Notes under the pieces: model-generated
The model's input: the letters and a program-made list of their open reading frames with translations, nothing else
What the model was told of the DNA's origin: nothing
Database searches by the model: none
From: Aureispira sp.
GTDB taxonomy: Bacteria; Bacteroidota; Bacteroidia; Chitinophagales; Saprospiraceae
DNA length: 64,000 nt
Direction: 5' to 3'
Assembly (NCBI GenBank): GCA_024222455.1
Contig: JAAEPD010000453.1
Location: 1 to 64,000 of the forward strand
Position numbers and translations under genes: made by a program
In this document: positions 1 through 64,000 of the stretch, piece by piece
Layout of the letters: every line of letters begins with the position of its first letter
How positions within the stretch are numbered: the stretch's first letter is position 1

Positions 1-116
1 AGCCTATTAATGCCTTTTCTCATTTATTTGCTGGATTAATTGCCTATCAATATTTAGATAAAAAACCAGCTATTTATTATCCTTCATTAACTAATGTTCA
101 ACATAAAGCTGCTTAA
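1..116 (+). CDS. C-terminal fragment of a gene cut by the window edge
   Basis: An open frame beginning at base 3 runs 37 codons to a TAA at 114-116. The visible tail reads PINAFSHLFAGLIAY and ends NVQHKAA. It is plausible coding sequence: no internal stop, good codon texture, and it ends 25 bases before the convergent neighbour's stop. The hydrophobic FSHLFAGLIAY helix followed by KKP is reminiscent of the C-terminal ends of some DDE transposases, but that is only an impression. No function is assigned. Confidence 0.4.
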   Translation, partial: PINAFSHLFAGLIAYQYLDKKPAIYYPSLTNVQHKAA

Positions 117-141
117 TTTCTAATCCTTAGTTCACGTTATT

Positions 142-1551
142 TTAATAAGTAATTCGTACTATCTTAAGTTTAGTGCCTCGCTCTGAGGTCCCCAAAAACT
201 GATTACCATTAACCTGAATCCCTTTCATAAATTCAGTAAGCACTCCATGTTTCGTATCTTTTCGAATATTGTTTCGCTCTATATCACCTTTTCCTGTTAT
301 GATATATTCATAGATTCCTGTTCCCCAACGAATTTTATCATTATACAGCAAGCGAATATTTGATTTGGTTTTGAATGAGAAAAACGAAGAGTTTTTAGCA
401 TTATCATTCTCCGAACTTTGGCTCTTGAACAGCGTTTTTTTCCAATGAATTTCGCCATTAGGGTGGACAGAAGCAACAAACATATTCTCATACAAATAGT
501 CTGCTTGTTGGTTTTGTACATCATCAGGAAAGAACATATTAACAGATTGGTATTCATACTTAAAATGTTGCTCCCCTATTACAATAACACCTCCATCTCG
601 ACGCAATATCAATTCCTGTATAACAAAATTATGCACTCCTTCTAGTTTTTTGCGCTTCTCTCCAGTTAGGCTGCGCATAAACTCCTCCTCAAAAGGAATA
701 ACATTAAGGATTGCTGGTTTTTTTAGGCGAGTTCTCGCATAAAAAAGCCCTTGTGCATGATATGAATTTTCACCATATAAACCTCCTGCAATCAACTGAT
801 TATTCAGCTCATCATAAGTAAATTTGACATCGTAACTTAAATAGTCATTAAAGGGAATTGTATAGGCTTGTTTTTGACCTGATTTATTAATAAAATACAC
901 TAAATAATGGTGATTTTCACGTTTTCTGCGAATATTATTTTTATCAAAAATTAAAAAAGTTTCCCCTTTATTATTCACCAATAACTCTTGATATTCCTTG
1001 TAATAATTATCCTCTATTAAGGCCAAATTCTTTTTCCAAACCTGGTCTTCTGTATGAATATTATACAAAGCAAGTTGCATATCACCCTCAAAATTCACAG
1101 TATAAATATTCAAATATTTTTTATTATCAGACAGCACTACTTGGTAAGGCCGGATGGTAGGTCTATTACTAAAAACAGTAACTTCTGCATCAGATATCAT
1201 ATTAGCTCTAGAGTTAAATTTTCGAGCTCTTACAATTGCATTCCCTTTTTGGTAATAATAGTATATAATGGTAAAATCCTTTTTGGTGCTTACCAACATA
1301 ATAGGTCGAATCTGTCGATCAAAATCAAGTTCTTTTTTCCAGACACTAGTCAAGCTTGTATCAAAAGCTTCTACAGCATAGGTTGTTCTAGTCCTACGGT
1401 ACATCAATAGTGTATCTTTATATTGCTCTATCAATCGATAATCTACCTCTCGACTAATATCAATAGCCTCTGAGACTTTAATATCCTGAGCATTAACAAC
1501 TAATGTAACTAGACTAACTACAAGGAAGCAAAAAATCTGTTTGATCAACAT
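142..1551 (-). CDS. Secreted hypothetical protein, possibly beta-propeller-like
   Basis: A 469-residue protein with an N-terminal signal peptide: Lys at position 4, a hydrophobic core FCFLVVSLVTLVV and a NAQD cleavage region, the usual end of Bacteroidota signal peptides. The mature part is rich in short beta-strand-like segments with recurring W-K-K and Y-x-Y patterns (SVWKKELDF, QVWKKNL, IHWKKTLF), as in proteins that accumulate repeated strands such as propellers. There is no lipobox and no T9SS tail. It stands alone, convergent with the fragment on its left. I do not recognise a family, so export is the only supported property. Confidence 0.8.
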   Translation of the reverse strand: MLIKQIFCFLVVSLVTLVVNAQDIKVSEAIDISREVDYRLIEQYKDTLLMYRRTRTTYAVEAFDTSLTSVWKKELDFDRQIRPIMLVSTKKDFTIIYYYYQKGNAIVRARKFNSRANMISDAEVTVFSNRPTIRPYQVVLSDNKKYLNIYTVNFEGDMQLALYNIHTEDQVWKKNLALIEDNYYKEYQELLVNNKGETFLIFDKNNIRRKRENHHYLVYFINKSGQKQAYTIPFNDYLSYDVKFTYDELNNQLIAGGLYGENSYHAQGLFYARTRLKKPAILNVIPFEEEFMRSLTGEKRKKLEGVHNFVIQELILRRDGGVIVIGEQHFKYEYQSVNMFFPDDVQNQQADYLYENMFVASVHPNGEIHWKKTLFKSQSSENDNAKNSSFFSFKTKSNIRLLYNDKIRWGTGIYEYIITGKGDIERNNIRKDTKHGVLTEFMKGIQVNGNQFLGTSERGTKLKIVRITY

Positions 1552-1750
1552 AGATAATATTATAATGATAAAAACGAACCTTCTTTTTAAAAAAACAACT
1601 ATTACACCATAGTTGCCCCATAACTAGAACCTTTAACTATTGTTTAAGAAGATCGCCACAATAATTGAGATAAAAAAATGTATAGACTAATATTGACACA
1701 AGAATTGTGTATTTATCAGTTTATTATAATGGATATTGATAAGGGTTTTA

Positions 1751-1758
1751 TACTTTTG
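1751..1758 (+). promoter_or_regulatory. -7 box (TACTTTTG) upstream of the TPR lipoprotein
   Basis: TACTTTTG fits the Bacteroidota -7 consensus TAnnTTTG and lies 40 bases before the ATG at 1799. No well-spaced -33 TTG is present (nearest ends 12 bases away), so this is a weak call. Confidence 0.35.
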
Positions 1759-1798
1759 TGTTGCATATACTTTGCTCAATAAAACAGTCAACTAAACC

Positions 1799-2830
1799 AT
1801 GCTAAAATATATAAAAGATCTAATTATTTTATCTACAATCCTCATTGTTCCTTTTGCTTGCCAAGAAGCTAACACAGGAGAACAGCCTAATGTGAGTTCA
1901 AATATAGAGATGACAGGGATTCCTACTGTAGATAAAATTAGTAAAGAAATAGCCGAAAAACCTGAATCTCCAGAGCTCTATGCTTTAAGAAGCGATGCTT
2001 ACAGCAAAGAAGATCTCTATGGAGAAGCTGTAAAAGATGCAGAACGTGCCTTGAAACTAGATACCACTCAACTTAAATATTATCGATTATTGGCCAATGC
2101 TTATTTTGATAATGAGCAATCTCGCCCAGCTACCAAAACGCTAGAGCGTGCACTAAATATATTTCCAAAAGATATTGAGACGATATTATCCTTATCTGAA
2201 ATGTATTTAATTATTCAACAATACGACAAGGCTATCATCCACTTAGACAACCTTTTTAAGAGCAGTCCTCAAAATGCTGATGGCCTATTCCTAAAAGGAA
2301 TGGTCATGAAAGAAATGGGCGATACGATACAAGCTGTTGAAAATTTTCAGGCAGCAGTAGAAGCTGATGCAGATATGCTTAATGCTCATGTGCAGTTAGG
2401 AACCCTATTCACTGCCTTAGGGCGTTCTATTGCCCTTCGATATTATGACAATGCTTTAATCATAGATTCTACTAACTATGATGCACTTTGGAAAAAAGCA
2501 GACTATTTCCATGAACAAAAGAACTATGATGAGGCTATGGTTTGGTACGATAAGTTGATTTACCATTACCCTCAAAATGCTGAAGTGCAGTACAATGCTG
2601 GGCTTATGCAAATGGAAAAAGAAGATTACGAAAAAGCTTTTTGGTTGTTTGACAATGCAACTAAATTTGAACCTACTTTTGGTGAAGCCTACTATTTCAA
2701 AGGAGAGGCTGCCGAAAATTTAAATAAAAAGGAAGAAGCTATTCGTTATTACCAAGAAGCAGTAAACCTAAATGAACGTTGGGGCTGGGCAAAAGAAGCA
2801 CTAAAACGTTTGAATGTAGAAGTAGAATAG
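1799..2830 (+). CDS. Tetratricopeptide-repeat lipoprotein
   Basis: A 343-residue protein with a lipoprotein-like leader (ILIVPFAC, Cys21) followed by consecutive TPR units covering roughly residues 55-340. Typical TPR features are visible, such as A-L-K-L-D then a turn then Y-x-x-L-A-x-A-Y, and repeated D/N-P-x-x-A-E motifs (YPQNAEVQYNAG, KFEPTFGEAYY). TPR arrays are protein-binding scaffolds; with a lipid anchor it would sit in the periplasm or on the outer membrane. The lipobox is imperfect (Phe at -2), so lipidation is likely rather than certain. The downstream serA has its own promoter, so this gene is probably transcribed alone. Confidence 0.85.
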   Translation: MLKYIKDLIILSTILIVPFACQEANTGEQPNVSSNIEMTGIPTVDKISKEIAEKPESPELYALRSDAYSKEDLYGEAVKDAERALKLDTTQLKYYRLLANAYFDNEQSRPATKTLERALNIFPKDIETILSLSEMYLIIQQYDKAIIHLDNLFKSSPQNADGLFLKGMVMKEMGDTIQAVENFQAAVEADADMLNAHVQLGTLFTALGRSIALRYYDNALIIDSTNYDALWKKADYFHEQKNYDEAMVWYDKLIYHYPQNAEVQYNAGLMQMEKEDYEKAFWLFDNATKFEPTFGEAYYFKGEAAENLNKKEEAIRYYQEAVNLNERWGWAKEALKRLNVEVE

Positions 2831-2862
2831 TTTGTTTAGACGCTAATAAACTCTTACTTTTG
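2831..2862 (+). promoter_or_regulatory. serA promoter (-33 TTTG / -7 TACTTTTG)
   Basis: TTTG at 2831-2834 and TACTTTTG at 2855-2862 are separated by 20 bases, matching the Bacteroidota primary-sigma consensus TTTG-N19-20-TAnnTTTG. The ATG of serA follows about 50 bases later at 2912. This is one of the best promoter matches in the window. Confidence 0.65.
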
Positions 2863-2911
2863 CCTCCAGTTATAGATCACTATACTTTTATCAACACCAA
2901 AAATCTTAATC

Positions 2912-3865
2912 ATGATTAAAATCTTAGCTAACGATGGTATCAATTCGGATGGGAAACTACTTTTGGAAGAAGCCAAATATGTAGTTAATACCACTAAGAT
3001 CCCTCAAGAAGAATTAGCAGCTAAACTGCCAGAATACGATAGTATTATCGTCCGTTCGGCTACCAAAGTACGTAAAGAATTGATTGACCAATGCCCTAAT
3101 CTTAAGATTATAGCTAGAGCTGGTGTAGGCATGGACAATATTGATGTAGAATATGCTCGCTCTAAGGGTATAAAAGTAATGAACACACCTAGAGCTTCAT
3201 CGCAAGCAGTAGCAGAATTGGTATTTGGCCAAATGTTTACATTATCTCGTTTTTTGCATATTTCTAATAGAGAAATGCCACTTAGAGGAAATACTGATTT
3301 CAAAGCATTGAAAAAACAGTTTTCTGCAGGTAGCCAATTACGTGGAAAAACATTAGGTATCATCGGTTTTGGTCGTATTGGTCAAGAGCTAGCTCGTTTG
3401 GCAGCAGGTATTGGTATGCGTGTATTGCCTACTGATTTGGAAGAAAAGCAGGTAGAACTAATGATTACTCCTCCTGATCATCCAGATGTTTCTTTAGCTA
3501 TTCGTTCTCAGACTGTTTCTTTGTCTAAGGTATTGAGAGAAAGTGATTATATCTCTATTCATGTTCCTGGTGGCAAATTGATTGGTGCTGATGAGTTAGC
3601 AAAAATGAAAGATGGCGTTCGTTTGGTAAACACTGCTCGTGGTGGTGTTATTGATGAAGAAGCTTTATTGGATGCGTTGAACAGTGGTAAAGTAGCTGGT
3701 GCTGCTATCGATGTTTTCGAAAATGAACCAACTCCTCGTCAAGCAATTTTGGATCATCCTAATATCTCTTTGACTCCACATATTGGAGCATCTACAGTAG
3801 AAGCTCAACGCAATATTGGATTAGAATTGGCTGATGCTTTAATCGACTTTTTTGGTACAGACTAA
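2912..3865 (+). CDS. serA: D-3-phosphoglycerate dehydrogenase
   Basis: A 317-residue NAD-dependent D-2-hydroxyacid dehydrogenase that oxidises 3-phosphoglycerate in the first step of serine synthesis in the cytoplasm. The Rossmann motif GFGRIG is at 152-157 and the catalytic triad is visible: Arg243 (NTARGG), Glu272 (FENEP) and His290 (TPHIG). The substrate-binding segment GVGMDNID is at 71-78. It ends shortly after the catalytic domain, so it is the short form without C-terminal ACT or intervening regulatory domains and probably lacks classic serine feedback binding there. Other hydroxyacid dehydrogenases share this fold; the close similarity to SerA of Bacteroidota makes the call likely. 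No adjacent serC or serB is present. Confidence 0.88.
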   Translation: MIKILANDGINSDGKLLLEEAKYVVNTTKIPQEELAAKLPEYDSIIVRSATKVRKELIDQCPNLKIIARAGVGMDNIDVEYARSKGIKVMNTPRASSQAVAELVFGQMFTLSRFLHISNREMPLRGNTDFKALKKQFSAGSQLRGKTLGIIGFGRIGQELARLAAGIGMRVLPTDLEEKQVELMITPPDHPDVSLAIRSQTVSLSKVLRESDYISIHVPGGKLIGADELAKMKDGVRLVNTARGGVIDEEALLDALNSGKVAGAAIDVFENEPTPRQAILDHPNISLTPHIGASTVEAQRNIGLELADALIDFFGTD

Positions 3866-3886
3866 TCTGAATAGATATAAATATAG

Positions 3887-3923
3887 AAAGAGTGAAACGA
3901 TCTTGTCGTTTCACTCTTTTTTT
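3887..3923 (+). terminator. Intrinsic terminator of serA
   Basis: A perfect 14-bp stem (AAAGAGTGAAACGA / TCGTTTCACTCTTT) with a 5-base loop, followed by a T run. It sits between serA and the convergent gene at 3947 and can serve serA; the A run on its left could let it work on the minus strand too. Confidence 0.85.
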
Positions 3924-3946
3924 ATGTCAGATTGTCTAATCTAGAC

Positions 3947-4495
3947 CTAGATTAAAGAGAAGAAAATAATAATGGCCACTATCACAAAAAAGATAACCAC
4001 TATCAACATATAGTTGGTGTTTCCTTTGTAGATCTCATACATGATATCCAAAAGATCTACCCATTCTCTACGACGTGCCATCCGTTCACTAGCTATGAAA
4101 AAGTATTTTTTTTGTCCTCTTGTTACAGCCTGATCTCCATGTTTTTTTAGGATAAAGAAGTTCTCATTAAGAAAAACCTTGTCATACAACTCATGCTTAC
4201 CTGCAAACTTAATAACAAAACCACCTATGCTATTTTCCCATGATCCTGTATGGATATCACCTTCCAGTATTCTTAGGTACTGTCCATCAGGTTTGAATAC
4301 ATGCAAGACAGATTCTTGAAAATTGACATCATCTCGTACTTCCTTCCAACGCTTATTTAGGTAGAACTCATGTTCATGCAGATCTTCACTAAATCGCCAT
4401 AGATATTGCATTATATGATCTATTCCTTGATCCATAGAATCGAATCGAGGAAGTTCTGTATTGATGGAATTGAATATTTTGGATAGACTGTTCAT
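3947..4495 (-). CDS. Tail-anchored hypothetical protein
   Basis: A 182-residue protein without a signal peptide. Residues 1-155 are soluble, with a central strand-rich stretch (DGQYLRILEGDIHTGSW, then FLNENFFILKKHGDQ) that I associate with uncharacterised Bacteroidota proteins. The last 22 residues are a single hydrophobic helix (MLIVVIFFVIVAIIIFF) ending two residues later, giving a classic tail anchor with the soluble part facing the cytoplasm. It is convergent with serA and divergent from the glycosyltransferase. No family is named; the topology is the firm observation. Confidence 0.75.
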   Translation of the reverse strand: MNSLSKIFNSINTELPRFDSMDQGIDHIMQYLWRFSEDLHEHEFYLNKRWKEVRDDVNFQESVLHVFKPDGQYLRILEGDIHTGSWENSIGGFVIKFAGKHELYDKVFLNENFFILKKHGDQAVTRGQKKYFFIASERMARRREWVDLLDIMYEIYKGNTNYMLIVVIFFVIVAIIIFFSLI

Positions 4496-4675
4496 GCTAT
4501 GAATATAAACATATTATTTAGCTCAAAGGTAAGTAAACCTCTTAATAGTTGCAATATAAGAAATCCAAACCAGCTCTTAAATGTGAAAATAGTCCTAAAG
4601 TCTAATAAAAATGTTTTAAAAACCTAGGCGTGTTCTCTTTTTCTCTTATTTTTACGCCCTTAATTTATATAAAGA

Positions 4676-5422
4676 ATGAACTTCCCGAAAATCACCATAG
4701 TCACTGTTTGTTACAACGCTCAAGACACTATAGAAAAAACTATACAAAGTGTTGTGGCTCAAACCTACCCCAATATAGAATATATTGTAGTAGATGGTAT
4801 GTCTAAAGATAAGACTTTAGATATTGTGGCTCAATACCAAGAACATGTAGACAAAGTTGTTTGCGAAAAAGATCGTAATAACTACGATGCAATGAACAAA
4901 GGTATGCGTCATGCTACAGGAGATTATGTTTGGTTTTTGCATGCAGGAGATGTAGCTGCGAGTCCTGATGTTTTAACAAAAGTGATGGAAGGGCACCAAG
5001 AGGAAGATTTTATTTATGGGCATGTCCAAGTTTTGGATGAAGAGGGTAAAGAGCGTCCTTGGCACAAAACGATTCCAGAAGCAAAAGACCTCAGTTGGCA
5101 ATCCTTGCGCAATGGAATGATTATTTGCCACCAAGCTATGCTTGTTCATCGTAGAGTATGGGTAGACTACGACATGAGTTATCCTTTAGTGGGTGATTTA
5201 GATTGGACTATCCGTCTAATGAAAAAAGTAAAAACAGTTCGATATACAAAAACTACTTTTTGCACATTTTTGACTGGTGGTATTTCTGCTCAAACTCGCA
5301 AAAAGTCACTGAAAGAACGATTTATTATACTCAAAAAACATTTTGGCTTAATACCAACGCTTTGGGAACACGTACGTATTGTGTTTTTAGCAATGAAGCG
5401 AGGCAGTATTGGTTCCAATTAA
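4676..5422 (+). CDS. Family 2 glycosyltransferase
   Basis: A 248-residue GT-A fold enzyme. The N-terminus ITIVTVCYNAQDTIEKT and the VVDGMSKDKT motif (nucleotide-sugar binding) are typical of GT2 enzymes; the metal-binding position reads LHAGD (about residues 83-87) and a W-x-x-Q-type acceptor region follows. It resembles colanic-acid WcaA/WcaE-type transferases. It is 18 bases upstream of gmd and on the same strand, so it likely transfers a sugar, perhaps the fucose made by the next two genes, onto a surface polysaccharide or glycoprotein. The donor specificity is inferred only from context. Confidence 0.85.
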   Translation: MNFPKITIVTVCYNAQDTIEKTIQSVVAQTYPNIEYIVVDGMSKDKTLDIVAQYQEHVDKVVCEKDRNNYDAMNKGMRHATGDYVWFLHAGDVAASPDVLTKVMEGHQEEDFIYGHVQVLDEEGKERPWHKTIPEAKDLSWQSLRNGMIICHQAMLVHRRVWVDYDMSYPLVGDLDWTIRLMKKVKTVRYTKTTFCTFLTGGISAQTRKKSLKERFIILKKHFGLIPTLWEHVRIVFLAMKRGSIGSN

Positions 5423-5440
5423 AAATAAATATTTGCTAGC

Positions 5441-6436
5441 ATGAAAAAAGCATTAATCACAGGAATCAATGGTCAGGATGGTTCATACTTGACCGAATTT
5501 TTGTTAGACAAAGGATATCAAGTTTGGGGAATACTGAAACGTAACTCTGTTGCAGAAAACCAAACTTATCGATTAAATAGTGTTTATGGGCATCCAAACC
5601 TAAAATTGGAATATGCCGATATGCTAGATTTTGCATCGTTGGTTAGAGTTCTTCAAAAATCAATGCCACATGAGGTTTATAACCTAGCGGCACAGTCGCA
5701 TGTACGTATTAGTTTTGACCAACCTATTTATACAGCAGAGATCACAGGTGTAGGTACCCTTAAGTTGTTGGAAGCAGTTCGATTGATCTGCCCTACATCT
5801 AGAGTTTATCAAGCAAGTTCTTCTGAGATGTTTGGTAATAATATTGATGCAGATGGCTATCAGCGCGAAACAACAGCTATGAGCCCTGTTTCACCTTATG
5901 GTTGTGCTAAGGTATTTTCTTATAATATCTGTGTCAACTACCGCAACTCTTACAATATGTTTATCTCTAATGGTATTTTGTTTAACCACGAATCACCAAG
6001 AAGAGGCTCCAACTTCGTAACTAACAAAGTAGCTAAAGAGGCTGCTAAAATCAAGTTGGGCTTATCAGATAAACTGACATTAGGAAACATGGAAGCTACC
6101 CGAGATTGGGGACATGCAAAAGACTATGTAGAAGCCATGTGGATGATCTTGCAACATGATGTTCCAGATGATTTTGTTTGTGCTACAGGTATTTCTCATT
6201 CTGTGCAAGATTTAGTCAATTTTGTATTTAATTATCTAGATTTAGATCCTCAAAAATATGTGAGAACAGACCCTCGTTATTTACGCCCAGAAGAGTTGCG
6301 TGACCTAAAAGGTGATTGCTCTAAGCTCAAAAATGCATTGGGATGGAAATTAAGCTATACGTTTGAAGATATGATGAAGGAGATGGTTGATTACTGGTTA
6401 GATTTCTTCAAGAAAAATCCACAGGCTAATGGCTAA
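5441..6436 (+). CDS. gmd: GDP-mannose 4,6-dehydratase
   Basis: A 331-residue extended short-chain dehydrogenase that converts GDP-D-mannose to GDP-4-keto-6-deoxymannose. The nucleotide motif GINGQDG is at 8-14, the catalytic Ser/Glu lie in SSSEMFG (126-132) and the Tyr-x3-Lys pair is Tyr153/Lys157 in PYGCAK. The GDP-binding ESPRRGSNFVTNK segment is conserved, with SN where many Gmd proteins have ET. It is slightly shorter than the Escherichia coli enzyme. It follows the glycosyltransferase by 18 bases and overlaps fcl by 8 bases, so the three genes are one transcription unit. Confidence 0.93.
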   Translation: MKKALITGINGQDGSYLTEFLLDKGYQVWGILKRNSVAENQTYRLNSVYGHPNLKLEYADMLDFASLVRVLQKSMPHEVYNLAAQSHVRISFDQPIYTAEITGVGTLKLLEAVRLICPTSRVYQASSSEMFGNNIDADGYQRETTAMSPVSPYGCAKVFSYNICVNYRNSYNMFISNGILFNHESPRRGSNFVTNKVAKEAAKIKLGLSDKLTLGNMEATRDWGHAKDYVEAMWMILQHDVPDDFVCATGISHSVQDLVNFVFNYLDLDPQKYVRTDPRYLRPEELRDLKGDCSKLKNALGWKLSYTFEDMMKEMVDYWLDFFKKNPQANG

Positions 6437-7337
6437 ACGACTGGTAACTGGTGGAACAGGTATGGTTGGCGGCGCTATAGATGCTGACCTTAAAATTGGT
6501 CGAAAAGATTGTAATCTGATCGACTGGAACTCTGTTAACTCCTTTTTTGAGAAACATAAACCTGAAGAAGTCATCCATTGTGCAGCCAAAGTTGGCGGCA
6601 TTTGGGGCAATATGAATTATAAGGGCGACTTTTTTAGAGATAATATCTTGATGAACACCCATGTCATTGAGGCTGCTCGCTTACATGGAGTCAAACGATT
6701 AGTAGCATTTTTGTCTACCTGCGTTTTTCCAGACAATGTAGAATATCCATTATCTGAAAAGAAAATACATTTAGGTCCTCCTCATACATCTAACGATGCT
6801 TATGCTTATGCCAAGCGCATGACAGATGTTCAGATTAGAGCCTATCGGGAGCAATATGGATTAAACTATGTTTCTGTTATTCCAACCAATATTTATGGGC
6901 CTAATGACTTGTTTGATCTAGAAAATGGGCATGTAGTTCCTTCTTTGATTCATCGTTGCTTTTTGGCTCGGGAACAAGGTAAAGACTTAGAAGTATGGGG
7001 AAGTGGAACACCGTTGAGAGAATTTATCTACGCTGAAGATGTTGCTCGCCTTTCTGAATGGGCTTTGGAACATTATGAAGAAGCAGAACCTATTATTTTT
7101 TCTACCTCTGAGGAAACAAGCATCAAAGATTTGGTAGAAATGGTGGCAGAATTGCTCAACTTTAAGGGTAAACTAATCTGGCTTTCAGACAAACCTGATG
7201 GACAATTCAGAAAGCCTAGTGATAATTCTAAATTAAAATCTTATTTACCAGATTTTAAATTCACTCCTATCTATGAGGGACTACAAAAGACAATAGCTTG
7301 GTTTGAAGCTAATTATCCTAATATTCGAAAGCATTAA
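6429..7337 (+). CDS. fcl: GDP-L-fucose synthase
   Basis: A 302-residue NADPH-dependent epimerase/reductase that turns the Gmd product into GDP-L-fucose. It shows GGTGMVG (8-14), the STCVFP loop with Cys98 at the position of the epimerase cysteine, and Tyr125-x3-Lys129 (YAYAK). The start ATG lies inside the end of gmd (8-base overlap), which suggests translational coupling and fits with the two consecutive pathway steps. The VTGGTG motif begins at residue 6, so the start is well fixed. A strong bidirectional terminator follows. Confidence 0.92.
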   Translation: MAKRLVTGGTGMVGGAIDADLKIGRKDCNLIDWNSVNSFFEKHKPEEVIHCAAKVGGIWGNMNYKGDFFRDNILMNTHVIEAARLHGVKRLVAFLSTCVFPDNVEYPLSEKKIHLGPPHTSNDAYAYAKRMTDVQIRAYREQYGLNYVSVIPTNIYGPNDLFDLENGHVVPSLIHRCFLAREQGKDLEVWGSGTPLREFIYAEDVARLSEWALEHYEEAEPIIFSTSEETSIKDLVEMVAELLNFKGKLIWLSDKPDGQFRKPSDNSKLKSYLPDFKFTPIYEGLQKTIAWFEANYPNIRKH

Positions 7338-7369
7338 GAATATACATTCTAACAAAATTCGATAGTTCT

Positions 7370-7407
7370 AAAAAAGGAAGTCAATATAAATTGGCTTCCT
7401 TTTTTTA
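7370..7407. terminator. Bidirectional intrinsic terminator between fcl and the thioesterase
   Basis: AAAAAAGGAAGTCAAT pairs with ATTGGCTTCCTTTTTT (one wobble) around a short loop, with an A run on one side and a T run on the other. It lies between two convergent genes and can end both. Confidence 0.85.
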
Positions 7408-7419
7408 TTGCTACCCTTG

Positions 7420-7848
7420 CTATTCGTCAGTTTCTAATTTCAATAGGGCCTCCTTAGGAATAGTTACTACTTTTTTAAGGCTATAATCATAACAAATAAT
7501 CCCTGTTTTGACCTGTGCTACTTCCTGTCCTGTTTTGACATTTGTGATTCTATAATACATATCAAAACCTACTCTAGACAACTCATCTATACCTACTTCT
7601 ATCTTCAGTTTATCGCCCAAATGCCCTTCTGATTTATACACAACAGCAGCATCTGTCATGATGATACCAACTCCCCCAAACTCCAATTCTCTATACCCCC
7701 AAGCGGCAAACAGTTCTACCCTTGCCTGATGTGCATAAGTTAAAATTCGATCATTCGATAAATGATCAGCATAATTCAAATCATCTACTCGTATTGTCAG
7801 CTCTGTGCTAAAAATATAATGTTCTAGTGTTTTTAATTTAATTCGCAT
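7420..7848 (-). CDS. Hotdog-fold acyl-CoA thioesterase (4-hydroxybenzoyl-CoA thioesterase/YbgC-like)
   Basis: A 142-residue single-domain hotdog protein. The catalytic region RVDDLNYADHLSNDRIL corresponds to the D-x-x-G-H-(V/L)-x-N motif of YbgC/FadM-type thioesterases, with the helix YAHQARVELFAAWGY following. It should hydrolyse a cytoplasmic acyl-CoA; chain length and substrate are not readable. It lies downstream of dnaJ, separated by a hairpin, and ends at a terminator shared with fcl. Confidence 0.8.
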   Translation of the reverse strand: MRIKLKTLEHYIFSTELTIRVDDLNYADHLSNDRILTYAHQARVELFAAWGYRELEFGGVGIIMTDAAVVYKSEGHLGDKLKIEVGIDELSRVGFDMYYRITNVKTGQEVAQVKTGIICYDYSLKKVVTIPKEALLKLETDE

Positions 7849-7882
7849 AGTCTAATTATTTCTATCTGCGCACAAATAATTT

Positions 7883-7911
7883 GGGAGATTAGCATTTACT
7901 ACTAATCTCCC
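7883..7911 (-). terminator. Hairpin between dnaJ and the thioesterase gene
   Basis: GGGAGATTAG / CTAATCTCCC forms a perfect 10-bp stem with a 9-base loop just past the dnaJ stop. No long T run follows on the minus strand, so it may be a weak terminator or an mRNA 3'-end stabiliser. Confidence 0.5.
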
Positions 7912-7939
7912 ATTCTATTATATCTAAAAAAGTAAAGGT

Positions 7940-9118
7940 CTAATGTCCTCCACCAAAGAAGTCTTTCATTTTATCAAAAAAGCCTTTACGTTCGTGTTTT
8001 GGTTTATTTTGAGGCTTAAAATTATCTGACATTTGTAATTTCTCTAGCATTTTTTTCTCGTCTGCATTCACATCTGTAGGCACCCAAATATTAATATGGA
8101 TCAATTGCACACCCCTAGAATTTCTATTTACTACAGGCAATCCTTTATCACGCAATCTAAATACCTTTCCGCTCTGTGTACCAGGAGGTAATGTTATTTT
8201 CACGCTACCAGTTAGCGTAGGCACCTCTATGCTTTTACCCAATACTGCATCTGCAAAATTCACATCTAATTCATACAAGATATTGTATCCATCTCTAGTG
8301 AATTGATCATGCTCTTTTTCTTGTATATTAATGAGTAAATCTCCGCTAGGTCCACCATTGATACCAGCATTTCCTTTTCCACTCATCGACAACTGCATCT
8401 CCTCACTTACTCCTCCAGGAATATCTATCTGTATCGTCTCTTCACCATATACACGCCCTTCACCTTTACAAGAGCCACATTTATTAGCAATAGCTTTTCC
8501 GCTACCACTACAAGTTGGACAAGGAGCGGTAGTTGCCATTTGTCCTAAAAATGTATTTTGCACCTTACGCACATATCCAGACCCACTACAAGAATGGCAA
8601 GTTTTAATATCAGTAGCACTTTTGGCACCAGAACCATCACAAGTTCCACATTTGATATACTTCTTAACTTTGATGTTTTTAGTAACACCTTGTTCTATTT
8701 CTTCTAATGTTAGAGAAACTCTTATACGAAGGTTAGAACCTCTTTGCCCTTGACTTTGTCTGCGACCTCCTTGAGAGCGCCCTCCTCCTGAAAAGAAGTC
8801 AGAAAATCCTCCACCAAAAACATCACTAAACTGAGAAAAGATATCATCCATAGAGAAACCACCACCGCCGCCGCCAAAGCCACCAGCTCCAGTCATACCG
8901 GCATGCCCAAAACGGTCATACTGAGCACGTTTATCTTTATTAGACAACACCTCATAGGCTTCAGCTGCTTCTTTAAACTTGTCTTCAGCTGCTTTATCTC
9001 CAGGATTTCTATCAGGATGATACTTCATGGCAACCTTACGATAAGATTTTTTGATCTCATCTGCTGCTGCACCTTTTTGCACACCCAATACTTCGTAATA
9101 ATCTCTTTTATTTGCCAT
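7940..9118 (-). CDS. dnaJ: Chaperone DnaJ (Hsp40, type I)
   Basis: A 392-residue co-chaperone that stimulates DnaK ATPase and delivers unfolded clients. It has the full type I layout: J domain with His34-Pro35-Asp36, a Gly/Phe-rich linker (about 75-125), four zinc-binding repeats ([32 protein letters not shown]), and the two C-terminal beta domains. It follows grpE by 66 bases on the same strand, giving a grpE-dnaJ operon; dnaK is not in the window. Confidence 0.97.
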
Positions 9119-9184
9119 TTTAATTCTCTGCTAATTTGTTGTCAATGAGGAGTCTAATATACTCTCCAAATCTACTTAAATAAG

Positions 9185-9796
9185 TTATTCTCCCACAACT
9201 ACTTTAGGGTAACGTACAATCTTATCGTTCAGATAATATCCACGCTCTATAGTATCTACAATTTTACCTTTTAGGTCATCTGTAGGTGCTGGAATTTTAG
9301 TTAATGCCTCATGCAACTCAGGATCAAAAGCTACTCCTGTTGTTTCCATAGGTTTTACACCTTGTTGCTCTAAAGACTTGAGTAGTTTATTATAAACCAA
9401 TCGAATTCCTTCTGGAACAGTTTCGTCATTGTCATCTGCATCTGCAATACGGATAGCACGATCCATATCATCGATTGCAGGCAAAATTGCCTTGATTACA
9501 TCTTGAGATGCCATCTTCACCAAATCTTGACGTTCTTTTAGTGTACGTTTGCGATAATTGTCAAACTCAGCATACAATCGTAAATACTTATCTTTCATGT
9601 CTCCCAACTCATCAGCAGGTGACTTTGTTTTTTTAGGTTCCTCCTCTTTAGGAGCTACTTCTTCAGCCTCTACTTCCTCCGTTTCTTCCTGTTCATTAGA
9701 GTCCTCAAGAGTTGTTTCTTCTTGATTTTCTTGTACAACTTCGTCTTTTACTTCGTTTTCATCACCATCTGTTACAGGAATCTCTTTCTTGCTCAT
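9185..9796 (-). CDS. grpE: Nucleotide exchange factor GrpE
   Basis: A 203-residue GrpE. The first 65 or so residues are a very acidic, disordered tail rich in Glu (NQEETTLEDSNEQEETEEVE...), followed by the long coiled-coil helix (DKYLRLYAEFDNYRKRT) and the beta domain ending VVGE. GrpE releases ADP from DnaK so the folding cycle can restart. It is the first gene of a grpE-dnaJ pair. A TATATTTG element upstream may be its promoter; I see no CIRCE-type inverted repeat. Confidence 0.95.
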   Translation of the reverse strand: MSKKEIPVTDGDENEVKDEVVQENQEETTLEDSNEQEETEEVEAEEVAPKEEEPKKTKSPADELGDMKDKYLRLYAEFDNYRKRTLKERQDLVKMASQDVIKAILPAIDDMDRAIRIADADDNDETVPEGIRLVYNKLLKSLEQQGVKPMETTGVAFDPELHEALTKIPAPTDDLKGKIVDTIERGYYLNDKIVRYPKVVVGE

Positions 9797-9866
9797 AATT
9801 CAATGATTTATTATATGTGATTAACAGTCTATGTTTTGTTTTAAATTAATGCAAAACCTAGGCACC

Positions 9867-9874
9867 CAAATATA
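9867..9874 (-). promoter_or_regulatory. -7 box (TATATTTG, minus strand) upstream of grpE
   Basis: Minus-strand TATATTTG fits TAnnTTTG and lies about 70 bases before the grpE ATG. The nearest TTG upstream is 24 bases away, longer than usual, so the -33 element is uncertain. Confidence 0.4.
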
Positions 9875-9959
9875 GTTTGCCCATTGTCTGGTCTTACTCA
9901 ATTTTTTTGCCAGCGCAAAATTAAGGACATTTTGACAGAATATATAATGATATGCACTA

Positions 9960-10496
9960 CTATTTTTGCAGACGGTGTGTCAAAAGTTCATCCAATTTGA
10001 TATCGGAAAGATTGACACCTATTATTTGGCCTTCTCCATCAATCAAATAAGTAGTCGGAATTTCTTTAATACCATACAACAAAGCAACATGATCGTTGAG
10101 TCGTTTGAGGTCGGATATATGATAAGGCCAATACAGATTATCTTTTTTTATAGCTCCTAACCAACGCTCTTTTTTAGTCTCTATTCCTACACTCAAAATT
10201 ACAAATCTATCCTCCTTTCGGAATTTAGAATCTTTAAACTTAGTGTACAACTCCACCAAATGTTCATTGGCCTCTCGGCATGGCCCACACCAACTTCCCC
10301 AAAAATCTAACAAGACCAAATCTCCTTTAAAATCAGCCAACTGAAGAGAATCCCCATTAGGTAAATAACCTACAAAATTTGGCGCATTTCCCCCATTCGA
10401 AAAATTGGGAGTTCGATACCATTTTAGACCTAACCAAATCACTAAAAAAATCCCTGGAAAGATAATCCAGTCTTTATATTTTTGCCAAATATTCAT
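9960..10496 (-). CDS. Membrane-anchored TlpA/ResA-like thioredoxin
   Basis: A 178-residue thioredoxin-fold protein with an N-terminal membrane helix (IIFPGIFLVIWLGL) and the redox motif WCGPC (Cys70, Cys73) in the extracytoplasmic domain; a cis-Pro region (EIPTTYLID) follows. Such proteins reduce or shuttle disulfides in the periplasm, often for cytochrome c maturation, and two c-type cytochromes are encoded elsewhere in this window. I start it at the ATG at 10496; a TTG nine codons upstream lies inside the rnc terminator stem and is unlikely. Confidence 0.85.
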   Translation of the reverse strand: MNIWQKYKDWIIFPGIFLVIWLGLKWYRTPNFSNGGNAPNFVGYLPNGDSLQLADFKGDLVLLDFWGSWCGPCREANEHLVELYTKFKDSKFRKEDRFVILSVGIETKKERWLGAIKKDNLYWPYHISDLKRLNDHVALLYGIKEIPTTYLIDGEGQIIGVNLSDIKLDELLTHRLQK

Positions 10497-10512
10497 ATTC
10501 CATATTATTAAT

Positions 10513-10549
10513 AAAAAAAACAAGTGAACCTAACGTAAAGGCTCACCTG
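10513..10549 (-). terminator. Intrinsic terminator of rnc, immediately before the thioredoxin gene
   Basis: On the minus strand an 11-bp stem (CAGGTGAGCCT / AGGTTCACTTG, two wobbles) with a 7-base loop is followed directly by eight Ts. Only 16 bases separate the T run from the thioredoxin ATG, so the element could also act as an attenuator for that gene. Confidence 0.75.
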
Positions 10550-10603
10550 TTTTAACTATAACTTGACCACTAAGTTGGTTCTTATTCTGATCTTTAACCA
10601 TTT

Positions 10604-11377
10604 TTAACGTGCTCCAGAAGTCTTAGCCTCACTTTCGCTTTTTTTGGATAACACTCCAATACTTATTAAAGCTTTTTTAGACGCACTCTGCTCAGCACTT
10701 TTTTTGCTAAAGTCTTCAGCTGTAGCCAATTGTTCTGTATCCACAAGCACAGCTACCTTAAAGCGCTCTCTATTGTTCTTGGTTCTATAATGCTCTACCA
10801 CCTCATAGTTAACTGTTTTTTGGCTTTTCTGACAATGCTCCAACAGCTGACTTTTATAATTGTGGTTTGTTTTTTCTAACTCATGCACATTAATATGCAA
10901 CTTCAACATCTTTCGGATAATAAAATCCTTTGTTTTATAATAGCCTACATCCAAATAGATAGCCCCTACAAAAGCCTCAAAAGTGTTCCCCATCATAGTT
11001 TGACTAATTCGAGTAGCACCTCGCTCTTTTAGGAATACATCTAAATTCATCTGAGCAGCAACGTAGTTAAGCATTTTTCGATTTACCATTTTTGAGCGCA
11101 TTTGCGTCAAAAAGCCTTCATCTTTGGTAGGATATTTCTTAAAGAGATATTCAGCCGTAACCGAGTCGAGGATAGCATCGCCCAAAAACTCTAGTCGTTC
11201 ATTGTTGAACTTATAGGAACGGTTAGAAGCACTATCTCCTTTTCCGTTAAGCGATTTATGGGTAAAAGCACGCATATAGAAGCCCAAATATTTGGGTACA
11301 AACCCTAATACTTTAGTGAGTTCTCTTGCAAAACTTTTATCATTTGATAAATAATAATTGTAAAACTTCCTTATCAC
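10604..11377 (-). CDS. rnc: Ribonuclease III
   Basis: A 257-residue RNase III that cleaves double-stranded RNA (rRNA precursors, structured mRNAs). The signature NERLEFLGDAILD with the acidic catalytic residues is near residue 60, the second acidic helix (GNTFEAFVGAIYLD) near 130, and a C-terminal double-stranded-RNA-binding domain ends in SKKSAEQSASKKAL. A UAG lies directly before the GTG start, so GTG at 11377 is the first possible start and is needed to keep the N-terminal helix. The acpP-fabF-rnc order is common in bacteria and supports the call. Confidence 0.93.
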   Translation of the reverse strand: MIRKFYNYYLSNDKSFARELTKVLGFVPKYLGFYMRAFTHKSLNGKGDSASNRSYKFNNERLEFLGDAILDSVTAEYLFKKYPTKDEGFLTQMRSKMVNRKMLNYVAAQMNLDVFLKERGATRISQTMMGNTFEAFVGAIYLDVGYYKTKDFIIRKMLKLHINVHELEKTNHNYKSQLLEHCQKSQKTVNYEVVEHYRTKNNRERFKVAVLVDTEQLATAEDFSKKSAEQSASKKALISIGVLSKKSESEAKTSGAR

Positions 11378-11482
11378 CTATATCTTTTCTTTTTGAACAA
11401 ATTGGAGTTAGACATTAAATCCCAACACCACTATATCGTAACATATTAATGGGGTCTTAGGTCGTTTTTTGTAGGGTTGTTC

Positions 11483-11520
11483 TAAAAAGAGGATAATATC
11501 TCTTATTGACATTATCCTCT
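11483..11520 (-). terminator. Intrinsic terminator of fabF
   Basis: Minus strand AGAGGATAAT / ATTATCCTCT, a 10-bp stem with a 13-base loop, followed by a T run. It lies about 30 bases past the fabF stop. Confidence 0.8.
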
Positions 11521-11550
11521 CTGTATAGAACTAATTTACAAATTAGTATG

Positions 11551-12807
11551 CTATTCTTCAAATTTTTTGAAGATGATTGTTGAATTATGACCACCAAAGC
11601 CAAAACTATTACTCAATGTAGCTCTCACTTCACGTTTTTGAGCCTTATTGGGTGTTATGTTCAATCTTGGATCAATCTCAGGATCTAACTCCTCATGGTT
11701 GATCGTTGGAGGAACAATATCATTTTGAAGTGCCTTGATACAAGCTATTGCTTCTATTGCTCCAGCAGCTCCTAACAAATGACCAGTCATTGACTTAGTA
11801 GAACTAATATTAAGTTTGTAAGCAGCTTCTCCAAACACTTTTTGAATAGCTCTTACCTCCATAATATCTCCTAAAGAAGTAGATGTACTGTGTGTATTGA
11901 TATAATCAATATCATCAGCTTTTAGGCCTGCACAATCTAATGCTAATTGCATAGCTCTCGCAGCTCCTTTACCTTCTGGATCTGGAGCTGTGATATGGTA
12001 AGAATCAGAAGTTAATGCACTTCCTACGACTTCTGCATAGATTTTAGCGCCTCTAGCTTTAGCATGTTCGTATTCTTCTAGTACCAATGCTCCTGCACCT
12101 TCTCCTAAGACAAAACCATCTCGGTTTTTATCATATGGACGTGATGCTTTTGTAGGATCATCATTACGTGTCGATAGCGCTTTTAGAGCATTAAAAGCTC
12201 CAACACCTACATGCGTGACAGAAGCTTCAGAACCTCCAACTACAATAATATCAGCTCGACCTAATCTAATTTGATCAAAAGCCATATACATAGAGTGTGT
12301 AGAGGATGCACAAGCCGTAACTACGGCTCCAGTCATTCCCTTGAAACCATGACGGATAGATACATTACCAGCAGCAGCATCTACAATCATTTTAGGTACT
12401 AACAATGGAGAAAACCTAGGGACTCCGTTCCCTGTAGCAAAACGAGTAATTTCATCTTCTAGTGAGCCTAAGCCACCAATACCAGAAGTCCAAAGTACTC
12501 CAATATTTTCTTTTTCTTCTTCACTAAGTTTATCAATTCCACTATCTTTCACTGCTTCGTCACTAGCCACTAATGCGTATTGAACAAATGGATCTGCTCT
12601 ACGAGCTTCTTTACGATCCATATAGTCTTGAGGATTAAAATCCTTCAATTCGCAAGCGAACTTCGTTTTAAATTTTGATGCATCAAAGTTTGTGATAGGC
12701 GCTGCTCCAGATTTTCCAGCTATAAGAGCTTCCCAAAAATCTGTTACATTATTGCCTATTGGGGTGATGGCTCCCACTCCCGTAATGACAATACGTTTTA
12801 ATTCCAT
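11551..12807 (-). CDS. fabF: Beta-ketoacyl-ACP synthase II
   Basis: A 418-residue condensing enzyme that elongates acyl-ACP with malonyl-ACP in fatty acid synthesis. The Cys-His-His triad is visible: Cys166 in VTACASSTHS, His in NTHSTSTSLGD and His in KSMTGHLLGAAG. Length and the FGFGGHN C-terminal loop are standard for FabF. It lies downstream of acpP on the same strand; a strong hairpin in the 177-base gap may set the ratio of the two products. Confidence 0.96.
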   Translation of the reverse strand: MELKRIVITGVGAITPIGNNVTDFWEALIAGKSGAAPITNFDASKFKTKFACELKDFNPQDYMDRKEARRADPFVQYALVASDEAVKDSGIDKLSEEEKENIGVLWTSGIGGLGSLEDEITRFATGNGVPRFSPLLVPKMIVDAAAGNVSIRHGFKGMTGAVVTACASSTHSMYMAFDQIRLGRADIIVVGGSEASVTHVGVGAFNALKALSTRNDDPTKASRPYDKNRDGFVLGEGAGALVLEEYEHAKARGAKIYAEVVGSALTSDSYHITAPDPEGKGAARAMQLALDCAGLKADDIDYINTHSTSTSLGDIMEVRAIQKVFGEAAYKLNISSTKSMTGHLLGAAGAIEAIACIKALQNDIVPPTINHEELDPEIDPRLNITPNKAQKREVRATLSNSFGFGGHNSTIIFKKFEE

Positions 12808-12936
12808 AGCTATTTGGTATTTTTATGGATAAAGGAAGGGGTAGTTGGTTCTTAACTTCTCTTTTTAGAGACTTGTAGTTGATTGATTTGATGATTTTCA
12901 AGTTTATAAAGCAATGGCTTTACAACTTAAAAATAT

Positions 12937-12962
12937 AGCGTTGAAGCTATTGCTTCAACGCT
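12937..12962 (-). terminator. Hairpin/attenuator between acpP and fabF
   Basis: A perfect 11-bp inverted repeat (AGCGTTGAAGC / GCTTCAACGCT) with a 4-base loop, followed on the minus strand by ATATTTTT. It sits 23 bases past the acpP stop and would let most transcripts end after acpP while some read into fabF. Confidence 0.75.
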
Positions 12963-12984
12963 TTAAGATTTGACTCTTAACTAT

Positions 12985-13227
12985 TTATTTGTTCTTTTCA
13001 GCTTCTTCCAAAAAAGAAACAGCATCACCTACAGTTGCAATACTCTCAGCAGCCTCATCAGGAATAGAGATTTCAAATTCTCTTTCAAACTCCATGATTA
13101 GCTCTACTAAATCAATAGAATCTGCCCCTAAATCTTCTTGGAAGCTAGCTTCTGCTGTAATGTCTTTTTTCTCGCAACCTAATTTGTCTTCAATGATTTT
13201 TGTTACCTTGTCTGTTATTGTTGACAT
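12985..13227 (-). CDS. acpP: Acyl carrier protein
   Basis: An 80-residue acidic carrier protein. The phosphopantetheine site is Ser37 in the [12 protein letters not shown] motif, followed by the acidic recognition helix II (IMEFEREF). It carries growing acyl chains for fatty acid synthesis in the cytoplasm. It is followed by fabF and then rnc, and has a near-consensus promoter upstream. Confidence 0.97.
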
Positions 13228-13293
13228 AACTTTGAATTTTTAATCCGATAAAAGAATAGAATTTTATTCTAACTTTCTTCTCAAAAGTTGCCA

Positions 13294-13325
13294 CAAAGAT
13301 GTGTAATTAGAAAATCATAACCAAA
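13294..13325 (-). promoter_or_regulatory. acpP promoter
   Basis: On the minus strand TTTG (13322-13325) and CATCTTTG (13294-13301) are 20 bases apart; the latter differs from TAnnTTTG only in its first base and is followed by TGGCAAC, as in many strong Bacteroidota promoters. The acpP ATG is about 67 bases downstream. Confidence 0.55.
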
Positions 13326-13432
13326 GTTTTCCTATTCTTTTTTGCAAAGAAATTTATCTATAGCTCTAGAATACAACGACTATTCTAAAAATAAAATTTC
13401 TACTATCTCACCTAAACAATCCAAAAATTTTG

Positions 13433-14014
13433 CTAGACTAAACCTTCTGCCGAAGATTTTGCATCAGGAATAATAAAACCAAAAATTGCACCGAGCACTC
13501 CACCAGTGATGTGTCCGAACTGAGAAATTTGATCATTTTCGAAACTATGGATCACTTCACTACCCAAATAGAAGATAGCTACCAGTATAAATGTCATCGG
13601 GATACTCCCTTTTTTGACATCTGCAAAGGATGATAATACAATGAACATAAATACTAATCCACTAGCTCCCAAAACACCATGATCGAAAAAGAATACATGT
13701 AACAATCCACTCGCTACAGCTGTCACCAAAATCATCATTGCTATTTGTCGACTACCATATTTTTCTTCCATCATAGGAGCTATCAACAAAAAGATGGAGA
13801 GGTTACCTATAATATGCTCCTGACTAGCATGCCCCATTGTATTAGACAACAATCTAAAATAATCCATTGGATTAGTTGGGCTCCATCGTCCAAACAATAC
13901 AAAGTTGTTATCAATCAGAGAGGTAAACACCCATTTATCTAAATAAAACACGATTATACAAACCAGCGAAAAAGTCAAAACAACTGGTGCATTATATTTT
14001 ACCTTAAGTGCCAT
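13433..14014 (-). CDS. Rhomboid-family intramembrane serine protease
   Basis: A 193-residue, six-helix membrane protein. The rhomboid signature is complete: HxxxN (His67, Asn71 in HIIGN), nucleophile Ser118 in GASG, and His168 in FGHITGG. Rhomboids cut substrates within the membrane. It is a minimal-core form without cytosolic domains. It is the last of three minus-strand genes (GSCFA, AI-2E-like, rhomboid) with short gaps, so co-transcription is likely; the substrate is unknown. Confidence 0.88.
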   Translation of the reverse strand: MALKVKYNAPVVLTFSLVCIIVFYLDKWVFTSLIDNNFVLFGRWSPTNPMDYFRLLSNTMGHASQEHIIGNLSIFLLIAPMMEEKYGSRQIAMMILVTAVASGLLHVFFFDHGVLGASGLVFMFIVLSSFADVKKGSIPMTFILVAIFYLGSEVIHSFENDQISQFGHITGGVLGAIFGFIIPDAKSSAEGLV

Positions 14015-14071
14015 AATATTTTAATTTTTGAGTTTTAGATCTTAGATTTTAATAGTTCTTGGGGTTTAATA

Positions 14072-15523
14072 TTAAACTTGAGGAGGATCGGGATCATCTT
14101 CTGGAGGTTCTTCTATGACACCATCTAGATGATCGGTTAGCGATTGAACTAGCTTAAACTCATTGAGAAAGACAGATGCCATTACTCTTAGTATAGTATA
14201 TAAAGGTATGGCAACAACCATCCCTATTATTCCTCCAAGTTTAGCTCCAAGTATTACTACTATAAAAATTTCTAAAGGATGAGCCAATACACTACTTGAG
14301 AATATAATGGGTTGCAGTACAAAAGCATCTAAAGTTTGCATTGTGAGAAACACAAAGATCACCTTGAGTAACATAGGGAGTGTGATAGCATAAAAATCTA
14401 CATCTAAATTAGAACTGATCGTAACCAATAAGGCAAACATCATCCCTATAATAGGCCCTATGTAAGGTATAACATTGATTAATGCTGCAAAGAAAGCAAT
14501 CAAGATAGCATTAGGAACACCCAAAAAGCCAAGTAAGACAGCGACATATAAGCTTATAAGACTTATTTGTAATAATACACCACCAAAATATCTTGTCAAG
14601 AGCTGTCGTATTTGCCCTAATGCAGTATCTACTTGTGCTAAATATTTATTAGGTATCGACATTTTTAGCCCTCGACCAAACAACTCTTCATCCTTAAGGA
14701 AGAAGAAAGCAATAAAGGTAACGGAGGTCAGTAAAACTAAAAAGTTACCAAACAGATTAATAATATATAAGACTGTCTGCGTGACTAATTGTGCTGGACT
14801 TATATACTGAAACAACTTCTTTAGGAGTTGTTCTATTGGTGTATCTGAAGGGTGTAGGATGGTAGTAGGATCTAATATTTCCCGTTCAGAAATCTCTGGA
14901 TTTTCTAAATTTACGGTTAAATTCAGATCAATATTTGTTTTTGTAACGGTATCTCCATTGGCCAAAATAATAGAATCAATATGAACAGTAGTTGTAGAAT
15001 AAATCTCTTCTGTTGCTAATAAAGAACTATCTCCCAAGTTGATATTTAAAGAAAGTTTATTGCTATCAGGAAGCGTTTCTACAGAATCAATATTAGGAGC
15101 AAGTATTTCTGTAGAGTCTATACTCTCTAAGATCATCTCTTCATCCAACACCCCTAAATCAACCAAATAGTTATTAACATTGGCAATCGGTTCTTCCAAA
15201 CTGACCATAATAGAGGCGAAATCTACTCCTGCTAAATTCCGAGCCTGTTGTACAATGACTGGAACAAACATATAAAACAATAGCCCAAACACTACATAAA
15301 ACACCATCAAAACTATTAAAGCTCTAATACTTGCTCCTAGCTTAAATCGACCAATTTTCAATTTAGCCAATAGCCCCATAAGTGGTGAGCCTAACATGGA
15401 GATGACCCAAGCCATGACTACCCACCCTACAATATCACTAAAATGGTAGATTAGCATTCCGCTCAAGATAACAGAAAGGAACACTCCTGCATAACGTAAA
15501 TATTTTTTAGTAGATGATTGCAT
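14072..15523 (-). CDS. AI-2E family transporter-like membrane protein (PerM/YdiK type)
   Basis: A 483-residue protein of the AI-2E transporter family. Early helices flank a large soluble insert of about 150 residues (roughly 105-255) rich in D, E, S and T. The conserved C-terminal part carries the GVPNAILIAFFAALINVIPYIGP motif region and a final helix pair with GAKLGGIIGMVVAIP. Family members are proposed exporters of small molecules or ions, and the AI-2 link is not general. The C-terminus is acidic (EEPPEDDPDPP). It starts 13 bases after the GSCFA gene and is likely in its operon. Confidence 0.85.
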   Translation of the reverse strand: MQSSTKKYLRYAGVFLSVILSGMLIYHFSDIVGWVVMAWVISMLGSPLMGLLAKLKIGRFKLGASIRALIVLMVFYVVFGLLFYMFVPVIVQQARNLAGVDFASIMVSLEEPIANVNNYLVDLGVLDEEMILESIDSTEILAPNIDSVETLPDSNKLSLNINLGDSSLLATEEIYSTTTVHIDSIILANGDTVTKTNIDLNLTVNLENPEISEREILDPTTILHPSDTPIEQLLKKLFQYISPAQLVTQTVLYIINLFGNFLVLLTSVTFIAFFFLKDEELFGRGLKMSIPNKYLAQVDTALGQIRQLLTRYFGGVLLQISLISLYVAVLLGFLGVPNAILIAFFAALINVIPYIGPIIGMMFALLVTISSNLDVDFYAITLPMLLKVIFVFLTMQTLDAFVLQPIIFSSSVLAHPLEIFIVVILGAKLGGIIGMVVAIPLYTILRVMASVFLNEFKLVQSLTDHLDGVIEEPPEDDPDPPQV

Positions 15524-15536
15524 AGAGTCTTATTAT

Positions 15537-16529
15537 TTATAATTCTAATAACTGAGCTTTAAAATGTGTTTGTGCCTTACTAAAATCGAGATAAGGAGCT
15601 TCTCGCCCTAACTCTTCAATATTATTCAATTGTTTTTGCACAAACTTTTGATGTCCTTCTGATGCAGGATTAAATGGTTTGTGTGATAAGGCTCTATGGA
15701 GTTGAGCTATTCTCTTGCGCAATCCCCCCTCTTCATCATTCAAAACATGCTGACTAAACTGTTCCCAAATATAGTTAATGGCTGTCTTATTGGGATGTAC
15801 TAAATCTTCTTTATAAAATCGATAATCTCTCAAATCATCCATCATAATCTCATAAGAAGGAAAATAATGTACATAATCTAACTGTTCGCAGAGCTCTTGT
15901 ACCGCCAACAACAAAGTCGCCTTACTTATCTGGTTGCCTGCAAAACCATCCTTGAGATGACGCACAGGACTCACTGTCATTATTATCTGTAAATCAGGCA
16001 ATCGGATTTTAAGATATTCCAACAAGCCACCAAAGCTGTCTAAGATTTCATCCACAGACAATCGTCGTCTATAAAAATTATTAGCCGACAGTTTATGACA
16101 ATTACTAACTACTTTGCCTGTTTCTTCCAACTCATACACCCAAGAAGTGCCAAATGTAAGCACCAAGACTTTTGTATCTTCCAAAGCCTTTCTAGCATTA
16201 GCTAATGCTGTATTGATATGCAGCAAACAAGTTTCTTTGTCTGTTCTAGAAAAACTACTGTGATGCTGAAAGCTATGCCATAAACCATTATGGTAAAATA
16301 AATCTTCCTCTACAAAAGTATAGTCATTCAACAATAAAGCGACACTATTTCGAATAGAAATAGGATTATACAAAACCCCAAAGGGATTCAAAACCACTTG
16401 ATAATGCATATCCTGTAGCTTCTGCCCTATTTCATCTGCAAAACAAGATCCTACTGATAATATCGGATATTGATAGTTGATTTGAAAATCTGGACTAGGA
16501 ATATCTATTGTTGTTCTAAATTTTAACAT
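15537..16529 (-). CDS. GSCFA-domain protein
   Basis: A 330-residue cytoplasmic protein with the eponymous motif GSCFADEIG close to the N-terminus, followed by NPFGVLYNP and, later, TFGTSWVYE and VSPVRH; this is the GSCFA family (SGNH-hydrolase-like, function not established). The Ser in GSCFA and the DLVHPN segment near residue 240 resemble the nucleophile and Asp-x-x-His block of SGNH esterases. I start it at the ATG at 16529; a TTG 19 codons upstream is less likely. It is first in a probable operon with the AI-2E-like and rhomboid genes. Confidence 0.85.
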   Translation of the reverse strand: MLKFRTTIDIPSPDFQINYQYPILSVGSCFADEIGQKLQDMHYQVVLNPFGVLYNPISIRNSVALLLNDYTFVEEDLFYHNGLWHSFQHHSSFSRTDKETCLLHINTALANARKALEDTKVLVLTFGTSWVYELEETGKVVSNCHKLSANNFYRRRLSVDEILDSFGGLLEYLKIRLPDLQIIMTVSPVRHLKDGFAGNQISKATLLLAVQELCEQLDYVHYFPSYEIMMDDLRDYRFYKEDLVHPNKTAINYIWEQFSQHVLNDEEGGLRKRIAQLHRALSHKPFNPASEGHQKFVQKQLNNIEELGREAPYLDFSKAQTHFKAQLLEL

Positions 16530-16984
16530 CCTTTTATGATTGTCCTCTCTTTTGCTAAAGCTTATTGAGCAATCACTCAATATCAACTACTTAGACAGGA
16601 TTGTATTTTTATATTTTTATTTAAAAACCAAAAACATAGTCAGACATTCCACTTCCTTACCTATCCTTTTAGGATTATTTAGCCGTTTTATCAACTAAAC
16701 AACCAAATAGCTAGCGAATTAGTTTGAACTGTTTATCTTTGCACAAATTTTTTTTAGAGGTAGGTTTCTAATGTATGGAGACTCCTCACTATTTTTTTAC
16801 ATATATGAGTTCATAATAAAACTTATAAACATTTAACTATCAAACTTTTACGACTCAACACAAAGAATCCTAAAGTTTTGATTATCAATAACTAAATAAG
16901 AGTGCTTTTTGATTTTTCCGAAAAAAGATCAAAAACATATGAACTACTAAACATAAACATACACTTAAAAATACAAAACTCATT
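16530..16984. other. Divergent intergenic region (455 bases)
   Basis: The region separates the GSCFA operon (left, minus) from the outer-membrane protein (right, plus). It is AT-rich. A TATCTTTG -7 box lies at 16734-16741, and an A/T-rich hairpin (TTTTTGAT / ATCAAAAA) at 16906-16935 would be in the leader of the rightward transcript. I see no open frame or RNA gene in it. Confidence 0.6.
16734..16741 (+). promoter_or_regulatory. -7 box (TATCTTTG) upstream of the outer-membrane protein
   Basis: TATCTTTG followed by GCAC is an exact TAnnTTTG match. It is 243 bases from the ATG at 16985, implying a long leader; no TTG at the expected -33 distance is seen. Confidence 0.4.
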
Positions 16985-17947
16985 ATGAATTTGAGTCAAA
17001 AAAGTACAATTTACCTATTGTTGATGGCAATTAGTTGCTCTTTTTATCAGCTTAATGCTCAAGATGGACGAAAAATAAAGTTTGGATTACGTGCAGGCAC
17101 TAATATCTCTACCGTTTTTGGCCCTAGCGAAGAAGGCGCAGACGAAAAATATAAGGTCACTGCCAAGATTGTAGCAGGAGCCCTAGTCAAAATACCTTTC
17201 AATGATCGATTTGGTTTTATGGGAGAGGTGGATTATATCCAAAAAGGGACTTACCATCGTTTTGAGGCTACAGATAGCTATTTAAAACTACCTGGTTATG
17301 GTAATCAGGCTGAAGTTACCTATCAAGGGAATAAAGATTGGAAAAAAATTATTGGGGTCAACCTAATTAATAGTTATGTTGAGGTTCCTTTATTGTTTTA
17401 TGCACAGCCTATCAAGGACAAACTAGAGTTTGAAGTTGGTCCAAGTTTTAGCTTCTTAGTTTCATCGGTAGGTTTAGGTACCCTCAAATATGGAGAAACA
17501 TTGGACAATGAGATTCCTGATCCTTCCAAGTTTTTTGAGTTTGACTTAGACTATAAATTCTTTAAGGACAAGGTGGACGAAGTTGGTAATGATTTTGCCA
17601 AATCTGCCAAACTAAATGGATCTACTCGTACGTACCCTCAAGGCCCCAAGGCTTACTATTTCCAGAACTACCCAGAAACAGCTACAGATCCTATCAATCC
17701 TAATGATTACACAGTAAAAGGGAGTACAACTTATAGTGTTTTTGATATAGGAATCAATGTAGGTGCATCATTCTTCTTTACACCAGGTTTACGTATTGGA
17801 GCTCGTGCTAACATTGGTTTGATTGATATTTCTGTTGACAAATATGATATATCTAACAAAGAACTCAATACTGATGGTACATTCAAACTTACCAATCATT
17901 TTGATCAAAACTTTGGCGTTCAGATTTTTGTAGGTTTACAATTCTAA
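16985..17947 (+). CDS. Outer-membrane beta-barrel protein, PorT-like fold
   Basis: A 320-residue protein with signal peptide (MAISCSFYQLNAQ) and alternating strand pattern ending in the typical barrel C-terminus VQIFVGLQF with terminal Phe. The GLRAGTNIST start of the mature chain is common to the OMP_b-brl_2/PorT-like family of Bacteroidota. A long loop insert (about 155-235) is rich in charged residues and Pro (PETATDPINPNDY). It is probably an integral outer-membrane protein of unknown role. It is a single gene with its own upstream region. Confidence 0.8.
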   Translation: MNLSQKSTIYLLLMAISCSFYQLNAQDGRKIKFGLRAGTNISTVFGPSEEGADEKYKVTAKIVAGALVKIPFNDRFGFMGEVDYIQKGTYHRFEATDSYLKLPGYGNQAEVTYQGNKDWKKIIGVNLINSYVEVPLLFYAQPIKDKLEFEVGPSFSFLVSSVGLGTLKYGETLDNEIPDPSKFFEFDLDYKFFKDKVDEVGNDFAKSAKLNGSTRTYPQGPKAYYFQNYPETATDPINPNDYTVKGSTTYSVFDIGINVGASFFFTPGLRIGARANIGLIDISVDKYDISNKELNTDGTFKLTNHFDQNFGVQIFVGLQF

Positions 17948-17976
17948 CTGTAGCTCAAAATTTAGAATCGAATATC

Positions 17977-18005
17977 TTGTTATATCCGTAAATATTGTAC
18001 CTTTG
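17977..18005 (+). promoter_or_regulatory. Promoter of the H1-like gene
   Basis: TTG at 17977-17979 and TACCTTTG at 17998-18005 are 18 bases apart, a good match to the Bacteroidota consensus. The ATG at 18091 follows about 85 bases later. Confidence 0.5.
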
Positions 18006-18090
18006 CTATAATCAATTAATAGTTCGTGTACTTTTATGATTTTTCACCAAATTATAAAGGCTCTATTTTCTTTTGCTCTAAAAAGAACTT

Positions 18091-18738
18091 ATGAAAATAG
18101 CACAAACTAAAAATCAATCACTAATTCAAAATCAAGAAGTTATGCTTAAGAAGATTAGAAAAATGTTGAGCAAAGACATCAAAAAACGTTACGAACAATT
18201 AGAAGATCGTTATCTGGCTTTTGAAAATAGACTATATTCTACCTTAGAAGATCGTCTAAATACCCTAGAGGAAAGATTTCACGATCTAAGTGAATTGTTA
18301 AAAGATGAGTTGCACAGCAGAAGAGAGCGCAACGAAGAAAAACAAGAAGCTAAGGAAGAAGAAGTACCTGCAAAAAAGGCTAAAGCTCCTAAAAAAGCTA
18401 AAAACAAAAAAGCTAAGGAAGAAAAGTCTAAAAAAGAGAAAGCTCCTAAGGCTAAAAAAACAGAAGTAAAAGCTCCTGAAAAGGTTGAGGAAAAAGCTAA
18501 AAAAGAAGCTCCTAAAGCTAAAGAGCCTAAGGCTAAAAAAGCTGAAGCGGATGACCTAACTAAAATAAAAGGACTTGGCGCTGTAATGGCTAAAGCCTTA
18601 GCAGAACAAGGAATCAATACATTTGCACAATTAGCTAGCCTAAGTGCTGATGCATTGCAAGGTATGGATGAAAAAATAAAAGGTTTCAAAGCTCGCTATG
18701 AGCGTTATAACTGGAAAGAACAAGCTAAAGGTTTATAG
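18091..18738 (+). CDS. Lys/Ala-rich histone-H1-like protein with C-terminal helix-hairpin-helix
   Basis: A 215-residue protein in three parts. Residues 18-90 are a charged coiled coil with repeated L-E-D/E-R units. Residues 90-150 are a low-complexity Lys/Ala/Pro stretch (APKKAK, KEKAPKAKK) like H1 tails. Residues 152-210 form a helix-hairpin-helix domain with IKGLGAVMAKALAEQGI, a non-specific DNA-binding element also seen beside ribosomal-protein and flap-nuclease-like proteins. It probably binds nucleic acid, but no catalytic residue is visible. It has its own promoter and terminator. Confidence 0.75.
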   Translation: MKIAQTKNQSLIQNQEVMLKKIRKMLSKDIKKRYEQLEDRYLAFENRLYSTLEDRLNTLEERFHDLSELLKDELHSRRERNEEKQEAKEEEVPAKKAKAPKKAKNKKAKEEKSKKEKAPKAKKTEVKAPEKVEEKAKKEAPKAKEPKAKKAEADDLTKIKGLGAVMAKALAEQGINTFAQLASLSADALQGMDEKIKGFKARYERYNWKEQAKGL

Positions 18739-18764
18739 AAAAAAACACTTAGCCTACTAAATAT

Positions 18765-18803
18765 AATGCTTGCTAATTTTTGATAAATTAGCAAGCATTT
18801 TTT
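18765..18803. terminator. Intrinsic terminator between convergent genes
   Basis: AATGCTTGCTAATTT pairs perfectly with AAATTAGCAAGCATT around a 5-base loop, followed by Ts. It ends the H1-like gene and, read from the other strand, may end the YbjN-like gene. Confidence 0.85.
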
Positions 18804-18825
18804 ATATCAGTTGTTGTAGTTATAT

Positions 18826-19263
18826 TTACTCTTGAGGAGGAAGACCTGGTCCTCCATTATTTAGGTATTTTTTCAATAACTTAGGTTTAAACTCTGCAGC
18901 ATACTTACCAACCAAAAGGACAATAGCATACACTTCCTCTACATCTAGACCCTGAGCAGGTCGAGTCCCTACCAATGCTACTTTACCATTGTGCACCCCA
19001 AAGGCTGCTCCACACATCGAAAAATTGATCTCTAGTAACTCCTTATAAAACCCTGTTCCAACCTCATCAGGCAAATCCATAATCAGTGCAGAGACTTGCA
19101 AATAAGTCAAGTCTTGTTGGTGCCACAAGTCTATCCAAATTCCTTGCTCTCCACGCATAACCATCCATTCACCATCTTGTGTACCTCTGAACTTTACAGG
19201 ATCTAAACCTATTTTTGCAATTCCTTTTTCAACTATATCATAATAATGCTGCAAATCTGCCAT
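18826..19263 (-). CDS. YbjN-like / type III chaperone-fold protein
   Basis: A 145-residue cytoplasmic protein without membrane segments. The strand-helix pattern with LLEINFSMCGAAFGVHNGKVALVG, then a long C-terminal helix, resembles the YbjN (secretion-chaperone-like) fold. Such proteins are small binding modules with poorly defined roles. The C-terminus has a short GGPGLPP tail. It is divergent from the ABC permease with only 47 bases between the two starts. Confidence 0.65.
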   Translation of the reverse strand: MADLQHYYDIVEKGIAKIGLDPVKFRGTQDGEWMVMRGEQGIWIDLWHQQDLTYLQVSALIMDLPDEVGTGFYKELLEINFSMCGAAFGVHNGKVALVGTRPAQGLDVEEVYAIVLLVGKYAAEFKPKLLKKYLNNGGPGLPPQE

Positions 19264-19291
19264 TCAATCTGTATTTTTAATTATTCAATTG

Positions 19292-19299
19292 CAAAAATA
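19292..19299 (-). promoter_or_regulatory. -7 box (TATTTTTG, minus strand) of the YbjN-like gene
   Basis: Exact TAnnTTTG match 29 bases before the ATG at 19263 in the short divergent spacer; no clear -33 box, and any such element would overlap the start of the divergent permease gene. Confidence 0.35.
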
Positions 19300-19310
19300 C
19301 TAATATTTAT

Positions 19311-20513
19311 ATGATAAGCATATTTCTGAAAGAACTAAAAACACATTTAATTGATTGGCGCTTTTGGTCACGTCTGTTTTTAGCCTTTTTTATTCCCTTC
19401 TACTTATTCTCTAGAGTTTGGTTTTTTACTGGTCAAGTTATCCAACTACAGGTAGGACAAACCAACTCCAACTATAACGTGGCAGCTATTGGTTTAGATA
19501 AGGAAAGTCCCTTATTCAAACAACTTAGTCTAGATAGCAAACTGAACTGGGTAGATGGTATTCAGGCAAATGAAATAGATAGTTTAATCCTAAAAGATAG
19601 CCTTCAGTTGGTCATTGTCTTTCCTCAATTATTTGACTCTGTTCTTGCCAAAGGGCAACAAGCTAAACTTGATGTCCACTATAACAGCAACCAAGGTGGA
19701 CAAGCAATAGATAAGATTTTCAACAAATTGGAAGCTTTTGAACAAAAGTTTATTAATAAAAAAGCGCAAGAACTCGGCTTAAATAAAAGTACAGTCAACC
19801 CTATTCTTATAGAAAACCACGACTCTTTTGATCCTATGAGCCTATTTTCTGAAATAGTTGATAGTGTTCTAACAGTTATAGAACAGAGTTTATCCTCTGT
19901 TTTAGCTATTCTATTTTGGTTGGCACTGCTTTTTCTTACGAGTTATTGCAGCATCACTACCTTTGCGCTAGCCAAAGAATTCAAATCCTTCGAAAGATTA
20001 CTAAAAAGTGGTGTCTCTATGCCCAGTATAGTACTAGGAAAAACGCTTTGGATTAGTCTATCAGGTACCTTAGCTGTCAGTTTAGCATTTCTTGGAATAC
20101 TCTGGAGTTTAGATTCTGGCCAAGAAGGTTGGATTCTATCTATTACAGAACATATGCAAGGACTTTTGCATAATGGCGTAGTTACCAAAAGTATTATTTG
20201 GGCTATGGCTATGGCTTGGCTTGTAGCAGCTCTTTTGGGAAGTATCAACATTCGTAGCAGTAGCACTTATAAAGCGCTTAAAAGAACCTTTTATGTTCAA
20301 GCTTTGGTATTTATATTTGTTTTAGCAGGAATGATGCTACTCCCTGAATTGGGTATAGGCTCTGCTTTTTTGCCTATTATGAACAGTGTAGCTCTGTTTA
20401 AAGGGCTTATTGCTAATACTCTATCTACACTAACATTTGCAGTTGCAGTAGGTATCCCTTTTTTATTAGGAGTTGCTATTGTGCATAATACTGCTAATAG
20501 GAATTTAGATTAA
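19311..20513 (+). CDS. ABC-2 type transporter permease
   Basis: A 400-residue membrane protein: one N-terminal helix (LFLAFFIPFYLFSRVWFF), an extracytoplasmic domain of about 150 residues (40-185), then five or six clustered helices. This is the NatB/YhgE-like ABC-2 permease layout. The ALAKEFKSFERLL cytoplasmic loop is the probable coupling helix. No ATPase gene adjoins it; the next genes are DinB and GNAT proteins at 12 and 24 bases, forming one operon. Substrate unknown; the ATPase must be encoded elsewhere if the protein is a true ABC exporter. Confidence 0.75.
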   Translation: MISIFLKELKTHLIDWRFWSRLFLAFFIPFYLFSRVWFFTGQVIQLQVGQTNSNYNVAAIGLDKESPLFKQLSLDSKLNWVDGIQANEIDSLILKDSLQLVIVFPQLFDSVLAKGQQAKLDVHYNSNQGGQAIDKIFNKLEAFEQKFINKKAQELGLNKSTVNPILIENHDSFDPMSLFSEIVDSVLTVIEQSLSSVLAILFWLALLFLTSYCSITTFALAKEFKSFERLLKSGVSMPSIVLGKTLWISLSGTLAVSLAFLGILWSLDSGQEGWILSITEHMQGLLHNGVVTKSIIWAMAMAWLVAALLGSINIRSSSTYKALKRTFYVQALVFIFVLAGMMLLPELGIGSAFLPIMNSVALFKGLIANTLSTLTFAVAVGIPFLLGVAIVHNTANRNLD

Positions 20514-20525
20514 AAAACATAAACA

Positions 20526-21047
20526 ATGGAAAAAGCAGAGACTAAAAAAAATCCAGATTTCTTAGAAGATGTCTATAAATTAAATGAGGGGTTTGAACTC
20601 AAAGAAGCCCTAAAATTAAGTCTAAAAAAAATTGATAAAATTGATATTGCTCAATTGAATAGAATTGGTTTTAATACCTATGAAAAAGGTAAATGGACAA
20701 TTCATAAAATATTACAACATCTCATAGATTGGGAAAGGATTTGGTGTTTTAGAGCTATAATTTTTGCTCGGGAAGAGGGAAGTGTCTTGGATGGACATGA
20801 AGCAGAAATAATGGGTAACAATTCTAATGCAGATGAACGGTCAATAGAACAATTGATAAATGAACTTCGAATTGTCCGTCAATCAACTATAATGATGTTT
20901 GAATCTTTCAATAAAAAAATACTTGAAACAAACTGTGTGTTTTTTGAATACGAAATGCCTCTTTTTGCACTTGGGCTCACTATTACTGCACATCAAATAC
21001 ATCATTTTAACATAATAAAGGAAAGGTATATTCCTCTAGATAATTAA
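20526..21047 (+). CDS. DinB-family metal-binding protein
   Basis: A 173-residue four-helix-bundle protein of the DinB/YfiT superfamily. The helix WTIHKILQHLIDWERIW supplies the first His and the C-terminal helix TAHQIHHFNIIKERY the other two His of the usual three-His metal site. Members include thiol-dependent transferases (bacillithiol, mycothiol) but most are uncharacterised. It lies 12 bases after the ABC permease and 24 before the acetyltransferase. Confidence 0.8.
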   Translation: MEKAETKKNPDFLEDVYKLNEGFELKEALKLSLKKIDKIDIAQLNRIGFNTYEKGKWTIHKILQHLIDWERIWCFRAIIFAREEGSVLDGHEAEIMGNNSNADERSIEQLINELRIVRQSTIMMFESFNKKILETNCVFFEYEMPLFALGLTITAHQIHHFNIIKERYIPLDN

Positions 21048-21071
21048 TACCCACTGCTAACAATACATAAA

Positions 21072-21608
21072 ATGGACTTTTTAATAGAAACAGAGAGATT
21101 ATTATTAAGAGAAATTACTCTTGATGACAAAGAAGCACTATTCAAGTTACATTCTGATCCAGCAGTACAAAAGTATACGGGAGAGCCTGTAGTAAAATCT
21201 ATAGCAGAAATAAAAAAAGCCATAGAGGCCAGAATTGTTAACTATAAAAAATATGGATTTGGTAGATGGGCTACTATATTAAAAAGTGGAAATCAATTTG
21301 TTGGGTGGGCAGGATTGGCATATCTTCCAGAATTTGATGAAATTGATCTTGGGTATAGATTCTTGCCTGAATATTGGGGGTTAGGCATAGCAACAGAGGC
21401 CTCTCATGCAATTTTAAATTATGGTTTTGATTCGCTCAAATTAAAAAAGATAATAGCAATTGCTATGAAGGAACATAAAGCATCGATCAGAGTGATGGAA
21501 AAAGTTGGGATGGTGTTCGATAAATTCGCACCTTATGAACTTGGAAGCGAAGATGCTGCTTGGTATTGGTGTAACAAAGAGCTTATAATGAAGAATCAAA
21601 CGCATTAA
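21072..21608 (+). CDS. GNAT acetyltransferase, RimJ/RimL type
   Basis: A 178-residue Gcn5-related N-acetyltransferase. It begins FLIETERLLLREITLDD, carries the acetyl-CoA-binding beta4-alpha3 segment (LGYRFLPEYWGLGIATEA) and the terminal N-x-x-S-x-x-V-M-E-K-V-G-M pattern (here ASIRVMEKVGMVF). It likely acetylates an N-terminal amine, amino sugar or small molecule. Last gene of the plus-strand run; its stop is two bases from the convergent meaB stop. Confidence 0.88.
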   Translation: MDFLIETERLLLREITLDDKEALFKLHSDPAVQKYTGEPVVKSIAEIKKAIEARIVNYKKYGFGRWATILKSGNQFVGWAGLAYLPEFDEIDLGYRFLPEYWGLGIATEASHAILNYGFDSLKLKKIIAIAMKEHKASIRVMEKVGMVFDKFAPYELGSEDAAWYWCNKELIMKNQTH

Positions 21609-21610
21609 GC

Positions 21611-22687
21611 TTACTTATCAAAAAATAACTTCAAGAGCAGCTCACTCCCTTTGAATGGAGAAAGACTTCCTTCCTTTACTTGCCCTTCTATCTCATGGAG
21701 TTTTTCTTGAATATGAGGATGTTTAAAAAAACGTTCTTTTAATTGATATACAATGCTCTCGTGCAACCAATATTCAGCTTGAGCAGCTCTATGGCTTTCG
21801 TAATAGCCATTTTGAGTAGTTTGTTGATTATACTGTTGAATAGATTCCCATATCTCAGGAATTCCCACCTTAGTTAGAGCAGAGCAAATCTTGGACTGAG
21901 CAATCCAACCACTAGTTTTAGGGGGGAATAAGTGTAGCGCATTTGCACATTGTTTCCTAGCTATTTTAGCAGAGTTAAGCGCATTGCCATCTGCCTTATT
22001 GATAGCTATCAAATCAGCCATTTCCATAATACCTCTCTTGATTCCTTGTAGTTCATCTCCAGAGTTAGGCAACAGTAGAAGTAAGAAAAAATCGACCATT
22101 GAATGCACTGCTACTTCTGATTGACCAACACCTACCGTTTCCACCAAAATCACATCATAGCCAGCAGCCTCACAGAGTGCAATACTCTCCCGAGTTTTGC
22201 GAGCTACACCTCCCAAAGAATCGCCAGCAGGAGAAGGACGTATAAACACACTAGGGTGAACAGAAAGCTCCTGCATCCTTGTTTTATCACCCAAAATACT
22301 ACCTTGATTCACTTGACTACTAGGATCAATAGCCAATACCGCCAACTTGTGTCCTTGGTTCACTATTTCTTGGCCAAAAGCCTCTATAAAGGTACTTTTT
22401 CCTACTCCAGGAGTCCCCGTTATGCCTATTCGAATAGAAGGCACTGCAAAGGGTAAACATTGTTCTATTATCTGTTCAGCTAACTCTTGATGAGAAGATC
22501 GTTGACTCTCTATTAGTGTAATAGCTTGACTTAGCACCACTCTATTGCCTTCTTTTATCCCTTTCACATACTCCTCTACACTACGTTGTTTTCGCTTCCA
22601 ACGCTTCTTAGACAAATTAGGATTGATGCTAGATGGACTAACTACCCCTTTTTGTATATGCAATGCCTTTGGATCCTTCTTTTTCAT
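21611..22687 (-). CDS. meaB: Methylmalonyl-CoA mutase-associated GTPase MeaB
   Basis: A 358-residue G3E-family GTPase. The P-loop GTPGVGKST is at 91-99, with the DPSS switch (AIDPSSQVNQGSILGDKTRM), the ETVGVGQSEV motif and NKAD for guanine binding. MeaB protects and reloads B12-dependent methylmalonyl-CoA mutase; no mutase gene is in this window. A roughly 80-residue N-terminal extension precedes the P-loop. It lies 15 bases downstream of the TMTC-like gene on the same strand. Confidence 0.92.
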   Translation of the reverse strand: MKKKDPKALHIQKGVVSPSSINPNLSKKRWKRKQRSVEEYVKGIKEGNRVVLSQAITLIESQRSSHQELAEQIIEQCLPFAVPSIRIGITGTPGVGKSTFIEAFGQEIVNQGHKLAVLAIDPSSQVNQGSILGDKTRMQELSVHPSVFIRPSPAGDSLGGVARKTRESIALCEAAGYDVILVETVGVGQSEVAVHSMVDFFLLLLLPNSGDELQGIKRGIMEMADLIAINKADGNALNSAKIARKQCANALHLFPPKTSGWIAQSKICSALTKVGIPEIWESIQQYNQQTTQNGYYESHRAAQAEYWLHESIVYQLKERFFKHPHIQEKLHEIEGQVKEGSLSPFKGSELLLKLFFDK

Positions 22688-22702
22688 CTTTGTAGGTTAT
22701 AC

Positions 22703-24973
22703 CTAGTTCTGATCTGTTTTAGGATTATATTCAGGATTAATTGCAAACCAACGATCATGATATTCTTGAGCTTTCACTTGGTCACCTACAGTACGATAAG
22801 CTACCTCTAAGTTGAATAAAATAGCTACATGTTGAGGATTGAGTTCCAACGCTTTTTCAAAATTAGCTATAGCTTTTTGATGCATAGCAGCACTCCCTGT
22901 TTGCATACCTTTGATACCATAAGCAACTCCAACCAACCTGAAGATTTCAAAATCAGATTTGTTATAAACTAAAGCTTGCTCTAAAGATTGGATAGAAGCA
23001 TCCAAGTTCCCCAAGAACTGACCTTGCAGCTTCCCTTGATCACGATAAGCAACTCCCAAGTTACGCTCTACATCTGGATGATCTGGGCGCAATCGTTTTA
23101 CTTCAACATAAGCTTTTATTGCCTCCGTATAGAATTTCCCTGCTTCTGGATAATTTTGTTGACGTTGTTTCAGATTCCCCAAATGGATATTTGCATTTCC
23201 ATACAACAACCAAGCATTGTTATAGGTTGGGTGCATAGATATCGCATTATGAGAATGTTTTAGAGCTTTCACCAAAACAGGTTCTCGTTCCAAATCTGTT
23301 TTCATTCGGATAGCAGTGTCTTGCAATACACCAGAAACTGCATTATTTAGTTTAGCACTATTTGGAGAGTTTTCTATATCTGTTACAAACAAGGTATAAT
23401 CATCTTTCCATGCAAAATTTCGACTATAGGTCTTAGCACTATACAGCACTGTTGCTATTCCTAATATCCCTAAAGACACTTTTAGATGTTTAGATATATC
23501 AAGATTGCCCATTGGCAGCTTCTTGATAGAAGGCGTTAGCAAGGTTGCAAGGTGATATAACCCTAAAGAACACAAGCCACTAAATCCAACAGAAGGCAAA
23601 AACAAAAAGCGTTCTGCCATATTAGTACCAATAGGGAAAAACAAGTTAGAAACTACAGAGAATGTTGCTGCATAAAATATCAAAAAGAAAGCATATGCCT
23701 TACGTTGCATAATTCCCCAAACAGTAGCTGCCGCCATACCTAGATGAACTATAATAGAAAGTAACACATAAGGACTTTGCAAATTAGGTATAATATCCTT
23801 GACTGTTCGTACATACTTAGGATAGTAATCATTAGTTAACGGATGAGGATAAACCATCAAACGTATATATTCCATCCATGTGTGTAATATAGTTCCATAT
23901 TTTTCGCTAGATGTAAACTCTACATACCGCCCTCCTTCTAATTTCAAGAAAGGGTTATTCATCAACTCCATGATTGGAGCAGCATCCGTTGTGCCTAAAA
24001 TAGGTTGTCGAATTAAGAACCAAAATCCTACAGCTATGACTGCAAAAGGAGCAGTGTAAATAGCTATTTTATCAGGTTTAGCCTCTGTAAAGAAATATAA
24101 GGCTGCAGGTATAATTGCTAAAAACGTTATGGCATTCTCTTTAGAGAATATTGCAAACAAAAAGGCAACCACAGCTCCTATCATATATAAGACCTGTTGT
24201 TTCTTAGCAACAGCCATTTTCAAGACTAGATAGATGGTCAATATACCTCCCAAAGTCACCATAATTTCATCTCGCCCTTTGATATTGGCAATAGCCTCAG
24301 TATGTATAGGGTGAGCCGCATAGAGCAATGCTCCTGCAAAAGCAATAAAGTAGCCTTTTAAGTTATTTTGATCTCTTTTAGGGTTAAACATTTGGAGCAA
24401 CATCAGGTATAAAACCATACACAATATTGCATACATCAGTATATTAACGGCATGACTCAAGTGTGGAGAACCTTTGTAGGTAACATCTCCATCTTTATCC
24501 AATTGAGGCTGTCCATCAGGGCCATTTACCACTGTTCCAAACAATTGCAACTCTAGAGCAAATGTTGCTACAGAAAGTGGTCTGTAACGACCTCCCGATA
24601 CCAAATTTCGCTTATCTCCAAAAAAGCCTACAAAGGTATCTTCTGTCCAGATACCATGCATTCCCTTCATCCCTTTTTTGGTAAACTCGTTGCGTAGAAT
24701 AACAATAGTATCATCTACCGCATAGTTATGCGAAATGGTATTGCTGTATATAATCGCTGATAAGAATCCAATACAAAGCATCTGTACTAAGTAGTTGTTC
24801 CAAAAGCTAGGAGGTGCATCTATTTCTGCTATTGGTTTCTTTCTTTTTTTAGACTTCCCCCCCTCAAAATCTTGTTCATTGATAGGGTCTCCATACTCAT
24901 TGACAGGAGTTTCTTTTATCTTTTTGCGATATTCGTTCTTATTATTTTTTTTTGATCTTTTTTTCGCCGCCAT
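22703..24973 (-). CDS. TMTC-like membrane O-mannosyltransferase with C-terminal TPRs
   Basis: A 756-residue protein. A very basic N-terminal tail (1-50, many Lys/Arg) leads into about ten to twelve membrane helices (55-500) and then TPR units (about 560-750). The first lumenal loop has the VDDTIVI acidic pair and the region LLYAAHPIHTEAIANIKGRDE is the hallmark of the TMTC/DUF1736 family, GT-C-fold enzymes that use polyprenyl-linked mannose in animals. The bacterial substrate is unknown. It is upstream of meaB in a two-gene unit. Confidence 0.82.
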   Translation of the reverse strand: MAAKKRSKKNNKNEYRKKIKETPVNEYGDPINEQDFEGGKSKKRKKPIAEIDAPPSFWNNYLVQMLCIGFLSAIIYSNTISHNYAVDDTIVILRNEFTKKGMKGMHGIWTEDTFVGFFGDKRNLVSGGRYRPLSVATFALELQLFGTVVNGPDGQPQLDKDGDVTYKGSPHLSHAVNILMYAILCMVLYLMLLQMFNPKRDQNNLKGYFIAFAGALLYAAHPIHTEAIANIKGRDEIMVTLGGILTIYLVLKMAVAKKQQVLYMIGAVVAFLFAIFSKENAITFLAIIPAALYFFTEAKPDKIAIYTAPFAVIAVGFWFLIRQPILGTTDAAPIMELMNNPFLKLEGGRYVEFTSSEKYGTILHTWMEYIRLMVYPHPLTNDYYPKYVRTVKDIIPNLQSPYVLLSIIVHLGMAAATVWGIMQRKAYAFFLIFYAATFSVVSNLFFPIGTNMAERFLFLPSVGFSGLCSLGLYHLATLLTPSIKKLPMGNLDISKHLKVSLGILGIATVLYSAKTYSRNFAWKDDYTLFVTDIENSPNSAKLNNAVSGVLQDTAIRMKTDLEREPVLVKALKHSHNAISMHPTYNNAWLLYGNANIHLGNLKQRQQNYPEAGKFYTEAIKAYVEVKRLRPDHPDVERNLGVAYRDQGKLQGQFLGNLDASIQSLEQALVYNKSDFEIFRLVGVAYGIKGMQTGSAAMHQKAIANFEKALELNPQHVAILFNLEVAYRTVGDQVKAQEYHDRWFAINPEYNPKTDQN

Positions 24974-25314
24974 AACAACTAAACAACAAGTAGTTTAAAT
25001 TAGAATTGGGTTAAGCTACACAAAGCAGTTTTAACTGATAAAAAACTGATTATCAGAATCTTAAACAAACTTGTGTAATATAATACAACTAACTGATTAT
25101 CAAATACTAAAATTAAATAATGCTTTAGCTCAACAATTATACATAAAAACGATAAATTATACTAATCTGTGATTAATTCCCCCATTTTGTAGGGGTATAG
25201 TATTTTGAGCAACGACTAGTAGACAAAAGCAATCAAATTTCACCCCTATTAGATTTGATATAACTATATATATTTTAAAGAAAAACAATACTCCAAACCA
25301 AAAAATAATTTAGC
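24974..25314. other. Divergent intergenic region (341 bases)
   Basis: It separates the minus-strand TMTC/meaB unit from the plus-strand outer-membrane gene. It is AT-rich and holds two copies of AACTGATTATCA (25044-25055 and 25091-25102), the first part of the palindrome CTGATTATCAG. I see no gene. Confidence 0.6.
25044..25102 (+). repeat. Direct repeat AACTGATTATCA x2 with palindromic core
   Basis: Two identical 12-base copies whose starts are 47 bases apart; the first reads into CTGATTATCAG, an 11-base palindrome. Their placement in a divergent intergenic region suggests binding sites for a regulator of one or both flanking genes. A/T richness makes chance occurrence possible. Confidence 0.4.
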
Positions 25315-25920
25315 ATGAAGAATATCATAATGATCGGCATACTACTACTATTTCGATATAGTAGTTATGCACAGAACTCACCTTCAGTATCTCTAGGATA
25401 TTGGGCAGATTTTGGGATACTTCCAGGCGTAAAAGTTGGTGTAGAATATCCCATATTAATTGGAACTGTAGAGAAAGAAAAACAGCGCAAACGCAAAAAG
25501 AAAGAACCTAAGATTCGGACTATCCGAAACAAACATGAGCTTTTAGGAGGTTTCTCGTTAGGTTATACACCTTTACTTAATCAACATAGACTATTTTTTA
25601 ATCTAGAAGTTGGTTATCGTATTACTCGCAAGCATGGATGGTTCTTTGATGCTTGGATTGGTTGTGCTTACGAAAATTTTGTAAATACAGGCAAAACCTT
25701 TAAGGTGGACGACTCAGGCACAGTATCCAAAGTACCTTTGGCCAGTCGAGGTTATGTATCTCCCAACCTAGGAATTGGTTTTGGTTATGATTTCACGCAA
25801 CGTTTAGACTTTCCTATGACTGTCTACACTCGTATTCTACCTGCATTTCGTCTTGGCTATAATAATGTAAGTGCTGTTACTTCTGTTTATTTAGATGCGG
25901 GAGTTAGTTATAAATTTTAA
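25315..25920 (+). CDS. Outer-membrane barrel-like protein
   Basis: A 201-residue protein with signal peptide (MIGILLLFRYSSYAQ) and strand-rich mature chain ending in DAGVSYKF (terminal Phe, as in OMPs). A short very basic insert (KEKQRKRKKKEPKIR, near residues 52-66) probably forms an outside loop. No known family is clear. It precedes the lipoprotein hydrolase by 55 bases on the same strand, so the two may be co-transcribed. Confidence 0.7.
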   Translation: MKNIIMIGILLLFRYSSYAQNSPSVSLGYWADFGILPGVKVGVEYPILIGTVEKEKQRKRKKKEPKIRTIRNKHELLGGFSLGYTPLLNQHRLFFNLEVGYRITRKHGWFFDAWIGCAYENFVNTGKTFKVDDSGTVSKVPLASRGYVSPNLGIGFGYDFTQRLDFPMTVYTRILPAFRLGYNNVSAVTSVYLDAGVSYKF

Positions 25921-25975
25921 AAAACTAGTCTACCAAGTTTCACTACTATTTTGGACTATTAAAAATATAAAGATC

Positions 25976-26998
25976 ATGAAAAATAGAGCAATTTATATAT
26001 TATGGGCTTTGGCATTAGTGAGTTTACTAACTGCTTGCAAAAAAGAAGCTCAACCAGATGACATTATTACAATAAGAAATGAAGGGGGCGATATGCCTGC
26101 CTATATTTTTGGCAATAAGGATTCAAAAACCTTCATAGTGTTATTGCATGGAGGACCTGGAGGAAGTGGCTTAGAATATCGATTTGGTCAGTTTTCGAGA
26201 GAGTTAGAAGCAGATTATGCTATGGTTTATTGGGATCAGCGTGGACAAGGACAAGCTCACGGACATTATAAATCTGATCAACTAACAGTAGACTTGATGG
26301 TGGAAGATTTACATAAGCTGATTTTAACTCTCAAACATCAATATGGAGAGGACATTAGTGTATTCTTGATGGGACACAGTTGGGGAGGCCTTTTAGGGAC
26401 TGCTTATATGGTCACAGATTATCAAAAAGAACTTAAAGGATGGATAGAGGTAGATGGAGCACATGATTATGTAAAAAATGATCCTGATTTAGTCCAAATG
26501 TTTAAGACTATTGGCAGCGACCAAATTACTAGAGGCATTCAAGTTGAGGAATGGCAACCAATCCTTGATTTTGTGAACACTATTGATGTTAATAACATTA
26601 ATTATGACCAATCTGTGCAGCTTAATCAATATGGACACAAGGCCGAAGGTTTTATGAGAGAGGTCAAAGAGCCTGCTGCTGAAAATAGTATCAACTATCG
26701 TGTAGATGGATTGATTTCAGAACTTTCGGGAGGAGTAACCAATTCTACACTAACAAAAAATGGTCTAGATAATATATCATTCACCAATGATCTACACAAA
26801 ATCACTACACCTTCTTTAATTCTATGGGGAACGTATGATTTTGTAGTGCCTCCTTCTTTGGCAGTAGATGCTATGAATTTGATTGGTACAAGCGACAAAG
26901 AGATGGTGCTATTCGATCAGTCTGGGCATAGCCCAATGGCAAACGAACCTGATAAGTTTTTGCAGGTGACGAACGCGTTTATAGAGAAGTATAAGTAA
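25976..26998 (+). CDS. Lipoprotein alpha/beta hydrolase (prolyl-iminopeptidase-like)
   Basis: A 340-residue lipoprotein with lipobox LLTAC (Cys21). The fold is alpha/beta hydrolase: oxyanion loop HGGPGGSG (59-66), nucleophile Ser135 in GHSWGG, Asp288 (GTYDF) and His318 (SGHSP) complete the triad. HGGPG is typical of proline iminopeptidases and related peptidases, so it may cleave peptides at the cell surface or periplasm. I start it at 25976; an upstream start would overlap the barrel gene and lose the signal peptide. Confidence 0.85.
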   Translation: MKNRAIYILWALALVSLLTACKKEAQPDDIITIRNEGGDMPAYIFGNKDSKTFIVLLHGGPGGSGLEYRFGQFSRELEADYAMVYWDQRGQGQAHGHYKSDQLTVDLMVEDLHKLILTLKHQYGEDISVFLMGHSWGGLLGTAYMVTDYQKELKGWIEVDGAHDYVKNDPDLVQMFKTIGSDQITRGIQVEEWQPILDFVNTIDVNNINYDQSVQLNQYGHKAEGFMREVKEPAAENSINYRVDGLISELSGGVTNSTLTKNGLDNISFTNDLHKITTPSLILWGTYDFVVPPSLAVDAMNLIGTSDKEMVLFDQSGHSPMANEPDKFLQVTNAFIEKYK

Positions 26999-27028
26999 TC
27001 CTAGTATTAGATTTTAATATACTAACTG

Positions 27029-27062
27029 AATCCCCCCCCTTAAAAAAGGGGCTAGGGGGATT
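27029..27062. repeat. C-rich inverted repeat
   Basis: AATCCCCC and GGGGGATT frame an inner CCCCTT/AAGGGG pair, giving a two-tier hairpin right after the hydrolase gene. It resembles short dispersed AATCCCCC-type repeats known in many bacteria; it could also act as a terminator, with Ts following. Confidence 0.55.
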
Positions 27063-27094
27063 TTTCTACATATAGTAATGCCTTCTTGAAAAAG

Positions 27095-27132
27095 AAAAAG
27101 TGATAAACCTTATCTCAAGACTTATCACTTTT
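27095..27132 (-). terminator. Intrinsic terminator of the small membrane protein gene
   Basis: Minus-strand stem AAAAGTGATAA / TTATCACTTTT with a 15-base loop, followed by a T-rich run; 30 bases past the stop at 27163. Confidence 0.65.
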
Positions 27133-27162
27133 CCAGAACGACACAGCTATTTAATATTACAC

Positions 27163-27519
27163 TTACCCTCTCTTTCGCAAAGCAACAAACTCAGCAATAG
27201 CCAACCATGTAGCAATAGCCACCAATCCAAAAGTCATTGCTTTTTTGGCTGCCAGATCTAATTCAAAAGAAAAGAAAATGGTATTGACAGCTAGAATAGC
27301 TACCACCATATACAAAGCTTTAAGGTCTATGGTGCTAACATAGGTCATTAGATTTAAAACTAAGCTCACTGCCATAACAGCCCATGTTATTAGCAAAACA
27401 ATCCCTAAAGAATCAGTAGACAAATTAGCTCCCAAAGAATTTTTGAAAGCTATACAAACAAGTGTTAATAGCATGGAGAGTTTAAAAAAATACAAATTCC
27501 ACTTTGGAATATTTTTCAT
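27163..27519 (-). CDS. Small four-helix membrane protein
   Basis: A 118-residue hydrophobic protein with four predicted membrane helices (about 10-28, 38-60, 67-85 and 92-112), short loops and a basic C-terminus (RKRG). No motif points to a function. It begins 26 bases after the stop of the amidohydrolase gene on the same strand, so the pair is probably one operon. Confidence 0.65.
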   Translation of the reverse strand: MKNIPKWNLYFFKLSMLLTLVCIAFKNSLGANLSTDSLGIVLLITWAVMAVSLVLNLMTYVSTIDLKALYMVVAILAVNTIFFSFELDLAAKKAMTFGLVAIATWLAIAEFVALRKRG

Positions 27520-27545
27520 AAGTTTTATGTTCTTTTACTAATATT

Positions 27546-28895
27546 CTATCTAATTCGATTAACTCTTTTTCCAGATTTGAAAATATAAGTTGGGTTCTCT
27601 ATTGCCTGAATATCCTCCAAAGGACTCTTTTCAAACAGCAACAAATCAGCTTTTGCCCCAACGCTCACATGTCCAAAATCTGGCTTCTCTATAAACAGGG
27701 TAGCATTTCCGTAAGTAGCACCTTGCAATATTTTTAAGTTGCTTAATCCTACTTTATTGAGTTCATACAACTCTTGATAATAAGTGGCACCTGCATAGGT
27801 TCCAGGAAGATTGCTATCCGTTCCTACCAATATAGGTACATTCAAATCATTTAGCAGTTTAAAATTATGTGCCCAATGCGGTTGATGATCAGATACATTC
27901 TGGAAAAACTCGTTCATCACCTCTTGTTTATGTACATCCTTTCCCTTTTCTTCAGCTACAGGATCTAAGATACAACAAGGAACCATTTTGCGATCTATTT
28001 CGGAAGGGCTAAACTCTCCACGATTGATTTTATCTACATTTACAAAACCTGCTAAGGTATAAATAACCTTCACCCCTGAATCTGCAATCTGTTGAGCTTC
28101 TTCTTGTTTTAGTTTATCTCTCCAAATACCATGAGCCAAAATATCTGCCCCAGCATTCACAGCATTAAGCGCATTATCTACACTGCCTATATGCACAAAC
28201 ACTTTCAAATTATTAGCATGAGATTCTCGCACAAGTGCCTTGAGGAATTCAGAAGGCATTTCGGGAGAACCTGGAGGAATTTTGTCACAGGCCAATTTCA
28301 TATAGTGTACTCCTTTTTTCTTAAAAGATCGTACTATCTTTTTTGCATCGCTTTCTTTCTTTATGGTTGGGAAGACAAGATTAGCCAAAAAGCCCAACAT
28401 TTTGGGCAACATCAGTTTTGCCAAAGGAATAGGATGAGAATCCTTGATAGTGACAGGAATATGTGTATGAAATAAACTAGGACCTGCCAATTTCCCACTT
28501 TCTAATTTAGCAGCTGTTTTTCGCATTTCTCCAGCCAAACCTCCAAGATCATATATAGTCGTAATTCCAGCATAAAGATAAGCCTCCAAATTATATTTCA
28601 ACTTAGGTTTTACATTTTTCCAAGGCATTGCTCCACTTCCAGAGATATGCACATGTGAATCAATCAAGCCTGGCATCAAAAACATTCCGTTAGCATCAAT
28701 AGTTTTCTCGGATTTAGCCTTCAAAGTTCCTGTTGGTCCTATTTCCTTTATTCGACCATTAGCAATAATAATATCTTGATTCTTATGTGTAGTATTACTT
28801 ATTCCATCAAATAGTTCAACATTTTGAATTAGTGTAGAAACATTCTCCTTCTTTAGTTCTATTAAGGGAGCAAAATCTTGGTGTCCTTGTTTCAT
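27546..28895 (-). CDS. Amidohydrolase (imidazolonepropionase/prolidase-like)
   Basis: A 449-residue metal-dependent amidohydrolase. The HxH motif is His81/His83 in DSHVHISG, with the metal-bridging Lys likely in YMKLACD, a His in VFVHIG, a His in ILAHGIW and Asp in VGTDSN. The architecture, a beta-sandwich split around a TIM barrel, ends FGHVSVGAKADLLLF as in the family. It lacks a clear signal peptide so acts in the cytoplasm. Substrates of this branch are usually dipeptides or cyclic amides; the exact one is unknown. Confidence 0.82.
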   Translation of the reverse strand: MKQGHQDFAPLIELKKENVSTLIQNVELFDGISNTTHKNQDIIIANGRIKEIGPTGTLKAKSEKTIDANGMFLMPGLIDSHVHISGSGAMPWKNVKPKLKYNLEAYLYAGITTIYDLGGLAGEMRKTAAKLESGKLAGPSLFHTHIPVTIKDSHPIPLAKLMLPKMLGFLANLVFPTIKKESDAKKIVRSFKKKGVHYMKLACDKIPPGSPEMPSEFLKALVRESHANNLKVFVHIGSVDNALNAVNAGADILAHGIWRDKLKQEEAQQIADSGVKVIYTLAGFVNVDKINRGEFSPSEIDRKMVPCCILDPVAEEKGKDVHKQEVMNEFFQNVSDHQPHWAHNFKLLNDLNVPILVGTDSNLPGTYAGATYYQELYELNKVGLSNLKILQGATYGNATLFIEKPDFGHVSVGAKADLLLFEKSPLEDIQAIENPTYIFKSGKRVNRIR

Positions 28896-29392
28896 CTCAA
28901 CTCTTTTTTTATTAAAAAAAAACTACTCTAAAGATATAGAATATAGTTACTTATTGAACAGAGAACAACATTTTTTTATTTAGTGGCCCAACACTTTAGT
29001 GTTTCACTCCGTTTTGTTAAAAAGTGAAGTACTTTATCACCTACCCTCTAAACTATGTAATACATCTACTTGTTTTTTATAGAATGGTCTGATCAAAATA
29101 TTGTCAAATACAACTATAGTATTTGTGCAATTGCTATATTTTTTATAAGATTAGATTTAGCTCCTATTAGATCATTCCGAAATAGACTAACTTACAGTCC
29201 CTAAGTATAAAGGCAGAATAAATAATAACTAAAATTACAGAGGTTTTTGATGAATAACAAGACGAAAAACACAGAGATAGCCTTAGCTATCACGAGGCTT
29301 TTCAACGAAGTTAAGCGCAAAAAGATCGATTAATTTTACTATTCATTAATTTTGGCTTTACACTTATTTTATATTACAAACAGTGTAGACGT
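28896..29392. other. Intergenic region (497 bases) with a structured repeat-like element
   Basis: It lies between the amidohydrolase (minus) and porU (plus). The left 300 bases are AT-rich without recognisable genes. The right part, about 29231-29345, carries the palindrome described separately. I see no consensus promoter for porU here. Confidence 0.55.
29231..29345. repeat. Candidate palindromic (REP/MITE-like) element upstream of porU
   Basis: The centre GATAGC-CTTA-GCTATC (29276-29291) is a perfect inverted repeat; imperfect complementary arms (GAAAAA..TTTTC, and AAAATTA..TAATTTT) extend it to about 110 bases. It contains no frame. It has the look of a short dispersed repeat, but no second copy is in the window. 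Confidence 0.4.
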
Positions 29393-32300
29393 ATGATAAA
29401 GCAAATAATCCTTTTTGTTCTTCTAATCAGTTTAGGTACTAATACTACTTATGCTCAGACCTTATCTAAAGATATTGAGCTAAAATGGAAAGAGCAGCGC
29501 AAAACAACCATTACCGAAAACAATACTAAATTGGCATTTTGGCATTTTGTAGATGCAGGCTATCAACCTCAACTACATAATCTACCTATATTTAGCTACC
29601 AAATCCCTTTGGAGCAAGAAAGCCGCTTAGACATTCGCTTGGTCAACAGTTCTTTTGAATCTATTGAGCTCAATAAAGAGGAAATGGAACAGGTATCCAA
29701 TGATATAGATATTCAATATCATATTACCTACGAAAAAAAACGTCCAATTGCTGTTATCAGCTTTATTCCAATACAGCAAAATGCAAATGGTCAATACGAA
29801 AAACTGCTAAAAGCAAGCCTCCAAATACAAACAACACCTATTAACTCTGCAAAACCTACATCTAGAGGTGGTCGTACTACAGAGTCCAACTTAGCTAGTG
29901 GTCAAATTTTTAAAATCGCTATTGGAGCTACAGGTATTTATAAATTGGATTATAACTTCCTACAAAGTTTGGGTGTAGATGTAGATAATATCAACCCTAA
30001 AAATATTCAAATACTTGGAGATGGTGGAAATGCCTTGAGTGAGACAGTTGGTGCTCGTCCATATACAGATGTACAAGAAGTAGCAATTAGTGTAGTTGGC
30101 GAACAGGATGGTCAATTCAACTCGGGAGATTATATCTTATTCTATGGTGTAGGCGCCAAAAATTGGAATTATTATCAACCCCTAGATATGATGCTCCACA
30201 AGAGCAATATATATACAGACACTAGCCATTATTTTATAAAAATAGCCAACAACAATGGTTTGCGGATAGGCAATCAAGCATCTATTTCAAACACAGCTTA
30301 TACAACTACGAGTTTTGACAATGTCAATCACTATGAGTTGGACGAAGTTTCCTTAATGGAAGAACAGTTTGCCCTAACACCGTCTGGACGTGCATGGTAT
30401 GGTGAAGAATTTAGAGTTGTAAAAGATCGTAGTTTTAGTTTTTATCTGCCCAATCGAATAGCATCTATTCCTCTAGAAATACGGATGAATGCAGCAGTAG
30501 ATGCACCTTACCCTAATTACATAAAAATGACTGTCAATGGCCAAGAAGCCATTAACAAACAATACAACTATACACCAGTAGGCTCTTATCCGAATATAGC
30601 TGCCAATGCTACTATTCACGATAGTGTACAGGTTAGTGGAGATCAACTTAATGTCACCCTCTCTTTGCTCAACTCTAACAGTTCTGCTAATATGTGGTTA
30701 GACTACATCACCATCAATTCTCGATGCAACCTTACTTTCACAGGAGGACAAATGGCTTTTAGAGATATTGAAAGCTTGCAGCATGCTAGTGCAACCTTTC
30801 AGTTAAGCAATACTAACAATACTACTATTTGGGATGTCACTAATCCTAATGAAGTAAAAATACAAAAAACGACAGGAAGTAACACACTCTCTTTTGGACT
30901 AAAAATTGACACCCTAAAAGAATTTATTGCTTTTGATGGCCGTCAATTTCATACCCCTACTGCTATAGGCCCTATAGCCAACCAAAACTTGCATGGAATC
31001 ACTAGTCCCAAAGATTTATTAATTGTTTATCATGCCGATTTCAAATCAGCGGCAGATCGTTTGGCAGCACACCGTAGTAGCCATAGTGGGATTAGTATAG
31101 AATTGGTAGATGTAGAGCAAATCTACAATGAGTTCTCTTCAGGAAATCCAGATATTTCGGCTGTTAGAGATTTTTCAAAACTATTGTATGATCGTAGTAC
31201 AGTCACTGATGGCCTTAAATATATATTACTGTTTGGGGCAGGTTCTTTTGACTACAAAGCCTTAGGAAGAGGTAGAAATGCTAGCAACAATCCTAATTAT
31301 GTACTATTGTACGAAACTCCTTCTTCCTTAAATCCAAACACATCCTATACCACTGATGATTTCTTTGGAATTTTGGATGACGGAGAAGGCGGTAATATGA
31401 ATGCACCAGTAGCAATGGATATAGCTGTCGGACGACTCCCCGCTCGTTCATTAGATGATGCAAACGTCATGGTAGATAAAATTATTTATTATGACACCCA
31501 TGCAAAAACGCTAGCAGATTGGCGCAATCAAACAACCTTTATTGCTGATGACGAAGACAGTGATCGACACTTAAAGGGTGCTGAACGAATGGTCCAAGTC
31601 ATGAATCTTAATTATCCTGATTATAATATTGATAAAATTTATTCAGATGCTTATCAACAAATCACGACTTCAGGTGGTAGCCGTTATCCTGATGTAAATG
31701 ATAATATCCTAAATCGTATCTTTAAAGGCTCTTTTATGATCAATTACTTGGGTCATGGAGGAGATAATGGATGGGCTCAAGAACGCATTTTCACGAACAG
31801 TGAGATCAGTTCATTAAAAAATAAAGACAAAATGCCTTTATTCGTAACGGCAACCTGTTCTTTTGGCCCACATGACAACCCCAACAATATAAGTGCTGCA
31901 GAACTCTTGTTGCTCAACCCAGAAGGAGGAGCAATCGCTTTGCTGACTACACTTCGTTTGGTGTATGCACACAATAATGAGACGCTTACAGAAAAGACAA
32001 TTTACAATATTTTTGCCCCTATCAATGGGAAAATGCCTGCAATAGGAGAAGCCTTTCGAAGAGCTAAAAATGAGGCATTGATCACAGTTCCTGATCTGCG
32101 AAAATATGCCTTATTGGGAGATCCTTCTATGGTTTTGGCCTATCCTGAATATAATGTTCATACCACATCTATCAATGGCCAAGCAACCACAAACAAAGAC
32201 ACCATCAAAGCCTTACAAAAGGTAACTATTACGGGTGAAGTGAGAGATGACAACAACCAGCTCTTATCTAACTTTAATGGTACTATTTATCCTACTATTT

Positions 32301-33250
32301 TTGATAAAGCAGATCAGCTCCAAACACTTGCTAATGATGGCGGAAGTAGTGTACTTGGGTTTAGTTTGCAAAAGAAAATAATTTTTAAAGGTAAAGCAAC
32401 CGTAACTAATGGTAAGTTTTCATTCTCTTTTGTAGTTCCTAAAGATATTAATTATTCTATTGGCTATGGTCGTCTCTCCTTTTATGCCGAAGATGGCCAA
32501 AGTTTAGATGCCAATGGACACTATGAGGGTTTAGTTGTGGGAGGCACCAATCAGAACGCTAGCTTAGACAACAAAGGTCCTGAAGTCTTAGTCTATATGA
32601 ATGACGAAAATTTTGCGCCAGGAGGTACTACAGACGAAAACCCAATACTCTTAGTCAAACTTTATGATGAAAATGGTATTAATACGGTAGGTAACAGTAT
32701 TGGTCATGATATAGAAGGGCATCTAACCTTTCCAGACCAATCACAGGACAAATATGTTTTGAATGATTTTTATGAATCGGAAAAGAATGATTACACAAGA
32801 GGTACTATACATTATCCACTCAAAAATCTACCAGAAGGTCCACACCATATAAAAGTGAGGGCTTGGGATGTTTATAATAACTTAGGTGAAGGAGAAACTG
32901 ATTTTATTGTCACTTCTTCGGCAGAACTGGCCTTAAATCATGTGTTGAACTATCCTAATCCATTTACGGATAATACCAAGTTTCAGTTTGAGCACAACAT
33001 GCCTTATCAGCCTTTAGATGTTCGCATTCAAATATTTACAGTTGGTGGTCAATTAGTAAAAACAATACTCCATTCTATTGGTGCTGAAGATAATCTAGGC
33101 TATCGCATAAGTGATATTGGTTGGGATGGATTGGATGAATTTGGAGACAAAATTGGTCGAGGAGTCTATATCTATAAAATATTGGTCCGAGGTAATGATG
33201 ATACACAACATCAAGCCAGTGAGTTTCAAAAACTGGTTATACTAAAATAA
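29393..33250 (+). CDS. porU: PorU-like type IX secretion peptidase/sortase, copy 1
   Basis: A 1285-residue exported C25 (gingipain-type) cysteine peptidase. Signal peptide LLISLGTNTTYAQ; a large N-terminal region (to about 500); the C25 domain with the His/Cys pair His788 (NYLGHGG) and Cys822 (TATCSFGP); a beta-sandwich part; and a C-terminal module starting LNYPNPFTD and ending QKLVILK. In T9SS, PorU removes cargo sorting tails and attaches A-LPS at the cell surface together with PorV. Its length is normal for PorU. It is followed by a full paralogue and porV. Confidence 0.9.
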   Translation: MIKQIILFVLLISLGTNTTYAQTLSKDIELKWKEQRKTTITENNTKLAFWHFVDAGYQPQLHNLPIFSYQIPLEQESRLDIRLVNSSFESIELNKEEMEQVSNDIDIQYHITYEKKRPIAVISFIPIQQNANGQYEKLLKASLQIQTTPINSAKPTSRGGRTTESNLASGQIFKIAIGATGIYKLDYNFLQSLGVDVDNINPKNIQILGDGGNALSETVGARPYTDVQEVAISVVGEQDGQFNSGDYILFYGVGAKNWNYYQPLDMMLHKSNIYTDTSHYFIKIANNNGLRIGNQASISNTAYTTTSFDNVNHYELDEVSLMEEQFALTPSGRAWYGEEFRVVKDRSFSFYLPNRIASIPLEIRMNAAVDAPYPNYIKMTVNGQEAINKQYNYTPVGSYPNIAANATIHDSVQVSGDQLNVTLSLLNSNSSANMWLDYITINSRCNLTFTGGQMAFRDIESLQHASATFQLSNTNNTTIWDVTNPNEVKIQKTTGSNTLSFGLKIDTLKEFIAFDGRQFHTPTAIGPIANQNLHGITSPKDLLIVYHADFKSAADRLAAHRSSHSGISIELVDVEQIYNEFSSGNPDISAVRDFSKLLYDRSTVTDGLKYILLFGAGSFDYKALGRGRNASNNPNYVLLYETPSSLNPNTSYTTDDFFGILDDGEGGNMNAPVAMDIAVGRLPARSLDDANVMVDKIIYYDTHAKTLADWRNQTTFIADDEDSDRHLKGAERMVQVMNLNYPDYNIDKIYSDAYQQITTSGGSRYPDVNDNILNRIFKGSFMINYLGHGGDNGWAQERIFTNSEISSLKNKDKMPLFVTATCSFGPHDNPNNISAAELLLLNPEGGAIALLTTLRLVYAHNNETLTEKTIYNIFAPINGKMPAIGEAFRRAKNEALITVPDLRKYALLGDPSMVLAYPEYNVHTTSINGQATTNKDTIKALQKVTITGEVRDDNNQLLSNFNGTIYPTIFDKADQLQTLANDGGSSVLGFSLQKKIIFKGKATVTNGKFSFSFVVPKDINYSIGYGRLSFYAEDGQSLDANGHYEGLVVGGTNQNASLDNKGPEVLVYMNDENFAPGGTTDENPILLVKLYDENGINTVGNSIGHDIEGHLTFPDQSQDKYVLNDFYESEKNDYTRGTIHYPLKNLPEGPHHIKVRAWDVYNNLGEGETDFIVTSSAELALNHVLNYPNPFTDNTKFQFEHNMPYQPLDVRIQIFTVGGQLVKTILHSIGAEDNLGYRISDIGWDGLDEFGDKIGRGVYIYKILVRGNDDTQHQASEFQKLVILK

Positions 33251-33266
33251 GAGGTTATCAAAAGTC

Positions 33267-33320
33267 TGATTGCTCAAAAGCCTAAATATTATTAGGGATA
33301 ATAAGGCTTTTGAGCAATCA
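33267..33320 (+). terminator. Long hairpin after porU copy 1
   Basis: TGATTGCTCAAAAGCCT and AGGCTTTTGAGCAATCA are a perfect 17-bp inverted repeat with a 20-base loop, 16 bases past the stop. Only a short T stretch follows, so termination may be factor-aided or the hairpin may protect the mRNA end. Confidence 0.65.
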
Positions 33321-33688
33321 TTTCAAAAAAATGGGAAATTGAGATCAACACTTTTCAGTTTCACCTCGTTCTAATAAACAGAATACAACACTTATTTAAC
33401 AATAGGTTTTGGGGTTCTTGAAAACTAATAATATTCAGTCTCTTACAAAAACCCCAACTAATAATCTAAAACAACTCTCAATTTTCAATGTTAGAATAAC
33501 ATTGCTATTTATAAATTCAATTGTCTAAAAAGCTTCAATTTTTTAATGCATGCTGAACATTTACTAGTATTTTTCTTTCTTATATAATACCATAACCATT
33601 GTAATTAATATAGAGGATAAAACAATCCATGAAGCCTAACATTATCTATTAAACCATTAGGCCTCTGTTCTTTTTCCATCATATTCAT

Positions 33689-33696
33689 TATCTTTG
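33689..33696 (+). promoter_or_regulatory. -7 box (TATCTTTG) of porU copy 2
   Basis: Exact TAnnTTTG match about 100 bases upstream of the ATG at 33799, in the gap after the copy-1 hairpin. No TTG at the usual -33 distance. Confidence 0.4.
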
Positions 33697-33798
33697 TTTA
33701 TTATGTTTACTTGTTTCATAATCCCCCCTACTCCAGTAGTTATGAAATAAGAGTGCATTACTAGTTTATTTTTTTCATTAAAAAAGACAATTGATCTA

Positions 33799-36700
33799 AT
33801 GTCAAAAATCTTTATCCTTGCAACAGTACTCTTGTGTAGTATACAAGTAGTATTTGCACAAACTTATACTCAATACCTGAACTTAAAGTGGGAGGAAAAA
33901 CCTCGTCAACTTCAACTAAATACTAAAAGTAATTTAGACTATTGGTACTTTGAGGGAGCTGTATATGATGAGCAAAAAGCCCAATTACCTGTTTATACTT
34001 GGCAAACAGCACTAAACAGCCATAGCCAAATACAAGCTAGGCTAATAAACCCCGAGTATACTCCACTACAAACACAAACAGCTTTAGAACATATTGGTAC
34101 TGATATCGAGCTTATTAGCGAGGTAGTTTATGAACGTAAACGTCCTGTAGCTTTAGTTCGTTTGGTGCCTATCCGCAAAAATCCAAGCACTGGGCAATAC
34201 GAAAAATTAGTAAAAGCAGAAATTAGATTGACTGCCAAAGCAATCCCAGCTCCACATGCTTTGGGAAAAGCAAGAGGTGGCAACTTCACTACAACTTCTA
34301 AATTGACTGATGGATCTATTTATAAAATAGCGATAGACGAAACAGGTGTTTATAAGCTTGATTATGATTTTTTGAAAGATGCAGGTTTTGATGTAGACAA
34401 TATCAATCCACGCAATATTCAAATCCTAGGCAATGGCGGAAAAGCTGTAGCTGAGATAATTCAAGATTTTAGATTTGATGACCTAACTGAAAATGCAATA
34501 ACTGTAGTTGGAGAGCAAGATGGTAGTTTTGACGAAGGCGATTATATTCTATTTTATGGTGTAGGCACCAATGTAGTAAGTTACAATAGTGCTAGTAAAA
34601 TTTTCACACATTTTAAAAACCCATACACTGCAAAGAGCCATTATTTTATAAAAGTAGCGAATACAGCAGGCAAAAGAATTGCCTCAGTTCCTTCTCTGAC
34701 AAGCACTAGTTATTTTAGTGCTCAGTACGATGAGGTTCTTCACCATGAAGAACAATCAATCAATCTAATGGAAGAAGAATTTGCATTACCTCCTTCTGGT
34801 AGACAATGGTTTGGAGAGTCTTTTCAAACTACCAAAAGCCGTAATTTTAGTTTCAGATTTAGAGACCGCATAGACACGCTACCTCTTAATATACAGTTGC
34901 GCATGGCTACACGAGCCTTCTCTAGTAGTACTATAAACTCTACTATAAACGGAAATAATTATTTTTCTAGCTTTATTGGAGCATCTAATACTTACATCTA
35001 TTCTTCATTCGCTCAGTTCCTCAATAGAAATGACAAGGTAACTGCTACTGGCAATACTATTAATATAAATTTACAATACTCCAACTCTAGCACATCTGCA
35101 AACAGTTGGTTAGATTATATAACTATCCAAGCTCGTTGTAAGCTAATTTTTCCTGGAGGTCAGTTCCGTTTCAGAGATGCTAGTATTGGCAATCAAGCGA
35201 ATGCTACTTATCAACTATCTAATGCTGGTAGTGCTACTATTTGGGATGTATCACGACCTAATAAGATACATCAACATGAGCACCTAAATGGAGTTTTTGG
35301 AGCCACTATAGACACTACTCTTCATGAATTTATTGCCTTTGACGATAACAGTTTCCTTACTCCTGAAGCAGTTGGAAATGTTAGCAATCAAAATTTACAT
35401 GGAATAACAAGTTATCCAGATTTAATTATTGTTTATCACCGAAACTTTGAAAGTGCTGCTAAAAAATTGGCTAATCATCGTCGTTCATTTAGTAATATGA
35501 CAGTAGAACTTGTGGAGATAGAACAGGTTTACAATGAGTTTTCTTCTGGAAATGCTGATGTTACGGCAATTCGAGATTTTTCAAAAATGTTGTACGACAG
35601 AGCGTTGGCAGCTAATGCAAATGAGCTAAAATATTTACTATTATTTGGTGCAGGGTCTTTTGATTACCAAGCATTTGGTGCAGCTCGAACAGTAGAAAAT
35701 AATCCTAACTATATTCCAGTTTATCAAACTGTAGAATCCAATGACCCACTATCTACATATACTAGTGATGACTATTTTGCCATGTTAGATGATAACGAAG
35801 GGAGCATTACAGCGAATAACTTGCTAGATATTGGTGTTGGTCGATTACCATTCCGTACAGGAGAAGAGGCCGATATAGTTGTTGACAAAATTATTCGTTA
35901 TGATAGTTCTCCAAGCACACTTGGAGATTGGAGAAACCGCTTATCTTTTGTAGCAGATGATGAAGATAACAACCTACACCTCAACGATGCAGAAAGCATT
36001 GCAGTAGAAATATCAGGAAGAGATACCTCTTATAATATTAGTAAGATTTATGTAGATGCATTTCGCCAAGTTTCAACCAATGGAGGTTATCGTTATCCAG
36101 ATGCTCAAAACGCTATTCTTGATGATTTATTTAAAGGATCTTTAGCCATTAATTATTTAGGTCATGGTGGTGCTGGAGGCTGGGCAGGTGAGCGTATTTT
36201 TACCTCTTCAGATATTAATGCACTCAAAAACGAGGATAATTTACCCTTATTCATAACAGCAACTTGCTCCTTCGGTCCTCATGATGATCCAAGTAGTGTC
36301 AGCGCAGGTGAACTGCTCTTGCTCAATCCAGGTGGTGGTGCTATTGCCTTATTGACTACTGTACGTGTAGTAGTTGCCTCATCCAACAAGGTATTGGCAA
36401 GAAGTACATTTAGAGAAATGTTTAAACCTGTTAATGGCAAAATGCCAGCATTGGGTGATGTTATTCGTTTAGCTAAAAATAATTCAGGTCTTTTAAGTGC
36501 TACTAACTCTAGGAAATATGCATTATTGGGTGATCCTTCTATGACCTTGGCCTATCCCAAATATAATGTAAAAACATTATCTGTCAATAGTCAAGCTATT
36601 TCAGGAAAAGATACCATCAAAGCATTACAAAAAGTAACAATTACAGGTCAGTTAGAAGATCAATCAGGCACTTTACTTAGTGAGTTTAATGGTCTTATTA

Positions 36701-37668
36701 CACCAACAGTATACGATAAAGCTGATGCCATCAATACTAGAGCAAATGATGCGGGTAGTTATGTAAAAACATTTGATGTACAGAAAAAAATAATTTTCAA
36801 AGGGAATGCAAGTGTAACTAATGGTAAGTTCGAATTCTCATTCATAGTCCCTAAAGATATTAATTATAATATTGGACATGGTCGAATCTCTTATTATGCA
36901 CACGATGGTACTAGCGAAGATGCGAATGGCAATTATGACGGGGTAGTAATTGGGGGCACCAATCAAGGAGCTGTTCAAGACAACAAAGGCCCTGAAGTTT
37001 TAGTGTTCATGAACAACGAACATTTTGCTCCTGGAGGTATTACAGATGCTAACCCAAAACTGTTTGTCAAACTTTATGACGAAAATGGTATTAATACTGT
37101 TGGAAATAGTATTGGACATGATTTAGTCAGTACACTCAAAAATCCTTCAGCTCTCCAAAATGAGTATATACTAAATGATTTTTACGAATCAGAGAAAGAT
37201 GATTATACTAGAGGAACGGCTATTTATCCACTCAAAAACTTAGAAGAAGGCTTGCATAATATCCATGTTAAAGCATGGGATGTTTACAATAATCCTGGTG
37301 AAGGTGAAACAGAATTTTTAGTAACCAACTCGGCAGAGGTTGCGCTAAAACATGTACTCAACTACCCTAATCCTTTTACAGATAAGACTTCTTTTCAGTT
37401 TGAGCATAACTATCCTGCACAAGATATAGAAGTGCGTGTGCAGATTTTTACAGTTAGTGGACGATTAGTCAAGACAATTAATAGAGACCTTAGTGCTGAG
37501 GAGAATCTGGGCTATCGTATTACAGATATCACTTGGGATGGCTCTGATGAATTTGGTGAGCGTATCGGTAGAGGTGTTTACATCTACAAGGTACATATAC
37601 AAGCATTGGGCACTAACGACAAAAGTCAACAAGCAAGCGATTTTCAGAAGCTTGTCATCTTAAAATAA
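33799..37668 (+). CDS. PorU-like type IX secretion peptidase/sortase, copy 2
   Basis: A 1289-residue paralogue of the preceding protein with the same order of parts: signal peptide ending VFAQ, N-terminal region, C25 domain with His789 (NYLGHGG) and Cys823 (TATCSFGP), beta-sandwich and C-terminal LNYPNPFTD...QKLVILK module. Both active-site residues are kept, so it is probably active. Long stretches are near-identical (NIQILG, FYGVG, YALLGDPSM, LYDENGINTVGNSIGHD) while the N-terminal region and several loops differ. Which copy is the general sortase cannot be told from sequence; this one is next to porV. Confidence 0.88.
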   Translation: MSKIFILATVLLCSIQVVFAQTYTQYLNLKWEEKPRQLQLNTKSNLDYWYFEGAVYDEQKAQLPVYTWQTALNSHSQIQARLINPEYTPLQTQTALEHIGTDIELISEVVYERKRPVALVRLVPIRKNPSTGQYEKLVKAEIRLTAKAIPAPHALGKARGGNFTTTSKLTDGSIYKIAIDETGVYKLDYDFLKDAGFDVDNINPRNIQILGNGGKAVAEIIQDFRFDDLTENAITVVGEQDGSFDEGDYILFYGVGTNVVSYNSASKIFTHFKNPYTAKSHYFIKVANTAGKRIASVPSLTSTSYFSAQYDEVLHHEEQSINLMEEEFALPPSGRQWFGESFQTTKSRNFSFRFRDRIDTLPLNIQLRMATRAFSSSTINSTINGNNYFSSFIGASNTYIYSSFAQFLNRNDKVTATGNTININLQYSNSSTSANSWLDYITIQARCKLIFPGGQFRFRDASIGNQANATYQLSNAGSATIWDVSRPNKIHQHEHLNGVFGATIDTTLHEFIAFDDNSFLTPEAVGNVSNQNLHGITSYPDLIIVYHRNFESAAKKLANHRRSFSNMTVELVEIEQVYNEFSSGNADVTAIRDFSKMLYDRALAANANELKYLLLFGAGSFDYQAFGAARTVENNPNYIPVYQTVESNDPLSTYTSDDYFAMLDDNEGSITANNLLDIGVGRLPFRTGEEADIVVDKIIRYDSSPSTLGDWRNRLSFVADDEDNNLHLNDAESIAVEISGRDTSYNISKIYVDAFRQVSTNGGYRYPDAQNAILDDLFKGSLAINYLGHGGAGGWAGERIFTSSDINALKNEDNLPLFITATCSFGPHDDPSSVSAGELLLLNPGGGAIALLTTVRVVVASSNKVLARSTFREMFKPVNGKMPALGDVIRLAKNNSGLLSATNSRKYALLGDPSMTLAYPKYNVKTLSVNSQAISGKDTIKALQKVTITGQLEDQSGTLLSEFNGLITPTVYDKADAINTRANDAGSYVKTFDVQKKIIFKGNASVTNGKFEFSFIVPKDINYNIGHGRISYYAHDGTSEDANGNYDGVVIGGTNQGAVQDNKGPEVLVFMNNEHFAPGGITDANPKLFVKLYDENGINTVGNSIGHDLVSTLKNPSALQNEYILNDFYESEKDDYTRGTAIYPLKNLEEGLHNIHVKAWDVYNNPGEGETEFLVTNSAEVALKHVLNYPNPFTDKTSFQFEHNYPAQDIEVRVQIFTVSGRLVKTINRDLSAEENLGYRITDITWDGSDEFGERIGRGVYIYKVHIQALGTNDKSQQASDFQKLVILK

Positions 37669-37673
37669 AACCT

Positions 37674-37710
37674 TAGGAGGGAGCATAATAAGGCAAATAT
37701 GTTCCCTCTA
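37674..37710 (+). terminator. Hairpin after porU copy 2
   Basis: TAGGAGGGAGCATA pairs with TATGTTCCCTCTA (one bulge, one wobble) just past the stop. No T run follows, so it is only terminator-like. Confidence 0.4.
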
Positions 37711-37730
37711 AACAAGGGTAGAATAAAATT

Positions 37731-37746
37731 TGACAAATTATTGTCA
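37731..37746. promoter_or_regulatory. Inverted repeat TGACAA-ATTA-TTGTCA upstream of porV
   Basis: A perfect 6-bp inverted repeat with a 4-base centre located 34 bases before the TAACTTTG -7 box. Its position would suit an operator for porV control. Confidence 0.4.
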
Positions 37747-37779
37747 CAGTATTCACTAGCAAATCCCTTGATATTTTTG

Positions 37780-37787
37780 TAACTTTG
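37780..37787 (+). promoter_or_regulatory. -7 box (TAACTTTG) upstream of porV
   Basis: TAACTTTG followed by TGGCG is a strong -7 match; an overlapping TATTTTTG ends just before it at 37772-37779. The leader to the ATG at 37947 is about 150 bases. No ideal -33 element is visible. Confidence 0.45.
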
Positions 37788-37946
37788 TGGCGTTTTGACA
37801 CTTAACAAAAAATTTCCCTATATGGCCTAATATTTACCTTGTTGTTTTTATCGCAACAGTTTTGCTCTTAGACTGTATTAACTCTTTGATTTAGAGCAGA
37901 CAACTTATATTAAACTATATTTATTTTGTTACAACAAGTTGTATTT

Positions 37947-39218
37947 ATGAAATTCCAAACTATTAAATATTATTCATTGCTCATCGTAGCAATATTGTTC
38001 TCCAACCAAGCTCAAGCTCAATTGAGTGGTGGCAACACTAGCTGTCCATTTGGAGGTACATCTGTAGATGGTTCTGATTGTAATAACACTATTATTACAG
38101 CTGTTCCCTTTTTGCGTATAGTTCCTGATGCACGTTTTGGTGCTATGGGAGATGTAGGTATTGCATTATCTGCAGACCCTAACTCTATGCATTTTAATGC
38201 TTCTAATCTTACTTTTGGAGAACGTGATTTTAGCGTTTCAGCTACCTTCACACCATGGTTAAGAGCACTAGGATTAAATGATGTGTTTTTAGCCTATCTT
38301 TCGGCATACAAGCATATTGATCATATGCAAACTATAGGAATGAGCTTACGCTTTTTCTCTTTAGGAAGCATCCAATTCACAGACGAACAAGGTACTCCTC
38401 TTCAAACAGTAAAACCAAATGAATTTGAGTTGGCTGCAGCTTATGCTCGTAAGCTCGGCAAATACTTCTCTACTGGTATTACCTTGAAGTATGTCTTTTC
38501 TAATCTTGGAAATGGAGCTGTAGCTGGTGGACAAACAATGCGTCCAGCACATGCATTTGCAGCGGATGTATCATTCACTTACCGCAAACCAATGAAAATA
38601 GCTAAAAAGGATGCTATTATTACTGCTGGTTTAGTGTTCTCTAATCTTGGTACAAAAGTGTCTTATACTAAATCTGCAAATAGGGATTATATTCCTGCAA
38701 ATTTAGGACTAGGGGCTTCTTTTGAATATAATTTTGATGAGCATAACTCCTTGACTCTTGCATTTGACATCAACAAGTTATTGGTACCTACTCCTGCTAA
38801 GTCTAAAATCTTAGATGACAATGGCAATCTAGTTGACAATCCAGATTTTGATGCTTCTCCTGCAGATGGGATTCCTGATTACAAGCAACAATCTGTTCCA
38901 GCAGCTTTATTCTCTTCTTTTGGTGATGCTCCAGGTGGTGCATCTGAAGAGTTTGCAGAATTCATGTATTCTGTTGGTATAGAATATTGGTACAACAAAC
39001 AATTCGCAGTTCGTTTTGGTCACTACAATGAACACAAGTTCAAAGGTAACCGTAAGTTCTTAACTGTTGGATTAGGTATTCGATACAATATCTTTAATAT
39101 CAACTTCTCTTATCTTATTCCATGGGCTGCGGGACAACGTAATCCATTAGATAACACACTTCGCTTCTCTCTAATCTTTGATTTCGGAAAAGCACCAACT
39201 AAAAAGAAAGGTAAATAG
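37947..39218 (+). CDS. porV: T9SS outer-membrane protein PorV
   Basis: A 423-residue FadL-like barrel protein. The signal peptide (AILFSNQAQAQ) is followed by the signature PDARFGAMGDVGIALSADPNS and a barrel ending SLIFDFGKAPTKKKGK. In T9SS, PorV collects cargo leaving the SprA translocon and carries it to PorU for cleavage and attachment. Placement directly after two PorU-like genes fits that job and matches the porU-porV order of other Bacteroidota. I start it at the ATG at 37947 rather than a TTG seven codons upstream. Confidence 0.92.
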   Translation: MKFQTIKYYSLLIVAILFSNQAQAQLSGGNTSCPFGGTSVDGSDCNNTIITAVPFLRIVPDARFGAMGDVGIALSADPNSMHFNASNLTFGERDFSVSATFTPWLRALGLNDVFLAYLSAYKHIDHMQTIGMSLRFFSLGSIQFTDEQGTPLQTVKPNEFELAAAYARKLGKYFSTGITLKYVFSNLGNGAVAGGQTMRPAHAFAADVSFTYRKPMKIAKKDAIITAGLVFSNLGTKVSYTKSANRDYIPANLGLGASFEYNFDEHNSLTLAFDINKLLVPTPAKSKILDDNGNLVDNPDFDASPADGIPDYKQQSVPAALFSSFGDAPGGASEEFAEFMYSVGIEYWYNKQFAVRFGHYNEHKFKGNRKFLTVGLGIRYNIFNINFSYLIPWAAGQRNPLDNTLRFSLIFDFGKAPTKKKGK

Positions 39219-39234
39219 ATTACCCTAATTGATA

Positions 39235-39277
39235 TAAAAAAGCACTAACCTTAAAAATAAGGTTAGTGCTTTTTTTT
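39235..39277 (+). terminator. Intrinsic terminator of porV
   Basis: AAAAAGCACTAACCTTA / TAAGGTTAGTGCTTTTT with a 4-base loop and an eight-T run; 15-bp class stem, also usable from the convergent gene. Confidence 0.88.
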
Positions 39278-39294
39278 GCTTGTGTATCACTGAG

Positions 39295-40182
39295 CTATTC
39301 TTTCACTTCTATTGTTATGATCTGCTGCACACTATCTGACCAACGCTCATGGGCATATTTTTGATGCTCCAATTCTGTATTTTTATCTCTAGGCAGTTCT
39401 AAATGCAATTCATAGCTACATTTTAGTTCATAAGTCCCTGGTTTATCAAAATTAAACCATTTAGTCAGCTCATCTTTGAGGCTTATAGTTTGATTAGGTT
39501 TTAGAGTAGGATTCCCTTCCAAACCTCCAAAATTTAAATTTGGCCCCAATTCCTCTAGTTTTTGCCCATTTAGGCTTGCCTCAAAAGAAAAATAATTGCA
39601 CCGACCTTTATAACTTCCTCGGGATTGTCCTCCATGATTATAAACAACAGCTACATCGCTTGTATTGGTCAACAACATTTCAAAATTGATAGTCTCTCCT
39701 AGCTTATAAAACTTTTTATCTGGTTTGAATTCCACATTTAATTCGTGCCCAAAATGATCTCTTTTCTGTAGTTTTAGATTTATTGCTTTAGCAATTTCTT
39801 GAGCATGGCTAGCCTTAAAAACTCCTGTAAAAGAAGCAAACATTTCTTTAGATTTAGTAGGATTAATCATACTTGTACCATATCCATTCAATCTATAGTA
39901 GTTTTTACCTATTTTGAGTATTGCTCCATTTTTGGTAGGCATATCTTTAGCATAAAACGTTAACATATATTCACTGTTGTCATTCTGAATAGAATATATA
40001 AATGTTTGGATTATTGTTATCTTTTCATTCAAATCGATATAACGAGTTTCTCCTAACTCATCTACTACAGCTGTCCCTTTTTGGGGAGTAGAAGTGTAAT
40101 ATAAAGCTGTGTTTTGAGCAAAACTCAGAGAAAAAAGAAATAAAGATGCAGACATAGAGGCAATAAGTTTAAGGTAATTCAT
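39295..40182 (-). CDS. Secreted protein with Ig-like/intracellular-protease-inhibitor-type domain
   Basis: A 295-residue exported protein: signal peptide MSASLFLFSLSFAQ starting at the second ATG (40182), which I prefer because the longer frame adds 13 polar residues in front. The C-terminal half (FKPDKKFYKLGETINFEMLLTNTS..., then the KPGTYELKCSYEL strand pair) is the pattern of a BsuPI/CARDB-like beta-sandwich where a ligand or protein partner would bind. The N-terminal half is unassigned. It is convergent with porV. Confidence 0.65.
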   Translation of the reverse strand: MNYLKLIASMSASLFLFSLSFAQNTALYYTSTPQKGTAVVDELGETRYIDLNEKITIIQTFIYSIQNDNSEYMLTFYAKDMPTKNGAILKIGKNYYRLNGYGTSMINPTKSKEMFASFTGVFKASHAQEIAKAINLKLQKRDHFGHELNVEFKPDKKFYKLGETINFEMLLTNTSDVAVVYNHGGQSRGSYKGRCNYFSFEASLNGQKLEELGPNLNFGGLEGNPTLKPNQTISLKDELTKWFNFDKPGTYELKCSYELHLELPRDKNTELEHQKYAHERWSDSVQQIITIEVKE

Positions 40183-40361
40183 TTTATTGGTTAATTTTAT
40201 GGGATGAAGTTGTCTAAACATAACGTTATTCCTACAAGACTTGTCTTAATAAGAATAGTTTTTTATTTTCCTGTTAATTAGAAAAGCTTCATAGGCTAAG
40301 AATACATTTTATTAGATGCGCTATTCAATAGTTTAGGCGCAAAATTCAGCTAAAGTTTATT

Positions 40362-40832
40362 ATGAAACCACATGTTGTATCATCTCGCTGGACACTCGTT
40401 CTTAAATTCTTCCCTATGTTCTGGGGTTGTTTTATGGGAGGCACAGCTTTAGTGATGTTATTTATATCGCTAGACAATATACAAGATCCGTTTACACCTA
40501 CATCTGCAAGGCTATTAGTTTGGTCTTTCTTTATATCTACTATGGGCATTTTGTATTTGTTGTTTATTCGGATAAAATGGGTTGCTGTAGATACCAATGC
40601 TTTTTATGTCTCTAACTTTTTTAAGTCGTTCAAGTATACTTATGATAGTATTGATCGAGTAGAGGAAAGTAAGATTCTATTTTTTCGCAGAGTGATTATC
40701 CATTTTCACGAAAAATCGCAGTTTGGAAAATCTGTATATTTCCTTTCCAGTTACTACTGGCATTATTTCTTGAAACAACATCCAGAAGTGCTCAAACAAA
40801 TCTTACATCAAGATGCTGAACCTACAGATTGA
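40362..40832 (+). CDS. Two-helix membrane protein with PH-like cytoplasmic domain
   Basis: A 156-residue protein. Two membrane helices (about 13-37 and 48-68) precede a strand-rich domain (WVAVDTNAFYVSNFFKSF, YDSIDRVEESKI, RRVIIHFHEK) that has the look of a bacterial PH-like domain. Function unknown. Its last 20 bases overlap the start of the glycosylase-like gene, which implies translational coupling and shared purpose. Confidence 0.6.
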   Translation: MKPHVVSSRWTLVLKFFPMFWGCFMGGTALVMLFISLDNIQDPFTPTSARLLVWSFFISTMGILYLLFIRIKWVAVDTNAFYVSNFFKSFKYTYDSIDRVEESKILFFRRVIIHFHEKSQFGKSVYFLSSYYWHYFLKQHPEVLKQILHQDAEPTD

Positions 40833-41580
40833 TGATAGCCAATTAGATGTTTCTTTTGATCATATTGCCACCGATCTATTCCAAAACTATGATTTGCGAA
40901 TAGGCAACTCCTATTATCAATTGGCAGAAATTGAATTTTATTATAATAAATTTGATAAAGATAAGGCTCTAGATAATTTTGCTCATCAACATGGCGAAAA
41001 GAATCCAAATGGTACTTGGCGATTACATGGAGCAGGATTAGATATTGTATTCAAAAAGCTAGGAGATTACTATGGAGGCATCTTGATTCGAGGTTTACAA
41101 CCATTAGATAGCAACAGGAATCAGGCAACAGACAACTATATAGATGGTCCTTGGAATACAGCAACTACTTGTATTTCTAAAATGGGTATGGCTGATGCCA
41201 ATAGTGGTTTTGAATTAGTCAAGCGAGCAAAAATTCGTCAAACAGTATTCAAAAAATCGCCTAGAGTGGGTTTACGCTTACGCCAAGCACAAGACCTTCG
41301 ATACATTGGCAAACCTTGGCGTTATTTAGCTTTAGTTGGTGACACCCCAGTTATAAAAACTAAAAAATATAGACATTGGGCCTATTTGCAACAACGGCAC
41401 AATGAAGGAGAAACAGAGGCCAACAAACTTTGGGAACACCTCTACAATAGAAAAAATTATTGGAAAGAATTTAAAGTGGGACAAACTATGTCTCCTCAAG
41501 CATTCGTTAATTTAAAACTAACAACTGGCAATACTTGTAGAATGTTGGGTTGTTATATCAAAAATTATACAGAAGCTTAA
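40813..41580 (+). CDS. Remote homologue of alkyladenine (3-methyladenine) DNA glycosylase
   Basis: A 255-residue protein whose central region aligns by eye with the AAG/MPG fold. LAEIEFYY (Glu41, Tyr43) matches the catalytic-Glu and base-stacking-Tyr motif VETEAY, FAHQHG (His58) matches ASHxxxG, and GILIRGLQPLD (Arg93) matches VLLRALEPLEG. The C-terminal part (GKPWRYLALVGD, then a Trp/Tyr-rich helix) is unlike standard AAG. If active it would flip and excise a damaged purine, or it may have been repurposed. It overlaps the upstream membrane protein by 20 bases. The match is motif-level only. Confidence 0.6.
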   Translation: MLNLQIDDSQLDVSFDHIATDLFQNYDLRIGNSYYQLAEIEFYYNKFDKDKALDNFAHQHGEKNPNGTWRLHGAGLDIVFKKLGDYYGGILIRGLQPLDSNRNQATDNYIDGPWNTATTCISKMGMADANSGFELVKRAKIRQTVFKKSPRVGLRLRQAQDLRYIGKPWRYLALVGDTPVIKTKKYRHWAYLQQRHNEGETEANKLWEHLYNRKNYWKEFKVGQTMSPQAFVNLKLTTGNTCRMLGCYIKNYTEA

Positions 41581-41584
41581 CTCA

Positions 41585-41608
41585 TTAGATGCGGTTGCAT
41601 CTAAAATT
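41585..41608 (+). terminator. Hairpin after the glycosylase-like gene
   Basis: TTAGATGC / GCATCTAA, a perfect 8-bp stem with a GGTT loop, 5 bases past the stop and followed by AATTTTG. Confidence 0.5.
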
Positions 41609-41787
41609 TTGAATGTTAAATGAATGAATGTTGAATATGAAATAAGTTTTCTAGATCTTTCGAAGGTTTGAAAACTGCTTTTAAGCAGACCACAACCCTA
41701 AATAGAAGCTGTGTATTGTCAAAACACATTAAACTTTCAACATTTAAACACTAAAACATTTGCAAAAAGTAGCTAAATAAGTTTAGA

Positions 41788-41795
41788 TACGTTTG
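41788..41795 (+). promoter_or_regulatory. -7 box (TACGTTTG) upstream of the barrel gene at 41817
   Basis: Exact TAnnTTTG match 22 bases before the ATG; the nearest TTTG is 25 bases upstream, longer than typical. Confidence 0.35.
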
Positions 41796-41816
41796 CTCTA
41801 TTAAACTACTACTGAT

Positions 41817-42308
41817 ATGAAAAAGCTATTATTTATTCTAACATTTATAGTTGGGCTCAACTTTGCCTCTAAAGCACAGTATTATGACCATGCTTTAGGG
41901 ATTCGTGGAGGAACTTCTCTTGAAGTGAGTTACAAACGTTTTATTTTTTATACTCCTAGTATACAGCAAGCTATAGAAGGACTCATTGGGTTCCAAATAG
42001 ACGAGCTCAAGCGAACTCAAAATGGATGGGTGTTTGAGGCACTTTATCACTTTCACTTAGATCTTGGATTCGATACTGGGTTTTCAGGTTTTGCAGGTAT
42101 TGGGGGGTATATAGGTGTATTTACAGAACATGGCAAAAAACCTTACCTTGGAGGTGGTGCCACTATGGCTATTGGAGCTTCTTATACATTTACGCATGCA
42201 CCTGTCAATATTGCTATAGACTGGAAGCCTATTTTAGGTTTTCCTAGGATGAGTCTTACTCGTGGAGCAGTCACTCTGCGCTATGTTTTTCCAACTACTT
42301 GGCAATAA
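41817..42308 (+). CDS. Small outer-membrane barrel-like protein
   Basis: A 163-residue protein: signal peptide (FIVGLNFASKAQ) and strand-rich mature chain with Gly-aromatic turns (GFAGIGGYIGVF, YLGGGATMAIGASYTF) ending in VTLRYVFPTTWQ. It fits an eight-stranded OMP. A 76-base gap separates it from the AAA+ ATPase gene on the same strand. No specific family seen. Confidence 0.7.
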   Translation: MKKLLFILTFIVGLNFASKAQYYDHALGIRGGTSLEVSYKRFIFYTPSIQQAIEGLIGFQIDELKRTQNGWVFEALYHFHLDLGFDTGFSGFAGIGGYIGVFTEHGKKPYLGGGATMAIGASYTFTHAPVNIAIDWKPILGFPRMSLTRGAVTLRYVFPTTWQ

Positions 42309-42384
42309 CCCTTTGATTTTTAGATTTGAAAATTTGCTAATTTTAGTATAATTTGTTGCCTAATTACTAACCAACACACTAAAC

Positions 42385-43734
42385 ATGCTTTCCCCTACTG
42401 CTAAAAATGCACACACCATTGGCAAGGAATTAACCTGGCTTTCTAAGGTAATAGATACTCGCATCAAACTTTATTTTGGTAAAGAATGTGATTATTCCAA
42501 TGTATTTGAGGTTCCCATGCCTAATTTGGACGATGATGCTTCTATTTATGCTCGAATTGTGAAGCATTTTAATATGAGTTTTCAAGAACGCATAATGCTC
42601 ACCTTGAGCATGGCTCCACACATCAACCCTCAAATATTAGATATATTTTTCACCAAGAATAAGACCTACGACCGTATTTACACTGAATTTGGAGGTCTTA
42701 AGGGGCGTTATCATAGTGGATTTTTGCCTACAGGCGAAACAGCTTCGTTTATATTGGCAGGCAACGATTTGGAAGAACGTATCAAACTGATTGAGTTGTT
42801 CAAACCAGAACATTTCTTTTTTAAGCATAATGTACTAAAACTAGATATACATCGTAGCAATGAGCCTTTGTTGAGTAGTGGTGTAGAGATTAGTGATGAA
42901 TATTTAACCTTCCTAACTTCCGGGAAGCCTTATAAACCTGACTTTAGTACTAAATTCCCAGCCAAACGCCTTTCTACGCGCCTAGATTGGTCTGATTTGG
43001 TATTAGATCCTCATGTACTGGCTGAAGTTTCAGAACTTTCAGCTTGGTTGGAACACCAAGAAACCATTATGAACAAATGGGGGCTGAGCAAACAACTCAA
43101 ACGAGGCTATAGAGCTTTATTTTATGGCCCTCCAGGTACAGGTAAAACACTAACAGCTTGCTTGATTGGTAAATCTACTTCATTAGAAGTATATCGTATT
43201 GATCTCTCTCAGGTAGTTTCTAAATATATTGGAGAAACAGAGAAAAACATGGCCAATATATTTGACCAAGCTGAAAATAAGAACTGGATTCTGTTTTTTG
43301 ATGAGGCCGATGCTCTATTTGGCAAACGTACAGCCACATCCGACTCTAAAGATAGACATGCCAACCAAGAGGTAGCTTACTTGCTACAGCGAGTAGAAGA
43401 TTTTCCAGGAGTAGTTATTTTGGCAACCAACCTCAAGGCTAATATGGATATTGCCTTTACTCGACGTTTCCAATCTATGATATATTTCCCTGCTCCCAAT
43501 GTAGAGCAACGTTATAAGATTTGGACCAATACTTTTGAAGGGAAAGTCAAACTAGATGAGGATGTTGATTTTGGTATTATTTCTAACAAATACAAAGTGA
43601 CTGGAGGTAATATTATCAATGTCCTACGTTTCTGTTCCCTATCCGCATTAAGGAGAGGAAGTGATGTGGTTTGTATGGAAGATATACAAGAAGGAATCAA
43701 AAAAGAACTACGCAAAGAAGGAAAAACTATGTAA
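42385..43734 (+). CDS. AAA+ ATPase with large unassigned N-terminal domain
   Basis: A 449-residue cytoplasmic ATPase. Walker A GPPGTGKT is at 248-255, Walker B ILFFDEAD at 302-309 with the FGKR tail, a sensor/arginine-finger region (ATNLKANMDIAFTRRFQ) and a C-terminal lid. This is an FtsH/Cdc48-like classic AAA module. The first 230 residues form a separate domain with MLTLSMAPHINPQILDIFF and the segment FGGLKGRYHSGFLPTGETA, which I associate with ATPases found beside contractile-injection systems; no such genes are nearby. It probably remodels or unfolds a protein partner. Confidence 0.82.
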   Translation: MLSPTAKNAHTIGKELTWLSKVIDTRIKLYFGKECDYSNVFEVPMPNLDDDASIYARIVKHFNMSFQERIMLTLSMAPHINPQILDIFFTKNKTYDRIYTEFGGLKGRYHSGFLPTGETASFILAGNDLEERIKLIELFKPEHFFFKHNVLKLDIHRSNEPLLSSGVEISDEYLTFLTSGKPYKPDFSTKFPAKRLSTRLDWSDLVLDPHVLAEVSELSAWLEHQETIMNKWGLSKQLKRGYRALFYGPPGTGKTLTACLIGKSTSLEVYRIDLSQVVSKYIGETEKNMANIFDQAENKNWILFFDEADALFGKRTATSDSKDRHANQEVAYLLQRVEDFPGVVILATNLKANMDIAFTRRFQSMIYFPAPNVEQRYKIWTNTFEGKVKLDEDVDFGIISNKYKVTGGNIINVLRFCSLSALRRGSDVVCMEDIQEGIKKELRKEGKTM

Positions 43735-43772
43735 AACAGCCTATAAAGCTCTATAGGAACTGTTCCAACTTT

Positions 43773-43816
43773 AAATTTAAGGCCTAATAACTTAGGTTTT
43801 ATGGCTTAAATTTTTA
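43773..43816 (+). terminator. Intrinsic terminator of the AAA+ gene
   Basis: AAATTTAAGGCC and GGCTTAAATTT pair with one bulge and are followed by TTTTTAATTT, 39 bases past the stop. Confidence 0.55.
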
Positions 43817-43911
43817 ATTTTGATATTCGGCATCTTATAAAAAACCTATTTTCAGGAGATTTATAAGTTAAATTGACAAAAAAGACACCCGACTCAATAA
43901 CTTAGCAAAAC

Positions 43912-43928
43912 TTAGGTGTATCACCTAA
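43912..43928. promoter_or_regulatory. Inverted repeat TTAGGTG-tat-CACCTAA before the channel gene
   Basis: A perfect 7-bp inverted repeat with a 3-base centre, 21 bases upstream of the channel ATG (43950). It would be a fitting operator or a leader hairpin. Confidence 0.45.
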
Positions 43929-43949
43929 ACCCGAACAACCATCTCAGCT

Positions 43950-44858
43950 ATGAGTGCAATGAAAACGAAAGGTAGCCTTAGGGCTCAGCGGATTATAAAT
44001 AGCAATTGGTTTAATTTTGCGATTCTACTACTTATTGTTATCAATGGTATCCTCATTGGAGTACAGACCTATGATGGTGTTCCTGAGTACGTGCACTATA
44101 TCCAATTATTTATTATTTCCATTTTCTTTTTAGAGGTTATAATACGATGGAAAGGGCGAACCTCTACACAAGACTATATTTCAGACTGGTGGAACTGGTT
44201 CGATATTTTTATATTGGTCGTTGGTATTGTTCCAGAAGTAGCAGACATCCTAGTACAACATCAAGGTGGCGAAAGCCAAAATAGTGTTTGGGCTACACTT
44301 CGAGTACTTCGTATTATTCAATTAACTCGTTCTATTCGAGCTATAGAAGAACTGCGTGTATTGATTGGAGTATTGATTCGTTCTATTCGATCACTCTCCT
44401 ATATTGCTGTATTGTTTCTGCTTATCATGTACATCTATGCAATTATTGGAGTTACATTATTCAAAAACCACGATTATCAAAATTCTGAACATTTAGAATT
44501 AACTATAAGTAATCCAGACCCCTATGGGGATCTCTTCGAAGCCTTTTTCACTCTATTTCGTATCCTAACAGGAGAAGATTGGACGGATTTGCGCTATAAC
44601 TTGCTCAATAATGAGCATACCCAACAAGTTACAACAAAAACTGTCTTTATAGATGGCAAAGAAGTTGAAGTCGAAGTTGGGGGGCATACCATCCCTGCTA
44701 CCTCCAATACAACAGTTACAATTTATCATGTATCCTGGATGGTTGTAGCAGCCTATCTTATGATGAACTTGGTTGTCGGTGCCATTGTGAACAATTTCCA
44801 ATTGGTATTGGATGCTCAACGAGAAGAAGAAGAAGCGAAAAAAAATTCTAAAGAATAA
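43950..44858 (+). CDS. One-repeat voltage-gated cation channel (BacNav/Cav-like)
   Basis: A 302-residue six-helix channel subunit. S1 (about 20-38), S2, S3 (83-97), S4 (116-130) with arginines at 118, 121, 127 and 130, S5 (150-170), pore and S6 (258-285). The selectivity filter TGEDW (207-211) supplies a Glu/Asp ring and equals the sequence used by animal Ca2+-channel repeats, so Ca2+ or mixed permeability is possible. An extra ~40-residue segment (215-255) lies between filter and S6, and a Glu-rich C-terminal tail follows. Four copies would form the channel in the inner membrane. The knot gene starts 17 bases later. Confidence 0.9.
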   Translation: MSAMKTKGSLRAQRIINSNWFNFAILLLIVINGILIGVQTYDGVPEYVHYIQLFIISIFFLEVIIRWKGRTSTQDYISDWWNWFDIFILVVGIVPEVADILVQHQGGESQNSVWATLRVLRIIQLTRSIRAIEELRVLIGVLIRSIRSLSYIAVLFLLIMYIYAIIGVTLFKNHDYQNSEHLELTISNPDPYGDLFEAFFTLFRILTGEDWTDLRYNLLNNEHTQQVTTKTVFIDGKEVEVEVGGHTIPATSNTTVTIYHVSWMVVAAYLMMNLVVGAIVNNFQLVLDAQREEEEAKKNSKE

Positions 44859-44875
44859 TCTAAACCCTACATCTA

Positions 44876-45118
44876 ATGTCTAGAGAACTTGCTAATAAAG
44901 TTTATGGTAAAATAAAACTAGTGGATAGCTTTCCTGACTACAAAGTAAAAGTAGTGGACAGCTTTGCTGACTTGCATGTTCAAAAAGTTAGTAGCTTTGC
45001 AGATAGTCCTGGTAAATGGGAAATCGTAACTAGTTTTGAAGACTATAAAGTACAGGTTGTAGATAGTTTTGAAGATTTTAAGATCAAATATGTCAGTAGT
45101 TTCCCTGGACCTCAATAA
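44876..45118 (+). CDS. Septoil (7_1) knot-fold small protein
   Basis: An 80-residue protein made of six near-identical units of the form K-V-x-x-V-D-S-F-x-D. The Ser-Phe pairs fall at 18-19, 29-30, 40-41, 53-54, 64-65 and 75-76, eleven residues apart except for a 13-residue central step containing SPGKW. This is the sequence pattern of the family formerly DUF6150 and now called the 7(1) septoil knot, whose backbone is reported as a very complex knot. No enzyme activity is known. It follows the ion-channel gene by 17 bases on the same strand, so co-expression is likely. Confidence 0.85.
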   Translation: MSRELANKVYGKIKLVDSFPDYKVKVVDSFADLHVQKVSSFADSPGKWEIVTSFEDYKVQVVDSFEDFKIKYVSSFPGPQ

Positions 45119-45124
45119 GATTGA

Positions 45125-45201
45125 TAGTCTGTGCATTTCAATAGCAGTAAACCTTTATAATTAACTTAACAATAGATTAGTTATAAAAACTTCACAGACT
45201 A
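45125..45201 (+). other. Nested-hairpin intergenic RNA structure after the channel-knot operon
   Basis: TAGTCTGTG (45125-45133) is exactly complementary to CACAGACTA (45193-45201), enclosing a second stem TTATAATTAA / TTAGTTATAA (45155-45164 with 45177-45186, one wobble). The result is a two-tier stem with an asymmetric internal loop. It could be a 3'-end element or a small RNA. Confidence 0.45.
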
Positions 45202-45240
45202 ATGTAACATTGAACTAGGTTTTTAGAATAAGCTATATAT

Positions 45241-45298
45241 AAGCATAAAAAAAATAGCGATGGCCCAAGCAAGAAGGATCATCGCTATTTTTATGCTT
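45241..45298 (-). terminator. Terminator at the end of the lipoprotein gene
   Basis: AAGCATAAAA..TAGCGATG and CATCGCTATTTTTATGCTT form a long stem (three extra As bulge out) with T-rich ends; convergent use by the knot operon from the left and the lipoprotein gene from the right is possible. Confidence 0.75.
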
Positions 45299-45323
45299 AA
45301 AGAGTTGCTTAGAACTCTAACTC

Positions 45324-46013
45324 TCATGCTTCTTTTAGTGTCCTACAGCTACTACCGTCAATCTTAGTCTCTACTACTCCATATAACACAACTTCTTGGT
45401 CTTTATAACGCTCTAAATTATCTACATCACTATCAAAAGCAGCATTAAACATTTTAGGCTTAGCCTCGCCCGTTCTTTGAACAGCAAGAAATTTACCCAT
45501 ATCACTTTTTGATCCATTACTATACATTGCATTGATAGTAAACTCTGCATCTTCCATATTCGTTTTTACAGCAGCTTGATAACCATCTTCGGCACTAAGA
45601 CCAGCCACAGCTGTTTCTATATCTTCGGTAGCTAATCGTACACCTGTTATTAGGGTATCTTGCTTTACTTTATATCGTATATTAAGATGAGTACCTGCAG
45701 GAAAATCACCTGCTTTAGGACCATTCACATTAAATTGAAATTCTTGGCCTTTTTCACCTTTGAGTTGTACACCTAATTCCGCACCATTACCTGTAGCAAA
45801 AGCTTTTACAACTTCACCTTCAAACATTTTAGAATTGGCCCCCTCATCTCCATGAAGACCAAATTCAGGATGTTGATAAACAGTAGTCATTTGGGGAGCT
45901 GCTTCCATAAAATTTTTAGATGCCATAGATGAACCTGTTTCAGATACATCAACATCACAAGCCACCATGCCAAATACAAGGCCTGCAGCAACTAGGAGTC
46001 CATACTTTTTCAT
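45324..46013 (-). CDS. Hypothetical lipoprotein
   Basis: A 229-residue protein with a lipoprotein leader (VFGMVACD, Cys19). The mature part has no recognised domain; it is acidic and strand-rich, with an OB-like feel in the last third (YKDQEVVLYGVVETKIDG) that suggests a small-molecule- or protein-binding barrel. It has a well-formed promoter 20 bases upstream, giving a very short leader, and a terminator downstream, so it is expressed on its own. Confidence 0.7.
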   Translation of the reverse strand: MKKYGLLVAAGLVFGMVACDVDVSETGSSMASKNFMEAAPQMTTVYQHPEFGLHGDEGANSKMFEGEVVKAFATGNGAELGVQLKGEKGQEFQFNVNGPKAGDFPAGTHLNIRYKVKQDTLITGVRLATEDIETAVAGLSAEDGYQAAVKTNMEDAEFTINAMYSNGSKSDMGKFLAVQRTGEAKPKMFNAAFDSDVDNLERYKDQEVVLYGVVETKIDGSSCRTLKEA

Positions 46014-46488
46014 GTTTTTTATTTTTTTTGTTTCAAATATATAAAGGGGATTAACCTGCTCAATATAATAAAAATATACATAACTACCTAACTCGTTTTC
46101 AACCTAAAATAAGGAGTCCAAAATATTTTATTTTTTTTTATAATTCTGACTAACAGCACTTAAGCGAATATTTTTCACCTCAAAAAGATTAAAACCTAAT
46201 AACATTCTATAGAAATAGACAAACACCTAATAATCTTCCAACTACTAGGATTCAACTCGTTTTACAGCTTGGAACTAAAGTCAATTAAGCTATGTTTCAC
46301 CTAAACTTATCTAACCAGAGGTAATTACACTAATTGCCAAAAGCTCATTAATACTATGAATAGAATCTAGCATCACCTGCTTAAAAGGTATTTAAATTTA
46401 AAACTCCTTCAATGTCATATTTGAACATTGGAGAGCCCTATCCTACTCCTGAATATCTTTTTTTAATCTCTAAAAATCAAGACTGCTT
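46014..46488. other. Divergent intergenic region (475 bases)
   Basis: Between the lipoprotein (minus) and the first ABC half-transporter (plus). It holds the lipoprotein promoter (46034-46063) and a CAATGT / ACATTG inverted repeat near 46410-46430. No open frame or RNA gene is apparent, and no consensus promoter for the exporter is obvious. Confidence 0.55.
46034..46063 (-). promoter_or_regulatory. Promoter of the lipoprotein gene
   Basis: On the minus strand TTG (46061-46063) and TATATTTG (46034-46041) are 19 bases apart, an excellent TTG-N19-TAnnTTTG match, and the ATG is 20 bases further on. Confidence 0.6.
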
Positions 46489-48390
46489 ATGCGCAATCTT
46501 TACCAACTTTTTATGGTCTTAGATCGTTGGAAGCGGCACTATGTCTTTGCAGGTTTACTATTGGCTATTTCATCTATCATTAGGATGTTTGAGCCTAAAG
46601 TACTCCAAATTGCAGTGGATGGAGTTGTCAATTTCTTCCATAATGGGGGGCAACAAATCAAAACAAATACAGACGCTATTGCCCAACTATTCTATTCGAT
46701 ACTTCCTGAAATCCAACTAAACAACTTAGGGTGGATACTCATTTGTATAGGTATATTATTTACAGTATTGGCCATCTTGCAAGCTACCACACGATTTATA
46801 GCTAGTATTATTACGGCCAACAGTACAGAGCAAGCGGTCAAGAAGCTTCGAGATCGTTTATTTGGACATATTCAAGCACTACCTTTAGCACAAATAGATA
46901 AAACTCCAACTGGCGAAATGATTCAACGCTGTACAGGCGATATTGATACCATTCGTAAGTTTATAGGGACCCAAATTACAGAGTTGATTCGATTAGGAGC
47001 TATTTTCATAGGTGCATTTATGATGATGTGGATAGTTCATATTCCTTACACCCTAATTTCTATTTCCTTAGTACTTCCTATTGTGCTGACTTCTTACCTT
47101 TTCTTTAAGAAAGAACAAAAAGTATGGCGTGAACACGAAGATGAGCAAGATAAGCTAACAGCTATTATACAAGAAAATCTTTCGGGAATACGTGTAGTAC
47201 AAGCTTTTGCTCAAGAGGATAGTGAAATCGACCGTTTTACTAAACAGAACATGGCAAAACGAGATATTGGGGTTCGACATATCGAACTACATATGAAATT
47301 TTGGCCGATATCTGACTTCTTAGTTAATATTCAGATTGCGCTCTCACTCTTTGCAGGTGCTTATTTTTCGCTAACTCAACAAATATCTATAGGTGAATAT
47401 GCTAGTTTTTTTACCTATTCGGTAATGGTGACTTGGCCTATGCGTAACTTAGGTAGAATAGTATCTCAGTTGGGTATGGCCTCTGTGGCTATGGAGCGTA
47501 TTCAACAAATATTTGATGCTCCGGAGGAAGATTACAGTGGAGAAATAGACTCTATAGCAACATTAAAAGGCGAAATTGAGTTTAGGAATGTATCTTTTCA
47601 GTATCCTCATCAAGAGAAAAAAGAAGGTAAAAAAGAAACCACAATTCTACAGCGTAGAGCTGCCTTGCACAATGTTAGTTTCAAAATAGCAGCAGGACAG
47701 ACTCTAGCTATTATGGGCGGTACAGGTGCAGGAAAATCTACAATTATTGTACTACTGATGCGCTTTTATGAACCAGATAGTGGGCAAATATTACTGGATG
47801 GGCAACCATTGGCTAATTATAATAAAAGTCTAATACGAAGTAAGATAGGTGTAGTACATCAAAAACCTTTTTTGTTCTCTACAACCATTAAGGATAATAT
47901 TGCCTATGCTAAAGCTACTCGAAATGGTAGTCTAGGGTTGCATAAGTCTACTGAAGTTGAAGAAACAATATTGCTAGAAGTAGCCAAAGATGCTACAGTT
48001 ACCGATTTCATAGGTAAAATGACTGATGGATATAATACTGTAGTAGGAGAAAAAGGGGTAACTCTCTCAGGAGGACAAAAACAGCGTGTAGCCTTAGCTC
48101 GAACACTTTTGAGTGATCCAGATATTTTGGTTTTAGATGATGCTACTTCGGCTGTAGATACCGAAACAGAATACAATATACAACAAGCACTAAACAAACG
48201 AATGCACAAAAAAACATCCTTAGTGATTGCTCATCGACTGACTTCTGTGCAACAGGCTGACCAGATCATTGTGCTAGACAAGGGACAGGTAGTAGAAACA
48301 GGCAATCATCAAGAACTCCTAAAAGCTAATGGTTTTTACAAATCTGTATATGACATACAAGTCAAAATAGAGGATGATATTCGGAATTAA
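46489..48390 (+). CDS. ABC exporter half-transporter with degenerate Walker B
   Basis: A 633-residue MsbA-type half-transporter: six membrane helices (to about 330) then an ATPase. Walker A GGTGAGKST (410-418), signature LSGGQ (526-530), Walker B ending LVLDD with Asp551 where the catalytic Glu is expected, and the switch His582. A Glu-to-Asp change there marks the degenerate site of heterodimeric exporters such as TM287/288. It likely pairs with the half-transporter at 49434, which has a normal Glu but a weakened signature. A helical insert (EKKEGKKETTILQRRAA) splits the start of the NBD. Confidence 0.88.
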   Translation: MRNLYQLFMVLDRWKRHYVFAGLLLAISSIIRMFEPKVLQIAVDGVVNFFHNGGQQIKTNTDAIAQLFYSILPEIQLNNLGWILICIGILFTVLAILQATTRFIASIITANSTEQAVKKLRDRLFGHIQALPLAQIDKTPTGEMIQRCTGDIDTIRKFIGTQITELIRLGAIFIGAFMMMWIVHIPYTLISISLVLPIVLTSYLFFKKEQKVWREHEDEQDKLTAIIQENLSGIRVVQAFAQEDSEIDRFTKQNMAKRDIGVRHIELHMKFWPISDFLVNIQIALSLFAGAYFSLTQQISIGEYASFFTYSVMVTWPMRNLGRIVSQLGMASVAMERIQQIFDAPEEDYSGEIDSIATLKGEIEFRNVSFQYPHQEKKEGKKETTILQRRAALHNVSFKIAAGQTLAIMGGTGAGKSTIIVLLMRFYEPDSGQILLDGQPLANYNKSLIRSKIGVVHQKPFLFSTTIKDNIAYAKATRNGSLGLHKSTEVEETILLEVAKDATVTDFIGKMTDGYNTVVGEKGVTLSGGQKQRVALARTLLSDPDILVLDDATSAVDTETEYNIQQALNKRMHKKTSLVIAHRLTSVQQADQIIVLDKGQVVETGNHQELLKANGFYKSVYDIQVKIEDDIRN

Positions 48391-48485
48391 ACTAAATGTA
48401 CAAGAATACAGGAAAAATACACCTTTACTGTTTTTTAAACTTATTGTATTTTAATGCTAATTAAATCATTCAAAAACAATTTTTT

Positions 48486-49364
48486 ATGAAAAATTTACTG
48501 ATTCTATTTTTTGCATATACAATTAGCATTTCTACAGTTTATTCTCAAATTCCTAATATCTATGGTGACTTTGAAACTTGGCAGGTAACTAGCCAAGATA
48601 CCATTCCTACTTCTTGGTTTTATGAGAGTCCTTGGAGTTCTTTTGTAGGACAAAGCACAGATAGCTATTTAGGCAACTATTCGGCTGTAGTCAATACTTG
48701 GTATAACTATGCTGCAGGTTGGATGATTTTGGGTCAAGATACAAGTTTACAGTTTTGGGGCAATGATTGGACAAAAGCAGGAGTCCCTGCTGGCACTCAA
48801 GCCTTTGCTTTAGAAGGGTATTACAAATATACAGATACTGTTTCTACAGTAGACTCAGCTTTAGTTTACATCTTATACAAACGTTATAATCACAACTTAA
48901 ATAAGATTGACACAATTGCATATACTCGTGCTACTTTGGTACCAACAGAGAACTGGACTTATTTCCAAATTCAAATTCAAGATTTGCAAACAGGGTTATC
49001 ACCAGATTCTTTAGTTATTGCATTTTCCTCTCAGTGGTATGGAGCTGGTGTAGGTACCAATCCTTACAATCGTTTTTTGTATTTGGATGATTTGAACCTA
49101 ATTTATACAACGACTTCTAATAAATTGGTAAAGGATAGCAAGCAAATTATCACCATAAATCCCAATCCCAACAATGGCAGTTTTGTATTAGAAGGGTTGA
49201 ATACAACAGACAATCTAAAATTGATAGGAATTGATGGACGGGTTCATCCAATAACCCAAATGGGTAATCAGTTTCATACTCCTGCAAACAAGGGTCTTTA
49301 TCTACTTAAAATATATGATAGAGATCATAGAATAAAACATATTAAAAAATTAGTTATAGACTAA
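48486..49364 (+). CDS. T9SS cargo protein with PCMD-like domain
   Basis: A 292-residue exported protein. Signal peptide (ISISTVYSQ), then a beta-sandwich domain beginning IPNIYGDFETWQ, the typical opening of the PCMD (putative carbohydrate-metabolism) domain, and a C-terminal T9SS type A sorting domain from about 220 (NPNPNNGSFVLEG...GLYLLKI) that ends KHIKKLVID. It is thus secreted through PorU/PorV-type machinery and probably binds sugar or surface glycan. It lies between the two ABC half-transporter genes. Confidence 0.8.
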   Translation: MKNLLILFFAYTISISTVYSQIPNIYGDFETWQVTSQDTIPTSWFYESPWSSFVGQSTDSYLGNYSAVVNTWYNYAAGWMILGQDTSLQFWGNDWTKAGVPAGTQAFALEGYYKYTDTVSTVDSALVYILYKRYNHNLNKIDTIAYTRATLVPTENWTYFQIQIQDLQTGLSPDSLVIAFSSQWYGAGVGTNPYNRFLYLDDLNLIYTTTSNKLVKDSKQIITINPNPNNGSFVLEGLNTTDNLKLIGIDGRVHPITQMGNQFHTPANKGLYLLKIYDRDHRIKHIKKLVID

Positions 49365-49433
49365 TTAGTATCCCCTAATTCTTTGGAGTTGACTACTCCC
49401 TCAAAAGAGTTTGGGCATTAACGATATATTATA

Positions 49434-51263
49434 ATGGCGACACATAAACTTTCTGATAAAGAATTTAATGATCAACATGCATTGGGGCCTTTCATGAAAA
49501 GAATTTTAGGCTACGCAATGCAATATCCTAGATGGATGTTTGGGATACTCTTTTGGGTAGCGTTGGTAGCAATTGCTGATGCTATTTACCCTTTACTAAT
49601 GTTAGAAATGATTGATAAGGCAGTAACCCCCGAACTAGAAGCTTACAAACAAGCTACAGATCAGGGTTTGTCTTATACAATTGATTTTTACAACATCTAT
49701 TTTTATACAGGTATTTTTGTAGTGATTGGCATCATACAGATTATAGCAGTATACTTCTTCCTAAAATATACTGGACGGATTCAGGAGTATGTTATGTATG
49801 ATCTACGCAAAGCTATGTTCAATCGCTTGCAACGCTTATCCTTCTCTTTTTATGATCGCTCTACATCAGGTTGGCTACTTACTCGATTGACATCAGATAC
49901 AGACCGAGTAGCAGAGGTAATATCTTGGGGGATTCTGGAAGCAATATGGGGAAGTACAATGATTACCTTTTGTCTCAGCGTTCTTCTGATTTATAATTGG
50001 CAATTAGGCCTAATAGTAACTGTTTCGATTCCTATTATGCTAGTCGTTTCTATTAAGATCAGAATGTTGGTACTCCAATATTCTCGTGATGCAAGAAAGA
50101 CCAATAGTGATCTAACCGCTACTTATAGTGAGCATATTAATGGTATAGTGGTCAATAAAAGTACAGCTCAAGAAGAGCGTGTAAGCCAAGAATTCCAAGC
50201 ACTGAGTAATCGCATGCGTGGAGCATCTTTCAAGGCATCTTATTATACCGCTATGTATATTCCTGTAGTTATCCTGATAGGTTCATTGGCAGCAGCCTTT
50301 GTTATCTATTTTGGAGGGAAAATGGCTATAGCCGTTCCTGCTGGACTTACTATTGGGGTTTTAGTGGCCTCTTTTGACTATGCCATGAAAATTTTTATTC
50401 CGATTGTAGACATCTCTATGTTTTATGCACGAGCACAGGGTAGCCTTTCGGCTGGAGAGCGCATATTTTCTTTGATAGACGAAGAGATTGATATTAAAGA
50501 TCATGAAAAAGCAACTGCTTTTCATGAGATTAATGGTCACATAGAGTTTAAGCAAGTCCAATTTGAATATGTAAAAGGACATCCTGTTTTGCAGGATTTT
50601 AATTTGAATATAAAAGCTGGACAATCTATAGCTTTGGTAGGTGCTACGGGTGAGGGTAAATCAACAATTGCCAATTTGGTTTCTAGGTTTTATGAACCAA
50701 CTGCTGGGCAGCTTTTGATAGATGGAAAAGACTACCAACTAAAGACCCTCCAAAGCTTACGTTCTCAGATGGGAATTGTTTTGCAGACTCCCCATTTATT
50801 TTCGGGTACAATTCGTGATAATATTCGATATGCAAAAAAAGATGCTAGCGACGCAGAGATCCTAAAAGCACTAGATTTGGTTGGTGCAGTGGAGTTTTTT
50901 GATAGATTGGATGAAGAAATTGGTGAAGAAGGAGGTCAGCTCTCGATGGGTGAAAAACAGCTAATGTCTTTTGCTAGAGCAGTATTAGTTAATCCTAGAA
51001 TATTCATAATGGATGAAGCAACCTCCTCTATTGACACACTAACAGAAGCTAAAATACAACAGAGTATTCAACAGTTACTAAAAGGTAGAACCTCTATTAT
51101 TATAGCACATCGTTTGTCTACTATTAAGAACTGTGATCGTATTTTGGTCATACAGAAAGGGAAAATAGCTGAAGATGGCTCTCATCAAGAATTGATAAAA
51201 AAAGGTGGAAAATATTTCGAATTATACACTAAACAACTAAAAAAAGAAACAAGCCACACCTAA
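49434..51263 (+). CDS. ABC exporter half-transporter with canonical Walker B
   Basis: A 609-residue half-transporter with six membrane helices (28-330) and an NBD: Walker A GATGEGKST (403-411), Walker B IFIMDEA with the catalytic Glu528, and switch IIAHRLST. The signature reads LSMGE (503-507), weakened from LSGGQ at two positions. In a heterodimer the weak signature would face the Asp-bearing Walker B of the first subunit, giving one inactive and one active ATP site. It is separated from its partner by the T9SS cargo gene. The substrate is unknown; drugs or lipids are common for this class. Confidence 0.88.
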   Translation: MATHKLSDKEFNDQHALGPFMKRILGYAMQYPRWMFGILFWVALVAIADAIYPLLMLEMIDKAVTPELEAYKQATDQGLSYTIDFYNIYFYTGIFVVIGIIQIIAVYFFLKYTGRIQEYVMYDLRKAMFNRLQRLSFSFYDRSTSGWLLTRLTSDTDRVAEVISWGILEAIWGSTMITFCLSVLLIYNWQLGLIVTVSIPIMLVVSIKIRMLVLQYSRDARKTNSDLTATYSEHINGIVVNKSTAQEERVSQEFQALSNRMRGASFKASYYTAMYIPVVILIGSLAAAFVIYFGGKMAIAVPAGLTIGVLVASFDYAMKIFIPIVDISMFYARAQGSLSAGERIFSLIDEEIDIKDHEKATAFHEINGHIEFKQVQFEYVKGHPVLQDFNLNIKAGQSIALVGATGEGKSTIANLVSRFYEPTAGQLLIDGKDYQLKTLQSLRSQMGIVLQTPHLFSGTIRDNIRYAKKDASDAEILKALDLVGAVEFFDRLDEEIGEEGGQLSMGEKQLMSFARAVLVNPRIFIMDEATSSIDTLTEAKIQQSIQQLLKGRTSIIIAHRLSTIKNCDRILVIQKGKIAEDGSHQELIKKGGKYFELYTKQLKKETSHT

Positions 51264-51305
51264 CAACACACAAATTATCAATATTTTAAACGTCACAAAA
51301 TACAC

Positions 51306-51352
51306 TTAAAAAGCAAAACCTATCTCTATTCGAGATAGGTTTTGCTTTTTAA
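51306..51352 (+). terminator. Intrinsic terminator of the ABC exporter locus
   Basis: TTAAAAAGCAAAACCTATCTC and GAGATAGGTTTTGCTTTTTAA are perfectly complementary over 21 bp with a 5-base loop, the strongest terminator stem in the window. Confidence 0.9.
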
Positions 51353-51539
51353 AAATACATAAACAACTAACTTCTAAAACTTTATATATTTTATTTCATT
51401 TTAGTTTTATAAAAAAACTCTTGCATATTTTTTTTAAAAAAAATACCACCTTTATGTCCTGAAATTTCCTTATTCAAATCTGTAGTTATTTTTTACTACC
51501 CTTATCAAGCAACAATAAAACTTTATAATACCATACATT

Positions 51540-54500
51540 ATGTTTCTTTTAACCAAAGATTTTAATTTCAAATCTTTTTCTATTTTTTCGCTTGTGTTAG
51601 TTCTTGTGGCTATGACCCAAATTGTCAATGCCCAAGTAGTAAAAGGAATGGTCAAAGACAAAAATGATCTTCCACTCTCCAACTCCAGTGTTTATATAAA
51701 TGGCAAGCTTGACCAAGGATATATTATTACAAGTTATGATGGTCGTTTTGAGATCAAAGCCCAAAGAAGTGATACCTTAGTAGTATCTTGTATTGGTTTT
51801 AACACAAAAAAAGTAATAATCAAAGACAACACTACTCAACTCATAATCACCTTAGAAGATGAGTTAAAAACAGTAGAAGTTGTGACAGCTTTGGGCCTTA
51901 AACGTACAGAGCAGGAATTAGGATATGCTATACAGACAATAGAAACAGATGAGCTTAGAGCAGCAAAAACAAACAATTTTTTACACTCTGTTAGTGGTAG
52001 ATCACCAGGTCTAAACATCAAGAGTAGCTCAGCAGGCCCAACAGCTTCCGCTAGTATTATTATCCGAGGTGAATCTTCCTTGTCAGGAAGTAATCAGCCT
52101 CTTTTTGTAGTAAATGGTATGCCTATCACTAATGATTTATTCAGCTCAGGAGATGGCCTAAATGGATCAAGCACTATAGATTTTGGCAATGCTGCTCAAA
52201 TTTTAGGTTTAGACGATATTGAATATATCTCTGTACTTAGAGGTTCTTCTTCCGCTATCTTATATGGGTCAAGAGCTGCTAATGGTGTTATATTGATTAC
52301 AACCCGAAATGCTCCTAAAAAAAATGGATGGAGCGCTCGGTTTAACTCTACAACTACCCTAGAAACAATTCTAAAACTGCCTAACTTTCAAAATGAGTAT
52401 GGCTTTGGAGGATATGGAAAATATAGTTACAACGGGGGCACAACCTACACAGGTAGTTATTATGATGCTTTTGGAGAGAACTGGGGTCCTAAACTAAATG
52501 GAACACTAGCCAAACAATGGGATTCTAATGGGGAAGCTGTTCCTTTGACTTCTACGCCTGACAATATTAAGGATTTTTATCGCCCAGGAATTACAACTAT
52601 CAATAACATCTCAGCATCACACAGAGCTGATGCTAGTGATTTTCGTTTATCTTTTTCTTCTTTATACAAAGAGGGAATTGTACCAAATAGCAACCTGCAT
52701 AGACATACCATGTTGGCTGGTTTTGGTCAAAAAATATCTAAAAGAATAAATTTTAGAGCCAATGCACTCTATAGTCTAAGTGGCTCTGACAATGTTCCTA
52801 ATGCTGGCTATGACGAGAGTAGTTCTATTGCTTATGGATGGTTGTGGTTCCCAAGAAATGCGGACATCAACAGTCTTAAAAACTATTGGAAATCAGGTAA
52901 AGAAAATATAGAGCAGCGTTATGTAGAAGAACTTTGGGTTAATAACCCTTGGATGTTAGTCAATGAAAACACCAATAGTTTTTTATCCCATCGGTTTATT
53001 GCAGATGCAATAGTCAACATAAATATATTACCAAGTCTTCGTGCTCGTGTTAGAGGTAGTGCAGATGTTCGGAATGAAGCTAGATATTTTCAAAGGGCAT
53101 TTTCTACAAGAGGGGCTCCTTTTGGCAGTTATCGCAGAGACGACATCAAATTTACAGAACTAAATATAGAGGGCCTACTTTCTTATTTGCTTGAGCCAGA
53201 AAATAAAGTTATTAAATTTACAGCTACAGCCTTAGGTAATATTATGCGCCAATCTAGCGAGATGCTTCGAGTTAACGCACCTCAATTGAATATTTCAGGT
53301 GTCTATAATTTAGGTAACTCTAAAACAAATATCCTAACTGATGAGGCTTACTCAAGGAAAGGGATCAATAGCCTCTTTGCTATTACGACTTTTTCTTATA
53401 AAACTATGATGCATATAGAGACAGCAGGTCGTTATGATGCATTTAGTACAGTTAATAATACTTCTTTCTTAAACAATTACTACTTTTCCGGCACATTAAG
53501 TTTGATATTAACAGAAATGTTCAAGCTCCCCTCAAACTCTCCTCTTAATTTCGCCAAAATGCGTATAGCTTACGGTACTGTAGGATCAGATACAGACCCC
53601 TATCGCACTCGTAATTTTTATGATTATAACAATTCTTGGGGAGAATACCCTATTGCAAACCAAAATCCAAATCTTAACAATCCAGACTTGAGACTAGAGC
53701 GTACAGCCACTTTTGAAGCTGGTGTTGATTTACGTTTTTTCAAAAGCCGTCTAACATTGGATGCGACTTACTACAATAAACAAAGTAGAAATCTGATTAT
53801 GGCTATTCCTACACCAATTAGCTCAGGCTATTCTAGCCAATTGGTTAATGGAGGGCAAATTCAGAATCAAGGTTTTGAATTGTACTTACACACCGAACTT
53901 ATCCAAAAACAAAGCTTTAGCTGGTCTATTGATGCTAATATTTATCACAACAGAAACAAAGTAATTGCTTTACCTAATGGCCTTAGCAGTTATCAAATTG
54001 TCCCAGATTTATTTCCTAATGATGGTGGTTCTAACTTGTCGCTAGAGGCACATGTAGGAAAACCCTATGGACAATTAGTAGGACTAGGTTTCCAGAAAGA
54101 TGATGATGGTAATATTATCCATGAAAATGGTTTGCCACTGATGACCACCGAAAAAGTATCTGCAGGCACATACCAACCAGATGTAGTACTAGGAATCACA
54201 CAAAAATTTAGATATCGAAATTTTTCATTTAGCTTTTTGTGGGATGGCCAAATTGGTGGAGAAATCTACTCTAGAACACATGCCTTGCTCAATACTGGTG
54301 GAACTATCACCAACGAAGATGATTACAGATTGAATATGTCAACACTTGATGGACGCGTAGAATACGATGTTAGTTATGATGCAGCTGGAAACCCAACACA
54401 TACCTTAGTTAATGAAGGTGGCGTAGTTGGCTCTGGTGTAATGCGTGACGCTGATGGAAACTTGGTTGCCAATACAGTAAAAGTGCCTACTAGAGATTAT

Positions 54501-54806
54501 TTCTATGCTTATTATGGTAATGGTTTTAATAGAGACAATATAGAAGCGGCTACTTATAGTGGTAGTTATGTAAAACTAAGAGAGTTGAGTCTGACCTATA
54601 GATTACCCAGCCGATTGTTAGAGAAAGTGAGCATCAGAAAAGCAAGTATTACCTTATTAGGACGAAACTTGTTCTCAATAAGCAGAACACCATCTATAGA
54701 TGCAGAAGCCTATTCTATACGAGGTAATAGAATTATCCATGGTTTCGAAAGTGGTCAACTGCCTTCTACTAGAAGCTTTAGTATTAACCTAAACATTGAA
54801 TTTTAA
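51540..54806 (+). CDS. SusC/RagA-type TonB-dependent outer-membrane transporter
   Basis: A 1088-residue TonB-dependent transporter. Signal peptide (MTQIVNAQ); a carboxypeptidase-D-regulatory-like domain (31-115, VVKGMVKDKNDLPLSNSSV); the plug (ALGLKRTEQELGYAIQ... and RGESSLSGSNQPLFVVNG); and a barrel ending FSINLNIEF with terminal Phe. SusC-like channels import ligands delivered by the lipoprotein lid SusD, energised by TonB. The sus pair is followed by two cytochrome c peroxidases and YceI-like proteins, so the ligand may be a redox-active or lipophilic compound rather than a glycan. Confidence 0.93.
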   Translation: MFLLTKDFNFKSFSIFSLVLVLVAMTQIVNAQVVKGMVKDKNDLPLSNSSVYINGKLDQGYIITSYDGRFEIKAQRSDTLVVSCIGFNTKKVIIKDNTTQLIITLEDELKTVEVVTALGLKRTEQELGYAIQTIETDELRAAKTNNFLHSVSGRSPGLNIKSSSAGPTASASIIIRGESSLSGSNQPLFVVNGMPITNDLFSSGDGLNGSSTIDFGNAAQILGLDDIEYISVLRGSSSAILYGSRAANGVILITTRNAPKKNGWSARFNSTTTLETILKLPNFQNEYGFGGYGKYSYNGGTTYTGSYYDAFGENWGPKLNGTLAKQWDSNGEAVPLTSTPDNIKDFYRPGITTINNISASHRADASDFRLSFSSLYKEGIVPNSNLHRHTMLAGFGQKISKRINFRANALYSLSGSDNVPNAGYDESSSIAYGWLWFPRNADINSLKNYWKSGKENIEQRYVEELWVNNPWMLVNENTNSFLSHRFIADAIVNINILPSLRARVRGSADVRNEARYFQRAFSTRGAPFGSYRRDDIKFTELNIEGLLSYLLEPENKVIKFTATALGNIMRQSSEMLRVNAPQLNISGVYNLGNSKTNILTDEAYSRKGINSLFAITTFSYKTMMHIETAGRYDAFSTVNNTSFLNNYYFSGTLSLILTEMFKLPSNSPLNFAKMRIAYGTVGSDTDPYRTRNFYDYNNSWGEYPIANQNPNLNNPDLRLERTATFEAGVDLRFFKSRLTLDATYYNKQSRNLIMAIPTPISSGYSSQLVNGGQIQNQGFELYLHTELIQKQSFSWSIDANIYHNRNKVIALPNGLSSYQIVPDLFPNDGGSNLSLEAHVGKPYGQLVGLGFQKDDDGNIIHENGLPLMTTEKVSAGTYQPDVVLGITQKFRYRNFSFSFLWDGQIGGEIYSRTHALLNTGGTITNEDDYRLNMSTLDGRVEYDVSYDAAGNPTHTLVNEGGVVGSGVMRDADGNLVANTVKVPTRDYFYAYYGNGFNRDNIEAATYSGSYVKLRELSLTYRLPSRLLEKVSIRKASITLLGRNLFSISRTPSIDAEAYSIRGNRIIHGFESGQLPSTRSFSINLNIEF

Positions 54807-54817
54807 TCTTTGCAATC

Positions 54818-56290
54818 ATGAGAATTATATATATAGTATTAGTAGTTATTTTGAGCTTAGAGAGCTGTGGAAAATTATCAGATTTGAACATTAACCCCAA
54901 CCAACCTAGCGAAGTAAACATGGATAATATTTTGCCTGGCGTATTGAGAGATCTCTCTAATACAATGGTCACCCAATCTTATCTTATTGGTAATAATGCA
55001 GCTCAACTTACCGCTAAAAGCCTTCGGGTAGAAGTAGATATTTATAACTGGGGAAGTTTTGATACATGGACTTCATTGTTTGATATTCTTCGCAATGTCT
55101 ATAACCTAGAAGATATTGCTAAAGAGGATGGAAATCAAAGTTATGAGGCCGTAGCTATTATCTTACGCTCTTATATTTTTTCGGTATTGACTGATGCTTA
55201 CAGCGATATCCCTTATATGGAAGCTGTGACTGGAAATAGATTGGATAATTTCAAACCTATTTATGATAGCCAAGAGTATATATATACAGGTACTGATGGC
55301 TTATTAGCAGCTCTTCAGAGAGCTAATGATTTATTGACCAATACCAATAGTAGCATTAGTGGCGATATCTTGTATAATAACAATCTTGACAAGTGGAAAC
55401 GTTTTGGGAACTCCTTGCGCTTGCGTTTGCTTTTGCATATCAGCAAAAAAATAAACGTATCTACTCAAATGAGCGAAATATTGAGCACCTCAGGTTCTAT
55501 CATGGAATCTAATAGCGATAATGCTGCCCTTAATTATTTAGATGCCTTTCCTAATCAATATCCAATTATTGCACTCAAAACAGGCGATTTTGATGCTGTA
55601 CGTATTGGAGAAAGTCTGGTTAGTAGTCTTAAAAAAACTAAAGACCCTCGTTTAGGACAATATGCTCGTCCTACAGATGCTACTATAAACCAAAAAGACA
55701 GCCTAGAATATTTAGGTTGGACCAATGGTGCTGATGGTTGTGATACGGATGGCTCTCGTTTAGGTTTAGCTTATTATGACTATCCCAATCATCCACTTGC
55801 TACCAATAAGGCTCAAGCAGTATTCATGAGCTATAGCGAAGTACAATTTATTATAGCTGAAGCCATACAACAAGGTTGGGTTAGTGGCGATGCTGCAAGT
55901 TATTATAAAAGAGGAATAGAGAATTCTATAACCTATCATGATGCAGATTTAGAGGATTTTGGGTGGACTGATTTTAACGACTTTTATAACAATTCAGGTG
56001 TTGCCTACAACGGCACACAGACTCAACTTTGGGAACAAAAATGGGTAGCCTTATTCTTTCATGGATTGGAACCTTACTTTGAGGTTAGAAGATGGTTAAA
56101 CATTCAAAATAACAACTGGTCTTCTCTAGGATTTTTGGTAGCCCCTTGCAATAACAACAACAATGACCTGTTACCTAGCCGATTCCTTTATCCTTCTGAA
56201 GAAAAAGAGTTGAATGGTGAAAATTACAATACAGCATCGTCTAATATAGGAGGAGATAACATTAATAGCAAGATGTGGTCCATCCAATAA
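54818..56290 (+). CDS. SusD/RagB-like surface lipoprotein
   Basis: A 490-residue lipoprotein (lipobox LESC, Cys17) that opens LNINPNQPSEV, a start shared by SusD-like family 2 proteins, and has the all-helical TPR-like scaffold typical of SusD. The C-terminal third carries the FHGLEPYFEVRRW and LPSRFLYPSEEK segments common in the family. It would cap the adjacent SusC-like channel on the outer surface and bind the substrate. It begins 11 bases after susC and is in the same operon. Confidence 0.9.
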   Translation: MRIIYIVLVVILSLESCGKLSDLNINPNQPSEVNMDNILPGVLRDLSNTMVTQSYLIGNNAAQLTAKSLRVEVDIYNWGSFDTWTSLFDILRNVYNLEDIAKEDGNQSYEAVAIILRSYIFSVLTDAYSDIPYMEAVTGNRLDNFKPIYDSQEYIYTGTDGLLAALQRANDLLTNTNSSISGDILYNNNLDKWKRFGNSLRLRLLLHISKKINVSTQMSEILSTSGSIMESNSDNAALNYLDAFPNQYPIIALKTGDFDAVRIGESLVSSLKKTKDPRLGQYARPTDATINQKDSLEYLGWTNGADGCDTDGSRLGLAYYDYPNHPLATNKAQAVFMSYSEVQFIIAEAIQQGWVSGDAASYYKRGIENSITYHDADLEDFGWTDFNDFYNNSGVAYNGTQTQLWEQKWVALFFHGLEPYFEVRRWLNIQNNNWSSLGFLVAPCNNNNNDLLPSRFLYPSEEKELNGENYNTASSNIGGDNINSKMWSIQ

Positions 56291-56356
56291 CACTAAATAC
56301 ACACACTATACAATTCCCCCTACTAAAATTATTTTAGTTAGAATTTAAATACACTT

Positions 56357-57295
56357 ATGAAAAAAAAATGGCCCAAGTGGTTTATTGCAACTGGTATAAT
56401 AGCACCCATACTATTTGCATTTCAAAACCAAACACTTACACATGAAGAACAGTTGGGGAAAGAATTATTCTTTGACCCATTACTTTCTCAAGATCAATCT
56501 ATTAGTTGTGCCTCTTGTCATAAACCAGAATTTGCTTTTGCTGATAATGTAGCCTTAAGTGAAGGGCTCTTTGGTCAAGAAACTGCTAGAAACACTCCTA
56601 CAGCCATGAACTTAAGCTCTTTTAGTAATTTTTCTTGGGATGGTAGAGCTAAAACATTAGAGCAACAGTCATTAAATCCTATTCAAGATCATGCAGAAAT
56701 GGGAATGCCTGTACAGGAAGCTATTTCTCGTTTGGTAGAGGACTCACATTACAATACTGAATTTAGAACTATATATGGCACAATTCCTAACAAAGAAGAC
56801 TTAGGAAAAGCATTAGCCGCTTACCAAAGAACCCTAACAACTCTAAGTGCTTATGATCGTTATGTGGCAGGAGACGATGCAGCAATTTCGGATCAAGCTA
56901 AAAGAGGCCTAGAACTTTTTAGTGGCAAGGGAAAATGTGTGAATTGCCACATGGGAAATGATTTCACAAGTGGAGAGTTCGAAAATATTGGTACTTACGA
57001 TGGCCAAACCTACATGGATAAGGGCAGAGCTAACTACACTAAAGATAAATCCGATAATGGGAAATTTAAGGTTCCTACTCTACGCAATGTAGCGATTACG
57101 GCCCCTTATATGCATGATGGTAGCATCAAAACTCTAAAAGAAGTGATAGAATACTATAATAATCCCGAATCGATGCGCCCTTATAGTATAGGAAAAGATG
57201 AACTGCTAGAAACCCCTCTTGGGTTGACAACAGAAGAGATTAGCGATTTAGAGGCATTTATGCATACATTAACAGGAGATGAGTACACAAAGTAA
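56357..57295 (+). CDS. Dihaem cytochrome c peroxidase, copy 1
   Basis: A 312-residue exported dihaem protein of the CCP/MauG family. N-terminal signal or anchor helix; haem-1 motif CASCH (51-55); the conserved FSWDGRAKTLEQQ; haem-2 motif CVNCH (194-198); and the C-terminal ligand region APYMHDGS. It reduces hydrogen peroxide, or oxidises a partner, in the periplasm. It follows SusD by 66 bases on the same strand and is one of a tandem pair. Confidence 0.9.
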   Translation: MKKKWPKWFIATGIIAPILFAFQNQTLTHEEQLGKELFFDPLLSQDQSISCASCHKPEFAFADNVALSEGLFGQETARNTPTAMNLSSFSNFSWDGRAKTLEQQSLNPIQDHAEMGMPVQEAISRLVEDSHYNTEFRTIYGTIPNKEDLGKALAAYQRTLTTLSAYDRYVAGDDAAISDQAKRGLELFSGKGKCVNCHMGNDFTSGEFENIGTYDGQTYMDKGRANYTKDKSDNGKFKVPTLRNVAITAPYMHDGSIKTLKEVIEYYNNPESMRPYSIGKDELLETPLGLTTEEISDLEAFMHTLTGDEYTK

Positions 57296-57517
57296 AATAT
57301 TATTTGCCCAATACTGCTTCAAACAGAAAATGATCATATTTTCACAACTTTATGCATGTCACAAACCCTTAGAAAACATTCCCAAATTGCGCTGAAATCA
57401 ATAAACAAAATTAATACACTTACTGCAAATCAAGCACTTACAAAACGGCATAGTTATTGATCAGCAATATCACAAATCACTGTTTTATTAAAATTTTTAT
57501 TCCTTTTAATTATAATT

Positions 57518-58462
57518 ATGAAAACTTTTTTTTGGACTAAATGGATTGTTGTTATTGGAATACTAGCCCCTATGCTTATCTCTTTCCAGCAGTCTGACCT
57601 CAGTGTGGAAGAACAATTAGGGAAAGAGCTATTTTTTGACCCTTTGTTGTCTCAGGATCAGTCTATTAGTTGTTCATCTTGCCATAAACCAGAATTTGCT
57701 TTTGCTGACAATGTAGCATTAAGCGAAGGACTCTTTGGACAAGAAACTGCTAGAAACACTCCATCTGCTATGAACTTAGGTTCTTATACAAGTTTTTCTT
57801 GGGATGGTAGAGCTAAAACATTAGAGCAACAATCGTTGAATCCTATTCAGGATCATGCAGAAATGGGAATGCCTGTGCAAGAAGCCATTACACGTTTGGT
57901 TCAAAGCGAACATTATAATGCTGAATTTAGAGCAATTTATGGTAATATTCCAACTAAAGAAAATTTGGGTAAGGCCTTAGCAACTTATCAGAGAACCTTG
58001 TCAACAAAAAGTGCTTATGATCGTTATTCGGCTGGAGATGAATCTGCCTTATCTGATCAAGCTAAAAGAGGCTTAGAGCTTTTTGGAGGTAAAGGAAAAT
58101 GCGTGAATTGTCATATGGGAAATGATTTCACAAGTGGTGAGTTCGAAAACATCGGCACTTATGATGGTCAAACTTATAATGATAAAGGCAGAGCTAATTA
58201 TACTAAAGATAGTGGCGACAATGGAAAATTTAAAGTCCCTTCTCTACGTAATGTAGCTGTTACTGCTCCTTACATGCACGATGGAAGTATTAGCAACCTA
58301 AAAGATGTTGTAGAATATTATAACAACTCGGAGGCCATGCGCCCTCATGGTATTGGTAGAGATGAATTATTGCTAGAACCTCTAGGTTTAAGCTCTAGTG
58401 AGGTTGACGATTTAGTTGCTTTCATGGAAGAAGCACTTACAGGAGACGACTATATAAAATAG
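57518..58462 (+). CDS. Dihaem cytochrome c peroxidase, copy 2
   Basis: A 314-residue paralogue of the preceding protein, closely similar along its whole length, with haem motifs CSSCH and CVNCH, FSWDGRAKTLEQQ, and APYMHDGSIS. Differences concentrate in the signal sequence and in scattered surface positions (for example VQSEHYN for VEDSHYN). It lies 222 bases downstream, in a recent-looking tandem duplication. A terminator follows, so the peroxidase genes end the sus transcript. Confidence 0.9.
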   Translation: MKTFFWTKWIVVIGILAPMLISFQQSDLSVEEQLGKELFFDPLLSQDQSISCSSCHKPEFAFADNVALSEGLFGQETARNTPSAMNLGSYTSFSWDGRAKTLEQQSLNPIQDHAEMGMPVQEAITRLVQSEHYNAEFRAIYGNIPTKENLGKALATYQRTLSTKSAYDRYSAGDESALSDQAKRGLELFGGKGKCVNCHMGNDFTSGEFENIGTYDGQTYNDKGRANYTKDSGDNGKFKVPSLRNVAVTAPYMHDGSISNLKDVVEYYNNSEAMRPHGIGRDELLLEPLGLSSSEVDDLVAFMEEALTGDDYIK

Positions 58463-58507
58463 ATATTCAATGCCCATTTTTCATATTCTGAACATTAGTC
58501 CATACAT

Positions 58508-58562
58508 AAAGGTTTTGAATTTTGATGGTTCTCAGGAATTAACAAAGCTCAAAACCTTTTTT
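58508..58562 (+). terminator. Terminator after the second peroxidase gene
   Basis: AAAGGTTTTGA pairs with TCAAAACCTTT (11 bp) with a 30-base loop, then a T run; 45 bases past the stop. Confidence 0.65.
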
Positions 58563-58584
58563 ATTAAGATGTTAAACATATAGA

Positions 58585-60066
58585 ATGAAACGACATATAT
58601 TAACAATACATACAACAACTATTCTTGTAATAGGGTTGCTGCTCAGCTCAGCCAATTTGCTGTTAGCACAAATGGATGAGCCTAATTTTGAGCGTCCAAA
58701 AGAGGAGCTGATTATTTTTATACAGCAAAGCAAGGAAAGTCCATTCACTATTAAAGAAATTCTTCGAGTAGATTCTTTCATCAACTCTATCGGAATCCCT
58801 GCCAAGGTCATTGATATAGAACGACAAGGTGCTCCAAAAGAAGTGTGTTATACACCTTATATTATCTACCAAAACTATCTTGGTAGAAAAGTATACAAAG
58901 GGCGTTATACTACACTCAATCGCCTCAAAAACTTTATTAGTACAGTGCGCTTAATCCCTTCTGATGCGGGGGAATATCCCGTAGCGAATGCATTGGTTTG
59001 GGAAGAAGGCCGTTCTCAATTTTTCGTTCAAACCAAAATAACACCACTAAAGGGTACTTTTCCTGATAACTTCAACCCTATTCTTTTCATGAATGAGGTT
59101 TGGGCTGGTCTCAAAAAAGGAATGGATGGGTTTAACTTTCATACCCGAAAAGACTTTTTGTTATCTAATGAGATTTTTTATCTAAACTACTACCCTTATG
59201 CTACTAACAATGGTAAATTGATGGTTACCTATGAGATGTACTCACATTATGACTGTATTAATCCTATTTATAAGCAATTTGAGCTTCCTAAAGAAGGAAG
59301 CTTTGACAATATTCGGAAAGTTTTTGCTGATGCAGCAAAAGATATGCGCAAAGAACTATTACGTCAGTGGAAAGAATCTGAACTAGGCGATGCCGTATCT
59401 GCTATAAATGAGGAAATAAAAATGGTTAGCTGGGAAGATTTAGGTTTTACAATACCTCCTCCTCCAACTAAGCAAGAACGCAGTAAGATTATCAAGGATC
59501 TAAAACTAGCCTCTAAATGGGTTTATGCTCCTATAGAAGGTAAAGAAATGCCTGATTTACAATTCTATTTTCCACCTCCTTTACATCAATACTCTGGTTC
59601 CGTTGGAGAAATAACTGGAGGATTAGAATTTGCAAACCCAGACAGTCTGCTTATTTCAGGATTGCAAGGTAGTTTTGAGGTTAACACCTCTTCTGTAACA
59701 ATGGGCTTAGAAGATTTGGATATTGAGGTGCATAACAAAATGCTCAAAGTCAAAAATTATCCAACAGCATCCTTACATTTCTTAAAAGTTCGTGCTAAAA
59801 AGGGAGCAACTATTGAACTTGGAAAACCTACTTACACACAAGTAGAAGCAGAGTTCAAACTGATGTTCAAAACCGTAACCATAAAAGCACCTACTCAGCT
59901 AGAACCCTTTGTAGATGACGATGGTCAAATATTTTTGCATGTAAAATCTTCTTTTGACATTAAAGACCTGATGGAAACATACTCTATAGAAGGCCCTCCA
60001 GGCCCTTCTGCAGCAAGTAACAACATGATTGTAAAAATAGACCTTTTCCTAAAACCCGTACTATAG
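58585..60066 (+). CDS. Exported fusion: thioredoxin-like N-domain and C-terminal YceI-like domain
   Basis: A 493-residue protein with a signal peptide (LLSSANLLLAQ). Residues 35-115 have a thioredoxin-like strand-helix order with a cis-Pro-like YTPYIIY segment but no CxxC. Residues 120-330 form an unassigned middle. Residues from about 350 match the YceI lipocalin-type barrel (SGLQGSFEVNTSSVTMGLEDLDIEVHNKMLKVKNYP...), which binds polyprenoid or quinone-like lipids in homologues. It precedes a second YceI-like lipoprotein and follows two cytochrome c peroxidases, suggesting a lipid-soluble redox cofactor or ligand. Confidence 0.7.
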   Translation: MKRHILTIHTTTILVIGLLLSSANLLLAQMDEPNFERPKEELIIFIQQSKESPFTIKEILRVDSFINSIGIPAKVIDIERQGAPKEVCYTPYIIYQNYLGRKVYKGRYTTLNRLKNFISTVRLIPSDAGEYPVANALVWEEGRSQFFVQTKITPLKGTFPDNFNPILFMNEVWAGLKKGMDGFNFHTRKDFLLSNEIFYLNYYPYATNNGKLMVTYEMYSHYDCINPIYKQFELPKEGSFDNIRKVFADAAKDMRKELLRQWKESELGDAVSAINEEIKMVSWEDLGFTIPPPPTKQERSKIIKDLKLASKWVYAPIEGKEMPDLQFYFPPPLHQYSGSVGEITGGLEFANPDSLLISGLQGSFEVNTSSVTMGLEDLDIEVHNKMLKVKNYPTASLHFLKVRAKKGATIELGKPTYTQVEAEFKLMFKTVTIKAPTQLEPFVDDDGQIFLHVKSSFDIKDLMETYSIEGPPGPSAASNNMIVKIDLFLKPVL

Positions 60067-60102
60067 GAATTACCAATATTTATAATTCACAACACTACTC
60101 TA

Positions 60103-60675
60103 ATGAAAAATTTGTTTTATTTAATTATTTGTGCTCCTACATTGACACTATTTTCAGGTTGTTCTAACACTCTTGGGATAGGGTCTACAAACCCAAGCAA
60201 ATGGCCAGAAAAGGCTGTTGGCACACTTGGGTTCAAAGCTGAATCGCCTTTGTATAAAGCTAATGCTGTATTCAGAAAGTGGATTTTTGCTAAACTTAGT
60301 ATCCCTGGTGATGATATAACAAAGCTAACAGCAACTCTTTATATTGACATCAACTCTGTTTATGAGCGAACTATACGCCTCACAAACGATTTGAAAACAG
60401 AAAAATACCTAGATGGGGTTAACTACCCTATTGCTACAGTTGAAATCAGTAATGTTCAAAACATAGACAACGATGATTATATCGCAGATCTAAAAATAAC
60501 CATCAAAGAGTTTACAAAAAAGGCAACTACCAATTTCAAATTGAGCAAAAATGGAGGAACTTATCATGTAAAAGGGCAAGCAGATTTACTACGCAAAGAA
60601 TTTGACGTAGGTAACGACAAAATGAAATCGATCAAAAATGAAGTCGTGGTTTATTATGATACTGATTTAAAATAA
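60103..60675 (+). CDS. YceI-like lipoprotein
   Basis: A 190-residue lipoprotein (LFSGC, Cys20). The mature chain has the YceI pattern: VGTLGFKAESPLYKANAVF, then the DINSVYERTIRLTND segment, and the KEFDVGND tail. YceI proteins are lipocalin-like barrels that bind isoprenoid lipids in the periplasm. It starts 36 bases after the fusion protein on the same strand, so the two YceI-like proteins are made together. Confidence 0.78.
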   Translation: MKNLFYLIICAPTLTLFSGCSNTLGIGSTNPSKWPEKAVGTLGFKAESPLYKANAVFRKWIFAKLSIPGDDITKLTATLYIDINSVYERTIRLTNDLKTEKYLDGVNYPIATVEISNVQNIDNDDYIADLKITIKEFTKKATTNFKLSKNGGTYHVKGQADLLRKEFDVGNDKMKSIKNEVVVYYDTDLK

Positions 60676-60713
60676 TAATTGGTATTATTTTAAGCACAAC
60701 ACACCAAAATAAA

Positions 60714-60745
60714 AATACTACCCATCTATTGTAGTGAGTAGTATT
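60714..60745 (+). terminator. Hairpin after the YceI-like lipoprotein
   Basis: AATACTAC / GTAGTATT, an 8-bp stem with a 16-base loop, 38 bases past the stop. No T run follows; weak. Confidence 0.4.
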
Positions 60746-60790
60746 CATTAGGCCCATTCAGTTGAGTTTATTCATCTGTAGAATGAGAGG

Positions 60791-61171
60791 TTATTTCTTC
60801 CGAGAAATAGCCTCTTTCTTTTTCTTCTGTTTGGGCGAAGGAGTAGTTTCGTTGATGGTAGCAGGAGAGTCAAAATACCAATCTACTAATTGTTCTTGTT
60901 CTTGCTCTAATGCATCATTTTCTTTTTGAGCATCTATATAAACAGCAGCCAAAGCCTCTAGTGCCTTGTCTTCTTCTGTTTTAGGTGTTTCTTTATTAGT
61001 TCTATCAATATTCATATTAGGAGCAAAAATCTTATCAACTTCTGATAAATCTTCGGTTGAGCTTATTGTAATTATTTTCTTTTGCTTCTTGGTACTATGT
61101 TGTGCGGTACTCTGATGACTAATTGTAAGTATTAATAATAGAATACACATACATTTGCTAATAAGAATCAT
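60791..61171 (-). CDS. Small exported coiled-coil hypothetical protein
   Basis: A 126-residue protein with signal peptide (LLLILTISHQSTAQ) and a charged mature part with a helical, probably coiled-coil stretch (EEDKALEALAAVYIDAQKEN, then EQEQEQL) and a strongly basic tail (KQKKKKEAISRKK). No domain is recognised. It is divergent from the sensor kinase and convergent with the YceI gene. Its leader probably contains an inverted repeat at 61191-61218. Confidence 0.65.
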   Translation of the reverse strand: MILISKCMCILLLILTISHQSTAQHSTKKQKKIITISSTEDLSEVDKIFAPNMNIDRTNKETPKTEEDKALEALAAVYIDAQKENDALEQEQEQLVDWYFDSPATINETTPSPKQKKKKEAISRKK

Positions 61172-61190
61172 AATCTATACTATTTTGAGA

Positions 61191-61218
61191 AGTTTGATTA
61201 CTAGAAGTAATCTAAACT
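61191..61218. promoter_or_regulatory. Inverted repeat next to the small exported protein gene
   Basis: AGTTTGATTACT and AGTAATCTAAACT pair over 12 bp with one bulge and a 3-base loop, ending 20 bases upstream of the start codon. It would form a leader hairpin or an operator for that gene. Confidence 0.5.
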
Positions 61219-61262
61219 GCTTTTTTTGAGGTGAATCGACTTTTATAGACTGCTTTTTTAAG

Positions 61263-61270
61263 CAAAAATA
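61263..61270 (-). promoter_or_regulatory. -7 box (TATTTTTG, minus strand) of the small exported protein gene
   Basis: Exact consensus match 92 bases from the ATG at 61171, upstream of the inverted repeat; the -33 box is doubtful. Confidence 0.35.
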
Positions 61271-61453
61271 TATCTACATGTCTATACATCTATGTCAATA
61301 ACCTTCCCTCTGTTCCCTTATATTTGATTTATTTCTAAACCGTTTTTTAAAATTTCTTAGTATTCGGATCAATCAAACCCTTTCCAAAACACAAATAGAG
61401 GGTTAACTAAAAGTTAATAGCTCCCATTTGAGATTTTCCCCTTTTATTATTTT

Positions 61454-61461
61454 TATTTTTG
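61454..61461 (+). promoter_or_regulatory. -7 box (TATTTTTG) of the sensor kinase gene
   Basis: TATTTTTG is an exact TAnnTTTG match; TTTG at 61427-61430 lies 23 bases upstream, slightly long. The ATG at 61525 is 63 bases downstream. Confidence 0.4.
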
Positions 61462-61524
61462 TTAAAATCAAATCTTGATAACCTATATTTTATTTAGAAT
61501 TAAACGAGGCCAATTCACTAGTTT

Positions 61525-63051
61525 ATGAATCCAAAATCAATTTGGAAAATCACCTTAGTTATTAGTTTTGCTATGCTTGGAATACTAGGCATGCAGGTCT
61601 ATTCTATTGGTTCTACTCTACGCCTCAATGCCGAGCTTTTTGATAATAATGTGCATGCAGCTTTAGATCATGTAGTATCTAAACTAGAACAGATTGAGAT
61701 GGACCAAACGGCCAACTTGATGAACATTCCTAAACTGATAGTGCAAACAGATGCAGGAAAAGAGATTGCTACAGCTATAGAAATAGAAGAAATTTCGACT
61801 TTTTTGCAAGCAGATTCTAGTATTGGAGGCTATAGTGCTACACAGGATACGATAGATATTAGTAACATAAAAGAAGCGTTTCAGCTTAATCAAACTAAAC
61901 GAACTTGGACTAAAGGGCAAAAAGACCCCTTGATTGTCAAAAACATACAGCACTATTTTGTACACCATCGTATAGTAGAAGATGTATCTATAGATAAGCG
62001 CCTAAGTATGAACCTCCTTGATAAGCTTCTAGCACAAGAGTTGGCTCAAAAAGGGATTGAAACACCTTATGCTTATGCTGTTTTTTCTAATCGCCGAGAT
62101 ACTTTTGTGATGACTAATCAGCTCTGCAAAAACAATCAGGCTCAATATATCTTACCTCAAAATTTTAGATTCCAAGCTAACTTATACCCTAGTTCTAATC
62201 GACAAGTGGCTCAATTAGTTGTTGATTTTCCTTCTCGTCAAGGGTTTGTATGGCAAAGCATTTGGCTTAACTTGATAGGGACTATTATTTTCACAGGATT
62301 GGTCATTTTCTGTTTTTATTTTACGATTAAGATTATTTTTCAGCAGAAAAAAATATCTGAAATGAAAAATGATTTTTTGAATAACATGACGCACGAATTC
62401 AAGACGCCTATTGCTACTATTTCTATTGCAACAGATACCATTAATCACTGGATCAAAAAAGGTAAACCCGAAAAAGCTGTTCGATTTATCAATATTATAA
62501 AAGAAGAAAATAAACGGATGAATAGTCAAGTGGGCAAGGTGCTCCAAATGGCTAGAATTGATAAACGAGAGTTTAAATTAAATATTAGTGAAATACAGGT
62601 CGGTTCTATTTTGGAAAATGCAGCCGAAAAAATGGCTCTACAAGTTGAGCAAAAAGGAGGAACAGTATCTACCGATATTCAATTAAGCAATCCTACTATA
62701 GAGGTAGATGAAACACATTTCACAAATGTAATTCATAATCTACTTGATAATGCTAATAAGTATTCTCCCCAAAAACCAACTATTGTTATTCGTGCTCGAA
62801 ATATAGCAACTGGAGTGCAAATAATGATTGAAGATAATGGTTTGGGTATTAGCAAGGAGGCTCGAAAACATATCTTTGATAAGTTTTATAGAGTCCCTAC
62901 AGGTAATATACACGATATAAAAGGCTTTGGTTTAGGCTTAAGTTATGTCAAAGAAATTGTGACGGCTCATGCTGGAGATATTGATGTAAAAAGCGAGGTA
63001 GGAAAAGGAAGTACCTTTATTTTATCTTTTCCACACAAACATATTGATTAA
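61525..63051 (+). CDS. Sensor histidine kinase
   Basis: A 508-residue membrane kinase. One helix near the N-terminus (VISFAMLGILGMQVYSIG), a periplasmic sensor domain (about 30-240), a second helix (TIIFTGLVIFCFYFTIKIIF), then directly the kinase core without a HAMP domain: H box MTHEFKTP (phospho-acceptor His290), N box NLLDNANKYS, G1 DNGLGIS, and G2 GFGLGLSYVK. It phosphorylates the OmpR-type regulator encoded 225 bases downstream. The signal is unknown. Confidence 0.93.
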   Translation: MNPKSIWKITLVISFAMLGILGMQVYSIGSTLRLNAELFDNNVHAALDHVVSKLEQIEMDQTANLMNIPKLIVQTDAGKEIATAIEIEEISTFLQADSSIGGYSATQDTIDISNIKEAFQLNQTKRTWTKGQKDPLIVKNIQHYFVHHRIVEDVSIDKRLSMNLLDKLLAQELAQKGIETPYAYAVFSNRRDTFVMTNQLCKNNQAQYILPQNFRFQANLYPSSNRQVAQLVVDFPSRQGFVWQSIWLNLIGTIIFTGLVIFCFYFTIKIIFQQKKISEMKNDFLNNMTHEFKTPIATISIATDTINHWIKKGKPEKAVRFINIIKEENKRMNSQVGKVLQMARIDKREFKLNISEIQVGSILENAAEKMALQVEQKGGTVSTDIQLSNPTIEVDETHFTNVIHNLLDNANKYSPQKPTIVIRARNIATGVQIMIEDNGLGISKEARKHIFDKFYRVPTGNIHDIKGFGLGLSYVKEIVTAHAGDIDVKSEVGKGSTFILSFPHKHID

Positions 63052-63127
63052 CTAAATACGACTCTTTTTGTACAAAACACATGGTTTTGTGCTAAAATAT
63101 GGCAGGCTTACCCAACCATTTGTCGTG

Positions 63128-63174
63128 TTTTTTAGATTTTATATCTAAAAAACGATAGTTAATCGTCGTTTTTT
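63128..63174 (+). promoter_or_regulatory. Overlapping hairpins between the kinase and regulator genes
   Basis: TTTTTTAGAT (63128-63137) pairs with ATCTAAAAAA (63143-63152), while the overlapping AAAAAACGAT (63147-63156) can instead pair with ATCG..TTTTTT (63162-63174, 3-base bulge). The second hairpin has a T run and looks terminator-like; the first would block it. This is the layout of an attenuator. Confidence 0.45.
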
Positions 63175-63229
63175 AAAACTAGGTATAGTTTTTCGTGTAT
63201 ACTTTTATACTATTACAATTTTAACAATA

Positions 63230-63246
63230 TATCACCCAACGTGATA
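63230..63246. promoter_or_regulatory. Inverted repeat TATCAC-ccaac-GTGATA before the regulator gene
   Basis: A perfect 6-bp inverted repeat with a 5-base spacer, 30 bases before the ATG at 63277. It may be an autoregulatory binding site of the response regulator. Confidence 0.4.
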
Positions 63247-63276
63247 ATACTACTTAATTAACAATCCTATTGAGTT

Positions 63277-63999
63277 ATGAGTAACAACAGTAAAATCCTT
63301 TTAGTAGAAGATGACCAGAATTTTGGAGATGTGTTGTCCTCTTATTTGGAGATGAACGATTATGATGTCATTCTAGCGACTGACGGAGAAGCAGGATTAA
63401 CTACCTTTAGAAAAGATAGTTTTGACTTGTGTATTTTTGATGTGATGATGCCTAAAAAGGATGGATTCACCTTAGCTAAAGATGTTAGAGAACTAGACCA
63501 AAATGTTCCTATTATCTTCTTGACCGCAAAAACAATGAAAGAGGATGTGATCAAAGGTTTTAAGCTAGGTGCTGATGATTATATCTCAAAACCGTTTACC
63601 TCTGAAGAACTATTGTACCGCATACAAGCTGTACTAAAACGTAGTGCTAAACCAGAACGACAAAAACAAGAAGCCAAAGAATTCACTATTGGTCAATATC
63701 ACTTCAATTATCCATTACGCATCCTTACCTTTGATCCAGGAGGAGCTAATGAGAGCAAAGATAAACTTTCGCCTAAAGAAGCAGAGCTTCTCCGCATGTT
63801 TTGCATGTATGTCAATGATATACTACCTCGAAGCATTGCCCTAAAAGAAATATGGGACGAAGATAACTACTTTACGGCACGTAGTATGGATGTATTTGTA
63901 ACTAAACTTCGCAAATACCTGAAAAAAGATAGCAATATAGAAATTGTAAATATACATGGTAATGGTTTTCAACTTCGTATTCTGCCTGAAGGGGAATAG
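63277..63999 (+). CDS. OmpR/PhoB-family response regulator
   Basis: A 240-residue two-domain regulator. Receiver domain 6-125 with the acidic pocket (Glu11, Asp12), phospho-acceptor Asp55 (FDVMMP), Thr in FLTAK and Lys in ISKPF; winged-helix DNA-binding domain 140-235 with the recognition helix segment RSMDVFVTKLRKYL. It acts with the preceding kinase. The stop codon ends one base before the window edge, so the gene is complete. Confidence 0.94.
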   Translation: MSNNSKILLVEDDQNFGDVLSSYLEMNDYDVILATDGEAGLTTFRKDSFDLCIFDVMMPKKDGFTLAKDVRELDQNVPIIFLTAKTMKEDVIKGFKLGADDYISKPFTSEELLYRIQAVLKRSAKPERQKQEAKEFTIGQYHFNYPLRILTFDPGGANESKDKLSPKEAELLRMFCMYVNDILPRSIALKEIWDEDNYFTARSMDVFVTKLRKYLKKDSNIEIVNIHGNGFQLRILPEGE

Positions 64000-64000
64000 C

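Follow-up and report, generated by a model that had tools for sequence, protein, structure and literature searches.

The window, a 64,000-nucleotide stretch of a contig from Aureispira sp., contains a gene for an 80-residue protein at 44876..45118 on the plus strand whose product is a further member of a rare, already known knotted fold family. The gene is real and its placement looks incidental. In our judgment it is probably best explained as a mobile, stand-alone accessory gene whose product is a very small, knotted beta-protein with the fold of the Ureaplasma protein Q9PR55 (UU089.1), and it lies only incidentally behind a voltage-gated channel gene. This reading draws on the gene itself, its homology, the fold match, a patchy spread across phyla, the absence of any partner gene that recurs, signal-peptide-like N-termini in most members of the family, and carriage by prophages.

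The knot-protein gene and its product

The open reading frame at 44876-45118 (+) starts with ATG, and a longer start is excluded by an in-frame TAA at 44861-44863. This confirms the 80-residue product given in a preliminary description of the window, and the product has neither a signal peptide nor a cysteine. Six V-x-S-F units are present, centred on S18, S29, S40, S53, S64, and S75. An 11-residue spacing had been claimed for all six, which is correct for every step except that from the third to the fourth unit; the steps are 11, 11, 13, 11, and 11, the longer one being due to an insert around SPGKW. The 11-residue periodicity of the protein is far above chance, with 23 lag-11 identities, whereas 20,000 shuffles averaged 5.2 and never exceeded 16. 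In the family alignment the repeat Asp is invariant at D21, D32, and D56. Invariant positions other than those of the repeat are limited to G11, G46, and W48, the last two of which form a G-x-W loop that interrupts the repeat.

Relationship to the knotted protein Q9PR55

Among all Protein Data Bank chains, the only match to the window protein was Q9PR55 (PDB 8iwa), with an E-value of 3.7e-10 when the window sequence alone was compared using phmmer and 1.2e-13 when a family profile of 50 rows was used, the profile match coming as two pieces in swapped order. To our knowledge, the 7_1 knot of Q9PR55 is the most complex among proteins with a solved structure. The knot was predicted by AlphaFold, together with a 5_1 knot in P73136 of Synechocystis, a probable homologue with 48% identity that winds once fewer than Q9PR55 (PMC9278004). 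The 7_1 knot has since been confirmed by X-ray crystallography (PMC11223836; PMC13352647), and crystal structures are available as PDB entries 8iwa, 8iwb, 8iwc, 8jrm, and 8w68.

The window protein and Q9PR55 share an 11-residue V-x-S-F-P-D repeat and are similar in size. However, the V-x-S-F units number six in the window protein, which has a single step of 13 and the G-x-W insert, whereas Q9PR55 has five units and two steps of 13, and the N-terminus of the window protein is the shorter of the two. Structure prediction of the protein alone, which the preliminary description had proposed as a check, gave a confident model of six strands (AlphaFold2 with the 50-row alignment, pLDDT 93.6) that shares the backbone arrangement of the Q9PR55 crystals. 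Compared by VIA-align with entry 8iwb, residues 1-79 of the model aligned with residues 13-84 of the Q9PR55 chain at 2.2 Å over 67 residues and a Z score of 8.3, a value that is uncalibrated; the intended yardstick was AlphaFold2 models of four clostridial close relatives of Q9PR55, for which the pLDDT was only 35. Foldseek also ranked the Q9PR55 entries at the top, but with an alignment rmsd of 10 Å. The repeats permit several registers in the superposition of model and crystal, the register of the modelled match is ambiguous, and one of the proteins may contain a repeat unit more than the other. Because the aligned range covers the reported knotted core (27-83), the window chain is predicted to be knotted, and the model makes a knot of the 7_1 or 5_1 type likely. 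Judging from the aligned ranges, the window chain may stop only one or two residues past the knotted core.

The homology to Q9PR55 and the agreement of the model with solved structures support the earlier assignment to a knot family. The name used for that family, septoil, was not found in those of the papers searched that deal with both knots and proteins. No model in the Pfam and NCBIfam versions searched matched the window protein above the cut-off, and these versions do not recognise the knot family in it. The profile of DUF6150 (PF19647), which we had presumed might be the family of the knot protein, matched nothing in the genome and nothing in the controls either, so that this result says little.

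The channel gene and the local neighbourhood

Immediately upstream, at 43950..44858 (+), lies a gene for a protein of 302 amino acids with one six-helix repeat, whose stop codon is the TAA at 44856-44858. Its identification as a voltage-gated cation channel in the preliminary description is borne out by a match to Ion_trans (PF00520) at 3.8e-42, by the S4 arginines RVLRIIQLTRSIR, and by the pore filter TGEDWTD. When aligned to Cav and Nav chains from the Protein Data Bank, the selectivity filter ILTGEDWTD resembles ILTGEDWN of Cav domain II, and we infer from the filter that the channel is of the calcium type. The gap to the knot gene on the same strand is exactly the 17 bases reported earlier (44859..44875), and neither a promoter-like nor a terminator-like site was found in it on the plus strand. 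Downstream of the knot gene, a long hairpin with an A/U-rich base occupies 45240..45299 (fold z-score -5.9, a stability reached by none of 200 shuffled sequences), and beyond it is a convergent gene at 45324-46013 (-). The hairpin is a probable bidirectional terminator, and because it lies after the knot gene, the channel and knot genes probably share a transcript. Upstream of the channel is an AAA ATPase (42385-43734) with partial resemblance to IetA-type anti-phage ATPases; PADLOC returned no match for the knot protein or the channel.

This arrangement is compatible with a role of the knot protein in the cytoplasm as a channel subunit or stabiliser. The short gap on one strand, the lack of a promoter-like site within it, and the position of the hairpin all favour such a pairing, and a protein with no signal peptide would stay on the cytoplasmic side, where the tail of the channel is. 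A calcium or cation buffer is a second possibility, in which the repeat Asp would bind ions admitted by the channel, consistent with the invariance of D21, D32, and D56 and with the Cav-like filter. The Asp residues are, however, equally conserved in members with no channel nearby and are thus more simply explained as structural turn residues of the repeat, and we regard the buffer as highly improbable.

The channel-knot pairing does not recur in the genomes surveyed

A role as channel subunit, ion buffer, or stabiliser, as put forward in the preliminary description, depends on how often the two genes are neighbours. We collected 62 knot loci from GTDB genomes and 6 from relatives, two of which (L021 and L064) are on the same contig, leaving 67 distinct loci. 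No homologue of the channel was detected by tblastn around these 67 other loci in flanks of up to 6 kb per side for the GTDB loci and about 1.5 kb for the relatives. A search with Ion_trans of 57 knot-bearing genome records found at least one channel in 36, and knot positions were taken in 35 of these, G462 being omitted as it has the genes in the same places as G029. The knot gene is beside an Ion_trans channel in 1 of the 35 genomes with both, and this is the window's own genome; in the other 34, the two genes are on different contigs or are separated by at least some 100 kb. In one same-family genome, two channels of about 69% identity and a knot gene occupy three different contigs, and the genes adjoining these channels are unrelated ones. 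The survey spans same-family and more distant genomes, with the window's own as the only one of its genus, and the two genes may still be paired within that lineage.

The genome search that had been set beforehand as a test of the pairing thus showed no recurrence, and the knot gene behind the channel looks like a one-off placement. Given this, the different neighbours of the same-family channels in a genome that does have a knot gene, and the exported appearance of most relatives (see below), we consider a role as channel subunit or stabiliser very unlikely for the knot protein. A recurring partner of any other kind, sought by Pfam and clustering among 141 representative neighbour proteins, was also not found; the neighbours match 159 Pfam families, of which the commonest, methyltransferases, occurs only four times.

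Spread and export across the family

The 62 loci are distributed over Bacteroidota, Pseudomonadota, Verrucomicrobiota, Nitrospirota, Bacillota, and others. Carriage is patchy: the gene occurs in 11 of the 392 genomes from the phylum and, counting the window's own genome, in 7 of 61 near relatives. The window protein shares 80% identity with a Chlorobi protein and 75-77% with gammaproteobacterial ones, but only 55-59% with three copies from its own family. The knot-protein tree mixes phyla, although with 78 columns it is too short to fix transfer directions. Taken together, the sequence relationships suggest horizontal transfer of the knot gene. One same-family copy, that of G029, is 68% identical to the window protein and also has no signal peptide, and given this copy, vertical inheritance may account for some of the spread.

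An N-terminus resembling a signal peptide is present in 70 of 90 members according to a crude hydrophobicity rule rather than a trained predictor, with the calls for L005, L006, and L042 doubtful. The window protein has none, as is also the case for its nearest neighbours in the tree from Chlorobi (L002) and Flavobacterium (L008), and it is predicted from its sequence to be cytoplasmic. Cysteine pairs are expected in exported proteins, and in this family they are confined to members with a signal peptide. In four exported members (L054, L056, L059, and L069), cysteines lie at both ends of the knotted region, where a disulfide could close the knot covalently.

Several loci contain further or altered copies. 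In L058 (from 1244), a single frame runs on to cover another knot-like repeat region, which is degenerate, and at L015 and L029 a second, diverged knot gene is located nearby. At L095 (G088) and L101 (G198), a stop lies in frame within the matched region, indicating either decayed copies or matches that cross a stop.

Knot genes in prophages

Residues 7-78 of the window protein match PHROG 6462, a phage protein family with no assigned function, at 2.9e-23, and homologues of the knot gene were found in 14 viral contigs. In Leptospira prophages, a knot gene with a signal peptide is located within the baseplate operon (L117:5917-6231, and about 7923-8231 in L108-L115), where it begins 3 bases after a small baseplate-region gene and overlaps baseplate J by 4 in 7 of 7 contigs checked. 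The same position is occupied in a Leptospira weilii plasmid, where the gene is annotated as hypothetical. Several neighbours belong to PHROGs families of baseplate hub and wedge proteins. A paper on Leptospira transposable prophages makes no mention of a knot or a signal peptide. Elsewhere, knot genes with signal peptides lie among tail genes and are read in the opposite direction (L107:7875-8228, L103:7917-8243, L104:7917-8243, and L102:7845-8243), an arrangement that is common for phage conversion genes.

These copies raise the possibility that the knot gene is a phage-derived conversion gene, or moron, spread by temperate phages and acting at the lysogen's envelope or late in infection. 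The PHROG 6462 match with its 14 viral contigs, the constant place of the Leptospira copies in the baseplate operon, and the opposite-strand copies in L102-L104 and L107 are all consistent with this. Nevertheless, most chromosomal knot loci have no phage structural genes beside them, no match to the knot protein was found in 50,697 phage records, and the flanks of the window copy, namely the AAA ATPase, the channel, and an ABC transporter, are not phage-like. On balance, we find a conversion gene rather unlikely as the explanation of the window copy. The Leptospira and tail-gene prophage copies differ from the window copy, a chromosomal one, in having signal peptides. A Foldseek search against viral structures gave nothing significant.

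Proposed role and implications

According to the reading that we prefer, a stand-alone mobile accessory gene, the usual family member would be exported to the cell envelope and act alone, and the window protein would belong to the minority with no signal peptide that stays in the cytoplasm. Its gene would have landed behind a gene for a calcium-type channel and would probably be read from the channel promoter, without its product being a part of the channel. The most likely activity might be binding to one partner, which the protein, itself resistant to proteases, would block or cap. As G11, G46, and W48 are the only invariants outside of the repeat, the G-x-W loop is the best guess for the contact site, and a binder that makes contact through G46 and W48 is a speculative prediction that we consider rather unlikely to be correct.

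The findings indicate that the 7_1-knot family is highly conserved across phyla and is not a curiosity of Ureaplasma, and the window protein contributes an 80-residue, cysteine-free member suited to folding studies. Export, together with the location in prophage late operons, is a better functional lead than the channel. On a reading that is bolder and that we find rather unlikely, the knotted family would consist of widespread mobile, mostly exported proteins carried by temperate phages in or beside their tail genes. If true, this would place the function of the family at the cell envelope, in the interplay between phage and host, and the most complex protein knot known would for the first time be set in a functional context.
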